Shown here: piece by piece, positions 1 through 64,000 of the stretch
Layout of the letters: each line of letters starts with the position of its first letter
How positions within the stretch are numbered: the first letter of the stretch is position 1
Assembly: GCF_030816965.1 (NCBI RefSeq)
Contig: NZ_JAUSYQ010000002.1
Location: 9,042,001 to 9,106,000, forward strand
Length of the DNA stretch: 64,000 nt
Direction: 5' to 3'
From: Streptomyces canus
GTDB lineage: Bacteria > Actinomycetota > Actinomycetes > Streptomycetales > Streptomycetaceae
Notes under the pieces: generated by a model
Databases searched by the model: none
The model's input: the letters and a program-made list of their open reading frames with translations, nothing else
Told to the model about the DNA's origin: nothing
Position numbers and translations under genes: made by a program

Positions 1-831
1 GACGTCAGTGACCGTCCGGGCCAGGGGGTCCTTCGCCGCTATGTGACCGCGGGCCTTGTGGGACAGAACGGGAGGCGGCCGTAGACCCGCGACGGTGTTG
101 ACGGACGCCGTATTGCGGGTCAGCGGGTTGTGCTCCGGCCGTGCGCGGTACGTCGGGTTCGTCACCGGCGAGCGGCAGTTGCCGGTCCTGACCGCGTTCC
201 CGGACGAGGGCACCCCGCACGGCTTCGTCACGGGCTCACCCTGCCGTGGCCGGCGACTGAGGTGGGTCGGCGCTGAGGCGGACCGACACGGTCAGTGACA
301 ATCGGGAAGGCTCGGGCCAATGCTCCGAAGGGGTGTCGGTGGTTCTCTCGCACTCGGGGAAACGGCTGACGCGATGGCCGGGGTGCGCGTACGCCCTGGA
401 GCCTCGCCGGACGCATGTGACTGCTTCTGACCAGGACTGATCGGTATTCACCCGTTCGGGGATTCCCGGCTGGTCCCCTTGTCGGTCTGTCGTACGAAAC
501 CTCATACCAGAGCGGGACGCTCCGCGGGGGACTTTGTCAACTGCCGCTCGCGCCTGAAGCCTTGGCGACTACTGTGAGTGTCCGCCGGGCGATGAGGGGC
601 TGAAGTCTTCGTTCTCTCGACCGGTACGCCATGACGCATGCCCACGGCGAACAGCCGCGGTGCGGGGAGGAGGGAGGCGACGCGCCGGTGACCGACGACC
701 ATGCCGCCGCGCGCCCCGCTCGGCACCCCGCCCAGCAGCCCACAGGGGCACACGCCGGAGCCCGCCGAACCGGGCCGGCCGGCCCGGGACCCTCCGGCCA
801 ACAGGACCGACGGACCACTACAAGGACACCG
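1..831. other. Gene-poor stretch at the left edge and upstream of the conservon
   Basis: No confident gene is visible. A frame on the minus strand stays open from a GTG at 231 to the window edge (77 codons with high G/C at third positions), but an equally G/C-rich frame lies opposite it on the plus strand (56-298), so neither strand wins. Neither translation resembles a family I recognise. A near-palindrome CGGGGATTCCCGG lies near 455-470. From about 500 to 831 I see only the presumed leader of the downstream kinase-like gene, with no clear promoter. Confidence 0.4.
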
Positions 832-3708
832 ATGTCTCACCTCCGTGCCCCGGCCGCACGCGCAGACCGCCGTGAGGGCGGGCGGCACGGGCGGCCGGTC
901 GCCCGCCCCGCCCCCTCGCTGTCGGAGACGCACATACGGCCGCAACTGCTGCGGCTGGCCGTGCTCCCACCGATCGCGGTCGCCCTCAGCGGATGTGCGG
1001 CTGTCCTGTTCACCGTCCGCTCCACCGGGGCACAACCCAGCCTCATTCTGTGGGGAGTCCTGGGCGGAGCCGTCTCGGTGACCCTCGCGGCCATCCTCAT
1101 CGCCGCCGTGGCGGCCGACCGCGCCGCCAAGACGGTGAGCGACCGCGTCGGCGCGTTGCGCCGCAGCAGCGCGCGCCGCGAGGCCGACCTGCGGGTGCTG
1201 GTGGAGGGGCTGCGTCGCGGGGAGATTCCGCCGGGGCGCGGCCCGAGCAGCGGTCCACCCGACGACGCCGACGACTTCGAACTGCTCGCCGCCGACCTGG
1301 CCCGCGCCCACGACGGGGCCGTCACCGCTGTCGTCCAGGCCGCCCAGCTCTCCAGCCAGGCCGGCAGTGAACAGAAGCTGGAGGTCTTCGTCAACCTGGC
1401 GAGGCGGCTTCAGTCGCTGGTGCACCGCGAGATCTCCATCCTCGACGAGCTGGAGAACGAGATCGAGGACCCCGACCTGCTCAAGGGGCTCTTCCACGTC
1501 GACCACCTCGCCACCCGGATCCGTCGGCACGCCGAGAACCTCGCCGTCCTCGGCGGTGCCGTCTCGCGTCGGCAGTGGAGCAACCCCGTCTCCATGACCG
1601 AGGTGCTGCGCTCCGCCATCGCCGAGGTCGAGCAGTACTCACGGGTCAAACTCGTGCCGCCGATCGACGGCACGCTGCGTGGGCACGCCGTCGCTGACGT
1701 CATCCATCTGCTGGCCGAACTCGTCGAGAACGCCACGGTGTTCTCGGCGCCGCACACTCAAGTGCTGCTGCGCGCCAACCTCGTGACCTCCGGGCTCGCC
1801 GTCGAAGTGGAGGACCGCGGGCTCGGCATGCCCGTCACCGAACAGCACCGGATGAACGCCCTGCTGGCGGATCCCGACCAGGTCAACGTCGCGAGCCTGC
1901 TGGCCGACGGGCGCATCGGGCTGTTCGTGGTGTCACAGCTCGCGAAGCGGCACGGGATCCATGTCCGGCTCCAGACCAACATCTACGGCGGCGTCCAGGC
2001 CGTCCTCGTGGTGCCGCAGGCGCTGCTGGGTTCGGCGCCGGCGGCGATCGGTGCGCAGTCGCCGGAAACCGCGGGTACGACCGTGTCCGCGCAGCGCCCG
2101 GCCCATCCGCGACCCGGGCATGAGGCACGGCACCGGGGCGCGCCCGCCGAGCCGCGTCCCGGTGTCGACCCGCGCCGGGGGGAGCTCCGGGGCACGGAGT
2201 CCGGACTCAACGGCAGTGCGGCACCGACGACGAAGAGCGGCGGAGCGGTGCCGCAGGGCGCCCGGGTCGTGCGAAACGGCAGCGGGCCGGTACGGAACGG
2301 CAGTGGTCGCCCGCCGAGCGACGGCGACCGCGCGTCGAGTGGCGGCGGACCCATGGCCGACGGTGCCGGGTCGCTGACGCACGGCGGCGGAGGCGTACCG
2401 GCCGACGAGGGGGCTGCGCCGGATGCTGGCCTGGATGGTGGCGGGGCTGCGTCGAGTGGTGGGAGGAGTGGGCCTGGTGGCAGCGATCCGCTGGCGAGCG
2501 GCGGTGGGTCCTTCCTGAACGGCGGCTCGGAGGCACCGAGTGGCGGAGGCAGCGTTCCGAGTGCCGGCGGCCGCCTGTCGGGTGGCGGGTTTTCGCCGGA
2601 TGGCGGCGGGGACGTGTCGGATGCCCGGGGGCAGGTGCCTGGCGGCATCGACTTTCCGTCGAGTGGTGGTGGGTCCTTCCTGGATGGTGGCTCGGGGGTA
2701 CCGGGTGGCGGGGGGCGGGTGCCTGGCGGCAGTGACTCATCGGCGAGTGGCGGTGGGTCCTTCCTGGGCGGTGGCTCGGAGGCACCGGCTGGGGGTGAGG
2801 CCTGGTCCGGTGGGAGCGGGTCCTTGGACGGTGGCGTGACCGGTCGGAAGCCCGGTGGTGGAAACGGGTCGAAGGGGGGTGGAGCGCACTCGGGGCGGCC
2901 TGCGCCGCTGCCGGTGCGTGGGGCCCGTGCGGAGCGGCCGACCCCCGCCGAGGCCGTGCCCGGGATCAGGCCCCACGACCGGCGGCTGGTCGCGGAGCAT
3001 GTGACCGCGCCGCCCACCCCGCGTACCGGGACCGTGCGCGGCACCATGGGCAAGCCACAACTGCCCCGGCGCCGCGCCCAGGAGCACATCGCACCCCAGC
3101 TGCGCGGCGGCCCGACGCCACGGCAGGACCCCGAGTACCCGGCCGGCCACGACCCGGGACTGATGGCGGCCTTCCAGCGCGGTATCAGCCTCGCCGAGGC
3201 CCAACAGCACCTGGAGCCGGCCCCCGGCGAATCGACCACGACGCTGCCGTCGCCGCGTATGGGGGCCGACCCCATGGACCCGGCACACACGGTGTCCGCA
3301 CACATGGACCCCACCCCTATGACCTCTCCCCCCGTGAGTTCCACCCCCAAGAGCCCTGCCCCTATGGACTCCTTGCACATGGACCCCGCCCACATGGGTT
3401 CGGCCCAGCCCGACAGGGCGACAACGGGCCGCGCACATACGGACACCTCTTACACAGATGCGGCCCTCACGGACACAGGCTCCGCGGCATCCGCCCCTCT
3501 GGAGCCCCGCCCCAGCCCGCCCCCCGCCCCGTCCGCCTCCTTCGACTTCGGCTTCGACCTCGACGCGAGCCACACGGACGCCGCCCCCATGACCGGCGCC
3601 GCCCCCATTGACGTAACTCCCATGGAGCGGCCCCACATATCCGACGCGCACGGTCTCGATCTCGACCGCACCACCCCCCGGCACGACGGGAGCGCACCCG
3701 CCGGATGA
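832..3708 (+). CDS. cvnA: Conservon CvnA: membrane sensor kinase-like ATP-binding protein with long repetitive C-terminal tail
   Basis: First gene of a conservon, the Streptomyces four-gene unit proposed to work like a membrane-anchored G-protein signalling complex. Two membrane segments are visible (about residues 40-62 and 70-94). They are followed by a helical segment with the HREISxLDELE sequence, then an ATPase domain with an N-box (ELVENATVFS, about 293-302), a GLGMP box and a GRIGLFVVSQLA box to about 375. From about residue 400 to 958 there is no fold I recognise. That tail is Gly/Ser-rich with near-repeats of GGGSFLxGGSxxP, then a basic segment, then a Met/His/Pro/Thr-rich segment with repeated HMDP. 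The start at 832 has AAGGA five bases upstream. An in-frame ATG at 631 exists, but its extension looks non-coding. Confidence 0.88.
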   Translation: MSHLRAPAARADRREGGRHGRPVARPAPSLSETHIRPQLLRLAVLPPIAVALSGCAAVLFTVRSTGAQPSLILWGVLGGAVSVTLAAILIAAVAADRAAKTVSDRVGALRRSSARREADLRVLVEGLRRGEIPPGRGPSSGPPDDADDFELLAADLARAHDGAVTAVVQAAQLSSQAGSEQKLEVFVNLARRLQSLVHREISILDELENEIEDPDLLKGLFHVDHLATRIRRHAENLAVLGGAVSRRQWSNPVSMTEVLRSAIAEVEQYSRVKLVPPIDGTLRGHAVADVIHLLAELVENATVFSAPHTQVLLRANLVTSGLAVEVEDRGLGMPVTEQHRMNALLADPDQVNVASLLADGRIGLFVVSQLAKRHGIHVRLQTNIYGGVQAVLVVPQALLGSAPAAIGAQSPETAGTTVSAQRPAHPRPGHEARHRGAPAEPRPGVDPRRGELRGTESGLNGSAAPTTKSGGAVPQGARVVRNGSGPVRNGSGRPPSDGDRASSGGGPMADGAGSLTHGGGGVPADEGAAPDAGLDGGGAASSGGRSGPGGSDPLASGGGSFLNGGSEAPSGGGSVPSAGGRLSGGGFSPDGGGDVSDARGQVPGGIDFPSSGGGSFLDGGSGVPGGGGRVPGGSDSSASGGGSFLGGGSEAPAGGEAWSGGSGSLDGGVTGRKPGGGNGSKGGGAHSGRPAPLPVRGARAERPTPAEAVPGIRPHDRRLVAEHVTAPPTPRTGTVRGTMGKPQLPRRRAQEHIAPQLRGGPTPRQDPEYPAGHDPGLMAAFQRGISLAEAQQHLEPAPGESTTTLPSPRMGADPMDPAHTVSAHMDPTPMTSPPVSSTPKSPAPMDSLHMDPAHMGSAQPDRATTGRAHTDTSYTDAALTDTGSAASAPLEPRPSPPPAPSASFDFGFDLDASHTDAAPMTGAAPIDVTPMERPHISDAHGLDLDRTTPRHDGSAPAG

Positions 3709-3776
3709 CCACACCCGCGTCCACCCCACCCCCCAGCGTTCCCGCAGACCTTCGTACCTCAAGGAGTCGATCCACC

Positions 3777-4211
3777 ATGGCGAGCGAAGCGCCGACCGGC
3801 CATGTATCCGATCTCGACTGGCTGATGAGCGGCCTCGTGCAGCGCGTACCGCACACCAACAGCGCGGTTTTGCTGTCCTGCGACGGGCTCGTGAAGTCGG
3901 TCCACGGACTCGACGGGGACAGCGCCGACCACATGGCGGCCCTGGCCTCCGGCCTCTACTCCCTCGGCCGCAGCGCGGGTGTCCGCTTCGGCGACGGCGG
4001 AGACGTCCGCCAGGTCGTCGTCGAACTCGACTCGACGCTGCTGTTCGTGACCACCGCGGGCTCCGGCACCTGTCTCGCCGTACTCGCCGGCCGCGAGGCC
4101 GACGCGGCGGTGCTCGGCTACGAGATGGCGATGCTCGTCAAGAGCGTGCGTCCCTACCTGGTGACCGCGCCCCGGCAGCACGCCGTCGAATCCCCGGCGA
4201 TGAGGCCTTGA
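3777..4211 (+). CDS. cvnB: Conservon CvnB: roadblock/LC7 domain protein
   Basis: Small roadblock/LC7-fold protein (144 residues from this start), the typical second gene of a conservon. In this family it is thought to bind CvnA and modulate the GTPase. The sequence has the characteristic LDWLMSGLVQRVPHTNSAVLLSCDG opening, the hydrophobic LLFVTTAGSGTCLAVLA core strand and a C-terminal helix. An ATG at 3705 overlaps the cvnA stop, but the ATG at 3777 has AAGGAG ten bases upstream and begins where conserved sequence begins, so it is preferred. The next gene overlaps its stop codon region. Confidence 0.88.
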   Translation: MASEAPTGHVSDLDWLMSGLVQRVPHTNSAVLLSCDGLVKSVHGLDGDSADHMAALASGLYSLGRSAGVRFGDGGDVRQVVVELDSTLLFVTTAGSGTCLAVLAGREADAAVLGYEMAMLVKSVRPYLVTAPRQHAVESPAMRP

Positions 4212-4213
4212 GC

Positions 4214-4585
4214 GTGGCGGCGGCCGGCGACGGGCCCTGGCTCGACGACGCGGCCGGTCGGCTGGTGCGGCCCTTCACGGTCAGCAACGGCCGCACCCGG
4301 CCGTCCATCGCGTTCGACCTGCTGTCGCACGTGAGGGCCACCGGTGCCACCCCCATCGGCTACCTCGGCCCCGAGCACGCGCAGGCCCTCGATCTGTGCC
4401 GCGCGCCCGTCTCGGTCGCCGAGGTCGCCGCCCATCTCAAGCTGCCGGCGGTGGTCACCAAGGTGCTGCTGTCCGACCTCGTCGACTGCGGGGCGCTGAC
4501 CACCAAGCCCCCCGAGTTCACCCACAACCCGACTGACCGGGCTCTTCTGGAGGCAGTGCTCGATGGACTACGACGACAGCTCTGA
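4214..4585 (+). CDS. cvnC: Conservon CvnC: DUF742 protein
   Basis: DUF742 protein of about 123 residues, third gene of the conservon. The family carries a winged-helix-like fold, and its role in the complex is not settled. Visible family features are the N-terminal WLDDAAGRLVRPFTVSNGRT stretch and the C-terminal helices around LPAVVTKVLLSDLVDCGAL. A GTG at 4214 has GAGG eight bases upstream. A TTG at 4208, overlapping the cvnB stop, is the alternative. Its 3' end overlaps the GTPase start by 23 bases, so translational coupling of C and D is likely. Confidence 0.86.
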   Translation: MAAAGDGPWLDDAAGRLVRPFTVSNGRTRPSIAFDLLSHVRATGATPIGYLGPEHAQALDLCRAPVSVAEVAAHLKLPAVVTKVLLSDLVDCGALTTKPPEFTHNPTDRALLEAVLDGLRRQL

Positions 4586-5162
4586 CCCCTTCCCCACCGC
4601 ACTGAAGATCCTGGTGGCGGGGGGGTTCGGGGTAGGCAAGACGACCTTCGTGGGCGCGGTCAGCGAGATCGCTCCCCTCAGCACGGAGGAACTGCTCACC
4701 ACGGTCAGCGCGGCGACCGACAGTCTCGAGGGTATCGAGAACAAGGTCGAGACGACGGTGGCCATGGACTTCGGAAGGATCACGCTCGACCCGGAACACG
4801 TCCTGTACCTGTTCGGCACGCCCGGGCAGGAGCGGTTCTGGTTCATGTGGGACGAACTGTCCGAGGGCGCGCTCGGCGCGGTGATCCTCGCCGACACCCG
4901 CAGACTGGAGGACTGCTTCGCGGCCGTGGACTTCTTCGAGCAGCGCGGCCTCGGATTCATCGTCGCGATCAACGAGTTCGACGGGGGGTACCGCTACGAC
5001 CCCGAGGAGGTCCGCGCCGCCATCGACCTCCCGCAGGAGATCCCGATCGTGCGCTGCGACGCACGGATCTCCAGTTCCGGTGTGCAGACCCTGCTCACCC
5101 TCGTACGGCATCTCATCGCCCACAGCCCGGCGCCCGCGCCGAGCCATGGCGCCCACATGTGA
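4563..5162 (+). CDS. cvnD: Conservon CvnD: small Ras-like GTP-binding protein
   Basis: Small GTPase of 199 residues. The P-loop GGFGVGKTT is at residues 20-28, switch I has a TT pair near 64-65, and switch II contains FGTPGQERF (84-92). The base-recognition loop reads INEFD (N137, D140) where ordinary Ras-like GTPases have NKxD, a divergence I associate with conservon GTPases. It is the presumed output of the CvnA-B-C complex. The start lies inside the end of cvnC. Confidence 0.92.
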   Translation: MDYDDSSDPFPTALKILVAGGFGVGKTTFVGAVSEIAPLSTEELLTTVSAATDSLEGIENKVETTVAMDFGRITLDPEHVLYLFGTPGQERFWFMWDELSEGALGAVILADTRRLEDCFAAVDFFEQRGLGFIVAINEFDGGYRYDPEEVRAAIDLPQEIPIVRCDARISSSGVQTLLTLVRHLIAHSPAPAPSHGAHM

Positions 5163-5191
5163 ACCCCGCACACACCGCCACGGAGCCGCAT

Positions 5192-5227
5192 ATGACCGAC
5201 GTCCACAGCGACGGAACCCGCCCATGA
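5192..5227 (+). other. Possible 11-codon coupling ORF before the GAF gene
   Basis: A short open frame begins with ATG six bases after GGAG and ends in TGA overlapping the ATG of the GAF gene (ATGA at 5224-5227). The GAF gene itself has no good Shine-Dalgarno sequence directly in front of its ATG. This layout would let ribosomes terminating here re-initiate on the GAF message. It is seen in sequence only and expression is unproven. Confidence 0.3.
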
Positions 5228-5802
5228 GCTACGACCCACCACGCCCGGCCGGTCGTCTGCTGCTCACCCCGGAGGACAAGGAGGCCCCGGACCGGGCGCG
5301 ACGGCTGCGCCTGCTGGGCCTCGGGGAGCGCCCGGAGCCCGCTCTGGACGCCTTCGCCGAGCGGCTCGCCGAGTGCACGGGGGCGCCGTACGCCATGGTC
5401 AACTTCATCGGCGAGAACCGGCAGTTCTTCGCCGGTCTCAGGATTCCCGTGGCCCGGCCCCCGGCGGACGGCGACGAGGCCAAGCCGGCAGTGGGCCGCT
5501 ATATGGCGCGCGACCATGGGTTCTGCCCCCATGTGATCGCCCGCCGCAAGGCGCTGGTCCTGGAGGACGTGCGTGACTACCCACGGTTCGCGGGCAACCC
5601 GGTTGTCGACGAGTTCGGCATCCGTTCCTATCTGGGCGCGCCGCTCATCGACTCCGCGGGGATGGTGCTGGGCACGGTGTGCGCAGCGGACGTGCAGCCC
5701 CGGACCTGGGGGAAGTCCGGTCTGGAGATCATCAAGTTGTCGGCGTCGGAACTGGCCGCGCGTCTGGAGCGACGGGAGGCCGACGGGCTCCCGGTGCTGT
5801 GA
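5224..5802 (+). CDS. GAF-domain sensory protein downstream of the conservon
   Basis: 192-residue soluble protein that is essentially a single GAF domain. The family-typical AYAMVNFIGENRQFF-like strand (PYAMVNFIGENRQFFAG), the GFCPHVIARRKALVLEDV segment, FGIRSYLGAPL and VLGTVCAADVQPRTW are all present. GAF domains bind small ligands or sense redox state. No output domain is attached, so it probably acts on a partner, plausibly the conservon complex given its position 62 bases after cvnD. The start at 5224 follows the short coupling frame. The stop overlaps a GTG that is in frame with the next gene. Confidence 0.8.
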   Translation: MSYDPPRPAGRLLLTPEDKEAPDRARRLRLLGLGERPEPALDAFAERLAECTGAPYAMVNFIGENRQFFAGLRIPVARPPADGDEAKPAVGRYMARDHGFCPHVIARRKALVLEDVRDYPRFAGNPVVDEFGIRSYLGAPLIDSAGMVLGTVCAADVQPRTWGKSGLEIIKLSASELAARLERREADGLPVL

Positions 5803-5846
5803 CGGGCGGAACGGTCACACTGCCAGCCGACCGGTCCACTACCCTC

Positions 5847-6459
5847 GTGGACTTGCTGTGGGGACGTACCAGTGACGCCAGGCAGAAGAGCCTCGGTGCC
5901 GCGCGCTCGCTCATCGAGGGGCGCGGCTACTCGGCGCTGAGGGTGGCCGAGATCTGCAAGGCGGCCGGGGTGCCGAAGGGCGGTTTCTCCTACTTCTTCG
6001 AGTCCAAGGAGGCCCTCGCGCTCGCCGTCGTCGACAAGCACTGGGCAGCCCAACGGTGGGAGTGGGAAACCGTGTTGGGCACAGACGCGGACCCCCTGCG
6101 GCGGCTGCGCGGGCTCTTCGAGCAGACCGAGGCCGGCCAGCGTGCCGTCCAGGAGGGCTGCGGCACGGTCTCGGGCTGTCTGTTCGGGAACCTCGCTCTG
6201 GAGCTGAGCAACCACGCCGAGCCCCTGCGCGGACGGCTGCAGGAGATCTTCGACGCGCAGGTCGACATCGTCGAGGCGGTCGTCGCCGAGGCCCGGGACC
6301 GCGGCGACGCCACCGTGTCCCACCCACGGGAGGCGGCACGGGCGGTGGTGGCCCAACTGGAGGGCCAGGTGATGTTCGCCAAGCTTCTACAACAGCCCCC
6401 AGCGCCTGAGCCCCCTGTGGGACAACTGCCGATCCCTGCTCGGCGTCGCAGGCTCCTAG
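5847..6459 (+). CDS. TetR/AcrR-family regulator with a one-base frameshift near its 3' end
   Basis: N-terminal TetR helix-turn-helix (ARSLIEGRGYSALRVAEICKAAGVPKGGFSYFFESKEAL) and the TetR C-terminal helical domain are clear. At about 6385-6388 the frame breaks. Removing one base after AAGCT restores a typical TetR ending (KLYNSPQRLSPLWDNC...) that stops at TAG 6457-6459, and 6459-5847+1 minus one base divides by three. Unrepaired, the frame runs on to 6731, antisense to the next gene. The repaired stop shares the palindrome CTAG with the stop of the opposite gene, which strongly supports the repaired frame as ancestral. GTG 5847 was chosen; GTG 5799, overlapping the GAF stop, is an alternative. 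The target is unknown. Confidence 0.72.
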
Positions 6460-7049
6460 TAACCGCGCCAGACGTTGTCGAACGCGGCGTCCTCGATGAC
6501 CTTCCGCTGGCGTACGGCCTCCAGTTCCATCACCGCGTCCCCGACCGCGGCCAGTACGGTGGCCGCGTCGTCGGCGAGTTCCCCGGCCGGTTCGTCACCG
6601 ATCCCGGCGGCGGACACCAGAGCGGCGAGGACGGGTTCGCCCGCCGCCCGGCGCTCCTCGGCCTGCCGCCTGGCCGCCGAGTCGACCAGCTCCGTCCGCC
6701 CGGTCCGCAGCGGGATCCGCCGGCCCCGTGAGCGGGCCGTCAGCCCGACCCGCTCCAGGTCGTCGACGTAGGCCGCGGACAACCCGCGGCCCCGGCGCCA
6801 CAGCCAGTCCTCGACCGACTCGTAGGGCTCCTGGCGTACGAGCGCCTCGGCGGCCTCGTCCAACAGACGGTCGCCCGTGGGGGACGGGGCCAGGGGCAGG
6901 ATGCGGTCGCCGTCCAGGGCGAGGGCGTGGGCCTCGAGGAGGTCGAGCACCTCGGCTCCCGCGAGAACGAGCGACAGATCGCCCTGCTCCACCGGCTTGT
7001 CGGCGGCCACATCGAGGACGACGATCGCGAGGTCCCGTGCGGTGGTCAT
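6456..7049 (-). CDS. GPP34 family (Golgi phosphoprotein 3-like) protein
   Basis: 197-residue protein matching the actinobacterial GPP34 family. It has an alternating helical pattern with LxxALALDGDRILPL and the basic stretch RSRGRRIPLRTGRTELVDSA. The eukaryotic relative GOLPH3 binds phosphatidylinositol-4-phosphate; the bacterial function is not known, and membrane-lipid binding is inference only. ATG 7049 is chosen because GGAG sits six bases upstream; ATG 7061 is the longer option. It is convergent with the TetR gene and shares the stop tetranucleotide CTAG. Confidence 0.8.
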   Translation of the reverse strand: MTTARDLAIVVLDVAADKPVEQGDLSLVLAGAEVLDLLEAHALALDGDRILPLAPSPTGDRLLDEAAEALVRQEPYESVEDWLWRRGRGLSAAYVDDLERVGLTARSRGRRIPLRTGRTELVDSAARRQAEERRAAGEPVLAALVSAAGIGDEPAGELADDAATVLAAVGDAVMELEAVRQRKVIEDAAFDNVWRGY

Positions 7050-7161
7050 CAGCGGCTCCATGTCAGTCGGCCGGGTGCGGCGGTGAGTGCTCAGGGGCCG
7101 GCCGCGGTGGGCCGGGCGCCCTCGGTCGATTCTCGCTGCTGATCGGGGACTGTGTGCGCCA

Positions 7162-7512
7162 TTACGACCATGTGGTGCGGAAAACCGATCCGCAGCACGG
7201 TGCCGCCGCGGCTGCGACCAGGGCCACGAGGGCGGCCAGGAGGAGGGCCCGACGGTAGCCGTGGTGCAGCATCGGAGCGGCGGCCGACGGGCCCAGGATC
7301 CGTCCGACCGAGTACCCGGCGGTCAGCAGAGCGACCGAGCGAGGGAACCGCAGGTGCGTTCCGACGGCCAGGGCGAGCGAGCTGACGCCGATGAACGTGG
7401 CGCCGAACAGCACCGCCGAGCCGAGCGCCGCGGCCGTACCGCCGACCAGGGCGGGCAGCGCGATTGGCGCCGCCGCCCGGGCGGTATGACTCCAGGGGGA
7501 CGAGGCGCTCAC
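7162..7512 (-). pseudogene. Internally deleted MFS transporter (YbfB/YjiJ type), 116 codons left
   Basis: The product starts like a full YbfB/YjiJ-family transporter (GTG AGC GCC..., MSASSPWSHTAR) and then jumps directly to the last third of such a protein (LGSAVLFGATFIGVSSLAL, RFPRSVALLTAGYSVGRILGP, MLHHGYRRALLLAALVAL). Family members have about 400 residues and twelve membrane helices; only about three helices remain. Start, stop and reading frame are all preserved, so the event looks like an in-frame deletion of roughly 280 codons near 7465-7475. The GTG start overlaps the stop of the upstream isomerase-like gene (GTGA), so the stub should still be translated, but a transport function is not credible. 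Confidence 0.65.
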
Positions 7513-7799
7513 TTCGCGCCGGGGTCGTTGGGATGCGAGACGAGCGGGGTGACGGTGAGGGTCATCCACGGGCGCAGCGGCAGGGTGCCGAGCACCTTCT
7601 CGTGGAGCTCCTCCTCGTCGGCGGCCCGCCACACCCCGATGCTGCGCAACTCGCCCACGGGGCGCCACAGTCGGGCGAGATTGCCGGTGGCGGTCAGTTC
7701 CTTCGCGCGGACGGCCTCGGCGGCCCGCCGCCGGTCGACCTCCTCCTGTGCGGTGCCCTCGGGAACGGTGGTGGTGATCTCGACCAGGAACTCTCGCAT
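7509..7799 (-). CDS. Muconolactone delta-isomerase-like protein
   Basis: 96-residue ferredoxin-like-fold protein with the muconolactone isomerase signature MREFLVEITTTVPEG at the N-terminus, the central LARLWRPVGELRSIGVWRAADEEELHE and the end LRPWMTLTVTPLVSHPND. CatC proper converts muconolactone to beta-ketoadipate enol-lactone. No other catechol-branch gene is nearby, so the substrate may differ. GGAG lies six bases before the ATG. It is divergent from the LysR gene and overlaps the MFS stub by four bases. Confidence 0.8.
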   Translation of the reverse strand: MREFLVEITTTVPEGTAQEEVDRRRAAEAVRAKELTATGNLARLWRPVGELRSIGVWRAADEEELHEKVLGTLPLRPWMTLTVTPLVSHPNDPGAK

Positions 7800-7888
7800 G
7801 ACGCGCTCCGCTCGTCGTTGGTGAGCCCATCGTGCGCGCGTCACCTGCGCCGATGCCACGACCGGCTTCCTCGCTGCTGATAGGCGCA

Positions 7889-7897
7889 GCCTCCCAG
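7889..7897 (+). promoter_or_regulatory. Half-site GCCTCCCAG upstream of the LysR gene
   Basis: The nonamer GCCTCCCAG, 10 bases before the LysR ATG in the LysR/isomerase divergent gap, also forms the right half of the 21-bp palindrome at 8853-8873. Shared words on both flanks of a LysR gene fit autoregulation, but this is a pattern match only. Confidence 0.35.
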
Positions 7898-7907
7898 CGG
7901 GCGTACG

Positions 7908-8846
7908 ATGGCGCCCGTGGAACTGCGCCAGCTGCGGTACTTCGTCGCGGTAGCCGAAGAGCTGAACTTCGGTCGGGCCGCCGAGCGGTTGCTCATCGCG
8001 GGCCCCTCGCTCTCCCAGCAGATCAAGGCCCTCGAACGGGACCTGGGCGTCCGGCTGTTCGACCGCGACCGCCGCAAGGTCTCCCTCACCCAGGCCGGTG
8101 CCGCCCTCCTCCCGCACACCCGCGCCCTGCTCGACCGCGCCGACGACCTCAAACGCCGGGCCGGCAGCCTGACCGGCTCGCAGTCGGTGCGGCTCGGATA
8201 CGTCAACTGGCTTCCCCCGGACCTGATGTCGCGTACGTCAGCGGTGGCCCAGGTGCACCTCGACGCCTGGGTCGCCCCCTCCCACACCCAGGCCGCGCGC
8301 GTCGCCGACGGCAGCCTGGACCTCGCCGTCTGCTGGGTGCGCACCGAGGACCTCCGCAGGCAAGGGCTGCGGGCCCGGCTGATCGGCGCCGACCGGCTCT
8401 ACGCCGTCGCGAGGGGCGGCGACACCAGCGACGTACCCGACGTGGCGGCCCGGGACGTCCATGTACTCATCGACGACGATCTCACCGCCTGGGCCGCCTG
8501 GAACGTGTACGCCGAGGAGCTCGCGCAGGCGACCGGCGCCCGTCCGGTACGCATCTCCGACGGCGCGATCACCGGCCCCGCGTTCTTCGACCACGTGCGC
8601 CGCTGCACCCGCCCCGTCGTCAACTCGCCCAAGGGGCAGACCAGTCCGCTCCCGCCCGACCTCGTCCGCCGCGAGATCGTCGGGCCGAAGGTCTACTGGA
8701 CCTGGTCCCTGGTGTGGCGCGAGAAGGAGGAGCGCGCCGGTGTCCTGGCCGTCGTCGACGCGCTGTGCGAGGGCGTCGGCGACCTCGGTCTCCACGCCCC
8801 GGACGCCTGGCTGCCCGCCGGCGATCCGTACGCGACCCCCGGCTGA
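7908..8846 (+). CDS. LysR-family transcriptional regulator
   Basis: 312-residue LysR regulator. The N-terminal winged HTH is textbook (ELRQLRYFVAVAEELNFGRAAERLLIAGPSLSQQIKALERDLGVRLFDR) and a two-lobed effector domain follows from about residue 90. It sits between a divergent isomerase-like gene with an MFS stub and a downstream SDR/SnoaL pair. One or both sets are likely targets, and a long palindrome directly after its stop precedes the SDR. GTG 7917 is an alternative start. The inducer cannot be deduced. Confidence 0.88.
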   Translation: MAPVELRQLRYFVAVAEELNFGRAAERLLIAGPSLSQQIKALERDLGVRLFDRDRRKVSLTQAGAALLPHTRALLDRADDLKRRAGSLTGSQSVRLGYVNWLPPDLMSRTSAVAQVHLDAWVAPSHTQAARVADGSLDLAVCWVRTEDLRRQGLRARLIGADRLYAVARGGDTSDVPDVAARDVHVLIDDDLTAWAAWNVYAEELAQATGARPVRISDGAITGPAFFDHVRRCTRPVVNSPKGQTSPLPPDLVRREIVGPKVYWTWSLVWREKEERAGVLAVVDALCEGVGDLGLHAPDAWLPAGDPYATPG

Positions 8847-8852
8847 CCTGCG

Positions 8853-8873
8853 CTGGGAGGCAGTGCCTCCCAG
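8853..8873 (+). promoter_or_regulatory. 21-bp palindrome between the LysR gene and the SDR gene
   Basis: Arms CTGGGAGGCA and TGCCTCCCAG are perfect 10-base inverted repeats around a single central G. No T-run follows, so an operator (LysR or other) is as likely as a terminator. The right arm recurs as GCCTCCCAG just before the LysR start. Confidence 0.5.
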
Positions 8874-8972
8874 GCCGTAGGAAGCCCGTCCTTCCGTCTC
8901 CCGGTGGACGGGCCTACCTTCGAATAGTCGACCGGTCGGCTAGTACCGGTCCCCGACTCGAAGAAGGTCACC

Positions 8973-9686
8973 ATGAGCACGCAGAGCCAGAAGGTCGCGA
9001 TCATCACCGGCGCCTCGCAGGGCATCGGCGCCGCCCTCGTCGAGGGCTACCGCAAGCTCGGATACGCCGTCGTCGCCACCTCGCGCACCATCGCACCCGT
9101 CGACGACGTGGACGTCCTCACCGTCCAGGGCGACATCGCCGACCCGGCCACCGCGGGGCGCGTCGTCGAGGCCGCCGTGGAGCGGTTCGGCCGCATCGAC
9201 ACCGTGGTGAACAACGCGGGCGTCTTCGTCGCCAAGCCGTTCACCGAGTACACCGCCGAGGACTACGCCACCGTGACGGGCATCAACGTCGCCGGCGTCT
9301 TCCATCTCACCCAGGAGGCCGTCCCGCACCTGCTCGCCCAGGGCGGCGGTCACATCGTCAACGTCACCACCAGCCTGGTCGACAACGCGGACTCCCAGGT
9401 TCCCTCCGTGCTGGCCTCGTTGACCAAGGGCGGAGTGCAGTCCGCCACCAAGTCCCTCGCCATCGAGTACGCCACCCGCGGCATCCGTGTCAACGCCGTG
9501 TCGCCCGGCACCATCAAGACCCCCATGCACGCGGAAGAGACCCACGAGTTCCTCGCCGCCCTGCACCCGGTCGGACGGATGGGCGAAATGAGCGACATCG
9601 TGGACGCCGTGCTCTTCCTGGAGACGGCGCCGTTCGTCACCGGCGAGATCCTGCACGTCGACGGCGGCATGAGCGCCGGACACTGA
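8973..9686 (+). CDS. SDR-family oxidoreductase lacking the catalytic tyrosine
   Basis: 237-residue classical SDR fold: the cofactor loop TGASQGIG is at 12-19, VVNNAGVF at 78-85 and the active-site strand VNVTTS at 129-134. Where classical SDRs have YxxxK, this protein reads ASLTK: the lysine (K152) is present but alanine (A148) replaces tyrosine. I associate the ASLTKGG variant with a distinct SDR subgroup, so this is probably not a sequencing error. Whether it is a dehydrogenase is open. It is co-directional with the SnoaL-like gene 32 bases downstream. AAGAAGG precedes the ATG. Confidence 0.86.
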   Translation: MSTQSQKVAIITGASQGIGAALVEGYRKLGYAVVATSRTIAPVDDVDVLTVQGDIADPATAGRVVEAAVERFGRIDTVVNNAGVFVAKPFTEYTAEDYATVTGINVAGVFHLTQEAVPHLLAQGGGHIVNVTTSLVDNADSQVPSVLASLTKGGVQSATKSLAIEYATRGIRVNAVSPGTIKTPMHAEETHEFLAALHPVGRMGEMSDIVDAVLFLETAPFVTGEILHVDGGMSAGH

Positions 9687-9718
9687 CGACCCGTCAATTC
9701 ATCGACCAAGGAGCGGAC

Positions 9719-10108
9719 ATGACCAGTTCGACGGACGACAAGGGGATCCTGAGCGGGGTCCTCGACCGGTGGAAGGCCGCTGTCGACGCCCACCAACCGG
9801 AGCGCGTGGCCGCCCTCTTCACCGAGGACGCCCTCTTCCAGGGACTGCATCCCTACAGCGTCGGACGGCAGGGCGTCGCCGAGTACTACGACTCCCAGCC
9901 GCTCGGCCTGAAGGCGGAGTACCGCATCCTCGAGACGCGGCGCCCCGCCGACGGCCTCGTCCTGGGCTACCTGGACGTCGACTTCACGTTCACCGACCGG
10001 CCCACCCTCGCGGTCAAGCTCGCGGTTCTCCTGACCCGGGCGGGCGACGACTGGTACATCAGCCACTACCAGGTCTCCCGCCTCGACGAGGGCCCGCAGC
10101 GGGCGTGA
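9719..10108 (+). CDS. SnoaL-like / SgcJ-type NTF2-fold protein
   Basis: 129-residue single-domain protein with the NTF2/SnoaL cone fold pattern: an N-terminal helix with WKAAVDAHQPERVAALFTEDALF, then GRQGVAEYYDS and terminal strands LAVLLTRAGDDWYISHYQVS. Family members include polyketide cyclases, dehydratases and small hydrolases, and there is no basis to choose among them. AAGGAG sits six bases before the ATG. It probably forms an operon with the SDR. Confidence 0.75.
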   Translation: MTSSTDDKGILSGVLDRWKAAVDAHQPERVAALFTEDALFQGLHPYSVGRQGVAEYYDSQPLGLKAEYRILETRRPADGLVLGYLDVDFTFTDRPTLAVKLAVLLTRAGDDWYISHYQVSRLDEGPQRA

Positions 10109-10255
10109 AGCCCAGCTGTGGCGACGCTTAAGAAATCCTCGATGGACCACGGGGGCGTCGTACGGCAGATTGCTGAGCGATTCCACCCCTCACCCTGGTC
10201 GCGGGCATGCCTCGGCATGACCGCGACCACGGATCGCACCCACAGGAGCCAAGCC

Positions 10256-11284
10256 GTGAAGGCGCTGGTCAAGGAGAAGGCGGAGCCCGGACTGTGGCTC
10301 GCGGACGTCCCGGAGCCGGCCGTCGGCCCCGGGGACGTACTGATCAAGGTGCTGCGCACCGGCATCTGCGGCACCGATCTGCACATCCGGTCCTGGGACG
10401 GCTGGGCACAGCAGGCGATCCGCACGCCCCTCGTCCTGGGGCACGAGTTCGTCGGCGAGGTCGTGGAGACCGGACGCGATGTCTCGGAGATCACCATCGG
10501 CGACCGGGTGAGCGGCGAGGGGCACCTCGTCTGCGGCAAGTGCCGCAACTGCCTCGCCGGACGGCGGCACCTGTGCCGGGCCACGGTCGGGCTCGGCGTC
10601 GGCCGGGACGGGGCCTTCGCGGAGTACGTCGCCCTGCCCGTCGCCAATGTGTGGGTGCACCGCGTCCCCGTTGAACTCGACGTGGCCGCGATCTTCGACC
10701 CGTTCGGCAACGCCGTGCACACCGCGCTGTCGTTCCCGCTGGTCGGCGAGGACGTGCTGATCACCGGCGCGGGCCCGATCGGACTGATGGCGGCGGCGGT
10801 CGCCCGGCACGCGGGTGCGCGCAACGTCGTCGTCACCGACGTCAGCGAAGAGCGCCTGGACCTGGCCCGCAAGATCGGGGTGAGCCTCGCGCTGAATGTG
10901 TCGGAGGCGCGGATCGCCGACGGGCAGCGGGAGTTGGGGCTGCGCGAGGGTTTCGACATCGGCCTGGAGATGTCCGGTCGGCCGGAGGCCCTGCGCGACA
11001 TGATCGCCAACATGACGCACGGCGGCCGGATCGCGATGCTGGGACTGCCGGCCGCGGAGTTCCCGGTCGACTGGGCCCGGATCGTCACCTCGATGATCAC
11101 CATCAAGGGCATCTACGGCCGGGAGATGTTCGAGACCTGGTACGCGATGTCGGTCCTCCTGGAGGGCGGCCTCGACCTCGCCCCCGTGATCACCGGCCGG
11201 TACGGCTACCGCGACTTCGAGGCCGCGTTCGCCGACGCGGCGAGCGGCCGCGGCGGCAAGGTCATCCTCGACTGGACCAACTGA
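10256..11284 (+). CDS. tdh: L-threonine 3-dehydrogenase
   Basis: 342-residue medium-chain zinc dehydrogenase oxidising threonine to 2-amino-3-ketobutyrate with NAD+. Catalytic zinc ligands C38 (GICGTDLH) and H63-E64 (GHEF) fall at the same numbers as in the E. coli enzyme. Structural zinc cysteines are C93, C96, C99 and C107, and the Rossmann loop is GAGPIG. The GTG start has AGGAG seven bases upstream. kbl follows 14 bases later, and the unstable product is normally passed to Kbl. Confidence 0.95.
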
Positions 11285-11298
11285 CGTAGGGATTGATG

Positions 11299-12492
11299 AT
11301 GTTCGACTCCGTGCGCGACGACCTGCGCGCCACCCTCGACGAGATCCGCGCGGCCGGCCTGCACAAGCCGGAGCGGGTGATCGACACCCCGCAGTCCGCG
11401 ACGGTGAACGTCTCCGCGGGCGGCCGCCCCGGCGAGGTACTCAACTTCTGCGCCAACAACTACCTCGGCCTCGCCGACCACCCCGAGGTCGTCGCCGCCG
11501 CCCACGCCGCCCTGGACCGCTGGGGCTACGGCATGGCCTCGGTCCGCTTCATCTGCGGCACGCAGGAGGTCCACAAGGAGCTGGAGGCGCGGCTGTCCGC
11601 CTTCCTCGGCCAGGAGGACACGATCCTGTATTCCTCCTGCTTCGACGCCAACGGCGGTGTCTTCGAGACGCTGCTGGGTTCGGAGGACGCGGTGATCTCC
11701 GACGCCCTGAACCACGCGTCCATCATCGACGGCATCCGGCTGTCCAAGGCCCGCCGCTTCCGGTATGCCAACCGTGATCTGGCGGATCTGGAACGGCAGT
11801 TGAAGGAGGCCGCGGGCGCCCGGCGCAGGCTGATCGTCACCGACGGCGTCTTCTCCATGGACGGTTACGTCGCCCCGCTGAAGGACATCTGCGACCTCGC
11901 CGACCGGTACGACGCCATGGTCATGGTCGACGACTCGCACGCCGTCGGCTTCGTCGGCCCCGGCGGCCGCGGCACCCCCGAGCTGCACGGCGTCATGGAC
12001 CGCGTCGACATCGTCACCGGCACCCTCGGCAAGGCGCTCGGCGGCGCCTCCGGCGGTTACGTCGCCGCCCGTGCCGAGATCGTCGCGCTCCTGCGCCAGC
12101 GCTCACGGCCGTACCTCTTCTCGAACACGCTCGCCCCGGTGATCGCCGCGGCCTCCCTGAAGGTCCTCGACCTGCTGGAGTCGGCGGACGACCTGCGGGT
12201 GCGGCTGCGGGAGAACACCGCGCTGTTCCGGCGCCGGATGACGGAGGAGGGTTTCGACGTCCTGCCCGGTGATCACCCCATCGCGCCCGTGATGATCGGG
12301 GACGCGACGAAGGCGGGACGCCTCGCGGAGCTGCTCCTGGCGCGGGGCGTGTACGTGATCGGCTTCTCGTACCCGGTGGTGCCTCAGGGGCAGGCGCGCA
12401 TCCGGGTGCAGCTCTCGGCGGCCCACTCCACCGAGGACGTGAACCGCGCGGTCGATGCCTTCGTCGCGGCCAGGGCCGAGCTGGCGGCCTAG
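11299..12492 (+). CDS. kbl: 2-amino-3-ketobutyrate CoA ligase (glycine C-acetyltransferase)
   Basis: 397-residue PLP enzyme of the alpha-oxoamine synthase family that splits 2-amino-3-ketobutyrate with CoA to glycine and acetyl-CoA. The PLP lysine is K245 in GTLGKALGG. Other family motifs are [37 protein letters not shown] and [13 protein letters not shown] 11299 is preferred over TTG 11293 and ATG 11296 because AGGGA is six bases upstream. With tdh it feeds glycine toward the glyA-sox one-carbon operon nearby. Confidence 0.96.
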
Positions 12493-12505
12493 TCCGGACG
12501 AATTG

Positions 12506-12514
12506 CGATAATCG
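12506..12514 (+). promoter_or_regulatory. Putative LysR box before the second LysR gene
   Basis: CGATAATCG is an inverted repeat with a one-base centre, embedded in ATTGCGATAATCGAT, which fits the AT-N11-AT form typical of LysR sites. It is only six bases before the ATG, so it would suit autorepression. Weak evidence. Confidence 0.3.
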
Positions 12515-12519
12515 ATCCC

Positions 12520-13422
12520 ATGATCGAAGCGCGGCGGCTCCACATCCTCCGTGCGGTGGCCGACCACCGCACGGTCACGGCGGCTGCCGCCGCGCTGTAT
12601 CTCACCCCCTCCGCGGTCTCGCAGCAGCTCACGGCCCTGGAGCAGGAGACCGGCCACCGGCTCGTCGAGCGCGGTGCGAAGGGCGTACGGCTGACTGCGG
12701 CCGGCGAGATCCTGCTCAGCCACACCAACGCGGTCCTGGCCCAGCTGGAGCGGGCGGAGGCCGAGCTGGCCGCCTACAGCTCGGGCGCGGCCGGCACGGT
12801 CACGGTCGCCTCCTTCGCGACCGGGATCGTCCTGGTCGTGGCACCCGCGGTGGCCCGCCTCGCCTCGACGGCCCCCGGCATCCACCTCCGCGTCCAGGAC
12901 GCCGAGGGCGACGCCAGCCTGCCGATGGTCCTCGACCGGCAGGTCGATGTGGCGGTCGCCGTGGAGTACCGCGGGGCCCCGCCCGCCGACGATCCCCGCC
13001 TGGCCCACGTGCCCCTGTACGCCGAGCCCTTCGACGCGGTCGTCCCGGTGAGCCACCGGCTGGCCGACGCGGGCGAGGTGCCGCTGGCCGAGCTCGCCAA
13101 GGACCCGTGGATCGGCCCCTACCCGGGCAACCCCTGCCATGACGTGGTGGTCCTGGCCTGCGAGAACGCCGGGTTCCAGCCGCGTCTGGAGCACTCGTCG
13201 GACGATTTCCGTGCGGTGGTGGCACTGGCGTCGGCGGACGCGGGGGTGGCGTTGGTACCGCGTTCGGCGCTGATCGGGATGGACCTCACCGGGGTGGTCG
13301 TACGGCCGGTGGACGGGGTCGCCCCGACGCGCCGGGTCTTCGCGGCCGTGCGGCGGGGAGCGGAGGAGCACCCCCTCATCCGTCCTGTGCTCGACGCGCT
13401 CGGAGCCGTTGCCGGGGGGTAG
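12520..13422 (+). CDS. LysR-family transcriptional regulator downstream of tdh-kbl
   Basis: 300-residue LysR protein. The HTH MIEARRLHILRAVADHRTVTAAAAALYLTPSAVSQQL is followed by the linker helix and a substrate-binding-like effector domain with the usual ending (ADAGVALVPRSAL...). It lies 27 bases after kbl in the same direction. Control of tdh-kbl is plausible but not shown, since the short gap could equally carry its own promoter. Confidence 0.88.
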   Translation: MIEARRLHILRAVADHRTVTAAAAALYLTPSAVSQQLTALEQETGHRLVERGAKGVRLTAAGEILLSHTNAVLAQLERAEAELAAYSSGAAGTVTVASFATGIVLVVAPAVARLASTAPGIHLRVQDAEGDASLPMVLDRQVDVAVAVEYRGAPPADDPRLAHVPLYAEPFDAVVPVSHRLADAGEVPLAELAKDPWIGPYPGNPCHDVVVLACENAGFQPRLEHSSDDFRAVVALASADAGVALVPRSALIGMDLTGVVVRPVDGVAPTRRVFAAVRRGAEEHPLIRPVLDALGAVAGG

Positions 13423-13457
13423 GGAGACGGCCACGGCTAGCGGGCTTTCTCGCGTAT

Positions 13458-13470
13458 GGGATATCGTCCC
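13458..13470 (+). promoter_or_regulatory. Short inverted repeat GGGA-N5-TCCC in front of the XRE-cupin gene
   Basis: GGGATATCGTCCC lies immediately before the ATG at 13475 and would cover a promoter or leader. XRE-cupin regulators often autoregulate through such short palindromes. The short arms make it low confidence. Confidence 0.25.
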
Positions 13471-13474
13471 GAAT

Positions 13475-14053
13475 ATGAAACGCGATGAACCCGGGCCCGA
13501 CCCCGTCGACACCCGCCTCGGCGTCCGACTCGCCGCCCTGCGGGCCGAACGGGGCTGGTCTCTGGGTGAGTTGGCCGAGCGCAGCGGCGTCAGCAAGTCC
13601 ACCCTCTCCCGCGCCGAGCGGGCCGAGATCAGCCCCACCGCCTCGCTGCTGAACCGGCTGTGCGGGGTGTACGGGCGGACCATGTCCCAGTTGCTCAGCG
13701 AGGTCGAGGCCGAGCCCGCGCTGCTGATTCGCGGCGCCGACCAGACGGTGTGGGAGGACCGGGCCACCGGGTTCGTACGGCGGTCCGTGTCGCCGCCGCA
13801 CTCCGGGCTGCGCGGCGAACTCGTCGAGGGACGGCTCGCCGCCGGTTCCGACATCGCCTACGACCGGCCGCCCGTGCCGGGCCTGGAGCAGCACATCTGG
13901 GTTCTGGAGGGTGCGCTCGGCGTCACCGCCCAGGACGAAGAGCACCACCTCGGCACCGGGGACTGTCTGCGGCTGCGGGTGTGGGGACCGACACGGTTCC
14001 GGTGCGCGGGTCCCGACCCGGTGCGGTACGTGCTGGCGGTGGTCCTGCCGTGA
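13475..14053 (+). CDS. XRE-family regulator with C-terminal cupin
   Basis: 192 residues. The N-terminal Cro/CI-type HTH is at about residues 14-70 (LGVRLAALRAERGWSLGELAERSGVSKSTLSRAERAEISPTASLLNRLC) and the cupin domain at about 110-190 (PGLEQHIWVLEGALGVTAQDEEHHLGTGDCLRL). This two-domain type usually senses a small molecule and represses a neighbouring gene. It overlaps the following GNAT gene by GTGA, so the acetyltransferase is the obvious co-regulated partner. Confidence 0.86.
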   Translation: MKRDEPGPDPVDTRLGVRLAALRAERGWSLGELAERSGVSKSTLSRAERAEISPTASLLNRLCGVYGRTMSQLLSEVEAEPALLIRGADQTVWEDRATGFVRRSVSPPHSGLRGELVEGRLAAGSDIAYDRPPVPGLEQHIWVLEGALGVTAQDEEHHLGTGDCLRLRVWGPTRFRCAGPDPVRYVLAVVLP

Positions 14054-14583
14054 TCGTCACCCGCCTGGACGAGGTCCGACTGCCGGCCCGCGTGGACGGG
14101 TTGGCCGATCTGCTGGTCGACACGGTGGACGGCGGCGCCTCCATCGGGTTCCTCGCACCGATGGACCGGGCGGCGGCCGTCGCCTGGTGGAAGGAGCGTG
14201 CGGACGCGGTGGCCGCGGGGTGTCTGGCGGTGTGGGCGGCGGACGACGGTCACCGCGCGGTCGGTACCGTCAGCCTGGCCTTCCCCGACAAGCCCAACTC
14301 CCGCCACCGGGCGGAGCTTGTCAAACTGATGGTGCACCGGGACGCGCGCGGGCACGGTCTCGGGCGGCGGCTCCTCGGCATCGCGGAGGAGGCCGCCCGC
14401 ACGGCCGGAATCACCCTGCTCCACCTGGACACCGAGACCGACAGCCCCGCCGAGCGCCTCTACGGCAGTGCCGGCTGGACCCGCGCCGGTGTCATCCCCG
14501 ACTACGCGGCCGATCCCGCCGGGGTGTTGCGGCCGACGACGCTGTACTACAAGCGGCTCGGGGCGCCCGCTCCGACCAGGTGA
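14050..14583 (+). CDS. GNAT-family N-acetyltransferase
   Basis: 177-residue GNAT enzyme. The acetyl-CoA pyrophosphate loop is visible as VHRDARGHGLGRRLL (the R/QxxGxG/A motif), preceded by the strand VGTVSLAFPDKPNSRHRAELVKLMV and followed by LYGSAGWTRAGVIPDYA. The substrate is unknown. The GTG start overlaps the TGA of the XRE-cupin gene, a layout common for small resistance or detoxification pairs. Confidence 0.86.
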   Translation: MIVTRLDEVRLPARVDGLADLLVDTVDGGASIGFLAPMDRAAAVAWWKERADAVAAGCLAVWAADDGHRAVGTVSLAFPDKPNSRHRAELVKLMVHRDARGHGLGRRLLGIAEEAARTAGITLLHLDTETDSPAERLYGSAGWTRAGVIPDYAADPAGVLRPTTLYYKRLGAPAPTR

Positions 14584-14613
14584 TTGTCAGTGGCAGCCGC
14601 TACGGTGCCTGTC

Positions 14614-14979
14614 ATGCCGGACGCCGAAGACGTACGCCGTATCGCCCTGTCCCTGCCGGACACGACGGAGAAGATCGCCTGGAGCATGCCCACGTTCCGG
14701 GTCGCGGGGAAGATGTTCGCCACGCTGCCCGAGGACGAGACCTCCCTCGCCGTGCGCTGTCCGAAGGAGGAGCGCGACGAGCTGGTGCTGGCCGAGCCGG
14801 GGAAGTTCTGGATCGCCGATCACGAGGCACAGTTCGCGTGGGTGCGCGCCCGACTCGCCGCGATCGAGGACGACGGCGAACTGCGGGACATCCTCGCCGA
14901 CTCCTGGCGGCAGGCGGCGCCGTCCGGGCTGCTCGACGCGTATCCGGGGCTGGGGCTGCCCGATCCGCCCAGGGGGTGA
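14614..14979 (+). CDS. MmcQ/YjbR family DNA-binding-like protein
   Basis: 121-residue protein of the YjbR/MmcQ (DUF661-like, CyaY-like fold) family. It contains DVRRIALSLPDTTEKIAWSMPTFRVAGKMFATL, the LAVRCPKEERDEL segment and the C-terminal LRDILADSWRQAAPSGLL helix. The E. coli relative has been proposed to bind DNA, but no function is established. Upstream in-frame GTG/TTG codons would add a short non-conserved leader. It follows the GNAT gene by 30 bases. Confidence 0.78.
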   Translation: MPDAEDVRRIALSLPDTTEKIAWSMPTFRVAGKMFATLPEDETSLAVRCPKEERDELVLAEPGKFWIADHEAQFAWVRARLAAIEDDGELRDILADSWRQAAPSGLLDAYPGLGLPDPPRG

Positions 14980-15070
14980 GGAGGGCGAAAGGGGTGCGCG
15001 ACCACCGACCCGAGTGCGGTATGGTTTCTCTGCACGTTCGGCCAGGGGAAACCCCAGGTCAGGCGGGCAC

Positions 15071-15147
<77 letters not shown>

Positions 15148-15164
15148 GCTTCACGCAGGTCGGA

Positions 15165-15198
15165 GGCCGTTTTCTCAGGGATGAGAAAACGGCCTTTT
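15165..15198 (+). terminator. Strong intrinsic terminator after tRNA-Pro
   Basis: Perfect 12-bp stem: GGCCGTTTTCTC (15165-15176) and GAGAAAACGGCC (15183-15194), loop AGGGAT, followed by TTTT. It starts 18 bases after the tRNA CCA end and faces the 3' end of soxG. Confidence 0.9.
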
Positions 15199-15219
15199 CC
15201 GTATTCCGTGGGGCGCCCG

Positions 15220-15840
15220 TCAGGCGACCCGCGGCCCGCCGTACTCGCTCATCGCGTCGATGAGCCAGCGGGCCAGATAGTCGGCGAACGAGGACCGCGG
15301 GAGCAGGCGGTACGTCGGACCGTCGTCGAGCTGCCAGAGCAGCACCGCGATGGGGCCCACGGTGGTCGACACCGCGCGGCCGGGACCGAAGACGCGGGGG
15401 TGCAGGTCCAGCGGGCAGCCCTTCTCCAGCACCTCCCGGGCGGCAGGTCCGCTCAGCTCCAGTGTGGTGCGGTTCGCCGAGACGTCCACGACCGAGCCGG
15501 GAGCGCCGTCGAGGGCCTGCCGTACCTGGGCGGTCACGGTACCCGCGTCGGCCCGGGACAGCACGAGCCACTCGTCGGGGCCGAGCCACAGGATCGTATG
15601 GAGGCCCGAGGTGGCGGTGTCGCCGCACCGGCGGGGGAGCGGCGTCCCCAGGGTCCTGCCGATCCGGTGGGCCGCCTCGGACGCGGGGGCGACCCGCACG
15701 TTCACCATCGTGACGAACGGCAGCTCGGCCAGGGTGACGCCCCGGGCGCCGCCGACGCCGGCTGCGCGCATCCGCTCCTGAAGGTGGGACAGGGGGCTCG
15801 TGCGCAGGGCCACCGGTCCCTCCGTGATCGGTTCAGCCAT
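15220..15840 (-). CDS. soxG: Sarcosine oxidase gamma subunit
   Basis: 206-residue gamma subunit of heterotetrameric sarcosine oxidase, last gene of the glyA-soxBDAG operon. It has the GcvT-like fold segments expected for SoxG ([66 protein letters not shown]). Its start overlaps the end of soxA by eight bases. It contributes to assembly of the enzyme that oxidatively demethylates sarcosine. Confidence 0.92.
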
Positions 15841-18658
15841 CTCGCCGGGTCCCTTCGGGGTCGTAGAGGACGAAGTCGGTCACCTCGACCGGCACCAGGG
15901 CCTCGCCCACCGGGGCGAGCAGGGTCTGGCCCTTCCTCGCCTGTCCGTCGGCGACGAGGGCGAGGGCGAAGGGGCGGCCCAGGGCCGGGCTGTGGTAGCT
16001 GGAGGTGACGTGGCCGAGCATCGGCACGGGCACGGTCTCCAAGGAGACGTCCGCCGCGACGAGTTGGGTGCCCTCGGGCAGCCGGGTCGTACGGTCGGCC
16101 GGGAGCAGGCCGACCAGTTGCTTGCGGTCGGTGCGGGCGGTGTCGGCGCGGGCGAAGGACCGTTTGCCGATGAAGTCCTTCTGCTTCGACACCACCCAGG
16201 ACATGCCCGCGTCCTGCGGGGTGACCGTGCCGTCGGTGTCCTGGCCGACGATGATGTAGCCCTTCTCGGCCCGCAGGACGTGCATCGTCTCGGTGCCGTA
16301 CGGGGTGATGCCGTAGGGCCGGCCGATCGCGTCCACCTCCTCCCAGACCGCGAGGCCGTACCACGCCGAGACGTTGACCTCGTAGGCGAGTTCGCCGGAG
16401 AAGGAGATCCGGCAGATCCGGGCCGGGACGCCGGAGGCCAGGGTCGTCTCGCGGAAGGCCATGAAGGGGAAAGCCTCGGTGGACAGATCGACATCAGGGG
16501 CCAGACTCGCGACCACCTCGCGCGACCGCGGACCGACGACGGCGATCGTCGCCCACTGCTCGGTCACCGAGGTGCAGTGCACGTCGAGCTCGGGCCACTC
16601 GGTCTGCGACCACTCCTCCAGCCAGTCCAGGACGCCCGCGGCGCCGCCGGTCGTGGTGGTCATGAAGTAGCGGTTGTCGTCGAGGCGCAGGGTCACACCG
16701 TCGTCGAAGATCATGCCGTCGGGCTTGCACATGACGCCGTAGCGGGCCGTGCCGGGCTTGAGCTTCTTGAAGGCGTTCGTGTAGATCCGGTTGAGGAACT
16801 CACCCGCGTCCGCGCCCCAGATCTCGATCTTGCCGAGGGTGGAGGCGTCCATGAACGCCACCCCCTCCCGGGCCGCCCGGCACTCGCGCGCCACGGCCGC
16901 GTCCATGTCCTCACCGGTCTGCGGGTAGTACCGGGGGCGCTTCCACTGCCCGACGTCCTCGAACTCCGCGCCGTGCGCCACATGCCAGCTGTGCAGGGAC
17001 GTGGTCCGCTCCGGATCGAACAACTCGCCGCGCTCACGCCCGGCCAGGGCGGCGAAGGCGATCGGCGTGTACGGCGCCCGGTAGGCCGTGGTGCCGATCT
17101 CTCCGAGCGAACCACCCAGGGCCTCGGCGATCACTCCGATCGCGTTGACGCCGGACGTCTTGCCCTGGTCGTTCGCCGTGCCGAGCGAGGTGTACCGCTT
17201 GACGTGCTCGACCCCGCGCATTCCCGCGCCGGTGGAGCGCCAGACGTCGGCGACGGTGACATCGCGCTGGAGGTCGACGAAGTGGCTGTCCCAGGTGCCG
17301 GGCTCGCCGTCGGGGGCGGGCACCAGCCACAGGGCGCGCGTCGGGCCGGGTGCGCGCCGCGCGACCTCGGCCGGTACGGGGACCGGGAACCCTGCCGCTG
17401 TCGCGGCCAGTGCTCCGGCCCGCCCCCCCTCGGCCAGACAGTCGTCGGGGTCGTACGTCCCCCGTGCCGCCCCCACGACCTGCTGATCCCGTACGACCCC
17501 CTCCGGCACGAACGCGGCGAGCCCGGAGTCCCAGCGCAGCCGCCCCTGGCGCTGGCTGTGCAGATGCACCACCGGACTCCAGCCGCCCGACACGGCGAGC
17601 AGATCGCAGGTGAACGACTCGGGTTCACCAGTGAGTTGGCCCTCGCCGTCGAGGGCGCGCACGGTGACGCCGGTGAGCCGGTGCTCGCCCGCCGTACCGA
17701 CCACCGCGCTGCCCGTCAGCACCCGTACCCCGGTCGCCGCGGCCACCTCGGCGGCCCGGTCGGACAGTTCGGGGCGCGCGTCCACGACGACGGCGACGGG
17801 GATCCCGGCCGCACACAGGTCGGCGACCGTGTCATAGGCGCTGTCGTTGGTCGTGCTCACCACGGCCCGCGAACCCGGTGCCACGGCATACCGGTTGAGA
17901 TAGGTGCGCACGGCCCCGGCGAGCATCACGCCGGGCCGGTCGTTGCCCGCGAAGACCAGCGGACGCTCGTGCGCACCGGTCGCGAGGACCACCTGGCGGG
18001 CCCGTATGTGCCACAGCCGCTGCCGGGAGACGCCTTCGGGAGCGGCCGCGCCGAGGTGGTCGGTGCGCCGCTGCAGCGCCAGCACGTAGTTGTCGTCGTA
18101 CGACCCGAAGGCCGTGGTCCGATGCAGTACGACGGCCTCGGGCGCGGCGTCGAGCGCGGCGCGCAGCTCGTCGGCACGCTCCCCGTCGGCGGGCTCGGGC
18201 CGCTCGTCGACGAGGAGCACGCGGGCGCCGGAGGCGGCGGCAGCGGCGGCGGCTGCGAGACCGGCCGGCCCGGCGCCGACGACCAGGACGTCGGTGTGGA
18301 CGTACTTCTTGTCGTAGACGGCGGGATCCGGAGTGAGGTCCAGGCGGCCCATCCCGGAGAGCGTGGTGGCGGACAGGCCGTCGTACAGCTCGACGGTCGT
18401 GGCCGGGAGCATGCCCTCCGAGCACGAACCGCCCAGCTGGACCAGGGCGTTCGGCTCCTCGACACCCGCGGCGACGATGCCGCGCGGGCGGCCGCGGTAG
18501 AGCGAGGGGGCGACCTCGACGAGCCCGTTCGCCAGCATCGCGGAGGCGAGGGTGTCGCCGGGGTGACCGGTCAACTCCCGTCCGTCGACGGTGAATCGCA
18601 GCAAGGTGCCGCGGTCGACACGGCCGCCTCGCGGCAGCCGGAAGCGCTGGTCGGTCAT
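15833..18658 (-). CDS. soxA: Sarcosine oxidase alpha subunit
   Basis: 941-residue alpha subunit. The N-terminal ferredoxin-like segment ([24 protein letters not shown]) and an NAD-binding Rossmann region ([14 protein letters not shown]) are followed by a second dinucleotide-fold region and a C-terminal GcvT-like folate-binding half ([50 protein letters not shown]). In characterised enzymes this half passes the demethylation carbon to tetrahydrofolate. It overlaps soxD by four bases upstream and soxG downstream. Full length compared with the family. Confidence 0.95.
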
Positions 18659-18936
18659 CGGTTCCCTCCCGGGCGTGGCTCGTCGAGCCGGTACGAGGTC
18701 AGCACCTCGTGGGTGGCGGTGTCGCGCAGGACGTTGAACCAGCGGCGGCAGCCGATGCTGTGCATCCACCGTTCCGCGAAGGGGCCCTTGGGGTTGTCGC
18801 GGTAGAAGACGTACTCGGCCCACTGCTCGTCGGTGAGGTCGGCGGGGGACTCGGGGTGGGGGACATGGGCCTGACCGCCGTAGTGGTACTCGGTCTCGTT
18901 CCGCGGTCCGCACCATGGGCAGGTGATCAGCAGCAC
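18655..18936 (-). CDS. soxD: Sarcosine oxidase delta subunit
   Basis: 93-residue zinc-binding delta subunit. The N-terminal CPWCG (C6, C9), histidines at [11 protein letters not shown] and the C-terminal [12 protein letters not shown] stretch match SoxD. It lies between soxB and soxA and overlaps soxA by ATGA-type coupling, the conserved B-D-A-G order. Confidence 0.94.
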
Positions 18937-18954
18937 GGCGTTCTCCTCAATGCC

Positions 18955-20175
18955 TCAGTGGGCCACGGCCGCGGCGCCGTGTTCGTCGATCAGCGCACCG
19001 GTCGTGAAACGGTCGAGGGCGAAGGGGGCGTTCAGCGGATGCGGTTCGCCGGTGGCGATGGTGTGCGCGAAGGTCCAGCCGGCCGCCGGAGTGGCCTTGA
19101 AACCGCCGGTTCCCCACCCGCAGTTGACGTACAGGTTCTCGACCGGCGTGCTGCCGATGATCGGCGAGGCGTCCGGAGTGACGTCGACGATGCCGCCCCA
19201 GGTGCGCAGCACATGCGCCCTCGCGAAGATCGGGAACAGCTCGACGGCGGCGGCCATCTGCTGCTCGATCACATGGAACGAGCCGCGTTGTCCGTAGCCG
19301 TTGTACGAGTCGACGCCCGCGCCCATCACCAGCTCGCCCTTGTGGGCCTGGGAGACGTAGACGTGCACGTGGTTCGACATGACGACGGTCGGATGCACCG
19401 GCTCGTGCAGCTCGGAGACCAGGGCCTGCAGGGGGTGGGACTGCACCGGCAGCCGTACGCCCGCCCGCTCGGCCAGCACGCTGCTGTGCCCGGCGGCCGC
19501 GAGACCGACCCGGCCGGCGTGGATGCGGCCGCGGTTGGTGTCGACGCCCACGACCCGGTCGCCGTCCCTGAGGAAGCCGGTGACCTCGCAGCCCTGGATC
19601 AGGTCCACGCCCAGCTCGTCGGCGCGGCGGGCCAGCGCCCAGGCGACGTGGTCGTGCTTGGCGATGCCGGCGCGCGGCTGGAAGGTGGCGCCGAGCACCG
19701 GATACCGGGTGCGGGACGAGACGTTGAGGATGGGGCAGACCTTGGCGACCTCGTCCGGCTCCAGCCACTCGGCGTCGACCCCGTTGAGACGGTTGGCGTT
19801 GACACGGCGCACGCCCTCGCGGACGTCCTGCGGGGTGTGCGCGAGGTTGAGGACACCGCGCTGGCTGAACAGGAAGTCGTATTCCAGCTCCTCCGGGAGC
19901 CGCTCCCACAGCTTCAGCGCGTGCTCGTAGATCGCCGCGCTCTCGTCCCACAGGTAGTTGGAGCGGATGATCGTGGTGTTGCGGGCCATGTTGCCGCCCG
20001 CGAGCCAGCCTTTCTCCAGGACGGCCACATTGGTGATGCCGTGGTTCTTGGCGAGGTAGTAGGCGGTGGCCAGACCGTGCCCGCCCGCGCCGACGATGAC
20101 GACGTCGTACGAGGGGCGCGGGTCGGGGTTGCGCCAGAGGAAGTCCGGGTGTTCCGGCAGCGGTTCGGCGGTCAT
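18955..20175 (-). CDS. soxB: Sarcosine oxidase beta subunit
   Basis: 406-residue flavoprotein of the DadA/GlyOx-type family. The FAD-binding [18 protein letters not shown] is near residue 27, followed by [16 protein letters not shown], the region family members use near covalent FMN attachment, and the C-terminal [15 protein letters not shown] and [14 protein letters not shown]. It carries the sarcosine oxidation site. The start overlaps the stop of glyA by four bases, so SHMT and oxidase are translationally coupled. Confidence 0.95.
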
Positions 20176-21476
20176 GCCGGGCCTCCGTCGAGGTGGGGGT
20201 AGAGCGGGAAGGCGGCGGCGAGCTTCTCGACCCGGGCGCGCAGTTCGTCGTCGGGCCGTTCGCCCTTCAGGGCCTCGGCGATGATGTCGGCGACCTCGCG
20301 GAACTCCGTCTCGCCGAAGCCGCGGGTGGCCAGGGCGGGCGTACCGATCCGCAGGCCCGACGAGACCATCGGCGGGCGCGGGTCGAAGGGCACGGCGTTG
20401 CGGTTGACGGTGATGCCGATCTGGTGCAGCCGGTCCTCGGCCTGCTTCCCGTCGAGCTCGGAGTTCCTCAGGTCCACCAGGACCAGGTGGACCTCGGTGC
20501 CGCCGGTCAGCACCGTGATCCCGGCCTCGGCGACGTCGTCGGCGAGCAGCCGTCCGGCGAGGATCTTCGCTCCCCGCAGCGTGCGCCGCTGTCGCTCCTT
20601 GAACTCCTCGCCCGCCGCCACCTTGAAGGCCACCGCCTTCGCCGCGATCACGTGCTCCAGCGGGCCGCCCTGCTGGCCGGGGAAGACCGCCGAGTTGATC
20701 TTCTTGGCCAGGTCGGCGCGGCTGAGGATGACACCGCCGCGCGGGCCCCCGAGGGTCTTGTGGGTGGTGGTCGTGACGACGTCGGCGTACGGCACCGGGC
20801 TCGGGTGGAGTCCTGCGGCCACCAGACCGGCGAAGTGGGCCATGTCCACCATCAGATACGCGCCCACCGCGTCGGCGATCCGGCGGAACGCGGCGAAGTC
20901 CAGCTGCCGGGGGTAGGCCGACCAGCCCGCGACGATCATCTTGGGCCGGTGGGCGAGGGCGAGCTGTTCGACCTCGTCCATGTCGACGCGCAGGTCGGAC
21001 TCGCGTACGTGGTACGGGACGACGTTGTAGAGCTTGCCCGAGTAGTTGAGGCGCATGCCGTGGGTCAGGTGCCCGCCGTGCGCCAGGTCGAGGCCGAGGA
21101 TCGTGTCGCCGGGCTCGAGCAGGGCGAACATCGCGGCCGCGTTGGCCTGCGCGCCCGAGTGCGGCTGGACGTTCGCGGCCTCGGCGCCGAAGAGCTCCTT
21201 GACCCTGGCGATGGCCAACCGCTCGATGACGTCGACGTGTTCGCAGCCGCCGTAGTAGCGGCGGCCCGGGTAGCCCTCGGCGTACTTGTTGGTCAGGACC
21301 GAGCCCTGCGCCTCCATCACGGCGGCCGGGGCGAAGTTCTCCGAGGCGATCATCTCGAGTGTGGACTGCTGGCGGTGCAGTTCGGCGGCCACGGCGGTGG
21401 CGACGTCCGGGTCGAGCTCGCTGAGGGGCAGGGAGAGGGGTGAGGTGGGCGTGGTGAGCGACGTACTCGTTGCCAT
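20172..21476 (-). CDS. glyA: Serine hydroxymethyltransferase (sox-operon paralogue)
   Basis: 434-residue PLP enzyme interconverting glycine plus methylene-tetrahydrofolate with serine. The PLP lysine is K240 in [34 protein letters not shown] and HSGAQAN are intact. As first gene of the sox operon it can combine the glycine and the methylene-THF formed from sarcosine into serine. A GntR operator-like palindrome lies 36 bases upstream of the start. Most streptomycetes also have a housekeeping copy elsewhere, so this is probably the catabolic one. Confidence 0.95.
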
Positions 21477-21511
21477 CTGTGCACCATCCTGAGAGCCAGC
21501 TAATGAGCAAC

Positions 21512-21521
21512 TGATATATCA
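21512..21521. promoter_or_regulatory. GntR operator-like palindrome TGATATATCA between glyA and the GntR gene
   Basis: A perfect 10-bp palindrome in an otherwise G/C-rich divergent gap, 36 bases from the glyA start and 51 from the GntR start. A TANNNT-type -10 (TAAGGT, 21532-21537) for the rightward gene lies 10 bases beyond it, so bound repressor would block both directions. Confidence 0.6.
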
Positions 21522-21571
21522 GCCTCTGCGGTAAGGTATGGGAGCTCGCCGCACAGGTCAAGGGGGCATCC

Positions 21572-22231
21572 ATGCAGCAGGTCGCGACCCAGCTCGAGGA
21601 GCTGTCGCTCGCGGAGCGCGCCTACCGCGCCATCCGGGACCGGCTCGTCATGCTCGAGATCCGCCCCGGCGCGCCGATCAACGAGGAGCAGCTGGGGCAG
21701 TCCCTCGGCGTCGGACGCACGCCCGTGCGCGAGGCGCTCAAACGGCTCCAGTACGAACGCCTGATCACGACCTACCCCCGTCGCGGCACCTTCGCCACCG
21801 AGGTGAACATCACCGACCTGGCGCACATCTCCGAGGTGCGCCAGGAACTGGAACCCCTGGCCGCGGCGCAGGCCGCGCGGCGCGCCACGGCCGCCGACCG
21901 GGCCGACCTGACGGCCCTGCGGCGGGAACTCGAAACCGCCGGGACTCCCGGGCGGGACTCCGGCCAGCTCATGCACCTGGACCTCCAGGTCCACCGCGCC
22001 ATCTACACCGCCACGCACAACCCCTACCTGGAGGACACCCTCGTCCGCCACGACAATCTGGCCACCCGCATCTGGTGCCTGTTCGTGGACCGGCTCGCCG
22101 ACATGGCCGGCCATGTCGAGGAGCACGGACCGCTGATCGAGGCGATCGTCTCCGGCGACGCCGACACGGCGGCGCGGCTCGCCCGCAGCCACGTCGCGGG
22201 TTTCGAACAGGCGATCCGCGAGGCGATCTGA
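21572..22231 (+). CDS. GntR-family (FadR/FCD) regulator of the glyA-sox operon
   Basis: 219 residues. The GntR winged helix is at about 12-78 ([60 protein letters not shown]). An all-helical FCD effector domain follows with metal-ligand-type residues in [21 protein letters not shown] and the C-terminal H in [12 protein letters not shown]. Its divergent position and the shared palindrome make it the likely repressor of glyA-soxBDAG, perhaps responsive to sarcosine or a betaine-pathway intermediate (inference). Confidence 0.9.
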
Positions 22232-22246
22232 GACCGGCGGGCCGGG

Positions 22247-22259
22247 GCCCCTCCGGGGC
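22247..22259 (+). terminator. Possible weak terminator hairpin after the GntR gene
   Basis: GCCCC-TCC-GGGGC hairpin 15 bases after the GntR stop, with no T-run. Streptomyces terminators often lack U-tracts, but this stem is short. Confidence 0.3.
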
Positions 22260-22358
22260 TGATCAGGTGCGCGGCCGATTCCGGGTGCGGGCACGTCAGG
22301 TTGGGGGCGTACGTTGTCATCCGGCGTCTGTGGGCGGTCAGTTGAGAGGACGACGGAA

Positions 22359-23714
22359 GTGACGGGAAGTCTGTCTCGTAGGGCGGTGCTGGGCGGTATG
22401 GCCGGTGGCGCCGCCCTGTTGGCGGCGGGAGCCGGGTCGGCCGCGGCCGCCGGACCGGTCCGGGAGCCGTATGTCCCGCTGACCGTGGGCGACGGGGGCG
22501 GCCCGGTGGGGACGGACCGCGTCCATGTGCTGAAGGTCGGCCCCGACACGGCCCGTACGGTGCTGGTGATGGTTCCGGGGATGTTCGGGGCGGCGAACGA
22601 CTTCCGGTGGGCGGCCCGGGACCTGGTCGCGGCCGTGCCGGGAGTGCAGGTGTGGGCGTTCGACCGGCGGGAGGAGAACCTCGCCGATCGTTCGGGCTTC
22701 CGCACCGCCGACCCGGCCGCGTACTACCTGGACGGTCACTACCGTGCGCAGGACCCCGCGGCCTCCGCCTTCGCCGCCGGGTGGGGCCTGTCCCGCACGC
22801 TGGAGGATCTGCGCGCGGTCGTACGGGCCGCCGCCCGGGGCGGTCGGCGGGTGGTGCTCGGAGGCCACTCATGGGGAGCGACCACCGCCATGGCCTACGC
22901 CGCCTGGGACTTCGACGGCTGCCCCGGGTACCGGGACGTGGCTGCCCTGGTGCTGGTCGACGGCGGAGTGCGTGGTGCGTTCGACGGGACGGGAGAGCCG
23001 GTCGCCGACTCGCCGGAGCAGGTGAAGGAGCGGCTGGCGGCCATCGAGGACGGCGCGGTCTTCGACATGACCCTGAGCGCCGTGGGACTGGGTGACCGGG
23101 CGGAGAGCACCCAGATCTGGTACCAGCTCGCGGGCTGGTACGCCCATCGCGACCCGGACGGCCCCTCGGTCCTGCAGCCCCGTATGCCCGACGCCCTGCG
23201 GCCGCCGGTCCCGGTCACCAACGCGGGCCTGCTGGGCACCCTGGTGGACGCCGGCGCCGGCTGGCCGAACGACATCAGCGTGCACTCGGGACATCTGGCC
23301 GACAGCGGTGAACCGCGCGGCTGGGTCGACGACGGCATCACCCCCATCGGCCGGGTCGCCACCGCGTACGCGGGCGGCCCCGAACCGGCCGTATGGGAGT
23401 GGTACTGGCCGGCCCGGCTGTCGGTCGACCTCGATGTCACCGACCCCTACGCCGACACCGACACGGCCCGCTCTCTGGGCCTGCGGCTGAAGCACGCCGG
23501 AGGCCTGGACGTCCCGCTGTACGCCTTCCAGACGAGCTACGCCAGGGGAACGATCGTCTCGGCGGCCCGTGAGGTCGTGGCCGACTCGCGCATCCCGTAC
23601 GCGACGTACGAGACGGACAACGGGATGAACCATCTCGACCCGTTGTTCGCCGCCCCGCAGCACAACACGTTCACCCGCACCCTCGCACTTTTCCTCACCG
23701 GACTACTCCCCTGA
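22359..23714 (+). CDS. Tat-exported alpha/beta hydrolase
   Basis: About 451 residues with a twin-arginine leader (SLSRRAVLGGMAGGAALLAAG ending near SAAAA). The alpha/beta hydrolase core has the oxyanion strand LVMVPGMFGAANDF, a nucleophile elbow GGHSWGAT (serine) and a late histidine in DNGMNHLDPLF. Such secreted hydrolases act as esterases or lipases, but the substrate is unknown. GTG 22359 is preceded by GAGAGGA about 10 bases upstream. It is convergent with the GH43 gene, overlapping it by 12 bases. Confidence 0.82.
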   Translation: MTGSLSRRAVLGGMAGGAALLAAGAGSAAAAGPVREPYVPLTVGDGGGPVGTDRVHVLKVGPDTARTVLVMVPGMFGAANDFRWAARDLVAAVPGVQVWAFDRREENLADRSGFRTADPAAYYLDGHYRAQDPAASAFAAGWGLSRTLEDLRAVVRAAARGGRRVVLGGHSWGATTAMAYAAWDFDGCPGYRDVAALVLVDGGVRGAFDGTGEPVADSPEQVKERLAAIEDGAVFDMTLSAVGLGDRAESTQIWYQLAGWYAHRDPDGPSVLQPRMPDALRPPVPVTNAGLLGTLVDAGAGWPNDISVHSGHLADSGEPRGWVDDGITPIGRVATAYAGGPEPAVWEWYWPARLSVDLDVTDPYADTDTARSLGLRLKHAGGLDVPLYAFQTSYARGTIVSAAREVVADSRIPYATYETDNGMNHLDPLFAAPQHNTFTRTLALFLTGLLP

Positions 23715-25187
23715 GGGCGCGGTCAGTGTGACCCCGAGCGCCACCGGGGTGCCGAAGTTCGGAGTGCCGTCGGCGTTCCAGGTGAACTTCTGCGCCCGGG
23801 TGGTGCGGTTCATGTCGCAGCCGCCGCTCGCGGAGTTGTTGGCGTGGTAGACGATCCAGTCCTCGGTGCCGTCGGGCGACGTGAAGAAGCCGTTGTGGCC
23901 GGGGCCGTACACACCGTTAGCGTTGGACCGCTGGAAGACCGGGTCCGGCGACTTGACCCACGAGGAGGAGCTGAGCGGATCACCGCCGTTGTAGGTGAGC
24001 ATCCCCAGCTTGTAGTCGGGCGTGGAGCAGTGGCTGGCCGAGTAGACGATGAACGTCCTGCCGCCCCGCTGGAGCACCTCGGCCCCCTCGTTGACCGCGC
24101 CGCCCACCGTCTCCCAGCTGTAGGTGGGCGTGGACAGCACACGCCGGGTGCCGCTCGCGGTCCAGGGGTTGGACAGCGGCCGGATGAACATCGGCTGCGA
24201 ACCGTTGTAGAAGGTGCCCAACAGATAGAGCTTCCCGTCGAGTTGGAGGATGCTCGGGTCCAGTTCCCAGGTGTTGTCCTGGGTGGGGTCGAGCAGGTCG
24301 GCCTTGAAGCTGTAGGGGCCCATGGGGTCCAGCCCGGCGCTCTCCAGCACATGGATGCGCTGGGTGCCGAGGTCGTACGGCTCGCGCCCGGCCGTGTAGT
24401 AGAAGTACCACCGCTTCCCGTTGGGTCCGTCGAGCAGGTGGAACTCCGGAGCCCACATCGTGCCCGCCCCGTTGGGCCGGGTCAGGTTGAAGATCACCTG
24501 GTCGGAGGCGGTGGCGAGCCCGGCGAGGGTGCTCGCCCTGCGCATGGTGACCGTGGAGTTCCAGGTCGTGGTGGCGAGGTAGTAGGAACCGTCGTAGTAC
24601 GTCAGCCAGGGGTCGGGCCCGTGCTGGGAGAGCGGGTTGGTGAAGGTGCCCGGGGCGGTGCCGCCGCCGGTGAAGGCGGGCAGTCGCCACACCCGGCCGC
24701 CGCTTGTGGCGCACGGCAGTTGGACCAGGTTGGTGTTCGAGGCCGACGAACCACCGCTCGGCGCGACGCACTTGCCGGAGTCGACGGACACCAGGTTGAA
24801 GGTCTTGTCGGTACCCGCGACCGTCACCGGGACGAGCCGCCACTGCTGGTTCGTCCCGCCGTGGCAGGGCCACTGGATGATCGCCGCATTGTCCGACGTG
24901 GAGGCGCCGTTGACGTCGACGCACTGCCCGGAGCGGGTGGTGATCGTGTACGTGTCGCTCGTACCGGAGACGGGTGTGTAGACGAGGTTCTGGTCGGCGC
25001 CCGACGAGCAGGTGAACGCCCGGAGTTGAGCACCCGCCGTCGTCGAACCCCCGGGTAGATCCAGGCAGTTGCCGCCGCTCTGGTTCACCCCTGTCGAGGT
25101 GAAGGTGGTGGCGGCGGACGCGGGCGGTGCGACGAGCAGGGCCGTTGCCAGAACGAGCAGGGCCAGGAGGATTCTGGATCTGGTCAC
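23703..25187 (-). CDS. Secreted glycoside hydrolase family 43 with ricin-type lectin module
   Basis: 494 residues. A Sec signal peptide is cleaved near PASA (residue 25). A ricin-B/RICIN carbohydrate-binding module follows (about 30-172; QCVDVNGASTSDNAAIIQWPCHGGTNQQWRLVP shows the QxW pattern), then a five-bladed GH43 domain (about 180-494). The GH43 catalytic acids are visible as GPDPWLTYYDG, ELDPSI and VNEGAEV. GH43 enzymes mostly cleave alpha-L-arabinofuranosides or xylosides. The start overlaps the stop of the upstream 1,096-residue glycosidase, so both are made and exported together. Confidence 0.9.
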   Translation of the reverse strand: MTRSRILLALLVLATALLVAPPASAATTFTSTGVNQSGGNCLDLPGGSTTAGAQLRAFTCSSGADQNLVYTPVSGTSDTYTITTRSGQCVDVNGASTSDNAAIIQWPCHGGTNQQWRLVPVTVAGTDKTFNLVSVDSGKCVAPSGGSSASNTNLVQLPCATSGGRVWRLPAFTGGGTAPGTFTNPLSQHGPDPWLTYYDGSYYLATTTWNSTVTMRRASTLAGLATASDQVIFNLTRPNGAGTMWAPEFHLLDGPNGKRWYFYYTAGREPYDLGTQRIHVLESAGLDPMGPYSFKADLLDPTQDNTWELDPSILQLDGKLYLLGTFYNGSQPMFIRPLSNPWTASGTRRVLSTPTYSWETVGGAVNEGAEVLQRGGRTFIVYSASHCSTPDYKLGMLTYNGGDPLSSSSWVKSPDPVFQRSNANGVYGPGHNGFFTSPDGTEDWIVYHANNSASGGCDMNRTTRAQKFTWNADGTPNFGTPVALGVTLTAPSGE

Positions 25188-28100
25188 GGGCCGTACACCT
25201 TCGCTTCGAGGAGGCCGACGGAGTTCGTGCCGTTGCTCGTGAGCAGCACGCGTAGCCGGGTGGTGTCGGTGGGGGTGAAGGTGACGCTGTTGTACTGGTT
25301 CTTGGCCAGCGGATAGCCGCTCGCCCCGGGCACGTCGACGTAGGCGCTGCCGTTCCAGTACTGGAGCTTCCAGGCGGCGGGCATGTCGATGCCCTGGTCG
25401 TCGTCGAAGAAGTACACCTCAGCCCTCTTCAGGGTCTTCGCTGTCGGCCAGGTCAGCTCGGCCCACTGCTGGCCCGTCTCCGGCCAGGTGCCCCAGCGCG
25501 GGTTGACGGTGTCATTGGACGAGGGCGGATCGATGCCGTCGTTGACCGCGGCGACACTCTCCCAGGAGGAGGTGTACGAGGCCGAAGCCGTCGCCGAGGG
25601 TGCCTGGTTGGCAGGTGGCTGGGCCCCGCCCCGGTTGAACACCTTGACCTCGGTCAGGCCCGTCCTGGCACCGGACGCGTTGGTGGCCAGGATGCGGACC
25701 CGCTGGGCGTTGATCGCCGGGAACCTCACCAGGTTGTAGTTGGCGCGCGGTGCCGCCGGACTCTTCGTCTGGCTCGGGGCGTCCACCCATGAAATGCCGT
25801 TGTAGTACTGGACGGTGTACGCCGACGGTGCTCGGTAGGCCGTACTCGCCGGGCGGCTGTCCTTGAAGTACAGGCGCACCTCGTTGAGCGTGCGGGCCGT
25901 GCCGAAATTGAGCTCGTACCAGTCCTGGGCGGCCGATCCGCCGGCGCCCCAGAACGGTTCGTTGGTGGGGTAGCCGTCGACCGCTCCGCCCACCGTGCTG
26001 CCGGAGCCGGTGGAGGAGGCGGACACGGTCGCCTCGGCGGCGAGGTCGGTCAGGTCGGCGGTGAGGTCGACGCCGGCCTTGGCGAGCATGTCGACCATGC
26101 GCGGGCTGTCCTGCACGACCTGGTTCGGCGCCTTGAGCCCGGCGACGGCCGTGTGGTGGGTGACCGTGCCGCTCGTGGTGACGTCGCCGGTGGCCGGATC
26201 CCAGGTGAAGGGCACCAGCGAGCCGACCGTGGCGACCCGGTTGCCGTTGACGTAGATCGAGTAGCCCTCCGGGATGCCCGGGTAGCGCACCACACCGTCG
26301 GCCGGGTCGTCCCAGACGATCGACAGGTCGGCGCCCCGGTAACGGAGGTTGTTGACCGTGAAGTGGTCCCAGCCGATGTCGATGGGGGAGAGCTCCACCT
26401 TGGCGTCGTTGCGCGGCCGCAGCCCCGCCACGTCCTCGATCACGGTCCAGTTGCTGCTGCCGAGGATGTTGTGGTGGATCCAGGAACGGTAGGTGATCGC
26501 GCTGCCGTTCCAGTCCGCCCAGAACTCGTTGGCGTCGGGCCACCGGGTGTCGCCGCCGACGTACTGGGCCCAGGCGTTCCAGTAGAGGAGCTTCTTGTAG
26601 TCCGTCGCCTTCGTCCAGGAGTTGGGATAGTTGCGCAGCACCGAGGAGTAGAGCCGGAACTGGACGGTGGAGTTGATCGTCGAGAAGTTGTTGGAGCCGG
26701 GCTCGCCCGCGTCGGCGGCCGCCTTCTTGTCGACCTGGTTGGCCGTGTAGAAGGGAAAGACCGGGTACTGGGCGGGGTCGTCGTAGAGGCGCAACGCCTG
26801 CTTGTAGGTGGCGGTGTCGGGGACCGCCCCGACCGAGAACGGGTAGTAGTTGTTGATCTCCTTCCAGGGCACCCACTCGTTGGTCGACTTCAACCGGTGC
26901 TCGAACAGCTGCCGGTCGGGGTTCCAGAGCACGTTGACGATGGCGTCCTTGATCTGGTTCGCCAGCGTGCGCATCTCCGTCGCCTTGGCCGTGTTGCCGG
27001 TCGCCTGGTAGGCCTGCGCGGCGGCGAGAGCCCCGCTGTACTGGTAGGCGGACTCGGCGCGGTCCATGTTTCCGGGCTTCCAGTGGAAGGAGACCGCGTC
27101 GGCGTCGTTGCCGGTCAGGGCGCCCCAGTCGTACTCGATCAGCTTGTTGTTGTCGTGGTCGTAGTAGGCGAGCTGTCCCTTCACGTCGTCCTCGGCGTAA
27201 TGGGCGAGCTGACCTGCGATCGCCGGCTGGCCGCCGTGGATCTGGTAGCTCTTCCAGGCCGCCTCCGCTATGTACTGGGTGTAGCTGTTCGACCAGTTCG
27301 CCGGATCGCCCGGGTTGTCGAGGAAGCGCCCGCCCTTGGACACCTGGCCGACGCTCAGCCAGTCCCCGTACGCATAGGCCGGGTTGCGCAGGTACTTGAG
27401 GTCGTCGATGTGCATCGGCTGGGTCAGCGCGATCGCGTTGTTGTAGCCGAGGACACCCTCGGTGGAGGTCGGGAACTGGAACGTCTGCCCGGGGATGTCG
27501 GCGTCGAGGTTGTTGAAGCGCATCAGCCACCAGCGGTAGTAGATGTTCTTCTTGATCGCCGGCTCGGGTACGTCGATGTAGGGCACGTTCTGCGCCCACC
27601 ACAGGTTGTAGGCCCGGACGTGGGTCGCGAAGGCGGTCGCGGGGGAGTAGCCCGCGTAGGCCTGGTACTCGCTGAGCGACTCGGGAATCTCGTCGGTGAC
27701 GAAGCCCATGACCACCTTGGCGGTCACCGTGGCCCCGGCCGCGATCGTCACCGACCGGTTGAGGCCGCCGCCGGACGCGCTGAAACCGTCGCCGGTGAGC
27801 CGGGGCCGGACGGTGGTGAGGTTGTTGTAGGCGTTGACCTGGCCGGTCAGTTCGCTGCCGGTGCCCGTGGTGGCGTACGGCGAAGTCGCCCGCAACTGCA
27901 GGGTGGTCGAGCTGCTGCCGTTGTTCTTGATCGACAGGTTCGTCACGGCGACGTTGTTGTCGGTGATGAACTTGGTCTGCTCGACCGAGACCGAGCCGCT
28001 GGTGTGGACGCTCTTCCAGTGGCTGGGTGTCTGACGGCGCTGGGAGACCTGTTCGGTGAAGGTGCCCGGAGTGATCGCGACCGTGTAGGCGCTGTTGTCG

Positions 28101-28474
28101 TTGATGCTCTCCCAGTAGGCGACCTTGCCGGCGAACCCGAGCCGGGCGGGGTCGTGCTCCTTCATGAAGAGGGCCCGTCCGCGGCTCATCAGCCAGGGTC
28201 CCGCCGGGTCGTCGCCGGTGCGGGCCAGCAGCCGGTCCATCCAGAAGTCGGTGCCCGAGCTCTCCGCGTCGTAGATGGCCCGCATCATGTCGCCGGTGGT
28301 CTGGGCGACGGGCGGGGCCGGGATCGCGGGCCCGGTGAAGGTGGGGAACCCGATGGTCTGCGCGGCATGGGCGGGTGCCGTGAGGGAGAGGGAACACAGG
28401 AGGAGCGCCAGGATCACGAGGAGGCGCTGGGGGACGGTCCCGGTTCGCCTTCGCGGCGGAGTTCGTCTTCGCAT
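25184..28474 (-). CDS. Large secreted (alpha/alpha)6-barrel glycosidase with two F5/8-type C domains
   Basis: 1,096 residues with a basic Sec signal peptide ending at APAHA (about 37). The catalytic part (about 300-760) has the helical-toroid pattern of MGH1/GH63-like enzymes (KKNIYYRWWLMRFNN, YPFSVGAVPD, ANEFWADWNGSAITYRSWIHHNILGSSNW). I cannot assign the exact GH family. Two discoidin-like (F5/8C, CBM32-type) modules follow at about 810-947 and 950-1096. A good Shine-Dalgarno (GGGGAG) precedes the ATG and a LacI-type operator lies 27 bases upstream. It is first gene of an exported pair with the GH43-RICIN enzyme. Confidence 0.85.
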   Translation of the reverse strand: MRRRTPPRRRTGTVPQRLLVILALLLCSLSLTAPAHAAQTIGFPTFTGPAIPAPPVAQTTGDMMRAIYDAESSGTDFWMDRLLARTGDDPAGPWLMSRGRALFMKEHDPARLGFAGKVAYWESINDNSAYTVAITPGTFTEQVSQRRQTPSHWKSVHTSGSVSVEQTKFITDNNVAVTNLSIKNNGSSSTTLQLRATSPYATTGTGSELTGQVNAYNNLTTVRPRLTGDGFSASGGGLNRSVTIAAGATVTAKVVMGFVTDEIPESLSEYQAYAGYSPATAFATHVRAYNLWWAQNVPYIDVPEPAIKKNIYYRWWLMRFNNLDADIPGQTFQFPTSTEGVLGYNNAIALTQPMHIDDLKYLRNPAYAYGDWLSVGQVSKGGRFLDNPGDPANWSNSYTQYIAEAAWKSYQIHGGQPAIAGQLAHYAEDDVKGQLAYYDHDNNKLIEYDWGALTGNDADAVSFHWKPGNMDRAESAYQYSGALAAAQAYQATGNTAKATEMRTLANQIKDAIVNVLWNPDRQLFEHRLKSTNEWVPWKEINNYYPFSVGAVPDTATYKQALRLYDDPAQYPVFPFYTANQVDKKAAADAGEPGSNNFSTINSTVQFRLYSSVLRNYPNSWTKATDYKKLLYWNAWAQYVGGDTRWPDANEFWADWNGSAITYRSWIHHNILGSSNWTVIEDVAGLRPRNDAKVELSPIDIGWDHFTVNNLRYRGADLSIVWDDPADGVVRYPGIPEGYSIYVNGNRVATVGSLVPFTWDPATGDVTTSGTVTHHTAVAGLKAPNQVVQDSPRMVDMLAKAGVDLTADLTDLAAEATVSASSTGSGSTVGGAVDGYPTNEPFWGAGGSAAQDWYELNFGTARTLNEVRLYFKDSRPASTAYRAPSAYTVQYYNGISWVDAPSQTKSPAAPRANYNLVRFPAINAQRVRILATNASGARTGLTEVKVFNRGGAQPPANQAPSATASASYTSSWESVAAVNDGIDPPSSNDTVNPRWGTWPETGQQWAELTWPTAKTLKRAEVYFFDDDQGIDMPAAWKLQYWNGSAYVDVPGASGYPLAKNQYNSVTFTPTDTTRLRVLLTSNGTNSVGLLEAKVYGP

Positions 28475-28500
28475 CGGATGCTCCCCTTTGCTGAAACGAC

Positions 28501-28514
28501 CTAAAAGGTTTTCG
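28501..28514 (-). promoter_or_regulatory. LacI-type operator upstream of the secreted glycosidase pair
   Basis: Read on the minus strand the site is CGAAAACCTTTTAG, matching CGAAAGCCTTTTCG at 29731-29744 with two differences. Similarity extends outward on both sides (TTG before; GG, then TCGTTTC after). It sits 27 bases before the glycosidase ATG and next to a LacI gene. Confidence 0.65.
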
Positions 28515-28582
28515 CAACGTAGGAGCGAGCTGATGGAGTGTCAAGAGAGGTCGCTGATGACCGAGTTCGGCAACCGCATGGT

Positions 28583-29611
28583 TCAGGACAGGTGAGCCGT
28601 GGACCCCCGGATCACGACCCGGCACGGCAGCGTCTCCACCCCCGAGCGGGGAATGCCGTCGATCGCCCCGAACAGTGCCTGCGCGGCCGCCCGTCCGACC
28701 TGCTCCAGATTCATGTCGACGCTCGTCAGCGGCGGCCGGGAGGCCGAGGTCAGAACCTGCCAGTTGTCGAAGCCCATGACCGCCACGTCCTCCGGCACCC
28801 GGTGGCCGCGCTCCCGCAGGATCTCGATGACCCCGCGAGCGATCTGGTCGCTGCCGCACAGCACCGCGTCCACGTCGGCGTGCCGCTCCAGCAGCATCGC
28901 GGTGGCCGCCCGCCCCCACCCCTCCGACCACTCCGCGAAGCGCGGTTCCCCGACGAAGTCGAGCCCCGCGCCCGCGAGCGCCTCCCGGGCACCGTCCGCC
29001 CGGTCCCGCGCGGCGAGATAGCCCGGGTCGCCGGTGATGTGCGCGATCCGGGTGCGCCCGCAGGCCAGCAGGTGCTCCACCGCGATCCGGCCCGCATCCA
29101 CGTTGTCGGGCACGATCGACAGATCCGCCGGGTCGTCGGAGGGGGCGTACGCGTACACGACGGGAACGGGCAGGTCACGGCCCAGGGAGGGGCGTGGATC
29201 GGTCCGGCTGCCCACCACGATCAGCCCGTCGACCCGGCGCCCGAGCAGCGCGCGCACATGGTGCTGCTCACGGATCGCGTCACCGCGCGCGTCGCACAGG
29301 AATACCGCGACCTCGCCCGCGCCGAACGCGTCCTCGGCGCCCATGAGGATCGGGATGCTGAACCTGCCCTCCAGGTCGCTGGTGAGCAGTCCGACGGTGC
29401 CGGTCCGCCCGGCGAGCAGTCCCCGGGCCAGCTGGTTGGGCCGGAACGACAGCCGCTCGGCCGCCTCGATCACCCGCTGCCGGGTCTCGGCGCGCACCTG
29501 GCTGCGGCCGTTGAGGGCCTTGGACGCCGTGGCCACCGAGACGCCGGCGAGCCTGGCGACGTCGGTGAGGGTGGCGGTGTGCGAACGAGCGGGGCCGGGG
29601 GCGGGTGTCAT
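28583..29611 (-). CDS. LacI-family transcriptional regulator of the arabinoside locus
   Basis: 342 residues. The LacI HTH and hinge are at about 14-65 (TLTDVARLAGVSVATASKALNGRSQVRAETRQRVIEAAERLSFRPNQLARGL). A periplasmic-binding-protein-like sensor follows with DGLIVVGSRTDPR, HITGDPGYLAARDRADGAREAL, DAVLCGSDQIARGVIEIL and VMGFDNW. It lies between two divergent transcription units that share a near-identical operator, so it is the likely repressor of both. The effector is presumably an arabinose-containing oligosaccharide or monosaccharide (inference). Confidence 0.92.
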   Translation of the reverse strand: MTPAPGPARSHTATLTDVARLAGVSVATASKALNGRSQVRAETRQRVIEAAERLSFRPNQLARGLLAGRTGTVGLLTSDLEGRFSIPILMGAEDAFGAGEVAVFLCDARGDAIREQHHVRALLGRRVDGLIVVGSRTDPRPSLGRDLPVPVVYAYAPSDDPADLSIVPDNVDAGRIAVEHLLACGRTRIAHITGDPGYLAARDRADGAREALAGAGLDFVGEPRFAEWSEGWGRAATAMLLERHADVDAVLCGSDQIARGVIEILRERGHRVPEDVAVMGFDNWQVLTSASRPPLTSVDMNLEQVGRAAAQALFGAIDGIPRSGVETLPCRVVIRGSTAHLS

Positions 29612-29651
29612 GCGGGGTCTCCTGTCTCGCGTCGCGCACTCTCAACCGTAC

Positions 29652-29665
29652 GCGAGAATTTTCGC
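29652..29665. promoter_or_regulatory. Near-palindrome GCGAGAATTTTCGC upstream of the LacI gene
   Basis: A 14-bp inverted repeat with one mismatch, 41 bases before the LacI start. It resembles the CGAAA...TTTCG operator halves but with a shorter spacer, so it may be an autoregulatory site. Weak. Confidence 0.3.
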
Positions 29666-29730
29666 TCGCCCACCTGAACTCGTTGTTCTGCGCGGGGGAT
29701 TGACGGGCAGTGAGCTCGGTTCTAGCTTGA

Positions 29731-29744
29731 CGAAAGCCTTTTCG
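29731..29744 (+). promoter_or_regulatory. LacI-type operator CGAAAGCCTTTTCG upstream of the ABC importer
   Basis: Inverted repeat CGAAA-N4-TTTCG overlapping a candidate -35 (TTGACG, 29727-29732), 41 bases before the binding-protein start. Nearly the same word, with matching flanks, lies in front of the secreted glycosidase gene on the other side of lacI. Confidence 0.68.
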
Positions 29745-29784
29745 GCTCGTTTCTTCCGGGTGCTCGTCACGTAGGGGGATCGTC

Positions 29785-31098
29785 ATGGGGAGCCCGTTCG
29801 GATCGCGTGGACCCGTCCGCCGACTCGTCACCGCCGCAGTCGCCCTGGTCGCCACGGTCGGCCTGGCCACGGCCTGCGGATCGGGGGACGACGACTCGGG
29901 CGGCGGGGGAGGGGGTACAGCGGACGCGAAGGGGGTCGACGACGGCGCCACGCTGACCATGTGGACCCGCGCGGCGACCCGCCCGCAGAGCGAGGCCCTG
30001 GTCAAGGCGTACAACGCCCATCACAAGAACAAGGTCGAACTGACCGTCGTCCCCACCGACGACTACCAGGCCAAGGTCGGCGCGGCCGCCGGTTCCAAGG
30101 ACCTCCCCGACCTGTTCGCCTCCGACGTGGTGTTCGTCCCGAACTACACCTCCAGCGGGCTCTTCGCCGACCTCACCGACCACATCGACGCCCTGCCCTT
30201 CGCGGACGACCTCGCCCAGTCGCACATCAAGGCCGGCACGTACGACGGCAAGAAGTACGTCGTCCCGCACACCCTCGACCTCTCGGTGCTCTTCTACAAC
30301 AAGGACCTCTACCGCCGGGCGAAGCTCGACCCGGACAAGCCGCCCACCACGCTGGCCGAATGGGACCAACAGGCGCGGGCCGTCGACAAGTTGGGCGGTG
30401 GCGTCAGCGGCACCTTCTTCGGCGGCAACTGCGGCGGCTGCGGTGTCTTCACGTGGTGGCCGTCGATCTGGGCCGCCGGCGAGGACGTGATGAACGAGGA
30501 GGGCACCGAGGCCCTCCTGGCCTCCGACACCGCCGAGAAGGTCTACGACACCTACCGCGGCTGGGTCCAGGACGACATCGTGGCCCCCGGCGCCCGCGAC
30601 GAGACCGGTGTGACCTGGACCGGTGTCTTCCCGAAGGGCAAGGTCGGCGTGATGCCCATGCCGTCGACGACCCTGGGCCTGATGCCCAAGGACCTCGACC
30701 TCGGTGTCGCCCCCATCCCCGGGCCCGACGGCGGCCAGTCCACCTTCGTCGGCGGGGACGCCATCGGCATCTCCGCCACCAGCGACAAGACCGACCAGGC
30801 CTGGAACTTCCTCGCCTGGTCCGTGGGCGACGAGGCACAGGTCGACGTGGTCGCCGCGCACAAGGACGTGGTGGCCCGCACCGACCTCGCGTCCAACAAG
30901 TACTCCAAGGCCGACCCGCGCCTGGTCACCATCAACCAGCTGGTGGCGGACGGCCGTACCCCGTACGCCCTGAAGTTCGGCCAGACCTTCAACGACCCCA
31001 ACGGCCCCTGGCTGACGCTGATGCGCGACGCCGTCTTCGGTGACGCGGCGAAGGTCGAGAAGGACAACGAGGCCGTCACCGCCTCACTGACCGACTGA
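29785..31098 (+). CDS. Sugar ABC transporter substrate-binding lipoprotein
   Basis: 437-residue extracellular solute-binding protein (family 1). A lipoprotein signal with lipidated cysteine C31 (GLATACGSG) is followed by a Gly-rich linker and the binding domain (KDLPDLFASDVVF, YVVPHTLDLSVLFYNKDLYRRA, STFVGGDAIGISATSDKTDQAWNFLAWSV). It captures a sugar or oligosaccharide for the two permeases that follow. It is controlled by the operator at 29731. The locus encodes no ATPase, which in Streptomyces usually means the shared ATPase MsiK is used. Confidence 0.93.
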   Translation: MGSPFGSRGPVRRLVTAAVALVATVGLATACGSGDDDSGGGGGGTADAKGVDDGATLTMWTRAATRPQSEALVKAYNAHHKNKVELTVVPTDDYQAKVGAAAGSKDLPDLFASDVVFVPNYTSSGLFADLTDHIDALPFADDLAQSHIKAGTYDGKKYVVPHTLDLSVLFYNKDLYRRAKLDPDKPPTTLAEWDQQARAVDKLGGGVSGTFFGGNCGGCGVFTWWPSIWAAGEDVMNEEGTEALLASDTAEKVYDTYRGWVQDDIVAPGARDETGVTWTGVFPKGKVGVMPMPSTTLGLMPKDLDLGVAPIPGPDGGQSTFVGGDAIGISATSDKTDQAWNFLAWSVGDEAQVDVVAAHKDVVARTDLASNKYSKADPRLVTINQLVADGRTPYALKFGQTFNDPNGPWLTLMRDAVFGDAAKVEKDNEAVTASLTD

Positions 31099-31130
31099 GC
31101 ATGCCGCAGGGGCTACGGCTGAGGAGAGAC

Positions 31131-32087
31131 ATGCAGGTGAAGGCACCGGACCGGGCGGCAACCGCCGAGCACCCGGTCCGGACGGCCGCCCCACACCGGC
31201 GCCGCAGGATCCTCCGGCACTCCCGCACCCTCCAAGGCCTCGGATACGCCACCCCGACAGCCGTGTTCGTCGCCGTCCTCTTCGTCCTGCCCCTCCTCCT
31301 CGTCGGCCAGATGTCGCTCCACGACTGGCCGTTGCTCGCCGGCGACCGGGGCGGCAACACTCCCGAGAACTACACGGACGTCACCGACAGCACCCTGTTC
31401 TGGCCAGCGGTCCGCTTCACACTCCTCTACACGGGGATCGTCACCGTCGTCCTCCTCGGTCTCGCGCTCCTCCTCGCGCTGCTGGTGCAGGAGTCCCGCT
31501 CCGGCACCGGCTTCTTCCGCACGGTCTACTTCCTGCCGGGCGCCCTCGGGCTCGCCTCCGCCTCCCTGCTGTTCTGGGGGATGTACAGCCCGACCACCGG
31601 CCCCCTCAGCCGCCCCCTGGAGAAGCTCGGCCTGGTCGACGGCCCGGTGTCCTTTCTCGGCACACCGACCTCCGCCCTATTGTCGACGGTGTTCCTCGTC
31701 GTCTGGAAGTTCGCCGGCTTCTACATGCTGATCCTGCTCGTCGGCCTCCAGCGCATCCCGCACGAGCTGTACGAGGCGGCGCGCATGGACGGCGCCGGCC
31801 GCGGCCAGATCTTCCGCTCCATCACCCTGCCACTGCTGCGGCCCTCTCTCGCCCTGTCCCTGCTGCTGTGCGTGACCGGATCGCTGCTCGCCTTCGACCA
31901 GTTCTTCGTCCTGACCAAGGGCGGCCCGGACAACAGCACGGTGACAGTGGTGCAGTTGATCTACCGGGAGGCGTTCCAGCGGCTCGACCTCGGTACCGCG
32001 GCGGCCCTTTCGATCATCGTGCTGGCCGCTCTGCTCCTCCTCAACGCCTCGCAGTTCCGCGGTCTGCGGCACGCCGACGAATCATGA
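31131..32087 (+). CDS. Sugar ABC transporter permease 1
   Basis: About 318 residues of the MalF/UgpA type with six membrane segments (from AVFVAVLFVLPLLLVGQM). The EAA loop EAARMDGAGRGQIFRSITLPLLRP contacts the ATPase. ATG 31131 is preferred over ATG 31101 because GAGGAG lies a few bases upstream; the longer form adds ten unconserved residues. The 3' end overlaps the possible ATG (32084) of permease 2. Confidence 0.9.
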   Translation: MQVKAPDRAATAEHPVRTAAPHRRRRILRHSRTLQGLGYATPTAVFVAVLFVLPLLLVGQMSLHDWPLLAGDRGGNTPENYTDVTDSTLFWPAVRFTLLYTGIVTVVLLGLALLLALLVQESRSGTGFFRTVYFLPGALGLASASLLFWGMYSPTTGPLSRPLEKLGLVDGPVSFLGTPTSALLSTVFLVVWKFAGFYMLILLVGLQRIPHELYEAARMDGAGRGQIFRSITLPLLRPSLALSLLLCVTGSLLAFDQFFVLTKGGPDNSTVTVVQLIYREAFQRLDLGTAAALSIIVLAALLLLNASQFRGLRHADES

Positions 32088-32101
32088 AGGGAGACCGCGC
32101 C

Positions 32102-32924
32102 GTGCGCACCCGGGCTCTCGGACAGACTCCGTACTACGTCGTCGCCTCCGGCCTTGCCGTCATCTTCCTCTTCCCGCTGCTCTGGAACACCTGGGCCTCC
32201 GTCAGCGCCCAGCCCGGCACCGCCCAGGAGTCCGGTTACGGCTTCGGCAACTACCGCACCCTCCTCGACTACGACGCCGGACTGTGGCGCTACCTCCTCA
32301 ACTCGACCGTCGTCTCGGCCCTCACGGTCGCGCTCACCGTCGGTGTGTCGCTCCTCGGCGGCTACGCCTTCGCACGGTTCAGCTTCCCCGGCAAGAACCT
32401 GCTGTTCCTGCTGACCCTGGCCATCCTCATGGTCCCGTACGCCACCCTCCTGATCCCCCTCTACGTCCTCCTCGGCCGGCTGCACCTCCAGAACTCCCTG
32501 ATCGGGCTGAGCCTGGTGCTGGCCATGTTCCAACTCCCGTTCGCCACCTTCATGATCGCGGATCTCCTTCGAGGCGGTCCCCCGCGAACTGGAGGAGTCG
32601 GCCCTGGTCGACGGCTGCGGCACGGCGGGCGCCCTGCGCCGGGTGCTGCTCCCGGCGGTGCGGCCGGGACTGATCACGGTGGGCCTCTTCGCCTTTCTCG
32701 CGGCCTGGAACGACTTCATCGCCCCGCTGATCCTCATCTCCGACAGCGAGAAGGCGCCCCTGCCGCTGGCCGTCGCGAATCTGCGCCAACAGAGCATGGG
32801 GGCCGTCGACTACGGCGCCACCGAGGCGGGCGTGGTGGTGCTCGCCGTGCCCTGTCTCCTCGCTTTCCTGCTTCTGCAACGGCACTACGTGCGCGGGTTC
32901 ATGTCGGGTGCCCTGAAGGGATGA
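32102..32924 (+). pseudogene. Sugar ABC transporter permease 2, frameshifted in mid-gene
   Basis: MalG/UgpE-type permease in two frames. The first frame gives five membrane segments through LAMFQLPFATFM. The second resumes as SFEAVPRELEESALVDGCGTAGALRRVLLPAVRPG, containing the ATPase-contact EAA loop, and ends GFMSGALKG at TGA 32922-32924. Joining them needs removal of one base between about 32555 and 32566; the length minus one divides by three (273 residues). Without repair the first frame ends at 32932 with a nonsense tail and no EAA loop, so the importer would fail unless the indel is an assembly error. GTG 32102 has AGGGAG eight bases upstream; ATG 32084 is the alternative. Confidence 0.75.
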
Positions 32925-32928
32925 CGCG

Positions 32929-34806
32929 TTGAAGTCGACGTCGAAGACGAACACGGACCGTGTCGTACCGGTCGCACCGAGTCGCGGTCGCCTCCGGCCG
33001 CTCGGCCTCGACGAGGTACGGATCACCGGCGGCTTCTGGGCCCGGCGCAGGGAGGCCAACGCCACCGCCACCCTCGACCACTGCCGCGACTGGATGGAAC
33101 GCGTCGGCTGGACCGCCAACTTCGGCGCACCCGTGGAGCAGCGGCGGGGACGGGAGTTCGCCGACTCCGACGTCTACAAGCTGCTCGAAGCGATGGCCTG
33201 GGCAGGCACCGGCTCCGACACGATCACCGAGACGATCGCCACCGCCCAGGAACCCGACGGCTACCTCAACACCGCCTTCGGCCGCCCCGGCCAGCAGCCC
33301 CGCTACAGCGACCTCGAATGGGGCCACGAGCTGTACTGCTACGGGCACTTGATCCAGGCGGGCGTGGCGGAGATCCGCACCCGTGGCGAGGGCGAGCTGG
33401 CGAAGATCGCCCAGCGGGCCGCCGATCACGTGTGCGCCACCTTCGGCCCCGGCGGCATCGACGGCGTGTGCGGACATCCCGAGATCGAGACCGCCCTGGT
33501 CGAACTGGCCCGAGCGACCGGCGAACAGCGCTACCTCGACCAGGCGGCACTGTTCATCGACCGCCGAGGCCGAGGCAGTCTCGCCGACGGCGAGTTCGGC
33601 CGCGCCTACTACCAGGACGACCTGCCCGTCCGGCAGGCCCCTGTCCTGCGCGGCCACGCCGTCCGGGCCCTCTACCTCGCGGCCGGCGCTGTAGACGTCG
33701 CCGTGGAGACGGGGGACGAGGACCTCCTGGCGGCCGTCGTACGGCAGTGGGAGACCACGGTCGCCCGACGCACCTACCTGACCGGCGGCATGGGCTCCCA
33801 CCACCGCGACGAGTCCTTCGGCGACGACTTCGTCCTCCCACCCGACCGCGCCTACTCGGAGACATGCGCCGCCGTCGCCTCCGTGATGCTCAGCTGGCGA
33901 CTCCTCCTCGCCACCGGCGAACCCCGCTTCGCCGACCTCGCCGAACGGACCCTGTTCAACGTCGTGGCGACCTCACCCTCCGAGGACGGCCGCTCCTTCT
34001 TCTACGCCAACACCCTGCACCGCCGCCGACGCGGCACCGTCCCGGCGGCGGACGCCGTGAGCCCACGTGCCGAATCGAGCCTGCGTGCCCCCTGGTTCGC
34101 GGTGTCCTGCTGCCCGACCAACGTGGCCCGCACCCTGGCCCTGCTGCCCGCGTATCTGGCTTCCGTCGACGACCACGGCATCCAGCTCCACCAGTACGCG
34201 GACGCCGAGATCTCCGTCGACCACGTCGCCCTGCGCGTCCGCACCGACTACCCGTCCGACGGGACCGTGACCGTACGGATCACCCGGTCCCCGGACCGTC
34301 CATGGACCCTGTCCCTGCGCGTCCCGGCGTGGACGGAGGGGGCCACGGCCCGGCTGGTCGACGCGGACGGAACCCGTCGCACCGTCGTCCCGGGCACGGC
34401 GACGGTCACCCGCGTCTTCCGCCCGGGCGACGAGATCCGGCTCGAACTGCCCGTCGCCCCGCGCTGGATCGGGCCGGACCCCCGCATCGACGCGGTGCGC
34501 GGCACGGTCGCCGTCCAGCGCGGCCCCCTGGTGTACTGCGCCGAGTCGGTGGACCTGCCGGACGGACGGGAGGTCGACGCCGTGCGGGTGGACATCGCCG
34601 CCGAGCCGGTGGACGGTCCGGACGACACGGTCGTGGCGCCGGGTGAACTCGCCGAGCCGCACGACGAGGTGTGGCCGTACCGGCCACCGGACCGGGCCGA
34701 GGCGCCCGCCGCCCGGCGGCAGGGGATCGTGCTGGTGCCGTACCACTCCTGGGCGAACCGCGGCCCGTCGACGATGCGTGTGTGGCTGCCGACTACCCGG
34801 CGCTGA
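32929..34806 (+). CDS. Cytoplasmic beta-L-arabinofuranosidase (GH127/DUF1680)
   Basis: 625 residues without a signal peptide. It matches GH127 enzymes such as Bifidobacterium HypBA1. The family's acidic and zinc-thiolate residues can be placed: E295 (HRDES), E311 and C313 (SETCA), C394-C395 (VSCCPTN). The 16-residue spacing between E295 and E311 equals that of HypBA1 E322/E338, where the cysteine next to zinc is the nucleophile. It would release beta-L-arabinofuranose from imported short arabinosides. The TTG start has AAGGGA seven bases upstream, four bases after the permease stop. Confidence 0.88.
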   Translation: MKSTSKTNTDRVVPVAPSRGRLRPLGLDEVRITGGFWARRREANATATLDHCRDWMERVGWTANFGAPVEQRRGREFADSDVYKLLEAMAWAGTGSDTITETIATAQEPDGYLNTAFGRPGQQPRYSDLEWGHELYCYGHLIQAGVAEIRTRGEGELAKIAQRAADHVCATFGPGGIDGVCGHPEIETALVELARATGEQRYLDQAALFIDRRGRGSLADGEFGRAYYQDDLPVRQAPVLRGHAVRALYLAAGAVDVAVETGDEDLLAAVVRQWETTVARRTYLTGGMGSHHRDESFGDDFVLPPDRAYSETCAAVASVMLSWRLLLATGEPRFADLAERTLFNVVATSPSEDGRSFFYANTLHRRRRGTVPAADAVSPRAESSLRAPWFAVSCCPTNVARTLALLPAYLASVDDHGIQLHQYADAEISVDHVALRVRTDYPSDGTVTVRITRSPDRPWTLSLRVPAWTEGATARLVDADGTRRTVVPGTATVTRVFRPGDEIRLELPVAPRWIGPDPRIDAVRGTVAVQRGPLVYCAESVDLPDGREVDAVRVDIAAEPVDGPDDTVVAPGELAEPHDEVWPYRPPDRAEAPAARRQGIVLVPYHSWANRGPSTMRVWLPTTRR

Positions 34807-34807
34807 C

Positions 34808-34991
34808 AAGGACCGGCACGGACGAGGACCGGCACGGACGAGGACCGGCACGGACGAGGACCAGCAGAGACGAGGACCGGCACAGACGAGGACCGGCACA
34901 GACGAGGACCGGCACGGACGAGGACCGGCAGAGACGAGGACCGGCACAGACGAGGACCCCCACAGACGACGACCCCCACAGACGAGACCGA
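34808..34991 (+). repeat. 16-bp tandem repeat, ten full units plus partial ends
   Basis: The unit GACGAGGACCGGCACG is repeated head to tail from 34821 to 34980 with a partial copy before and after. Units differ mainly at the last base (G or A) and at CAC/CAG/CCC positions; the last two are most diverged. It begins two bases after the GH127 stop and ends near the Shine-Dalgarno of the next gene. The 16-base period is not a codon multiple, so it is unlikely to be decayed coding repeats. Confidence 0.95.
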
Positions 34992-35007
34992 CGATCGGAG
35001 AACCGGC

Positions 35008-37116
35008 ATGTCCCAGCCCCCCACCCGCAGACGCGTGTTGGGCCTGGCCGCTGCGACAGCGGCCGCCGTGCCCCTCGCGCAGATCGCCACCCCGTCCTAC
35101 GCCGCTGCGGCGCCCGACTGGCCGGTGCAGCCCTTCCCGCTCGGCCAAGTGACCCTCGGCGAGGGCGTGTTCCGCCGCAAGCGCGACCTCATGCTCGACT
35201 ACGCCCGCTCCTACCCCGCCGACCGCATCCTGGCCGTCTTCCGCGCCAACGCGGGCCTCGACAGCCGGGGCGCCCGGCCGCCCGGCGGCTGGGAGACCGC
35301 CGACGGCAACCTGCGCGGCCACTACGGCGGCCACTTCCTGACCCTCGTCGCCCAGGCGTACGCCGGTACCCAGGAGACCGCCCTCAAGGCCAAGCTGGAC
35401 TACCTGGTCACCGCGCTGGACGAGTGCCGGCAGGCCTTCGCGGAGCACGGCTCACCGAAACCGAGTCATCCGGGCTATCTGGCGGCGTACCCGGAGACGC
35501 AGTTCATCCTGCTGGAGAGCTACACGACGTACCCCACGATCTGGGCGCCGTACTACACCTGTCACAAGATCATGCGAGGCCTGCTCGACGCGCACACCCT
35601 GGGCGGCAGCCAGCAAGCGCTGCGGATGGCCTCAGCGATGGGCGACTGGGTGCACAGCCGCCTGAGCCGGCTGTCCAAGGCCCAGTTGGAGCGCATGTGG
35701 TCGATCTACATCGCCGGTGAGTACGGCGGAATGAACGAGGTGCTGGCCGACCTGTACGCCCTCACCGGACGCCCCGCACACCTCGCGGCCGCCCGCTGCT
35801 TCGACAACACCGCCTTACTGGACGCCTGTGCCGAGAACCGGGACATCCTCGACGGGCGGCACGCCAACCAGCACATCCCCCAGTTCACCGGCTACCTCCG
35901 GCTGTTCGACCACACCGGTGAGCAGCGGTACGCCGCCGCGGCCCGTAACTTCTGGGGCATGGTCGCAGGCCCCCGCACCTACAGCCTGGGCGGCACAGGA
36001 CAGGGCGAGATGTTCCGGGCCCGGGGCGCCGTCGCGGCCACCCTGGGCGACAACAACGCCGAGACCTGCGCGACGTACAACATGCTCAAGCTGAGCCGCG
36101 GGCTCTTCTTCCACGACCCGGACCCCGCGTACACCGACTACTACGAGCGAGGCCTGACCAACCACATCCTCGCCTCCCGCCGGGACGCTGCCAGTACGAG
36201 CAGCCCGGAGGCCACCTACTTCGTCGGGATGGGCCCCGGGGTGGTGCGCGCGTACGACAACACCGGAACCTGCTGCGGCGGCACCGGCATGGAGAACCAC
36301 ACCAAGTACCAGGACTCGATCTACTTCCGCTCCGCCGACGGCACCGCCCTGTACGTCAACCTCCACGTCGCCTCGACCCTGCGCTGGCCGGAACGCGGGC
36401 TCGTCGTCGAGCAGACGAGCGCCTATCCGTACGAGGGCGTGCGCACCCTGACCTTCCGCGAGGGCGGCGGCACACTGGATCTGAAGCTCCGCATCCCCTC
36501 CTGGGCCACGACAGGCGTCACCGTCACGGTCAACGGCGTACGGCAGCGGGTCGCGGCGGTGCCGGGCAGCTACCTCACCCTGAACCGGGACTGGCGGACC
36601 GGCGACCGGGTCGGTCTCTCGACCCCCTACCGCCTGCGCGTCGAGCGGGCCCCGGACGATCCGACGGTCCAGTCGCTCTTCCACGGCCCGGTCCTGCTGG
36701 TCGCTCAGAGCCCGGCCACGACCTTCCGGGAGTTCTCCTTATACAAGGACCTCACACTCCGCGGCGACCTCGCCGACGCGATCCGCCCCGAGGGCCGCCC
36801 GCTGCACTTCACCACGCACGGCCTCATCCTCGCCCCCTTCCACCTCGCGGACGACACCCGCTACCACGCCTACTTCAAACGCGTCGAACCGCTCATCCTC
36901 TTCGGCCGGACCGACTCGGGCGTCCCGAACCGCGCCCGCGGCGACGGCCTGACCTTCCTCGACGTGCTCTGGGCACAGGCGCCTTTCGCGTCCTCGGGAG
37001 TGTTCGTGCAGGCGGTACGCGCTCTTGCCGATACCTGGGCCGTGAAAGGGCTGTTGAGCACCACCGAACGGGACCGGGTGATCACCGCCGCGCAGAACTC
37101 GGGCCTCAGGCGCTGA
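35008..37116 (+). CDS. Tat-exported DUF1680 glycosidase (GH127/GH146-like)
   Basis: 702 residues with a twin-arginine leader (TRRRVLGLAAATAAAVPLA, cleaved near YAAAA). The helical-toroid domain has the DUF1680 catalytic elements: E334 (GQGEMF), E352-C354 (NNAETCATYNMLKL) and C422-C423 (NTGTCCGGTGMENH). A C-terminal beta domain follows. It is the probable extracellular counterpart of the upstream GH127 enzyme, acting on beta-L-arabinofuranosyl chains of plant cell-wall glycoproteins or pectin (inference from family). It overlaps the convergent GH43-like gene by 11 bases. Confidence 0.87.
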   Translation: MSQPPTRRRVLGLAAATAAAVPLAQIATPSYAAAAPDWPVQPFPLGQVTLGEGVFRRKRDLMLDYARSYPADRILAVFRANAGLDSRGARPPGGWETADGNLRGHYGGHFLTLVAQAYAGTQETALKAKLDYLVTALDECRQAFAEHGSPKPSHPGYLAAYPETQFILLESYTTYPTIWAPYYTCHKIMRGLLDAHTLGGSQQALRMASAMGDWVHSRLSRLSKAQLERMWSIYIAGEYGGMNEVLADLYALTGRPAHLAAARCFDNTALLDACAENRDILDGRHANQHIPQFTGYLRLFDHTGEQRYAAAARNFWGMVAGPRTYSLGGTGQGEMFRARGAVAATLGDNNAETCATYNMLKLSRGLFFHDPDPAYTDYYERGLTNHILASRRDAASTSSPEATYFVGMGPGVVRAYDNTGTCCGGTGMENHTKYQDSIYFRSADGTALYVNLHVASTLRWPERGLVVEQTSAYPYEGVRTLTFREGGGTLDLKLRIPSWATTGVTVTVNGVRQRVAAVPGSYLTLNRDWRTGDRVGLSTPYRLRVERAPDDPTVQSLFHGPVLLVAQSPATTFREFSLYKDLTLRGDLADAIRPEGRPLHFTTHGLILAPFHLADDTRYHAYFKRVEPLILFGRTDSGVPNRARGDGLTFLDVLWAQAPFASSGVFVQAVRALADTWAVKGLLSTTERDRVITAAQNSGLRR

Positions 37117-38161
37117 TGTCGTCGCCGTCCAGGTCGGTGCACTGCCGCAGCACCCGCAGCTCGTCACCCTCGACCCGCATCTCGTACAGCTTCCCGCGCG
37201 CGTTCTCGAAGGGACGGTGAAGGATCATCATCAGCCGGCCGTCGAAGGTCCGGAACAGCATCCCGTGCCCGCTGTCGTCCCGGACCAGCGGCCGGCGCTG
37301 CTCCCAGGGGCCGGTCAGCTCACCGGACTTGGAGACGGCGTAGGTCTGCACGTAACCGCCGCTGACGGTGCCGTCCGGCCCGGCCGTGTTCTTCTCGTAC
37401 GTCGACCACAGCATGAGGAGGGCACCGTCAGGGGTGCGGTGGAGCTGCGGGCCGTCGGTGACGTAGGGCGCGAGCTGGTGCGGTACGCCCGCGGGGATCT
37501 GCTCACCGAGCCAGAACGCGTCCGAGCCCTTGAACAGAAAGACGGGTTCGCCGACCGTTCCGGTCAGATCGGGAGCCAACCGGACGGCTTCGATCGTCCC
37601 GTCGACGGTTTGCAGCCACTCGTGCGCGTACACCATCCAGGGCTGCCCGGCCGGATCGACGTGGAGCGTGCCGTCGAGGGTCATGAGACGTGCGGGCGGA
37701 GTGGGCCCGGACGGGTCGACGGCGGTGAAGGGCCCGAGCAGCGAGTCGGACACGGCGGTGATCGTGCCGCGCGCATGGTTCGGCAGCTGGAAGGGCGTGC
37801 CCCACCGCCCGGCCGGCGGCACCGGCAGCACCCGGCCCTCGTCGTGCAGCGTGGTGAACAGGTAGTACCTGCCACCCCACGCGTGCACCTCCGGCGCCCA
37901 CCCGCCGTCCCGTGCCCAGATCCCCTCCTGCTCGTCCGTCCGGAACACGACGACGGGCCGCGCCCAGTCCCGCAGATCCCGACTGCGGTAGACCATCGTC
38001 CCGACGCCCTCCACACCCGACACGGACGGTTCGTTGGAGGTGTAGAGGTAGTACGTCCGCGTCTCGGCATCGGCGACGACGAACGGATCGTGCAACGGCA
38101 TGTCGGGCAGCCGCAGGGGCTCGGTCTCGGTCACGGCTGCACGATACGTGTCCGTCGTCAT
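37106..38161 (-). CDS. GH43-like glycosidase, cytoplasmic
   Basis: About 351 residues with a five-bladed propeller like GH43 and related arabinanases or xylosidases. The acids are visible in MPLHDPFVVAD, DGTLHVDPAGQPWMVYAHEWLQ, and the late GHGMLFRTFDGRLMMILHRP blade. No signal peptide is seen, so it probably acts on imported oligosaccharides. The start is uncertain: ATG 38161, GTG 38134 and ATG 38101 all lack a Shine-Dalgarno. GTG 38134 has TATCGT six bases upstream and could be a leaderless start. Confidence 0.78.
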   Translation of the reverse strand: MTTDTYRAAVTETEPLRLPDMPLHDPFVVADAETRTYYLYTSNEPSVSGVEGVGTMVYRSRDLRDWARPVVVFRTDEQEGIWARDGGWAPEVHAWGGRYYLFTTLHDEGRVLPVPPAGRWGTPFQLPNHARGTITAVSDSLLGPFTAVDPSGPTPPARLMTLDGTLHVDPAGQPWMVYAHEWLQTVDGTIEAVRLAPDLTGTVGEPVFLFKGSDAFWLGEQIPAGVPHQLAPYVTDGPQLHRTPDGALLMLWSTYEKNTAGPDGTVSGGYVQTYAVSKSGELTGPWEQRRPLVRDDSGHGMLFRTFDGRLMMILHRPFENARGKLYEMRVEGDELRVLRQCTDLDGDDISA

Positions 38162-38652
38162 CAGCGGGCCGGCGAGGATCTCGTGCGCGGCGACGGCCAT
38201 GAGCCACTCGTCGGTGTCGGTCACGTCCAGGGTCGCGAGGGGTCGGGCCGTCGGGTGCCACAGGCCCATGGTCGTGGTCCCGGAGACCGTGGTGAGGGCG
38301 AGCCGGTGGGCCTGCGGTGACCTCGCCGCACCGGCCGGCCACCCGGTCCTCGACCGCGGGCTGCCGCTGGCGTTCGGCGGCCTCGAACCGCGCCAGGGCG
38401 GCGCCCGTCGCCTCCTGCTGTCCGAGGGCTGACCGCGGATCCCGCGACGAGCCCGCTCCGTCGATCCGCTCCTGGAGTTCGTACCGGCGGCTGGTCGCCT
38501 CGGCCAGACCCTGCGCCGCTTCGGCGAACTCCACCATGGCGTCCGGGCGTTCGGCCGGAGTGACGACCCGGGGGATCTCCCCGGCGGCGCGCGGGACCGC
38601 GGCCAGGTAGGCGTCGCCGCGCCGACGCAGTGCGCCGCGGTTGCGCTGGTGG
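38162..38652 (-). other. Unassigned stretch with coding-like but broken frames
   Basis: Between the GH43-like gene and the DUF1905 gene no intact gene fits. On the minus strand about 38250-38640 reads as a helical, coiled-coil-like segment (for example LRRRGDAYLAAVP, AMVEFAEAAQGLAEATSRRYELQERI, ALARFEAAERQRQPAVEDR). About 38160-38300 in another frame reads GLWHPTARPLATLDVTDTDEWLMAVAAHEILAG. Both have coding-type composition. They may be one decayed or frameshifted gene, which I do not recognise. Confidence 0.4.
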
Positions 38653-38936
38653 CTAGAAGCGGACCGTCATCTCCACCCGCCGTCCCCCGCGTCGAGCCCC
38701 TCCGGCCCCCGCACCGCGTTCTTGAGCGGCAGCAGATAGCCGCCGTCCTTCGGGAACAGCGACGTCGTGAAGGTGACCTCACCGATCCGGGCCTCGACCG
38801 GGATCACGCCCCAGCCGTACGTGGCCATCAGGGCCACCTCACCGATGTCGGCGGACTCCTGGTCGGGCACCGGGACGAAGTAGTAGGGCGCCGGGCCGCG
38901 CCATTCGATCACCCGGCCGGTGAAGGTGAGCTGCAT
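38653..38936 (-). CDS. DUF1905 protein with a frameshift at its C-terminus
   Basis: The N-terminal 80 residues match DUF1905 well (MQLTFTGRVIEWRGPAPYYFVPVPDQES, LMATYGWGVIPVEARIGEVTFTTSLFPKDGGYLLPLKNAVRG). As written, the frame ends GDGGWR at a TGA near 38667. Restoring one missing base (or removing two) after GLDAGD gives ...RVEMTVRF and TAG at 38653-38655, the usual ending for this family. The function of DUF1905 is unknown. It lies 24 bases after the TetR gene on the same strand. Confidence 0.68.
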
Positions 38937-38960
38937 CGGACCCCCGTTGCGCAGAAGACG

Positions 38961-39638
38961 TCAGGAACCGTTGTACCGCGCCGCGATGTCCGTGAGATAA
39001 CCGCGCAGCATGATCTTGGTCTCCTCGAGCAGCGCAGCGTCCCCCTTCGTTTCCCGGCGGAAGGCCTCCTGGGCGAGGGCGTCGGCGGCGAGGATCGCGG
39101 CGTGGCAGACGCGGGCGAGGGTCTCGTCGTCCTCGGCGAGCTGCAGGGCGAGCAGGATGCGGCGGATCCCGTCGGCCATCCGGCGCTTGTGCTCGCGGTC
39201 CGCGGTCCGGGTCCGCTCGGTCAGTCCGCTGCCGAACCACAGGGCGCGGAAGCCGTGTTCGGTGCGGTAGATCTCCGTGTACGCGTCGATGAGCACGCCG
39301 ACCGGGTCCTCCCAGCGCTCGGCGGCCGCGGCCTCGACGAGCGCGTCCATCGCCGCTTCCAGCTTGGCGAAGTAGCCGGCCGCGAGCGCGTCGATGATCG
39401 CCCCGCGATCGGGCAGGTACTGGTACAGCGAGCCGACCGACACCCGCGCCTCGGACGCGATCCGGGTCGTGGTGAGCGACTCGACACCCTCCTCGACCAG
39501 GATGCGCTCCGCGGCTTCGAGAACCCTGGCCAAACGGGCCCGGCTGCGGGCCTGTTGGGGAGTGCGGCGCAGGGCGGTGACCCACGCGGCCGGGTCGGCG
39601 TCCGGGGTGGACTCAGCCACGGGACGACCTTCGCTCAC
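38961..39638 (-). CDS. TetR-family transcriptional regulator
   Basis: 225 residues. The TetR HTH is at about 32-80 (RLARVLEAAERILVEEGVESLTTTRIASEARVSVGSLYQYLPDRGAIIDAL), followed by an all-helical ligand domain with RTEHGFRALWFGSGLTERT typical of a large actinobacterial TetR subgroup. The start is GTG 39638 with GGAGG eleven bases upstream. It is divergent, with a 62-base gap, from the class II aldolase-PfkB pair, which is its most likely target. Confidence 0.88.
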   Translation of the reverse strand: MSEGRPVAESTPDADPAAWVTALRRTPQQARSRARLARVLEAAERILVEEGVESLTTTRIASEARVSVGSLYQYLPDRGAIIDALAAGYFAKLEAAMDALVEAAAAERWEDPVGVLIDAYTEIYRTEHGFRALWFGSGLTERTRTADREHKRRMADGIRRILLALQLAEDDETLARVCHAAILAADALAQEAFRRETKGDAALLEETKIMLRGYLTDIAARYNGS

Positions 39639-39682
39639 TCACGTGACAACCTCCGAACGTGAACGTGACTTTGTTTCAGGTT

Positions 39683-39688
39683 TAGGTT
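39683..39688 (+). promoter_or_regulatory. Candidate -10 element TAGGTT, near-leaderless aldolase transcript
   Basis: TAGGTT matches the Streptomyces TAGRRT -10 consensus. Transcription would start about 39695, only a few bases before the ATG at 39701, and no Shine-Dalgarno precedes that ATG. A near-leaderless message is therefore likely. No clear -35 is seen. Confidence 0.4.
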
Positions 39689-39700
39689 AGCGTCGCGCGC

Positions 39701-40378
39701 ATGACCGACTCAAGCCCGGTGCTGAGCGAGGAGCGGGCCGCCGTGGCGGACGCCTGCCGCCGTCTGGGGGCCGAGGGCCTGCTCATCGGTACGGCGGGCA
39801 ATGTCAGCGTGCGCGTCGAGGACCACGTGGCGATCACCGCGACCGGCGCCGTCCTGGCCGAGCTCACCCCGGACCAGGTGACCGTGGTGGACCTCGACGG
39901 AGAGATCGCGGCCGGAAGCCTGCTGCCCACCTCGGAGCTCGACCTCCACCTGGGCGTCTACCGCCGCTACGGCACCGCCGCCGTGGTGCACACCCACGCC
40001 CCGATGGCCACCGCGCTCTCCCTCGTCCTCGACGAACTGCCCTGCGTCCACTACCAGTTGCTGGCCCTCGGCGGCACCGTCCGGGTCGCGCCGTACGCCA
40101 CCTTCGGCACCCCGGAACTGGCCGAGTCGGTCCTCGCCGCGCTGGAGGGGCGCGGTGCGGCCCTGATGGCCAACCACGGCGCGGTCACCCACGCCCCGAC
40201 CCTCGACAAGGCGGTCGAGCACGCGCTGCTCCTGGAGTGGGCCTGCGGTGTCTACCAGCGCGCGGCCGCCCTGGGACAGCCCCGCATCCTCGACGAACAG
40301 CAGCAGATCGCGGTGATCGAGGCCGCCCTCGCCCGCAACTACGGCACCACGCAATCCGCACAGGAGGGGAACCGATGA
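39701..40378 (+). CDS. Class II aldolase (fuculose-phosphate aldolase type)
   Basis: 225-residue zinc aldolase of the AraD/FucA family. The catalytic glutamate is in TSELDLHLGVYR, and the zinc ligands are in VVHTHAPMATALS (HxH) and MANHGAV. Cofactor-type residues GTAGNVSVRV are conserved. Such enzymes cleave ketose- or deoxyribulose-1-phosphates to dihydroxyacetone phosphate and an aldehyde. It is coupled by ATGA to the sugar kinase that follows; kinase plus aldolase suggests phosphorylation then cleavage of one pentose, deoxypentose or similar sugar. Confidence 0.9.
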   Translation: MTDSSPVLSEERAAVADACRRLGAEGLLIGTAGNVSVRVEDHVAITATGAVLAELTPDQVTVVDLDGEIAAGSLLPTSELDLHLGVYRRYGTAAVVHTHAPMATALSLVLDELPCVHYQLLALGGTVRVAPYATFGTPELAESVLAALEGRGAALMANHGAVTHAPTLDKAVEHALLLEWACGVYQRAAALGQPRILDEQQQIAVIEAALARNYGTTQSAQEGNR

Positions 40379-41313
40379 AGGCACAGAACGTCGTCACCAT
40401 GGGTGTGCACGTGCTCGACGTGCTGGTACGGCCGGTCGAGGAGATACCCGAGGGCCAGGGCGCGACCCTGGTCGAGGACATCCGCATGACCGCCGCCGGC
40501 ACGGCCGCGGGCACCGCCCTCACCCTCGCCAAGCTGGGCGCCTCGGTGCGCACCGCGGGGGCGATCGGCACCGACCCGACGGGCGACCTGCTCACGCAGC
40601 TGCTCGACAAGGCCGGGATCGACACCGCGTTGCTCGTGCGCCGTACCGACACCTCCACCTCCGCGACCGTCCTGCCCATCCGCCCCAACGGTGACCGCCC
40701 CACCCTCCACCTGCTCGGCGCCAACATCACCTACGGCCTCGACGACGTGTCCTGGGACGCGGTCGCCGAGGCGAGCCACCTGCACCTCGGCGGCCCCGAG
40801 CTGATCGGCGCAGAGGTCGCCACCCGCATCCTGGCGCACGCCAAGGACCACGGCGTCATCACCTCGGTGGACCTGCTCGCGCCGGGTGAGCTCGGCACCT
40901 TCGACCAGATCGAACCGCTGCTCCCGTACGTCGACTACCTGCTCCCCAACGAGGACCAGGTCCTCGGCTTCAGCGAGGAAGAGGACCTGGTGACCGGTGC
41001 GAAGAAGTTCCTGGCCGGGGGTGTGGGCCTGGTCGCGGTCACCCGTGGCGGCGACGGCGCCCTCCTGGTCACCGCCGAGGGCACGGAGACCATCCCCGCC
41101 TTCGAGGTCGAGGTCGTCGACACCACCGGCTGCGGCGACGCCTTCTCGGCGGGCTTCCTGCGCGGGGTGGGCCTGGGCCGTACGCCACGCGAGGCGGCGA
41201 TCCTGGGCAGTGCCGCGGCGGCGCTGGTGGCGCAGGGCCTGGGCAGCGACCACGGCGACTTCGACCTGGCGGAGGCCGACGAGTTCTCCATGACGAGCAA
41301 GACCCGCGCATAG
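40375..41313 (+). CDS. PfkB-family carbohydrate kinase
   Basis: 312-residue ribokinase-like enzyme. The N-terminal GVHVLDVLVRPVEEIPEGQ, the AAGTAAGTALTLAKLGA substrate region, and the C-terminal signature VVDTTGCGDAFSAGFLRG (catalytic Asp in GD) are visible. The family's usual GAGD is GCGD here. It phosphorylates a sugar or nucleoside. The ATG overlaps the aldolase stop (ATGA) with AGGAGGGG upstream, so stoichiometric coupling is likely. Confidence 0.9.
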   Translation: MKAQNVVTMGVHVLDVLVRPVEEIPEGQGATLVEDIRMTAAGTAAGTALTLAKLGASVRTAGAIGTDPTGDLLTQLLDKAGIDTALLVRRTDTSTSATVLPIRPNGDRPTLHLLGANITYGLDDVSWDAVAEASHLHLGGPELIGAEVATRILAHAKDHGVITSVDLLAPGELGTFDQIEPLLPYVDYLLPNEDQVLGFSEEEDLVTGAKKFLAGGVGLVAVTRGGDGALLVTAEGTETIPAFEVEVVDTTGCGDAFSAGFLRGVGLGRTPREAAILGSAAAALVAQGLGSDHGDFDLAEADEFSMTSKTRA

Positions 41314-41315
41314 GC

Positions 41316-41339
41316 CGCACACGAACGTCGCGGTGTGCG
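41316..41339 (+). terminator. Small hairpin after the PfkB kinase
   Basis: CGCACAC (41316-41322) and GTGTGCG (41333-41339) form a 7-bp stem with a 10-base loop directly after the stop codon. No T-run. Plausible terminator for the aldolase-kinase operon. Confidence 0.35.
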
Positions 41340-41421
41340 AGCGGTGCGGAATGGACGTGGGGCGACCGGTGTTGCGGCAGCATCGAGTTCGTACCGCGCC
41401 ACCGCACTCCCGGGAGTACCC

Positions 41422-41751
41422 ATGCCCCGCTCCGAAGCCCGCGTCGCCACCGACCGCCCGCACCGCTACGCCAAGCAGCTCGCCTCGCACCTCGGGCGTC
41501 GCAGCCGCACCACGTGGGACGAGGAGAGCGGTGAGGGCAGCCTGCTCTTCCAGAACGGAGGCAAAGGCTCCCTCACCGCCACCGAGGGTGCGCTGGTGCT
41601 GAGGCTGGAGACGGAGTCCGAGCACCTCGATCTCCTGGAGGGTGTCGTCGGCAGCCACCTGGTCCGCTTCGGCAGCAAGGACGAACTCGTCGTCGCGTGG
41701 ACGCGGGACGACGGCGAGCCCGGCACGACGCAGCGCAAGGAGACCGACTGA
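41422..41751 (+). CDS. DUF2218 protein
   Basis: 109-residue protein of the DUF2218 family (ARVATDRPHRYAKQLASHLGRRSRTTWDEESGEGSLLF, then ESEHLDLLEGVVGSHLVRFGSKDELVVAWTR). In other actinobacteria members often accompany siderophore or iron-uptake genes, but none is here. The function is unknown. CGGGAG lies six bases before the ATG. It is convergent with the NUDIX-like gene. Confidence 0.78.
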   Translation: MPRSEARVATDRPHRYAKQLASHLGRRSRTTWDEESGEGSLLFQNGGKGSLTATEGALVLRLETESEHLDLLEGVVGSHLVRFGSKDELVVAWTRDDGEPGTTQRKETD

Positions 41752-41759
41752 CCGGGTCC

Positions 41760-42296
41760 TCAGACAGCGCAGCCCATGTGGGCCAACGCCTGCTTGAGCA
41801 GCACTCCGTGACCGCCGGGCATCTCGCTCTCCACCGCCGGTGACAGGGCCTCCTGCGGGCTGAACCACACCAGGTCCAGGGCGTCCTGGCGGGGCTGGCA
41901 GTCACCGCTCACCGGGACGACGTAGACGAGGGACACCGCGTGCTGGCGTGGGTCGTGGTACGGCGTGACCCCCTGGGTGGGGAAGTACTCCGCCACCGTG
42001 AAGGGCTGCAGGGAGGGCGGGATCCGGGGCAGGGCCACGGGTCCCAGGTCCTTCTCCAGGTGGCGCAGGAGGGCGTCCCGGACCCGCTCGTGGTGCAGAA
42101 CGCGGCCGGAGACCAGAGTGCGGCTGACCGTTCCGTCCGGTCCGATGCGCAGCAGCAGGCCGACGCTGGTGACTTCGCCGCTGTCGTCGACGCGCACGGG
42201 CACGGCCTCGACGTACAGGATGGGCATCCGAGCGCGGGTCTGCTCGAGATCGTCGGCGCTCAGCCAGCCGGGCGTGGTTTCGGTCAAGTCAGACAT
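41760..42296 (-). CDS. NUDIX hydrolase-like protein (DUF4916 type)
   Basis: 178 residues with TPGWLSADDLEQTRARMPILYVEAVPVRVD, SGRVLHHERVRDALLRHLEKDLGP and the C-terminal LDLVWFSPQEALSP. This is the actinobacterial NUDIX-fold family in which the canonical GX5EX7REUXEEXGU box is degenerate; here GRVLHHERVRDALLRHLEKDLG stands in its place. Hydrolase activity is therefore doubtful. It lies two bases downstream of the amidohydrolase gene on the same strand. Confidence 0.72.
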   Translation of the reverse strand: MSDLTETTPGWLSADDLEQTRARMPILYVEAVPVRVDDSGEVTSVGLLLRIGPDGTVSRTLVSGRVLHHERVRDALLRHLEKDLGPVALPRIPPSLQPFTVAEYFPTQGVTPYHDPRQHAVSLVYVVPVSGDCQPRQDALDLVWFSPQEALSPAVESEMPGGHGVLLKQALAHMGCAV

Positions 42297-42298
42297 TG

Positions 42299-43483
42299 CT
42301 AGATCATACTTTCCGGGGACGGCGGGCGCTCAGTCGCGCTCGCCTGGTGGGACGGGGACGGGGCGGGAAGTCCGTAGAGGCGGCGGGCGTTGTCCCCGCT
42401 CGTCCAGGCCGCGACGCGCAACGCGTCCGGCAGGCTCAGCTCGTCGGCGTCCACCCGCTCCTGGAGCAGCCCGGCCAGTCCCTGCCGGAACGACAGCGCG
42501 CCGAGCAGATGGAATTCGGCCACTCCGTACGCGTCGGAGCTGTACAGCAGCTTGCGGAACGGAGTGATCTCCAGCGCCTCCGCCAGGATCGCCCGGGACC
42601 GTGCGGGTCCGACGTAGTGCAGGGTGAGACCCACGTCGAGGTACACCTGCTCGAACACCGCGGCCAGATAGGCGGCCTGCCGCTGATACGGCCAGCAGTG
42701 CAGCAGCAGGACCGGGATCGTGCCCGCGGTCAGGTGCAGCCAGTCCGTGAGGTGGGTCGGGTCCACGCGGTGCATACGGATGTCGCTGTCGCCGAACCCG
42801 GTGTGCAGCTGGAGGGGCAGCCCCAGGTCCACCGCGGTCCACAGCAGATGCCGTACGAGAACCGGATCGGCCAGTCGTCCACCGTGGGCGAGCCAGTCGG
42901 TGGCGGCACGGGTGACCTCCGCGTCCGAGGGGCGCGCCGGGTCCAGGTCGAAGCCGGTGCGGTAGGCGGCGACCGACTTCACGGCCACCACACCCGGCCG
43001 CCCCACGGCCTCCAGAGCGGCCGCGTGGAACTCGTCCGCGTACGCGTCCGGCTCCACGCCCCGCGCCGCCACCGCCTCCGCGACGCCCTCCAGCCGCACG
43101 ATCTCGTACGCCGTCCCGCCCGCGGCCTGCGCCAGCTCCGCCGGTGTGGTGAGACGTTGCGGCGCGTACCCGGTGTCCACGCAGAACACGTCCGTGCCCG
43201 CGGCGGTCAGGAAGCGGCGGTTGACCTCCCGCGGGCCGAGTTCCGCGCGGCGGGCCAGGTAGGCGTCGGGCGGCGCGTGGCGCGGGAGGTCCAGCAGGGG
43301 TGCGCAGTGCCGGCGGACCGCCACGCCGACGGGGCTGTCGAAGGGGGAGATCCCGGGCCAGGCCGCGCCCTCGGTGAGCAGCGACTCGAAGCCCGTGCGG
43401 TCGAGGCCGTCGATGACGACCCCGTGGCAGTGGTGGTCCACCAGCCGGGCGGCGGCGAGGGACTCTTGGACGCCTCCGCTCAT
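42299..43483 (-). CDS. Amidohydrolase of the FluG N-terminal type
   Basis: 394-residue TIM-barrel amidohydrolase. The metal HxH is H18-x-H20 in VDHHCHGVV. Later motifs are VVAVKSVAAYRTGFD (lysine region), LQLHTGFGDSDI, PVLLLHCWPYQRQAAYLAAVF, VYLDVGLTLHYVGPARSRAI and LLYSSDAYGVAEFHLLG. It resembles the amidohydrolase half of fungal FluG and plant nodulin-type proteins, in which it is fused to a glutamine synthetase-like half. Here that half is the next gene upstream, two bases away. Confidence 0.82.
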   Translation of the reverse strand: MSGGVQESLAAARLVDHHCHGVVIDGLDRTGFESLLTEGAAWPGISPFDSPVGVAVRRHCAPLLDLPRHAPPDAYLARRAELGPREVNRRFLTAAGTDVFCVDTGYAPQRLTTPAELAQAAGGTAYEIVRLEGVAEAVAARGVEPDAYADEFHAAALEAVGRPGVVAVKSVAAYRTGFDLDPARPSDAEVTRAATDWLAHGGRLADPVLVRHLLWTAVDLGLPLQLHTGFGDSDIRMHRVDPTHLTDWLHLTAGTIPVLLLHCWPYQRQAAYLAAVFEQVYLDVGLTLHYVGPARSRAILAEALEITPFRKLLYSSDAYGVAEFHLLGALSFRQGLAGLLQERVDADELSLPDALRVAAWTSGDNARRLYGLPAPSPSHQASATERPPSPESMI

Positions 43484-43485
43484 GC

Positions 43486-44889
43486 TCAGTACTTCCAGCG
43501 GTACGCCGCCGCGATCTGCTCGTCGTCCAGCTCGGCCACGGAATCGCTCTCTCCGAAGCGCACGGCGACCACGGCGTCGGTGAGGACCGGCCCCAGCGCG
43601 GCCCGCAGCTGTTCGTCGGCGCGGAACGCCCTGACCGCCTGGGACAGGGAGGTCGGCAGCCGGCGTACGCCCATGGCGGTGGCCCGGTCGGTGGGGAGCA
43701 GGGCCGGATCGCCGGTGATCTCTCTGGGCAGCGGCATGGCCGAGGTCAGGCCGTCGAGTCCGGCGGCGATCAGACCGGTGAACGCGAGATACGGGTTGGC
43801 GGCCAGATCGACCGGCTTCAGCTCCAGGTTCGCGGCCCGGTCGGTCCGGCCCGCGGTGCCGGTGACGATCCGGACGGCCGCCTCCCGGGCCTCGCGGCCC
43901 CAGGCGGTGAACACCCCCGCCCACTGGGAGGGTTTGAGGCGCAGATAGCTGGCCGGGCTCGGCGCGGTCAGGGCCGTGAGCGCGTGCAGATGGGCGAGGA
44001 CACCCGCGACGAACGACTCGGCCTCGGGCGTCATGCCGTAGCGGCCCTTGCCGCCCGAGTGCAGGTTCACGCCCTCGCGCCAGGCGGAGAGGTGGAGGTG
44101 GCCGCCGTTGCCGACGCCCTCCGCGAAGACCGCCGGGGCGAAGGAGACGACCAGCCCGTGCCGCTGGGACACCGCCCGGATCGTCTGCCGTACGAGCACG
44201 CTGACGTCGGCCGCCGCCACCGGGTCCAGGGCAGCCGTCGAGATCTCGAACTGCCCGGCCGCGTACTCGGGATGGAGCTGCTCGACCTCGATGCCCTGCT
44301 CGGCGCAGGCCGCCAGCAGGTCGGCCGCGTAGTCGCCGAGCTCGACCTGCCGGGTGGCGCCGTACGCCGGTCCCGACACGGCGGGCACGAAGTCACCGTC
44401 CGCCGCCGGGCCCCGGCCCACCGCCCACTCGATCTCGACGCCTGCCTTGAAGGTGATCCCGTGCCGCTCGGCGGCCTCGGTGACGATCCGCCGGAGGACC
44501 GTGCGGGAGCAGCCCGGATGCCGCTCGCCCTCCTGCGTGATCCGGTCGACCGGCGCCCAGGCCCAGCCGGGCTGCCCGGCCAGCGCCACGAGCCGGTCGA
44601 GGTCGGGGTAGAGGCGCAGATCGCCGTCGGGGGAGCCCAGGGTGTCGGTCGTGACGATGGAGTCGTTCGCCAGGAACGTGTCGAACACCGGCGACATGCC
44701 CACGCCCCAGGCCGCGGCGGAGGGCAGCTTCGCCGTCGGGATCGTCTTCACCCGGCAGATGCCCGCGGTGTCGACGTAGGCCAGGACCACGCCGCGCACG
44801 CCCTTCTCGGCCAGCTCCTCGCTCAGTGCGGTGGCCCGGTCCACGTCACCGGGACGGCCGCCGGGGACGGGGTCGGCAAGGGTGGTCAT
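43486..44889 (-). CDS. Glutamine synthetase-like gamma-glutamyl ligase
   Basis: 467-residue type I glutamine synthetase fold. Metal and substrate motifs are present: FKAGVEIEWAV, EQLHPEYAAGQFEIS, GVGNGGHLHLS, the ATP loop KPSQWAGVFTAWGREAREAAVRI and NLELKPVDLAANPYLAFTGL. It is shorter and more diverged than housekeeping GlnA, so it probably joins glutamate to an amine other than ammonia (as GlnA3/GlnA4 do with polyamines or ethanolamine) or has another role. Pairing with the amidohydrolase mirrors FluG. Confidence 0.86.
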   Translation of the reverse strand: MTTLADPVPGGRPGDVDRATALSEELAEKGVRGVVLAYVDTAGICRVKTIPTAKLPSAAAWGVGMSPVFDTFLANDSIVTTDTLGSPDGDLRLYPDLDRLVALAGQPGWAWAPVDRITQEGERHPGCSRTVLRRIVTEAAERHGITFKAGVEIEWAVGRGPAADGDFVPAVSGPAYGATRQVELGDYAADLLAACAEQGIEVEQLHPEYAAGQFEISTAALDPVAAADVSVLVRQTIRAVSQRHGLVVSFAPAVFAEGVGNGGHLHLSAWREGVNLHSGGKGRYGMTPEAESFVAGVLAHLHALTALTAPSPASYLRLKPSQWAGVFTAWGREAREAAVRIVTGTAGRTDRAANLELKPVDLAANPYLAFTGLIAAGLDGLTSAMPLPREITGDPALLPTDRATAMGVRRLPTSLSQAVRAFRADEQLRAALGPVLTDAVVAVRFGESDSVAELDDEQIAAAYRWKY

Positions 44890-44928
44890 ACGTCCTCCAC
44901 GACGGGCTCGGCCGGATCGGATCCCGCG

Positions 44929-45741
44929 TCACCTTTTCACGGCCACCGCGCCGAACTGCGGTACCACGACCGGGGAGTCGGACTCGGCACGCCACTGCGA
45001 GCAGGAGACCAGGCCCGGTTCGAGGAGGTCGAGTCCCTCGAAGAACGTGGCGATGTCCTCGCCGCTGCGGGCCGTGATCGGCGGAGTGGCGTTCTCGTTC
45101 CAGAACTTCATGGCCGGGATCTGGCCCTCGCCGCCGAGGTCGGCGTCGAACGTGGGGTGCGTCAGCGCCAGGTGGCTCCCGGCGGGCATCGCGGCCATGA
45201 CCTCCCGTGCGATCCGCCGGGCCTCATCGGTGTCGAGGACGAAGTTGAGGATGCCGAGCATCATCACCGCGACCGGCCTGCTCAAGTCCAGGGTCTGCGC
45301 GGCGCGTTCAAGGATCGCGGCCGGGTCGTGGACGTCGGCGTCGATGTAGTCCGTGACGCCCTCGGGGGTGCTGGTCAGCAGGGTGCGGGCGTGGACCAGC
45401 ACGATCGGGTCGTTGTCGACGTAGACGATCCGTGCGTCGGGGGCGATGCGCTGAGCGATCTCGTGGGTGTTGTCCACCGTCGGCAGCCCGGTGCCGATGT
45501 CGAGGAACTGCCGGATGCCCTGCTCCTCGGTGAGGAAGCGCACCGAGCGGCCCAGGAACCAGCGGTCCGCGCGGGCGATCTCCTGGATGATCGGGAACAT
45601 CCCGGCGACGTGATCGCCGACCCGCTGGTCGACCTCGTAGTTGTCCTTGCCGCCGATCCAGTAGTTCCACACGCGCGCGTTGTGCGCCACACCTGTGTTC
45701 AGCCTCGCCGACGCACCCGACGGGGTGTGGCTCTCGCTCAC
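44929..45741 (-). CDS. SAM-dependent methyltransferase, SAV2177 (DUF574) family
   Basis: 270 residues of the Streptomyces-expanded DUF574/SAV2177 family. The N-terminal signature ARVWNYWIGGKDNYEVDQ, the SAM loop IRQFLDIGTGLPTVDNTHEIAQ, RIVYVDNDPIVLVHARTLL and the ending FFEGLDLLEPGLV are present. The substrates of this family are unknown. GTG 45741 was chosen because AAGGAG sits seven bases upstream. A second member is at 58937. Confidence 0.9.
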   Translation of the reverse strand: MSESHTPSGASARLNTGVAHNARVWNYWIGGKDNYEVDQRVGDHVAGMFPIIQEIARADRWFLGRSVRFLTEEQGIRQFLDIGTGLPTVDNTHEIAQRIAPDARIVYVDNDPIVLVHARTLLTSTPEGVTDYIDADVHDPAAILERAAQTLDLSRPVAVMMLGILNFVLDTDEARRIAREVMAAMPAGSHLALTHPTFDADLGGEGQIPAMKFWNENATPPITARSGEDIATFFEGLDLLEPGLVSCSQWRAESDSPVVVPQFGAVAVKR

Positions 45742-45911
45742 GACTGTGCTCCTTCTCGTGCCTGCGGCCGTTGCCGCCATTGTGCCGTCCGATGATCAGC
45801 TTGTCCCGGAAACGGCGACTCGAACGCCCCGTCCGAGGTGCCGGGCGCCCTCCCGGCGGTGACACTGGCCCCGTACGCCCCGCCCCTGCCCGCGGACTGC
45901 CAGGAGTGAGC

Positions 45912-46355
45912 ATGCTGCCCGGAATCCTCGTCAGGGTCGTCGGGTTGATGCTCGGCCGGGAGGGGCGGTCGCTCCATCTGAAGGCGGCGGGCGGTGCGAC
46001 CCTCGTGCTCCTCGCGGTGATGCTGACCGGTTCCTGGGCGGTGATCGTCGCCGAGGAGGAGGCGCGCGGCGCCAACCTGACGTCGTACCCGAAGGCCCTG
46101 TGGTGGTCGGTCGAGACGGCGACGACCGTCGGATACGGCGACTTCTACCCCGTCACCTGGTGGGGCCGGGCCGTCGGCACGGTGGTCATGGTCGTCGGGA
46201 TCACGACGTTCGGCATGGTCACGGCGGCGCTCGCCACCTGGTTCGTGGGGCGGGAGCAGAAGCGCCTGCACCCTGTGGGCGCCCGGGCGCTGCATGCCCT
46301 GCACGAGCGGTTCGACCGGCTGGAAGAACTGCTCGAGGGGAAGAAGAACGGGTGA
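45912..46355 (+). CDS. Two-TM potassium channel
   Basis: 147 residues. TM1 is at about 29-46, the pore helix with selectivity filter TVGYGD at 72-77, TM2 at about 85-110, then a short C-terminal coiled coil (RALHALHERFDRLEELLEG). This is the minimal KcsA-like plan without an RCK domain. AGGAG is five bases before the ATG. Its 3' end is one base from the convergent response regulator stop. Confidence 0.88.
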   Translation: MLPGILVRVVGLMLGREGRSLHLKAAGGATLVLLAVMLTGSWAVIVAEEEARGANLTSYPKALWWSVETATTVGYGDFYPVTWWGRAVGTVVMVVGITTFGMVTAALATWFVGREQKRLHPVGARALHALHERFDRLEELLEGKKNG

Positions 46356-46356
46356 C

Positions 46357-47058
46357 TCAGCTCTCTGGCCGCGCGTGCCCGTGCTGCCAGGCCCAGGCGG
46401 CGATCTCCACGCGGTTCCGTGCGGCCAGTTTCAGCTGGACGCTGGAGAGGTGGGTCTTGACCGTGGAGAGGGAGACGTACAGCTCGGCGGCGATCTCGGC
46501 GTTCGTACGGCCGAGGGCGACCAGGCGGACCACGTCGAGCTCACGGTCGGTCAGGGGTTCGGTGGTGGGTGCGGGGCAGGCCGCGACGACCGGCGCGGGG
46601 GCCGGGTCCGCCGTGACGTGCCGGAGCAGGCGCACGGTGACCGAGGGGGAGACCAGCGAGTCCCCGGCCGCGGCGGCACGGACCGCCTCGGCGAGGAGGA
46701 CGGGCCCGGAGTCCTTCAGCAAGAACCCGCAGGCACCGCCGCGCAGCGCGCCGTAGACGTACTCGTCGAGGTCGAAGGTGGTGACCACGACCACCCGCAG
46801 GGGATCGGCGACCTCGGGCCCCGCCAGCAGCCGGGTCGCCTCCAGCCCGTCCAGCTTCGGCATCCGGATGTCCAGCAGACACACATCGGGCCGCACCTCC
46901 CGGGCCAGCCGCACCGCCGTCTCCCCGTCGGCGGCCTCGGCGACCACGGTGATGTCCGGCTGCGCGTCCAGGAAGAAACGGAAGCCGGTACGGACCATGT
47001 CCTGGTCGTCGGCGATCAGCACACGGATGGGCACGGCCGGCGGGGTGGGGCTCGTCAT
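46357..47058 (-). CDS. NarL/LuxR-family response regulator
   Basis: 233 residues. The receiver domain has phosphoacceptor D63 (DVCLLDIRMPKLDG), acidic pair D17-D18 and lysine in FLLKDSGP. The LuxR HTH is at about 165-225 (PLTDRELDVVRLVALGRTNAEIAAELYVSLSTVKTHLSSVQLKL). No kinase is adjacent. The nearest HisKA_3 kinase (50718) is separated by an exporter operon and is the likely partner, as this exporter/kinase/regulator set is a common arrangement. Confidence 0.9.
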   Translation of the reverse strand: MTSPTPPAVPIRVLIADDQDMVRTGFRFFLDAQPDITVVAEAADGETAVRLAREVRPDVCLLDIRMPKLDGLEATRLLAGPEVADPLRVVVVTTFDLDEYVYGALRGGACGFLLKDSGPVLLAEAVRAAAAGDSLVSPSVTVRLLRHVTADPAPAPVVAACPAPTTEPLTDRELDVVRLVALGRTNAEIAAELYVSLSTVKTHLSSVQLKLAARNRVEIAAWAWQHGHARPES

Positions 47059-47452
47059 GGGTCGATCATGCCTCAGGGAAGGACGGGCACGGTGGCGCTG
47101 CGGACGGGGCGGGGTTGTGGTACCGGGCCCGGCCGGAGGGTGACGGTCGGGCCCGGTGCCGGTCTGAGGGCGGGCTGTGTCCTGGTCACGGCCGGTGCTT
47201 CGCACCAGTCCCGTGTCGGCGCGAGGACGTCGCTGGGCCCTCGCGGAGCCGGGACCCGACGACGATCGGTCGGCCAGTCCGCCCCACCTCTCGGGCGGGC
47301 GCCGACCCGTGGCCGGCACTGTCTCCGCCACGGGGCCACGCCGGACCGGGAGCCGATGGCGGCCGTTTCGGGCCGCCCCTACCGCTCGGGCGGGAGGCCG
47401 GCTCGTGGCCACGGCACCGATCCGATCAGCGGAGTCGCTCCCAGCCGGTGTC
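47059..47452. other. 394-base gap between the response regulator and the FtsX gene
   Basis: I see no supported gene, repeat or hairpin of note. Several open frames exist only because of the high GC content. It presumably holds the response-regulator promoter and the 3' region of the exporter operon. Confidence 0.4.
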
Positions 47453-49441
47453 TCAGTCCGCGCTGCGTGCTGCGTCCTCCGTCACTCTGCGCAGCAACGG
47501 TCTGCTGCCGCCGATCGCCGCGAACATCGCCAGCGCGCCCACGGCCACGCACACGGCCAGCTCCAGGACGCCCGTCACGTTGATCGAGGCGCCGACAGCC
47601 CTGTTGAGACGGTAGGAGAGGTAGACGCCGATGGCGGTGGTGCCGCCGGCCAGGGCGACCAGGGGGATCACGGTCTCGCGGACGCGGGCCCGGTCCAGCA
47701 CCTTGAGAGGAGTGCCGGCGAGGCGGAGAAGGCCGTAGATCCGGCGTCGGTCCAGGACACCCGCGGCGGCGGTGAGGCCGGCCGACGTCGTGGCGACGAG
47801 GAAGCTCAGCGCCAGAGTCGCCGTGCTGACCTCGGCGAAGCGGCCGATGCCGGTGCGGTCGCCCGCCGTCACGTAGTCCTGGGTGAGGGGCGGCCGAGCC
47901 GGGTTCGCGGCCGTCAACGCGGTGACGGCGGTGTCGAGACGGGCCCGGCCGTCGCCGGATATGTGGGCGATCACGCCCGGCGTGCCGCTCAGCAGCCCGT
48001 CCCAGTCGTCCTCGCCCACCGTGTCGACGGTGGCGGTGACACCGGCGTCACGGAGGAGCGTACGGACCTGCGAGGCGTGCGCACCGGCCACCGCGACCTG
48101 GTCCCGGTGGGCCGAGCCGTCCATGCCGACCATGCTCACCGCGAAGAACCCCGCCGCGAACCCGGCCAGCACGAGACCGCTGACCGTACGCCAGGCACCG
48201 CGCGGGTCGTCGCTCAGACGACGGCCCGCCAGCAGGGTCGCCGGACCCCGGGCGAAGCGGCCGACCAGTCGGCCGAGCCGGTCCACCACCCACGGCCCGA
48301 ACAGCCAGAAAGCCCCGTAGAACAGCAGCAGCAGACCGACCACCTGACGGGTCGACAGCTGCCCGCCGCCAGTGGAACTCCACACATAGAGCAGGACCGC
48401 CACGAACAGCACGAGCCGGATGATCCGGGTCCGCCGTGGGTCGGCCTGCTGGGCGACGCCGAGCGGCGAGGTCGCGACCTGACGCAGCATCGACACCGCG
48501 CTGAGGGTGATGACCCCGGTGACCGCCACCACGACCGTCACCAGCCACGGCAACCCCACCCACAGCTGACTCACGTACCAGCCGCCGATGCCGTACGGGA
48601 TCTCGGCGAGCAGGGGCAGCAGTCCCGCGTACAGCGCCGCACCGGTCAGGGCACCGGCCGCGCCGAGCGCCGCGGTCTCCAGCGCGGTCATGCCGATGAT
48701 CTGCCGCGGGGTCGCCCCGGCCAGTCGCAGCGCGGCCAGTTGCTGCTCGCGCCGGGCCGCGCCGAGCCGCCCGGAGGCCGCCGCGAGAACCACCACCGGC
48801 ATCACCAGCAGCGCCACACCCACCAGGGCCGTCTGCTGGTCGTAGGCGGTGAACAGGCTCGCGTGGGTGCCCGAGAAACCGCTGATCTCGGCGCGCGCGG
48901 CCTGATCGATGTCGGACACCGTGGAGCCCTCGGCCGCTTCGGACACCGCGGGATCGGTCGGGGCACGCCCGACGACGGCCACCAGCTCGTCCGGCGAGGC
49001 CAGACCGGCGGCGCCGATCGTGCCGTACGAGGGCACCTTCGGGAAACGGTCGGCCAGTTGGTTCGCGGGCAGCTTGTGCAGCAGTGCGGCCAGGGCGGGG
49101 GAGACGTACACCTCGCCCTTCCCCGGGAAGGAGGTCAGGCCGGGCGGTGCGGGGGTTCCGCGGCGTCCGGGGAGTTGGGCGACGGAGACGACGGTGACGG
49201 GCTCGTGGCGTACGTACGTCGTCGCGAGCGCCTGGACCGCGGTGCCGTGCTTCGCGGGTTCGGGGGTGCGCCAGGCGGTGCGGTCGGCGCGGGCGCCGGA
49301 GCCGAGGGCGGCGGCGACCATGACCAGCAGGACGAACGTGCCGACGGTGGCCGCACCGGCCGCCAGCAGCCGGCTCTGCAGGCCACGGCGGCCGGAGGAC
49401 CGGACGATGTGCCAGGTCAGGGGCAGGACGGGGGAACGCAT
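47453..49441 (-). CDS. ABC exporter permease, FtsX/MacB-type
   Basis: 662 residues with two FtsX repeats. An N-terminal TM (about 28-50) is followed by a large extracytoplasmic domain (about 55-205), a cluster of TMs around 215-350 containing the coupling motif RREQQLAALRLAGATPRQI, and a second half with GLLRLAGTPLKVL. Members export antimicrobials or lipoproteins, or act as mechanotransmitters rather than true pumps. The cognate ATPase is 15 bases upstream in the same operon. Confidence 0.88.
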   Translation of the reverse strand: MRSPVLPLTWHIVRSSGRRGLQSRLLAAGAATVGTFVLLVMVAAALGSGARADRTAWRTPEPAKHGTAVQALATTYVRHEPVTVVSVAQLPGRRGTPAPPGLTSFPGKGEVYVSPALAALLHKLPANQLADRFPKVPSYGTIGAAGLASPDELVAVVGRAPTDPAVSEAAEGSTVSDIDQAARAEISGFSGTHASLFTAYDQQTALVGVALLVMPVVVLAAASGRLGAARREQQLAALRLAGATPRQIIGMTALETAALGAAGALTGAALYAGLLPLLAEIPYGIGGWYVSQLWVGLPWLVTVVVAVTGVITLSAVSMLRQVATSPLGVAQQADPRRTRIIRLVLFVAVLLYVWSSTGGGQLSTRQVVGLLLLFYGAFWLFGPWVVDRLGRLVGRFARGPATLLAGRRLSDDPRGAWRTVSGLVLAGFAAGFFAVSMVGMDGSAHRDQVAVAGAHASQVRTLLRDAGVTATVDTVGEDDWDGLLSGTPGVIAHISGDGRARLDTAVTALTAANPARPPLTQDYVTAGDRTGIGRFAEVSTATLALSFLVATTSAGLTAAAGVLDRRRIYGLLRLAGTPLKVLDRARVRETVIPLVALAGGTTAIGVYLSYRLNRAVGASINVTGVLELAVCVAVGALAMFAAIGGSRPLLRRVTEDAARSAD

Positions 49442-49456
49442 GACATCTCCTGCCGC

Positions 49457-50140
49457 TCAGGCGACCGTGTATGGGCTGTGGCCGCTGACGCGGCCGTCGC
49501 GGACCTGGAGGACGCGGTGGCAGTGGCCGGCGACCTCCGCGTCGTGGGTGACCATCACCAGGGCGGCGCCCTGTTCCCGCGTGACGGACGTCAGCAGTCG
49601 GACCACCTCCGTGCTGGTGGCCTGGTCCAGGGCGCCGGTCGGCTCGTCGGCGAAGACCACGTCCGGTTCGACGGCCAGGGCCCGGGCGATCGCCACGCGC
49701 TGGGCCTGACCGCCGGAGAGCTGACCGGGCCTGCGGTGCGCGAGGCCGTCGAGACCCAGCGGTGCGAACCAGCGGCGGGCTCGCTCGACGGCCTGTCTGC
49801 GGGGCATGCCCTCCAGCATCAGCGGCAGCGCCACGTTCTCCTCGGCGGGCAGCTCCGGGAGCAGCTGACCCGACTGGAAGACGAACCCGAACCGCTTCCG
49901 GCGCAGTGCGCTCAGTCTGTTCTCACCGAGCCGGTCGATGCGCTCGCCTCTCAGCAGCACCTCGCCGGCGTCCGGGCGGACGATCCCCGCGAGGGTGTGC
50001 AGCAGGGTGGACTTGCCGGAGCCGGACAGGCCCATGATCGCCAACGAGTCGCGCTCGCGGACGTCGACGTCCACACCGGCCAGCGCGGTGGTGGAGCCGT
50101 ACTTCTTGACGAGGCCGTAACCGGCCAGGACGGTGTTCAT
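49457..50140 (-). CDS. ABC transporter ATP-binding protein (LolD/MacB type)
   Basis: 227 residues. Walker A is GLSGSGKST, the Q-loop FQSGQLLPELPAEEN, the signature LSGGQAQRVAIARAL, Walker B VVFADEPTGALD and the H-loop MVTHD. All are intact. It pairs with the downstream FtsX permease. The preferred ATG is 50140; AAGGGGA lies 13 bases upstream. It follows the DUF4333 gene by 20 bases. Confidence 0.93.
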   Translation of the reverse strand: MNTVLAGYGLVKKYGSTTALAGVDVDVRERDSLAIMGLSGSGKSTLLHTLAGIVRPDAGEVLLRGERIDRLGENRLSALRRKRFGFVFQSGQLLPELPAEENVALPLMLEGMPRRQAVERARRWFAPLGLDGLAHRRPGQLSGGQAQRVAIARALAVEPDVVFADEPTGALDQATSTEVVRLLTSVTREQGAALVMVTHDAEVAGHCHRVLQVRDGRVSGHSPYTVA

Positions 50141-50160
50141 GATGTGATCGGGTCCCCTTG

Positions 50161-50529
50161 TCAGCGGTCGAACTTCCAGGTGACGGACTTGTCCGAGGCC
50201 TTGACCACGGTCACCGGTATGTCCACGGTCCCGCCGCCGCTCTTCGCGCCGGTGCAGGTGAGGGTGGCGCCGGCGACGGCCTTGAGCCCGCTTGGGCAGG
50301 AGACGTCGGTGACCTTCACGCCGACCCACGGCAGCGGGTGGTACTTGCTCTGGGTGCGGCCCTCGACGACGTACGCGGCGAGCGCCTTGTGGCCGCCGAC
50401 GGAAGCCGTGCTCTGGGTGTCCAGGGAGGTGGTCGACTCGGTGCCGGCCAGGAAGTGGCCGCCGAGTCCGAAGACGACGGCCGCGCCGGCCACTGCGCCG
50501 ACGGCGCCGACGAGGTACTTGCTCTGCAT
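50161..50529 (-). CDS. Membrane-anchored DUF4333 protein
   Basis: 122 residues. One N-terminal membrane or signal segment (YLVGAVGAVAGAAVVFGLGGHFLAG) is followed by an extracytoplasmic DUF4333 domain with two cysteines (VTDVSCPSGLKAVAGATLTCTGAKSGG), probably a disulfide. The function is unknown. As first gene of the exporter operon, divergent from the kinase, it may be the sensed or auxiliary partner. AGGAG precedes the ATG by six bases. Confidence 0.8.
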   Translation of the reverse strand: MQSKYLVGAVGAVAGAAVVFGLGGHFLAGTESTTSLDTQSTASVGGHKALAAYVVEGRTQSKYHPLPWVGVKVTDVSCPSGLKAVAGATLTCTGAKSGGGTVDIPVTVVKASDKSVTWKFDR

Positions 50530-50623
50530 CACGTACTCCTGAGGACAGGGGAGGAGGGGCTCCGGGGAAGAGGCGTCTCCTCGGAAGTGGCTCCACTCTC
50601 GCCCGCGGGGCCGGGCGCCCGCC

Positions 50624-50682
50624 TCGGCCGAACGGCCAAGATCTCCGGGTCCGGCACGGCGGCGCCTCGACCGTTCGGCCGA
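50624..50682. promoter_or_regulatory. 12-bp inverted repeat in the exporter/kinase divergent gap
   Basis: TCGGCCGAACGG (50624-50635) and CCGTTCGGCCGA (50671-50682) are perfect inverted copies 47 bases apart centre to centre, about 4.5 helical turns. Each arm contains its own CGGCCG core. The position between divergent promoters suits a response-regulator binding pair. Confidence 0.5.
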
Positions 50683-50717
50683 TCCCGTCTGCGGCGGCTG
50701 CGCATAGCGTGAGCGGC

Positions 50718-51863
50718 ATGAAGTCCGTTTCCGCCCGGGGCTGCGTATGGGCCGCCGGCATCGGTGCCCTCGTCGCAGCGGCCGCTGTCGACCTCTTCGC
50801 CTCGGGCGCCGACAAGGGCGTCGGCTGGCCACAGGCGGCCGTGCTGCTGCTCGGCACCGCCGCCGTACTGTGGCCGGCCCACCGGCGCCCGCCCTGGCTC
50901 ACCCCCCAACTGCGCGCCGTCGTGCCGGCCGTGGCCTCCCTCCTGTGCACGGCCGACTCCGTGGTGCGCTCCGGTGCCCTGTTCGGACCGGGCGAGCTGG
51001 CGATCCTGCTGTGCCTGTTGTTCGTCGCGGTACGGCACTGTCCGCGCACCTCGGTGATGGCGTGCGCGTCGCTCGACGGCGCCGCCGTCCTCGCGCTGCC
51101 GGTGCGGCCGTTCCTCGACGACGAGGACCTCATGCTGGCGTACATGCTGATCGGGTTCGTCCTGATCGGCCTCACCGTGGCGTTTGCCGCATATCTGCGC
51201 TCGCAGGACTACCGGCGGACCGTCGCCGTCAGCGAGACCCGGCGGGCGGAGCGCCTGGCCATCGCCGCCGACCTGCACGACTTCGTCGCCCACCATGTCA
51301 CCGGCATCCTGGTGCAGACCCAGGTGGCGCGGATGATGGCGGACACCGGCGCCGACGAACTCGACCCCGTCCTCGCCGGTATCGAGCGGGCCGCGACCGA
51401 GGCGCTGGCGTCGATGCGCCGCACGGTCGGTGTGCTGCGCGACACCGAGGACCCGGCCGACCGGCGCCCGGTGGGCGACCTCGCGGGCATCGCCGGCCTC
51501 ATCGACGGCTTCGCGAGCCCCATCCAGAAAGCCACCCTGCACCGCGCCCCCGCGGTACCCGACGACCTCCCGCACGAAGTCCAGGCGGCCGCCTTCCGGG
51601 TGGTGCAGGAGGCCCTGACCAACGTACGCCGGCACGCGGCCGACGCCACCCAGGTCACCGTCGGGCTGGGCTACGAGCGGGCCCGCCTGGAGGTGACCGT
51701 GTCCGACGACGGGCGCGGCGGCAGCCAGTTGCCGCCCGCGGCGCACGGGGGCGGCTTCGGTCTCGTCGGCCTGAAGGAACGGGTGACGGCCCTCGGCGGC
51801 GAACTGCACGCGGGGCCGCGGGCGGAGCAGGGGTGGGAGGTGCGGGCGCTGCTTCCCGGATGA
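50718..51863 (+). CDS. Sensor histidine kinase (NarL-partner, HisKA_3 type)
   Basis: 381 residues. About four membrane segments lie in the first 160 residues. The dimerisation/phosphoacceptor helix has H187 ([20 protein letters not shown]), then the HATPase domain with [13 protein letters not shown] (N-box), SDDGRGG and [11 protein letters not shown]. It is divergent from the DUF4333-ABC operon and presumably phosphorylates the LuxR regulator at 46357. GTG 50709 is an alternative start. Confidence 0.9.
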
Positions 51864-52041
51864 CGGGGGGCTTGGGGCGGAGGGTGTGGGTGATCTTTGC
51901 CGGATGACGCGGGACCTCGTCCCCGAGACTGCGGGCGGTCTGCCGGGCCTGCGCGGCGCTCTCGCCCCGATGACGCGGGCAGTCTTCCCCGGCCGGGGGG
52001 CCGGGTTGTTCAATGGGGCTGCACACGAGAGGAGCCCGCCC

Positions 52042-52674
52042 GTGTCCCCTGTTTCCGTGCCGGCCGTCGGGGCGCGCATTCGGCAGGCGCGGCTGGAGCG
52101 TGGTGTGGGGTTGCGCGCGCTGGCCCGTGAGGTCGGCGTCTCCGCGAGTCTGGTCTCCCAGATAGAGACCGGGAAGAGCCAGCCGTCGGTCAGCACCCTG
52201 TACGCGATCACCACGGCCCTCGGCATCTCGGTCGAAGCCCTCTTCGAGGGACGGGAGACCGCAGCCGCGGTGGGTTCGGACACGGTCGTACACGCCCTGG
52301 CGGCCTTCGCGGCCGACCCCGGCCGACGCATCGGCCCCCTGGTCAGCCCCGGTGAGCGGGAGGTGCTGGAGCTGGACTCCGGCGTCGTGTGGGAGCGGCT
52401 CGGGCACGTCCCCGGCACGGACGTGGACTTCCTGCTCGTCACGTACCGGCCCGGCGGCTCCTCCTCCGGCTCGGGCGGCCTGATGCGGCACGCCGGCAGC
52501 GAGTACGGCTATCTGACCTCCGGTGAACTCGTCCTCACCCTCGGCTTCGACGAGCAGGTTCTGCGCCCCGGCGACGCCGTCTGCTTCGAGTCCACGACCC
52601 CCCACCGCTACCGCAACGACGGCGACGTACCGGCCGTGGGCGTCTGGTTCGTGGCAAGCCAAACCGTTCAGTGA
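52042..52674 (+). CDS. XRE-family regulator with cupin domain
   Basis: 210 residues. The N-terminal HTH is at about 8-65 ([52 protein letters not shown]) and the C-terminal cupin at about 110-205 ([56 protein letters not shown]) with histidine and glutamate/tyrosine positions of a sensory cupin. It precedes the six-gene catabolic operon by about 50 bases and most likely controls it. GTG 52042 has AGAGGAG eight bases upstream. Confidence 0.88.
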
Positions 52675-52677
52675 CAC

Positions 52678-52706
52678 TTGACACCCCTTGTGGACGGTCG
52701 TTGACT
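52678..52706 (+). promoter_or_regulatory. Candidate promoter of the M24-E1-amidohydrolase operon
   Basis: TTGACA (52678-52683), 17-base spacer, then TTGACT (52701-52706), which keeps only the first and last T of a -10. The start would fall about 15 bases before the ATG at 52727. It begins four bases after the regulator stop. Confidence 0.45.
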
Positions 52707-52726
52707 CGATGGTGGGGGTGGTCGCG

Positions 52727-54064
52727 ATGGCGATCCGCACTTACGGCCCCAATGCCGTCGACTGGGAAGAGCGCGTCGACCTGGACCGGCTGCGCAGACA
52801 GCGTCTGGCCCGGCTCCACGACACACTGAACCGCTCCGAACTGGGCGCTGTGCTCAGCTTCGACTTCGCCAACATCCGCTACATGACCGCCACGCACATC
52901 GGCACCTGGGCGATGGACAAGCTGATCCGCTTCGCCCTGCTGGTCCGCGGGGGCGAACCGATCGTCTGGGACTTCGGCTCCGCGGCCCGCCACCACCAGC
53001 TCTACAACCCCTGGCTCGACTACAGCGACGGCAAGGGCGGCCCGCCCACCGGAGCCCGCGCGGGCATCTCCACCCTGCGGGGCGCCTTCCACCCGGACGC
53101 CGGCATCGCCGAGGACGTCGCCGCGAAGATCGCCGCCGAACTACGCGCCCACGGTCTCGCCGGCGAACCGCTCGGCATCGACGTCGCCGAGATGCCGGTC
53201 CTCGCCGCCCTGCGGGCCGAGGGCATCGATGTGGTCGACGGGCAGCAGGTCTTCCTCGAGGCCCGCCGCATCAAGACCGGCGGCGAGATCTCCCTGCTCG
53301 CCCAGGCCTGCGCGATGGTCGACGCGGCCTACGAGGAGCTGTACGGCTACCTCCGCCCAGGAGTCCGCGAGAACGAGTGCGTCGGACTGGTCAGCAAAGT
53401 CCTCTACGACCTCGGCAGCGAGTACGTCGAAGGTGTCAACGCCATCTCCGGGGAGCGCTGTTCACCCCACCCGCACGTCTACAGCGACCGCCTGATCCGC
53501 CCGGGCGACCCCGCCTTCTTCGACATCCTGCACAGCCACCTCGGCTACCGCACCTGCTACTACCGCACCTTCGCCGTGGGCAGCGCCTCCCGTGCCCAGC
53601 GCGACGCCTACGTCCGCTGCCGCGCGTACATGGACGAGGCGATCTCCCTGGTCCGGCCGGGCGCCACCACCGCCGACGTCGTGCAGGTCTGGCCGCGCGC
53701 CGAGGAGTTCGGCTTCGCCGACGAGACCGCCGCCTTCGCTCTCCAGTACGGCCACGGGGTGGGCCTGTCGATCTGGGAGAAGCCCATCTTCAGCCGCCTG
53801 GTCTCCCTCGACCACCCCGAAGTCCTCGAGGAGGGCATGGTGTTCGCCCTGGAGACCTACTGGCCGGCCGCCGACGGCTGGTCCGCCGCCCGGATCGAGG
53901 AAGAGCTGGTCGTCACCGCCGACGGCTGCGAGGTCATCACCAAGTTCCCGGCCGAGGAGCTGCTGGTGGCCGGCCGCAAGTACTGGACCGTGGGCGGCGA
54001 GCTCAACACCGCCCGGGAGGCGCAGTCCCACCTGAACACGGGGACCATCGATGGACACCGCTGA
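52727..54064 (+). CDS. M24 (Xaa-Pro peptidase/creatinase-fold) protein with an altered metal site
   Basis: 445 residues: an N-terminal creatinase-like domain to about 170 and a pita-bread M24 domain after it. Expected metal ligands map to D266 (FFDILH), H343 (YGHGVGL), E376 (FALETYW) and E391 (RIEEEL). The second aspartate of the usual D-x10-D is cysteine (C277, in RTCYYRTF). Creatinases and the DMSP lyase DddP show that this fold can serve other reactions, so peptidase activity should not be assumed. ATG 52709 is an alternative start. The 3' end overlaps the E1 alpha gene by 14 bases. Confidence 0.82.
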   Translation: MAIRTYGPNAVDWEERVDLDRLRRQRLARLHDTLNRSELGAVLSFDFANIRYMTATHIGTWAMDKLIRFALLVRGGEPIVWDFGSAARHHQLYNPWLDYSDGKGGPPTGARAGISTLRGAFHPDAGIAEDVAAKIAAELRAHGLAGEPLGIDVAEMPVLAALRAEGIDVVDGQQVFLEARRIKTGGEISLLAQACAMVDAAYEELYGYLRPGVRENECVGLVSKVLYDLGSEYVEGVNAISGERCSPHPHVYSDRLIRPGDPAFFDILHSHLGYRTCYYRTFAVGSASRAQRDAYVRCRAYMDEAISLVRPGATTADVVQVWPRAEEFGFADETAAFALQYGHGVGLSIWEKPIFSRLVSLDHPEVLEEGMVFALETYWPAADGWSAARIEEELVVTADGCEVITKFPAEELLVAGRKYWTVGGELNTAREAQSHLNTGTIDGHR

Positions 54065-55028
54065 ACTCCTCGCCCTGTACGAGCAGATGGCCCTCATCCG
54101 CCGTACGGAGAAGGCCGCCCACGACCTGTTCCTCCAGGGCCTCGTCAAGGGCACCACCCACCTCGCCGCCGGCCACGAGGCGATCGCGGTCGGCGCGAGC
54201 GCCGCCCTGCGCGACGACGACTACGTCTTCGCCACCTACCGCGGCCACCACCACGCGATGGCCCGGGGCGCCACCGTCGAGGAGTGCCTGGCCGAACTCA
54301 TGAGCAGGGCGACGGGGTTGTGCAAGGCCAAGGGCGGGTCCATGCACCTCACCAAGGCCGACGCCAACATGCTCGGCTCCTACGCCATCGTCGGCGCCCA
54401 CCTGCCGATGGCGGTCGGCGCCGCCTGGTCCGCCCGGCTGCGCGGCACCGGACAGCTCGCGGTCGCCTTCTTCGGGGACGGCGCCACCAACATCGGCTCC
54501 TTCCACGAGGCGTTGAATCTGGCCGCCGTATGGAAGCTGCCCGTGCTGTTCGTCTGCGAGAACAACCTGTACATGGAGTACACGCGGATCGCCGACGTCA
54601 CGGCGGTGCCCCGGCCGGCCGCCGACCGGGCACCGGCGTACGGCATCCCCGGTGAGGTCGTCGACGGAAACGACGTCGTCTCCGTCCAGGAGGCGGTGGC
54701 ACGGCTGGCGCGACGGGCCCGGGCCGGAGACGGGCCCGCCGTGCTGGAGGCCGAGACCTACCGCCACTTCGGGCACAGCCGGTCCGACCCGGCGACCTAC
54801 CGCCCGGCCGAGGAGGTCGAACGCTGGCTCAAACACGACCCGCTGGACATCGCGCGCGGGCGGCTGATCGAGGCGGGGGTGCCCGAGGAGACGGTCACCG
54901 CGGCCGACGGGCGCGCACAGACAGTCGTACGGCAGGCGATCGAGGCCGCGAAGAGCGCGCCGCCGCCGGATCCGCGGGAGGCGTTCACCGACGTGTGGGC
55001 GGACGGAGGTGCGGCATGGCGGACGTGA
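54051..55028 (+). CDS. TPP-dependent 2-oxoacid/acetoin dehydrogenase E1 alpha subunit
   Basis: 325 residues. The thiamine diphosphate motif starts GDGATN (142-147) and ends ENN (170-172). YRGHHHAMARG (63-73) and the phosphorylation-loop region YRHFGHSRSDPATYR are typical of AcoA/PdhA-type subunits. It decarboxylates a 2-oxo acid or cleaves acetoin-like substrates and passes the acyl group on. It overlaps both neighbours, and E1 beta follows directly. No lipoyl E2 or E3 gene is in the operon. Confidence 0.9.
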   Translation: MDTAELLALYEQMALIRRTEKAAHDLFLQGLVKGTTHLAAGHEAIAVGASAALRDDDYVFATYRGHHHAMARGATVEECLAELMSRATGLCKAKGGSMHLTKADANMLGSYAIVGAHLPMAVGAAWSARLRGTGQLAVAFFGDGATNIGSFHEALNLAAVWKLPVLFVCENNLYMEYTRIADVTAVPRPAADRAPAYGIPGEVVDGNDVVSVQEAVARLARRARAGDGPAVLEAETYRHFGHSRSDPATYRPAEEVERWLKHDPLDIARGRLIEAGVPEETVTAADGRAQTVVRQAIEAAKSAPPPDPREAFTDVWADGGAAWRT

Positions 55029-55996
55029 TCACGTACCGGGAGGCGGTCGCCGAGGGCATCGCGCGGGAGATGCGACGCGATCCGTCCGTCGTCTGCCTGG
55101 GGGAGGACATCGGTGAGGCCGGCGGGGTGTTCAAGACGACCGCCGGGCTGCTGAAGGAGTTCGGGCGGGAGCGGGTGTGGGACACGCCGATCTCCGAACA
55201 GGCCATCGTGGGCGCGGCGATGGGTGCCGCGATGACCGGGATGCGGCCCGTCGCGGAGATCATGTTCTCGGACTTTCTGGCCTGTTGTTGGGACTACCTC
55301 GCCAACGAGATACCCAAGGTGCGTTACATGACGGGTGGTCAGGTCACCGTGCCCCTCGTCGTTCGCACCGCCAACGGCGGCGGGCTCGGTTTCGGCGCGC
55401 AGCACTCTCAGGCCACCGAGAACTGGGCGCTGACCGTCCCCGGACTGAAGATCGCGGCACCTTCCACCCCCGCCGACGTCATCGGGATGATGGCGGCGGC
55501 CGTACGCAGCGACGACCCCGTGGTCTTCTTCGAGCACAAGGGGCTGCTGGCCGCCAAGGGCGCGCCCGCGCCGCCCGGCCACGTGGTCGAACTAGGGCGC
55601 GCCGCCGTCGCGCGCGAGGGCGCCGACGTGACGCTGGTGGCGCTCGCCTCGATGGTGCCGGTGGCGTTGCAGGCCGCTTCGCTGCTCGCCGAGGAGGACA
55701 TCGGCGTCGAGGTCGTCGACCTGCGGTCCCTCGTGCCGCTCGACATGGCCACCGTCCTCGCCTCGCTCGGCCGGACCTCCCGGCTGGTCACCGTCGAGGA
55801 GAACCCGTACCAGGGCGGCTGGGGCGCCACGCTCGTCTCCGTCGTCGCCGACGAGGGCTTCGCTCTGCTGGACGCGCCGGTGCGGCGGGTGGCGGCGGAG
55901 TGTGTGCCGCTGCCGTTCGCGGACGTGCTGGAGGAGCAGGTCATCCCCACCGTCGACAAGGTCGTGGCGGCCGTCAGGAGCCTGGCCGCGTACTGA
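55016..55996 (+). CDS. TPP-dependent 2-oxoacid/acetoin dehydrogenase E1 beta subunit
   Basis: 326 residues, transketolase-like beta subunit (TYREAVAEGIAREMRRDPSVVCLGEDIGEAGGVFKTT, GMRPVAEIMFSDF, GGLGFGAQHSQATENW, and the C-terminal VVDLRSLVPLDMATVLASLGRTSRLVTVEE). It forms the heterotetrameric E1 with the alpha subunit. Its start lies inside the end of the E1 alpha gene. Its acyl acceptor is not encoded nearby. Confidence 0.91.
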   Translation: MADVITYREAVAEGIAREMRRDPSVVCLGEDIGEAGGVFKTTAGLLKEFGRERVWDTPISEQAIVGAAMGAAMTGMRPVAEIMFSDFLACCWDYLANEIPKVRYMTGGQVTVPLVVRTANGGGLGFGAQHSQATENWALTVPGLKIAAPSTPADVIGMMAAAVRSDDPVVFFEHKGLLAAKGAPAPPGHVVELGRAAVAREGADVTLVALASMVPVALQAASLLAEEDIGVEVVDLRSLVPLDMATVLASLGRTSRLVTVEENPYQGGWGATLVSVVADEGFALLDAPVRRVAAECVPLPFADVLEEQVIPTVDKVVAAVRSLAAY

Positions 55997-56018
55997 ACAC
56001 CCTTCAGGAGGAAGCGCG

Positions 56019-57365
56019 ATGACCCATCGGATACTCCTTCGTGCCGGACACGTGCTCTCGATGGACCCCGCAGTCGGGGACCTGCCCAAGGGTGACGTCC
56101 TCATCGAGGACGGGAAGATCGCGGCCGTGGACCGCGAGATCGACGCGGAGGCCGAAGTCCTCGACATGGCCGGCCGCATCGTGATCCCCGGCTTCGTCGA
56201 CACCCACCGTCACACGTGGGAGGCCTCGATCCGGAACGTGGCGCCCGACGCCACCCTCGACGACTACTTCGTCGACATCCTCGACACCTTCGCACCCCTT
56301 TACACACCCGAGGACGTGTACGCGGCCAACCTCGCGGGCGCCCTGGAGTGCCTGAACGCCGGCATCACCACGCTCGTCGACTGGTCCCACATCAACAACA
56401 CGCCCGAGCACCCGGACGCGGCGATCCGGGCCCTCACGGAGACCGGCATCCGCGCCCAGTACGCCTACGGCAGCGCCAACACCTCCCTCGCCGACTACTG
56501 GTTCGAGAGCAAGATCGCGATCCCGGGCGACGACGTACGCCGCGTCCGCACCGAGTACTTCGCCTCGGACGACGGCCTGCTCACCCTGGCCCTCGCCACC
56601 CGCGGCCCCGGCTTCTGCGTCAACGACGTCGTCACCTCGGAGTGGGCCCTCGCCCGCGAGCTGGACATCCCGATCACCGTGCACGTGGCCATGGGACGGC
56701 TCGCCGGCCGCTTCGGGATGGTCAAGCAGCTCCACGACCTCGGACTGCTCGGCCCCGACACCACCTACGTCCACTGCTGCTACTTCAGCGAGGAGGAGTG
56801 GCGGCTGGTCGCCGACAGCGGCGGTACGGTCTCCATCGCGCCGCAGGTGGAGACGCAGATGGGGCACGGCTGGCCGCCGGTGATGAAGGCGATCGAGCAC
56901 GGACTGCGCCCCTCGCTCAGCATCGACGTCGTCACCACCGTGCCCGGCGACATGTTCACCCAGATCCGCGCGGCCTTCGGCGCCGAGCGGGCCCGCGTCA
57001 ACGCGGCGAGCTGGCAGGCCGATGTCCCGGTACCCGACACGATGTTGACCGCACGTCAGATGCTGGAGATAGCCACCAGCAACGGCGCGCATGTCGCCGG
57101 TCTGGAGGACCGCACCGGCTCCCTCACCCCGGGCAAGCGCGCCGACGTCGTCGCGATCGACGCAACCGCCCTGAATGTGACCCCGGTTCACGACGCCGCC
57201 GCGGCGGTCGCGCTGAGCGCCGACGTGTCCAACGTGGAGACCGTCCTCGTCGACGGCGTCGTCCGCAAGCGCGACGGCAGGCTCACCGCCGACGTGGCGC
57301 GCGCCCGGCGCCTGGTCGAGGAGTCCCGTGACCGGCTGCTGGCCGCGAAGGAGGCCCGGGCGTGA
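56019..57365 (+). CDS. Amidohydrolase of the ATZ/TRZ-cytosine deaminase superfamily
   Basis: 448 residues with the urease-alpha-like small beta domain plus TIM barrel. Mononuclear metal ligands are H63 and H65 (DTHRHTW), H222 (TVHVAMG), H252 (YVHCCYF) and D303 (SIDVVTT), all present. Relatives deaminate or dechlorinate N-heterocycles such as triazines, guanine derivatives and cytosine. An AGGAGG Shine-Dalgarno precedes the ATG. It overlaps the bicupin by GTGA. The substrate is probably a heterocyclic or amidine compound feeding the rest of the operon (inference). Confidence 0.88.
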   Translation: MTHRILLRAGHVLSMDPAVGDLPKGDVLIEDGKIAAVDREIDAEAEVLDMAGRIVIPGFVDTHRHTWEASIRNVAPDATLDDYFVDILDTFAPLYTPEDVYAANLAGALECLNAGITTLVDWSHINNTPEHPDAAIRALTETGIRAQYAYGSANTSLADYWFESKIAIPGDDVRRVRTEYFASDDGLLTLALATRGPGFCVNDVVTSEWALARELDIPITVHVAMGRLAGRFGMVKQLHDLGLLGPDTTYVHCCYFSEEEWRLVADSGGTVSIAPQVETQMGHGWPPVMKAIEHGLRPSLSIDVVTTVPGDMFTQIRAAFGAERARVNAASWQADVPVPDTMLTARQMLEIATSNGAHVAGLEDRTGSLTPGKRADVVAIDATALNVTPVHDAAAAVALSADVSNVETVLVDGVVRKRDGRLTADVARARRLVEESRDRLLAAKEARA

Positions 57366-58234
57366 CGCGACACCTGGTGCGCCGGGCCGCCGACGTGCCG
57401 GAGCCGTCGTACGACGAACACGGCTACCGGCGTCGGGAGTTGGTCGGCGAGGGCGACGGCAGTTCGCACACCGGTTTCGGGGTGTGCGAGCTGCGGCCCG
57501 ATGGGGCGGTCCCGGCTCATGTGCACTCGTACGAGGAGAGTTTCCACGTCCTTGACGGGACCGTGGTCCTCGATGTGCCCGAGGGGTCGTACCTGCTGGA
57601 GGAGGGTGACTACGGCCTCCTCCCGGCCGGGGTCCCGCACGCGTGGCGCGGCGCCGGGGACACTGTCGCCCGCTGGGCCGACATGCTCGCGCCGGTGCCG
57701 CGGGCCCGGTACGGGTACGACACCCAGGCGGTCCCGGCGTGGCCCGCGCGCCCGCCCGTCCGTATCGACGTCCGCGATCCGCGCACCCGGTCCTTCGGTC
57801 ACTTCGATCCCGCCCAGATGGACCCGGGCAAGCAGTCCCAGGACCTGCTCGCGGTGTCGGCGAGCATGCGGACCGCGCTTCTCGTCTACAGCGGGATCAC
57901 GGTGAAGATGATGGTCGACAGCGATCTCGGCGCGGTGGCCTCGACGATGTTCATGGTGCAGTACGCGCCCGACGGCGTCGCGGGCACGCACGACCATCCC
58001 TTCGAGGAGACGTATCTGTTCCTCGAGGGCGAGGTGGACGGGGTCTTCGACGGTGCGCGACACCGGCTCGGTCCGGGCGACTGCGCCTGGGCGGGCGCCG
58101 GTTGTGTGCACGGCTTCTCCAACGCCGGTGACGGACCGCTGCGTTGGCTGGAGACACAGGCCCCGCAGCCGCCCGCGCGGCACTCGTACCGCTTCACGCG
58201 GGACTGGGACTACCTGAGGGAGGCTTCCCGATGA
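57362..58234 (+). CDS. Bicupin protein with two complete metal sites
   Basis: 290 residues made of two cupin domains. Domain 1 ligands are H53, H55, E59 and H93 (HVHSYEE ... PHAW); domain 2 ligands are H210, H212, E216 and H250 (HDHPFEE ... VHGF). Both retain the full 3-His/1-Glu set, so an enzyme (dioxygenase, isomerase or aminohydrolase such as ureidoglycine aminohydrolase, also a bicupin) is more likely than a sensor. GTG start overlapping the amidohydrolase stop; ATGA overlap with the SDR. Confidence 0.82.
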   Translation: MTRHLVRRAADVPEPSYDEHGYRRRELVGEGDGSSHTGFGVCELRPDGAVPAHVHSYEESFHVLDGTVVLDVPEGSYLLEEGDYGLLPAGVPHAWRGAGDTVARWADMLAPVPRARYGYDTQAVPAWPARPPVRIDVRDPRTRSFGHFDPAQMDPGKQSQDLLAVSASMRTALLVYSGITVKMMVDSDLGAVASTMFMVQYAPDGVAGTHDHPFEETYLFLEGEVDGVFDGARHRLGPGDCAWAGAGCVHGFSNAGDGPLRWLETQAPQPPARHSYRFTRDWDYLREASR

Positions 58235-58920
58235 GCGGCGTGGTGGTGATCGGCGGAACCTCGGGCATCGGCAGGGAGTTCGCCAGGGTGCGGGCGGAGC
58301 GCGGCGACGAGGTGGTGATCACCGGGCGCGACGCCCACCGCGCCGACACCGCGGCCAAGGAGATCGGCGCCCGGGGGCTCGCCCTGGACCTCGCGCGGCC
58401 GAAGGGGATCGCCGACGCGCTGGGCGATGTGGGGACCGTCGACCACCTGGTGATCACGGGCGTCTCCCGGGACGAGAACCGGGTGGCCGAGTACGACATC
58501 GACGCCGCCGTCCACCTCGTCACGCTCAAGCTCGTCGGCTACACCGCCGTCGTGCACGCGCTGCGGTCCCGGCTGCACGACGACAGCGCCATCGTGCTGT
58601 TCGGCGGACAGGCCAAGGAGCGGCCGTACCCGGGCGCCACGACGGTGGCGACCGTCAACGCCGGGGTGACCGGGCTGATGCACACCCTCGTCGTCGAACT
58701 CGCGCCCGTCCGGGTCAACGCGATCCACCCCGGAGTCGTGGGCGACAGCCCCCACTGGCGGGCCAAACCGGAGCAGGTCCTGGCGGGACTGCGGGCCAGG
58801 ACCCCGACCGGACGGCTCGCGACCGTGGCGGACGTGGTGGACGCCGTGGACTTCCTGTTGCGCAACGGCTCGGTCAACGCGGTGGAGTTGAGCGTGGACG
58901 GGGGGTGGCTGCTGGGGTGA
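58231..58920 (+). CDS. SDR-family protein without the catalytic Tyr-Lys pair
   Basis: 229 residues with an SDR Rossmann fold (GGTSGIG at 8-14; TGRDAHR; the loop VNAIHPGVVG after the last strand; a C-terminal SVDGGW). The active-site YxxxK positions read V139 and N143 (VATVN), and no nearby tyrosine substitutes. Ordinary SDR reduction/oxidation is therefore doubtful; it may be a lyase, a binding protein or an unusual dehydrogenase. Last gene of the operon, coupled to the bicupin. Confidence 0.83.
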   Translation: MSGVVVIGGTSGIGREFARVRAERGDEVVITGRDAHRADTAAKEIGARGLALDLARPKGIADALGDVGTVDHLVITGVSRDENRVAEYDIDAAVHLVTLKLVGYTAVVHALRSRLHDDSAIVLFGGQAKERPYPGATTVATVNAGVTGLMHTLVVELAPVRVNAIHPGVVGDSPHWRAKPEQVLAGLRARTPTGRLATVADVVDAVDFLLRNGSVNAVELSVDGGWLLG

Positions 58921-58936
58921 GTCGCCGGCTCGAGGC

Positions 58937-59731
58937 TCAGCGCTTGATGCCGACCGCCCCGTACAGCGATACGGGGTCGCCGTCCTCACGCGCGTCCGGA
59001 CGCCACCGCGACAGGGACACGATCCCCGGTTCCAGCACCTCGAGTCCCTTGAAGAGACGGCTCACTTCGTCGCGCGAGCGGGCCACCAGGGTCACCCCGC
59101 TCGCCGTGTACGCCGCGATGCCCGCGTTCACCTTCTCCGGATCGAAGTCCGCCGTCATCGCCGACAGCACCAGACAACTGCCCGGCGCCAGCGCGCCGAC
59201 CAGTGTGTCCACCAGTTCCTGCGCGCCGTCCTCGTCGGAGATGAAATGCAGCAGCGCGACCAGCGACAGCGCGACGGGCTGCTCGAAGTCGAGGACGGCG
59301 GAGGCCCCTTGGAGGATCCGCTGCGGCTCGCGGGCGTCGGCCTGGAGGTAGTGCGTCGCCCCCTCCGGCGTGCCGTGCAGCAGGGCAGCCGCGTGGGCGA
59401 GGACGATCGGGTCGTTGTCGACGTACACCACCCGTGCGTCCGGTACCGCGGACTGGGCGATCTGGTGGAGGTTGGGCTCGGTGGGGATGCCGGAGCCGAT
59501 GTCGAGGAACTGGCGGATTCCCGCGTCCCGTACGGCGACCCGGGTGGCCCGCTCCATGAACCGGCGGTTGGCGCGTGCCTGCCGGGGTGCGTCCCCCTGC
59601 GCCGTGATCCGCCGTCCGAGCTCCTCGTCGACGGGGTAGTTGTCCTTCCCGCCGAGGAACCAGTCGTACACCCGGGCCGGATGCGGCCTGCTCGTGTCGA
59701 TCCGCCGGCCGGCCGACTCGGTCCCGGTCAC
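58937..59731 (-). CDS. SAM-dependent methyltransferase, SAV2177 (DUF574) family
   Basis: 264 residues, paralogous to the protein at 44929 (ARVYDWFLGGKDNYPVDEELG, IRQFLDIGSGIPTEPNLHQIAQ, RVVYVDNDPIVLAHAAALL, LFKGLEVLEPGIVSLSRWRP). GTG 59731 is preferred over upstream ATGs because AGAGGAG lies five bases before it. It is convergent with the SDR operon, 16 bases between stops. The substrate is unknown. Confidence 0.9.
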   Translation of the reverse strand: MTGTESAGRRIDTSRPHPARVYDWFLGGKDNYPVDEELGRRITAQGDAPRQARANRRFMERATRVAVRDAGIRQFLDIGSGIPTEPNLHQIAQSAVPDARVVYVDNDPIVLAHAAALLHGTPEGATHYLQADAREPQRILQGASAVLDFEQPVALSLVALLHFISDEDGAQELVDTLVGALAPGSCLVLSAMTADFDPEKVNAGIAAYTASGVTLVARSRDEVSRLFKGLEVLEPGIVSLSRWRPDAREDGDPVSLYGAVGIKR

Positions 59732-59828
59732 ACAAACTCCTCTGCTCGACTGGATGTGCGAGCAGTGTGCCATGTCATCCGGCGCGCCGGAGGGCGTCTT
59801 CGGCCGGATCGTCATGGATGGCCGAGCA

Positions 59829-59864
59829 GTCATGGCCGACGGGCGGAAACCCGTCGGCCATGAC
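59829..59864 (-). terminator. Perfect 15-bp hairpin after the WhiB-Dps-DUF3140 operon
   Basis: Arms 59829-59843 (GTCATGGCCGACGGG) and 59850-59864 (CCCGTCGGCCATGAC) with a six-base loop. It lies 17 bases beyond the DUF3140 stop on the minus strand. No T-run, as in many Streptomyces terminators. Confidence 0.7.
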
Positions 59865-59881
59865 CAGTCGTCCCGCTGTGG

Positions 59882-60214
59882 CTACGGCTTGAGCGGGTCG
59901 TGCCCCAGCGTCATCAACCGATGCCTGCGCACGGTCTTCTCGGCCTCGGGTTCGTTCTCCACGTCGGCCTCGGCGGTGACGGTGTCCACGACCTCGTACA
60001 TCACCTCGATGTCGTCGTCGGTCAGGTCCGTGCGCCGCTTCTGCAGGATCGCGAGGACATGCTGCCCGGTCGGCTCACCCGCGTGCTCCGGCAGCGGCTC
60101 CGCGGACTCGTCGGCGTCGCTCACCCGCAGCCAGGCGGCCAGTTCCTGCGAGGTCATGTTCACCGCACGGTGGAAGTCCTCCCACAGTGCGTCGAGTTCG
60201 AGGGCGTCGGTCAT
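59882..60214 (-). CDS. DUF3140 protein
   Basis: 110-residue acidic, helical protein matching DUF3140 (LWEDFHRAVNMTSQELAAWL, GQHVLAILQKRRTDLTDDDIEVMYEVVDTV, and the basic end RRHRLMTLGHDPLKP). The function is unknown. It is third in a row with WhiB and Dps genes, so a role in stress or DNA protection is a guess by context. Confidence 0.8.
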   Translation of the reverse strand: MTDALELDALWEDFHRAVNMTSQELAAWLRVSDADESAEPLPEHAGEPTGQHVLAILQKRRTDLTDDDIEVMYEVVDTVTAEADVENEPEAEKTVRRHRLMTLGHDPLKP

Positions 60215-60247
60215 CGCATGCGCCTTTCCGTGGTGCTTCGGGGCTGG

Positions 60248-60727
60248 TCAGTCCCGGGGCCAGTTCTCGGCCTCGAACATCCAGCGCTGCTTCTCCAGCT
60301 CCGCGGTGATGCCGATCAGCAGATCCTGCGTGACCGGATCGGCCTTCTCGGTGGCGTCGATGCGCTCGCGCAGCCGGCCGATCGCCGCCTCCAGCGTCTC
60401 GACTATCAACCGGACGACCTCGTCGTCCCGGATCCAGCCGCTCTTCGAACCGGGCAGCGTGTAGGCCGCGGCGATCGTCTCCGGCCGGCCGTCGGGCGGC
60501 AGGCCCAGTGCCGCGGCGCGCTCCGCCACCGTGTCGGAGAACGAGCGAGCCGTCGACACCACCTCGTCCAACTGGAGGTGGATGGACCGGAAACGCGGGC
60601 CCACGATGTTCCAGTGCGCCTGCTTCCCGATCAGCGACACGCCGACCAGATCCACCAGAGTGCTCTGCAGGGCCTCTCCGACCACCTCGCGGGCCGAATC
60701 GGGCAGGGTGCTCCTCACCACAGTCAT
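60248..60727 (-). CDS. dps: Dps-family ferritin-like DNA-protection protein
   Basis: 159 residues. The inter-subunit ferroxidase ligands of Dps can all be placed: H38 (KQAHWN), H50 and D54 (HLQLDEV), D65 and E69, with the same spacing as E. coli H51/H63/D67/D78/E82. It oxidises Fe(II) with peroxide and stores iron, protecting DNA. The start overlaps the stop of the whiB-like gene, an uncommon translational coupling. Confidence 0.9.
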   Translation of the reverse strand: MTVVRSTLPDSAREVVGEALQSTLVDLVGVSLIGKQAHWNIVGPRFRSIHLQLDEVVSTARSFSDTVAERAAALGLPPDGRPETIAAAYTLPGSKSGWIRDDEVVRLIVETLEAAIGRLRERIDATEKADPVTQDLLIGITAELEKQRWMFEAENWPRD

Positions 60728-60981
60728 ACCGTGCTCCTCCTTCTGGCATGGTCAATGCCGTCACGGAGCAGCGCGTCGCGTTCCTGCTCGCAGGTTCCTC
60801 CCCACACGCCCGAGGTCTGCCCTCCGCTGAGCGCCAGGTCGAGGCACTCGGGGGTGACCGGGCAACGGGCACACACGCGCTTCGCCGCTGCGATGTCCCG
60901 CAGCGCGGGTCCTTGTGTGCCCACAGGGAAGAACAGTTCAGGGTCCTCTCCCACGCAGGCTGCTCGACGCAACCACTCCAT
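60724..60981 (-). CDS. WhiB-family iron-sulfur regulator
   Basis: 85 residues. The four cluster cysteines are C9, C37, C40 and C46 (CxxC then x5 C), followed by GVWGG (58-62) and a short basic tail. An extra cysteine is at C64. WhiB-like proteins hold a [4Fe-4S] cluster responsive to O2/NO and act with sigma factors. Direct coupling to dps suggests redox-controlled expression or joint function. It is too short at the C-terminus for a long DNA-binding AT-hook. Confidence 0.88.
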   Translation of the reverse strand: MEWLRRAACVGEDPELFFPVGTQGPALRDIAAAKRVCARCPVTPECLDLALSGGQTSGVWGGTCEQERDALLRDGIDHARRRSTV

Positions 60982-61025
60982 GGGGGCGCGGGTGCCCCGG
61001 GCGTACTCGTGCAAACAGCGGTGTC

Positions 61026-61827
61026 TCAGCGCGTGAGCACGGCGTCGATGAAGTCCGTCACGTCTGCGAAGACCACCGCCCTGTTCGTCTCGTTGAACAC
61101 CTCGTGCCGGGCACCGGCGTAGATCCGCTCGGCGAACCTCCCGCCCCTGAGCTCCTCGACTCCGACGCGGCTTCCGGCGAGCGGGACCAGCCGGTCGTCG
61201 TCGCCGTGCAGCCACAGCAGCGGGAGCGGTCCCACGTCACCGCTCGTGGACACGGTCTCCAGGGTGCGGGCGAAGGCCTCCACCGTGGGCCGCTTCATCG
61301 GACCGTGCCAGACGAGGGGATCGGCCCGGTACGCCGCGCCGACCGCCGGGTCGCGGGAGAGCGAGGCCGGGCTGATGGGCGTGTCGGGGATCTCGTCGAG
61401 GGCGAGCAGCGCCCCCGGCAGCTCCCAGGCGCCGATCACCGGCCCCGACAGCACGAGCGCGGCAAGCTCGGTGCCGTACCGCTGGGCGAAGCGGGCGGCG
61501 ATCAGACCGCCCATGGAGTGCCCGACCATCACGAGGGGCACCCCGGGGTGGGTGTCCCGGGCCAAGTCGGCCACCGCGTGCACATCCGTGACCAACGTCC
61601 TCGAAGTCCTCGATCAGGACACGCTCGCCCGCGGACTTGCCGTGCCCGGTGTGATCGGGCCCGAAGACGGCCGCGCCGTGCGTCACGAGGACCCCGGCGA
61701 GCTCCTCGTACCGGCCGACGTGTTCGCCGTAGCCGTGTACGAGGAGTGCCATGTACCGGGGCCGGTCGTGGGGCCACTCGCGCACGGTGAGGCTGCCCTG
61801 CGTTCCGGCGAGGACGTGCTCGGCCAT
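61026..61827 (-). pseudogene. Monoacylglycerol lipase-like alpha/beta hydrolase with a one-base frameshift
   Basis: Two frames together make one typical lysophospholipase/monoacylglycerol lipase: first frame [59 protein letters not shown]; second frame VTDVHAVADLARD, GHSMGG (nucleophile), HGDDDRLVP (Asp) and GARHEVFNE (His). One extra A at 61594-61595 on the plus strand breaks the frame; removing it gives 266 residues. GGAGGAG precedes ATG 61827. Both halves are fully conserved, so the lesion is very recent or an assembly error. Confidence 0.72.
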
Positions 61828-61931
61828 GTCTCCTCCAGTTGCGCCACAGTCCGAAACTAGCATTGCTAATTAAAGCTTCCCGGCCCCTCGATGACGACGG
61901 TCAGGAGTCCCGTCGTGCGCCCCGTCCACTT

Positions 61932-61972
61932 CGCCGCCCGCCGCCCGCCGCCCGCCGCCCGCCGCCCGCCGC
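61932..61972 (+). repeat. 7-bp tandem repeat (CGCCGCC), about 5.9 copies
   Basis: A perfect 41-base run of CGCCGCC between the lipase gene and a thiolase remnant. Seven-base microsatellites of this kind are prone to slippage. It lies at the left edge of decayed sequence. Confidence 0.9.
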
Positions 61973-62009
61973 ACCTCCAGAGGCCGACTCCGCGGCGCCC
62001 TGTCCGCCC

Positions 62010-62339
62010 GAGTTCAACGAGGCCTTCGCTGCCCAGGCCCTCGACTGCGTCGACGAGCTCGGCATCGACCCCGACCGCGTCGACCCGACCGGCGGCGCGA
62101 TCGCGCTGGGCCGCCCGCTCGGCTGCTCGGACGCTCGCATGCTCACGACCCTGCTGCACCGGATGCGACGGACAGGGGCGGCACAGGGGCTGGCGACCGT
62201 GTGTGTGGGCGTGGGGCAGGGGAGCGCGATGCTGGTGGAGCGGCACCAGCGGAAGCGCGCCAACAGGACCACTCGGCGAGACGGCACTTACCAGACCGCC
62301 TACCTGCACCTAGCATCGGTCTCCGCATGGACACGATGA
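62010..62339 (+). pseudogene. C-terminal remnant of an acetyl-CoA acetyltransferase (thiolase)
   Basis: About 75 residues match the end of thiolases: [34 protein letters not shown], then [44 protein letters not shown]. The active-site GHPxGxSG has become GRPLGCSD (histidine lost), while the CxGxGQG cysteine remains. No start, N-terminal domain or upstream half is present. The frame then runs past the normal end to 62339. A dead fragment. Confidence 0.75.
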
Positions 62340-63100
62340 CGCTCTGGCACATTTCCGGTTGGGGGTTCGCCGCGCTCGCCGCCGCGGCGGTGCTCGTCGG
62401 CTTCTCCAAGACGGCCGTGAGCGGTGCCAACACGGTCAGCCTCGCGATCTTCGCCGCCGTGCTGCCCGCCCGCGCCTCCACCGGCGCCCTGCTGCCGATC
62501 CTGATCGCCGGGGACGTGCTCGCGGTGCTCACCTACCGACGGCACGCCCACTGGCCCACGCTCTGGCGCCTGTTCCCGGCGGTCGCGGTCGGCGTGGTCG
62601 CCGGCACGCTGTTCCTGCAATGGGCGGACGACGGGATCGTACGGACGTCGATCGGCGCGATCCTGCTGTTCATGGCCGCAGTGACGCTGTGGCGCCGTCG
62701 CGCGGCCGACGCGCCGGAGGAACCCGACGAGGTCGCCACCCGGACGGGCCGCGTCAAGGCCCGTTCCTACGGCGTCCTCGGCGGCTTCACCACCATGGTC
62801 GCCAACGCCGGCGGCCCGGTGATGTCGATGTATCTGCTGTCGGCGGGCTTCCGCAAACTCGGCTTCCTCGGCACCTCGGCATTCTTCTTCCTGATCGTCA
62901 ACGTCTCCAAAGTGCCCTTCAGCGTCGGCCTGGGCCTGATCGACGGCCACTCGCTACTGCTCGACCTCGCCCTCGTGGCGTTCGTCGTGCCCGGTGCGTT
63001 CCTCGGCAAATGGGCTGTGAACCGGATCAACCAGAGGCTGTTCGAACAGTTGGTGATCGCGGCGACGATCGTGGGCGGCGTACAGCTATTGGTCCACTGA
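62327..63100 (+). CDS. TauE/SafE-type sulfite/anion exporter
   Basis: 257-residue integral membrane protein with about eight segments and the two-fold TauE pattern: [24 protein letters not shown] near the N-terminus and [20 protein letters not shown] in the second half. Relatives export sulfite, sulfoacetate or other organosulfur anions. There are no sulfur genes nearby. It overlaps the convergent HAD gene by 15 bases. Confidence 0.88.
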
Positions 63101-63880
63101 CTCGCCCAGCAGCGCCGGCAGGTCCGCAAACGACTCGACCACGTGGTCAGGTGCGCCACTGGCGGAGCGGTGGGTCTCCGGGAGGTACTTGCCGGTCTTC
63201 ACGAGCACCCCGGTGAGTCCGGCGCGCTGCGCGGCCAGCACGTCCGACTCGATGTCGTCCCCCACCATCAGCGCCTCGTCCGCCCCGACCCCGAGCCGCG
63301 TCAGCGCCGCCTCGAAGAACGCGGGCGACGGCTTGCCGGTGACCTCGGCCTCGGTCCGGGCGGCCTTCTCCAGCCCGGCCAGGAAGGCCCCGGAGTCGAG
63401 CTGGAGCCCGTCGTCGGTACGCCAGTACAGATTGCGGTGCATCGCCACCAGTCGGGCCCCGCGCTGGAGATGTGCGAAGGCCTGGTTCAGCGCCGCGTAG
63501 CCGAACTCGGGGCCGGCGCCCCCGAGGACGACGACATCCACGTCCTCGGACTCGACGCCCACGAGCGTGACGCCCGCGAGATCCTCGGTGATGTCCCCGC
63601 TGTTCAGCAGCGTGCAGCGCGCGCCGGGACAGCGCTCGGCGAGATACGCGGCGGTGACCGAGGGCGCGGTGAGAATGTCCTGCGCCGACACGGTGAATCC
63701 CGCCCCCTTCAGCACCGAGGCGATCGACGCCCGCGTCCGCGAGGTCGTATTGGTCACCAACGCGACGCCGAAACCGGCCTCCCGAACCTCCCGCAACGCC
63801 GCAACCGCCCCCGGCAACGGCTCCCACGACACGGTGAGAACCCCGTCGATGTCGATCAGGACTGCGCGCACGGATGCCAT
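63086..63880 (-). CDS. HAD-superfamily (NagD-like, IIA) phosphatase
   Basis: 264 residues. HAD motif I is DIDGVL (D10, D12), motif II VTNTTSRTR, motif III lysine GKPSPAFF and motif IV MVGDDIESDVLAAQRAG. The cap is of the C2A (NagD/LHPP) type (AGPEFGYAALNQAFAHLQRGARLVAMHRN). The substrate is probably a small sugar- or nucleotide-phosphate. The start is ATG 63880; longer in-frame extensions are unconserved. Confidence 0.9.
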   Translation of the reverse strand: MASVRAVLIDIDGVLTVSWEPLPGAVAALREVREAGFGVALVTNTTSRTRASIASVLKGAGFTVSAQDILTAPSVTAAYLAERCPGARCTLLNSGDITEDLAGVTLVGVESEDVDVVVLGGAGPEFGYAALNQAFAHLQRGARLVAMHRNLYWRTDDGLQLDSGAFLAGLEKAARTEAEVTGKPSPAFFEAALTRLGVGADEALMVGDDIESDVLAAQRAGLTGVLVKTGKYLPETHRSASGAPDHVVESFADLPALLGESVDQ

Positions 63881-64000
63881 GCCCGGACGATAACCACGGA
63901 CGGGCGGGAGCGCGCGTCGTCGTGCGTCTCGCACGCCCTGCCCGTAGGGCGCCCGCCGTCGGCCGGCGGTGCGCGCCCGCCGTGTCGACTTCCGCCCCTG

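Follow-up and report, generated by a model that had tools for sequence, protein, structure and literature searches.

The stretch of Streptomyces canus DNA analyzed here (64,000 nucleotides; hereafter the window) carries seven genes, R-A-B-C-D-E-F, all on the forward strand at 52042-58920 (Table 1). The coordinates and junctions were re-derived and are the same as in the initial annotation, which had described seven co-directional genes with these overlaps; its domain calls agree with the Pfam assignments. R and A are separated by 52 bases, and the reading frame of A is open already from TTG 52688. A and B overlap by 14 bases and B and C by 13 bases, C and D are 22 bases apart, and the D/E and E/F pairs overlap in GTGA and ATGA, respectively.

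Table 1. Genes and putative regulatory site of the locus (positions are those of the window)
Feature	Description	Position	Strand	Remarks
Putative operator of R	TGTTCA-N7-TGCACA	52007-52025	+	16 nt 5' of the R start codon
R	XRE-type regulator with cupin sensor domain	52042-52674	+	GTG start; HTH_3, Cupin_2 (Pfam)
A	M24-fold enzyme	52727-54064	+	likeliest start ATG 52727; Pfam M24
B	TPP-dependent E1 alpha subunit	54051-55028	+	PF00676
C	E1 beta subunit	55016-55996	+	PF02779, PF02780
D	amidohydrolase-superfamily protein (PRK08204 subfamily)	56019-57365	+	NF006056
E	bicupin	57362-58234	+	Cupin_2 twice (Pfam)
F	SDR, NAD-binding motif present	58231-58920	+	nearest model PRK07041, below that model's cut-off

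The gene set is not a product of chance: among the 80 top-ranking related loci, 64 have R-A-B-C-D-E-F in this order on one strand. In a phylum sample of 396 genomes, all 17 genomes with E also carry A (hypergeometric value 3e-19, the genomes being related), and in 16 of these the two genes lie on one contig within 14 kb. The earlier proposal that the products act together can now be based on order conservation, co-occurrence, and the shared contig, and A to F together with R almost certainly form one functional unit. The set is not confined to this strain: the genes stay together in numerous Streptomyces and in soil bacteria only distantly related to them, and E recurs in other genomes, which rules out a strain-specific oddity.

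Parts of the set are found farther afield. Of 20 distant regions, 14 have B and C no more than about 3 kb away from A (a contig end cuts C in one), and six of the 20 have an aldehyde dehydrogenase gene immediately 3' of C. Plasmids of Rhodobacterales and a haloarchaeon also carry A with the E1 pair; frequent companions there are genes for E2, aldehyde dehydrogenase, or a protein like 3-hydroxyacid dehydrogenase. Other neighbors in relatives encode ABC transporters; LacI, GntR, or XRE regulators; flavin reductase; LLM or HpaB monooxygenases; RidA; and 3-hydroxyisobutyrate-dehydrogenase-like proteins. A dedicated 3-hydroxyacid dehydrogenase outside the operon was considered and rejected, as the best match in the genome to the protein of relative locus L150 has 34% identity. 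On a Paenarthrobacter plasmid, a homologue of A has sulR in its vicinity. PMC10873849 reports that the heterocycles accumulate during sulfonamide breakdown, so we took the proximity to sulR as plasmid neighborhood and rejected a role for A in that process.

R scored 63.6 bits against the PuuR model, below its cut-off of 211. In the upstream regions of 120 bp, TGTTCAATG was present in 58 of 61 and the inverted repeat, in two forms, in 50 of 61; 200 letter shuffles gave at most 1 and 0, respectively. Genome-wide, TTCARTGNNGCTGYACA is matched without a mismatch solely at the site before R, and at relative locus L086 a similar site, TGTACA-N7-TGAACA, lies inside the R|A gap. We regard the palindrome before R as a conserved putative operator, to which R would bind and from which it would be released upon sensing a pathway compound. 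A wider regulon of R was rejected: 13 sites with up to two mismatches were found genome-wide compared with 15 for the reversed control, so that nothing points outside the operon itself. A local regulator with its palindrome offers a direct route to the inducer and hence to the substrate.

Xaa-Pro peptidases (M24B) have the metal ligands D-D-H-E-E, and the Asp positions were also seen in the prolidase alignment. The site of A consists of D266, C277, H343, E376, and E391 (D-C-H-E-E) and is not that of an Xaa-Pro peptidase. Cys277, placed at a metal position by the prolidase alignment, replaces the second metal-ligand Asp and is invariant in 37 of 37 aligned members, which bears out the altered M24 site noticed initially. 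To our knowledge, no D-C-H-E-E site occurs in the ectoine hydrolase EutD/DoeA or in creatinase. Relatives of A number at least 8000 candidates at E 1e-30, and nearly all the named ones among the 120 listed are annotated as peptidases. If the family comprises catabolic enzymes cleaving C-N or C-C bonds, these names mislead and a common pathway has gone unrecorded.

A Glu in an HxxE motif is characteristic of COG0402 deaminases. D scored 638.4 bits against NF006056 (PRK08204 subfamily; cut-off 391), and its metal residues (HxH, a later His, and Asp) match those of 7ww2 in the alignment. However, the motif reads HVAMG, and 100 distinct aligned rows contained no Glu at this position (M 95, V 2, D 1, S 1, and A 1). 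Because Glu was found in none of the 100 rows, D, judged by its aligned residues, is not a standard deaminase; of the deaminase-type amidohydrolase with an intact metal site described before, the metal site stands and the deaminase type is weakened. The classical SDR catalytic set is Ser-Tyr-Lys. F does not have this set: it lacks Tyr-x-x-x-Lys, and a TV(A/S/T)TVN-type motif takes its place in the window protein and all five relatives (6/6), in agreement with the missing catalytic pair already noted. Conserved alterations thus affect three predicted active sites, namely, those of A (Cys), D (no Glu), and F (no Tyr/Lys). We tentatively suggest, at rather less than even likelihood, that A represents a new M24 class in which the invariant Cys serves as a nucleophile or single-metal ligand, that it is a hydrolase or lyase whose product passes straight to a TPP E1 dedicated to it, as part of a widespread, nameless soil pathway, and that the sites of D and F have been repurposed.

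B scored 339.2 bits against TIGR03182 (pyruvate dehydrogenase E1 alpha), below its cut-off of 393.85; among solved structures, the chains closest to B are E1 alpha subunits of mitochondrial pyruvate dehydrogenase. C scored above the cut-off of the broad NF006667 subfamily (331.5 bits, cut-off 321). A search of the ORFs with Pfam found no E2 or E3 gene within the operon, and all seven E2-domain matches of the genome lie outside it. The Rhodobacterales plasmid loci examined have E2 after E1 in 5/5 and lpdA in 1/5, with one stretch stopping at the record edge. A TPP E1 without E2/E3 is thus a correct description of the operon itself, not of the relatives in which E2 adjoins. A 2-oxo acid or ketol is plausible as the substrate of B/C; this proposal, the 2-oxo acid part of which had been guessed earlier, is strengthened because relatives carry E2 beside A and E1. 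The chances that A supplies the E1 substrate appear about even.

The second-domain metal residues of E (H210, H212, E216, and H250) are invariant in 26 of 26 aligned members, and the first cupin site varies among some relatives, which refines the earlier description of a bicupin with two intact metal sites. The predicted model of E is closest to the ring-cleaving bicupins YxaG and salicylate 1,2-dioxygenase. Going by this model, E may be an oxygenase, an assignment that falls short of probable.

The initial annotation had matched the set to no named pathway, and this holds: no NCBIfam equivalog passed its cut-off among the matches listed for the operon proteins, and no published description of the gene set was found in the literature library searched. 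Order conservation, A/E co-occurrence, B and C near A, the aldehyde dehydrogenase, E2, and transporter/regulator neighbors, and the palindrome lead us to lean, by a narrow margin, toward a locally regulated catabolic operon. That the operon is catabolic, not biosynthetic, is a separate point that we hold with good confidence. The substrate that would fit best is (hetero)aromatic or ureide-like. Building on what is demonstrated (unit conservation, co-occurrence, residue changes, and the conserved upstream element), we envisage that E, whose predicted fold resembles that of ring-cleaving dioxygenases, and the non-deaminase D would convert a small substrate of cyclic, (hetero)aromatic, or ureide-like nature. 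A would then cut a C-N or similar bond of an intermediate to give a 2-oxo acid or alpha-hydroxyketone, which B/C with TPP would decarboxylate or split, passing an acyl group to an E2 encoded elsewhere or releasing an aldehyde. F might act on a carbonyl or isomerize an intermediate.

Among the more specific alternatives, aromatic or heteroaromatic ring cleavage, in which E opens a hydroxylated ring, D hydrolyzes the product, and A and B/C form the lower pathway, is possible, if on the unlikely side. D relatives of one family lie directly 3' of an intradiol dioxygenase gene, so aromatic ring cleavage is indicated at least as much as the amides of the earlier guess. Nevertheless, a shared fold does not prove a shared reaction, the window operon has no ring hydroxylase, and at the search thresholds applied both A and E are missing from the f20 genomes. 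A ureide-like pathway analogous to the allantoin route seems less likely still. Here D would open a ring, E would resemble (S)-ureidoglycine aminohydrolase, A would attack a ureido or amidino group in the manner of creatinase, and B/C would take the carboligase role. The 3-hydroxyacid-dehydrogenase-like partner in relatives would stand in for tartronate semialdehyde reductase. However, E scored only 21-25 bits against the (S)-ureidoglycine aminohydrolase (UGHY) equivalogs (cut-offs 200-445), ring-cleaving bicupins come out ahead among the fold matches of E, and no allantoinase model is among the 25 matches listed for D.

A small operon for a specialized metabolite would agree with the odd enzyme mix, the position near 9.1 Mb of a 10.66-Mb genome in two contigs, and the patchy presence of the locus (an E match of ≥80% identity in 38 of 293 genomes of the order). 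We consider it improbable, given that the set recurs across unrelated families beside uptake-type ABC systems and semialdehyde-dehydrogenase-like genes and that inspection by eye spotted no biosynthetic core gene. Finally, it is very improbable that A is the DMSP lyase DddP and the operon serves DMSP or acrylate: DddP shares the two-domain M24 fold, is the best model match of A with nearly the whole protein aligned (NF043017), and ranked first for its predicted model in Foldseek, but the score of 105.7 bits is far below the equivalog cut-off of 600, the invariant Cys occupies one metal position, and Leu268, not Asp, stands two residues after the first Asp. PMC4108388 gives DddP six metal ligands including Asp297 and Asp307; mapped onto A through the prolidase alignment and spacing, they leave A of the window with no Asp297 equivalent.

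The catabolic operon that we favor resembles several known systems in part. A differs from the ectoine hydrolase EutD/DoeA in scoring 57.8 and 40.9 bits against the DoeA models NF038259 and TIGR02993 (cut-offs 575 and 613, respectively). D shares its metal residues with COG0402-type deaminases such as 8-oxoguanine deaminase and AtzA, but not their HxxE Glu. E has the two cupin domains and metal residues of YxaG and salicylate 1,2-dioxygenase, its top matches by predicted fold, but its identity to them is just 15-18%. B/C form a two-gene E1 with TPP domains like that of 2-oxo acid and acetoin dehydrogenases, here without a linked E2 or E3. The allantoin operon of E. coli comprises gcl, glxR, allB, and ylbA; both sets combine a TPP enzyme, an amidohydrolase, and a bicupin, with a semialdehyde-reductase-like gene in relatives of ours, whereas the enzymes described here belong to other families and are joined by an M24 protein and an SDR.

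Seven genes lie on one strand in the window, and the overlaps described between them in the initial annotation were borne out when the sequence was re-read. They encode an XRE-cupin regulator (R), an M24 protein (A), E1 alpha and E1 beta (B and C), an amidohydrolase-superfamily protein (D), a bicupin (E), and an SDR (F). Among the NCBIfam matches listed (the best 25 each for D and F), the broad subfamily models NF006667 for C and NF006056 (PRK08204, "hypothetical protein") for D were exceeded, and no other model reached its cut-off. The seven-gene unit is real and conserved and its parts are known folds; no name for its pathway was found in the literature and databases searched.

Features of the operon and of related loci (L-numbers denote fetched loci of relatives)
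Feature	Location	Coordinates	Domain (Pfam) or basis
Seven co-directional genes, R to F	window	52042-58920	
R	window		HTH_3 + Cupin_2
A	window		Peptidase_M24
B	window		E1_dh
C	window		Transket_pyr + Transketolase_C
D	window		Amidohydro_1
E	window		Cupin_2 x2
F	window		adh_short_C2
Histidine-kinase-like open frame directly upstream of the operon, same strand	window	50709-51863	by eye
D locus with luciferase-like monooxygenase genes upstream	L063	6879-8132	
D locus with luciferase-like monooxygenase genes upstream	L072	8493-9839	
D locus with luciferase-like monooxygenase genes upstream	L074	4735-6009	
Stretch with M24 gene about 2.2 kb from sulfonamide flavin reductase gene sulR, Paenarthrobacter plasmid	L170	12196-16368	
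Second, distant M24 gene near A	L154	4753-5952	PF00557
Second, distant M24 gene near A	L151	2833-4242	by eye
Second, distant M24 gene near A	L153	3-476	by eye

Gene order was surveyed in the best 80 of 197 relatives found by searching genome contigs with D, and 64 of these loci carry R-A-B-C-D-E-F on one strand. Contig ends cut six of the remaining 16 (L041, L047, L054, L065, L068, and L079), and an Actinomadura locus (L086) has all seven genes with R inverted. The frames are split in L021, B and most of C are lost in L015, R and A are missing from L078, and L074 retains B-C-D only; in L059, L063, L072, L082 (cut upstream by a contig end), and L087, D stands alone or with small pieces. A match to E with at least 80% identity was present in 38 of 293 genomes of the order, the window's own genome counted in. 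The luciferase-like monooxygenase genes of the S. stelliscabiei, S. scabiei, and S. caniscabiei loci (L063, L072, and L074) contain PF00296 in the two that were scanned. By eye, a GNAT-like gene and an amino-acid-type ABC system also lie upstream of D there, and the downstream neighbors correspond to the window's.

The region preceding R was compared in 61 sequences, namely, the window and 60 of the 62 loci with a usable R. TGTTCAATG occurs in 58 of them (at most 1 in any of 200 letter shuffles), and an inverted repeat, TGTTCA-N7-TGNACA or TGTTC-N9-GAACA, occurs in 50 (0 in each of 200 letter shuffles). The element is retained though its distance to the start codon varies, and in Actinomadura a similar site lies between the divergent R and A. 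The pattern has a single zero-mismatch site in the genome, that of the window. Because the species are related, this putative operator shows conservation rather than independent origin.

Three of the proteins have altered active sites. In an alignment of 37 A proteins (the window's, 7 from databases, 20 from genomes of the phylum, and 9 from plasmids; 34-89% identity to the window's A), H248, D266, C277, Y278, Y279, R280, H343, E376, E391, and E392 are invariant, with C277 at the position of the second metal Asp in prolidases. In an alignment with 8-oxoguanine deaminase, D matches at the HxH and at the later His and Asp and has HVAMG in place of the HxAE motif; among 100 distinct rows, down to 35% identity, the Glu position is occupied by M in 95, V in 2, and D, S, or A in 1 each, and never by Glu. 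In place of the expected Tyr-x-x-x-Lys, F has a TVN-type motif, as do five relatives, a Paenarthrobacter one among them. The simplest reading of these alignments is that the sites of A, D, and F reflect conserved substitution, not decay. The 26 aligned E proteins all have the same second cupin triad, and some differ in the first.

Among 396 genomes of the phylum, A was found in 40 (E up to 1e-40), E in 17 (1e-25), and D in 23 (1e-100). All 17 genomes with E contain A (chance 3e-19 assuming independent genomes, but the genomes are related). In 16 the two genes share a contig less than 14 kb apart; in the other (G659) they are on separate contigs, with E truncated by the end of its contig. A is present in 16 of the 23 D genomes, and the seven lacking it all belong to one family, f20.

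We also fetched 20 distant A regions from the best hits, representing 19 genomes. B and C lie within about 3 kb of A in 14, although the contig stops inside C in one of these, and an aldehyde dehydrogenase directly follows C in six (L158, L160, L161, L166, L167, and L168). Genes resembling those for 3-hydroxyisobutyrate dehydrogenase and succinate-semialdehyde dehydrogenase occur anywhere in the stretch in eight and nine regions, respectively. Six regions have A without B and C (L151, L152, L153, L155, where A is at the contig start, L159, and L163). The second M24 gene of L154 is accompanied by an FrsA-like hydrolase and an aldehyde dehydrogenase. In L218 and L219, two D-like paralogues, one of them in a reading frame that has a long N-terminal extension, and ABC-type genes (by eye) adjoin A and the E1 genes.

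A plasmid search returned 49 records, of which 11 were read around A, together with one further Rhodococcus opacus place and one unannotated Streptomyces plasmid. A precedes the genes for E1 alpha and E1 beta in five Rhodobacterales plasmids; a lipoyl/E2/"pyruvate dehydrogenase" gene, a succinate-semialdehyde-dehydrogenase-like gene, and E2 come next, and lpdA was seen in one of the five. Near A, one Paenarthrobacter plasmid carries a helix-turn-helix gene, RidA, a 3-hydroxyacid-dehydrogenase-like gene, an F-like SDR, and lpdA, and another carries a fused E1, an amidase, branched-chain-type ABC genes, RidA, a second A, and a flavin reductase; a second Paenarthrobacter strain has E2 beside the fused E1. 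Haloferax carries a 34% relative of A next to E1 beta and alpha, so the A-E1 pairing spans bacteria and one archaeon. The E2 genes beside E1 in plasmid relatives indicate that E1 can be part of a complex with E2; the window's genome has seven E2-domain hits, all outside the operon, and B and C are thus without a linked E2.

Several points speak against a pathway reading. The operon has no transporter gene and transporters vary between relatives, five loci have D but no intact partners, B and C are absent from six of the 20 distant A regions, and we know of no activity for any member.

Two sets of neighbors bear on the substrate. In six regions read from the seven f20 genomes with D (L214, L215, L216, L217, L227, and L228), another conserved neighborhood appears: D follows an intradiol dioxygenase gene in four and a C-terminal piece in two (L227 and L228), a quinone oxidoreductase follows D in all six, and a DesA/LigM-like O-demethylase is nearby in four. 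A GntR-like regulator was seen by eye in some. These neighbors and the fold of E favor a ring compound. Other relatives have RidA, amidase, and branched-chain-type transporters, which favor a compound containing nitrogen. Both indications would fit a heteroaromatic or ureide-type candidate substrate. The frequent A-E1 pairing suggests that the substrate of E1 is a product of A. TPP-dependent E1 enzymes use 2-oxo acids or ketols, and the non-peptidase M24 enzymes creatinase and ectoine hydrolase cleave C-N bonds. A further non-peptidase M24 enzyme, DddP, cleaves a C-S bond (PMC4108388).
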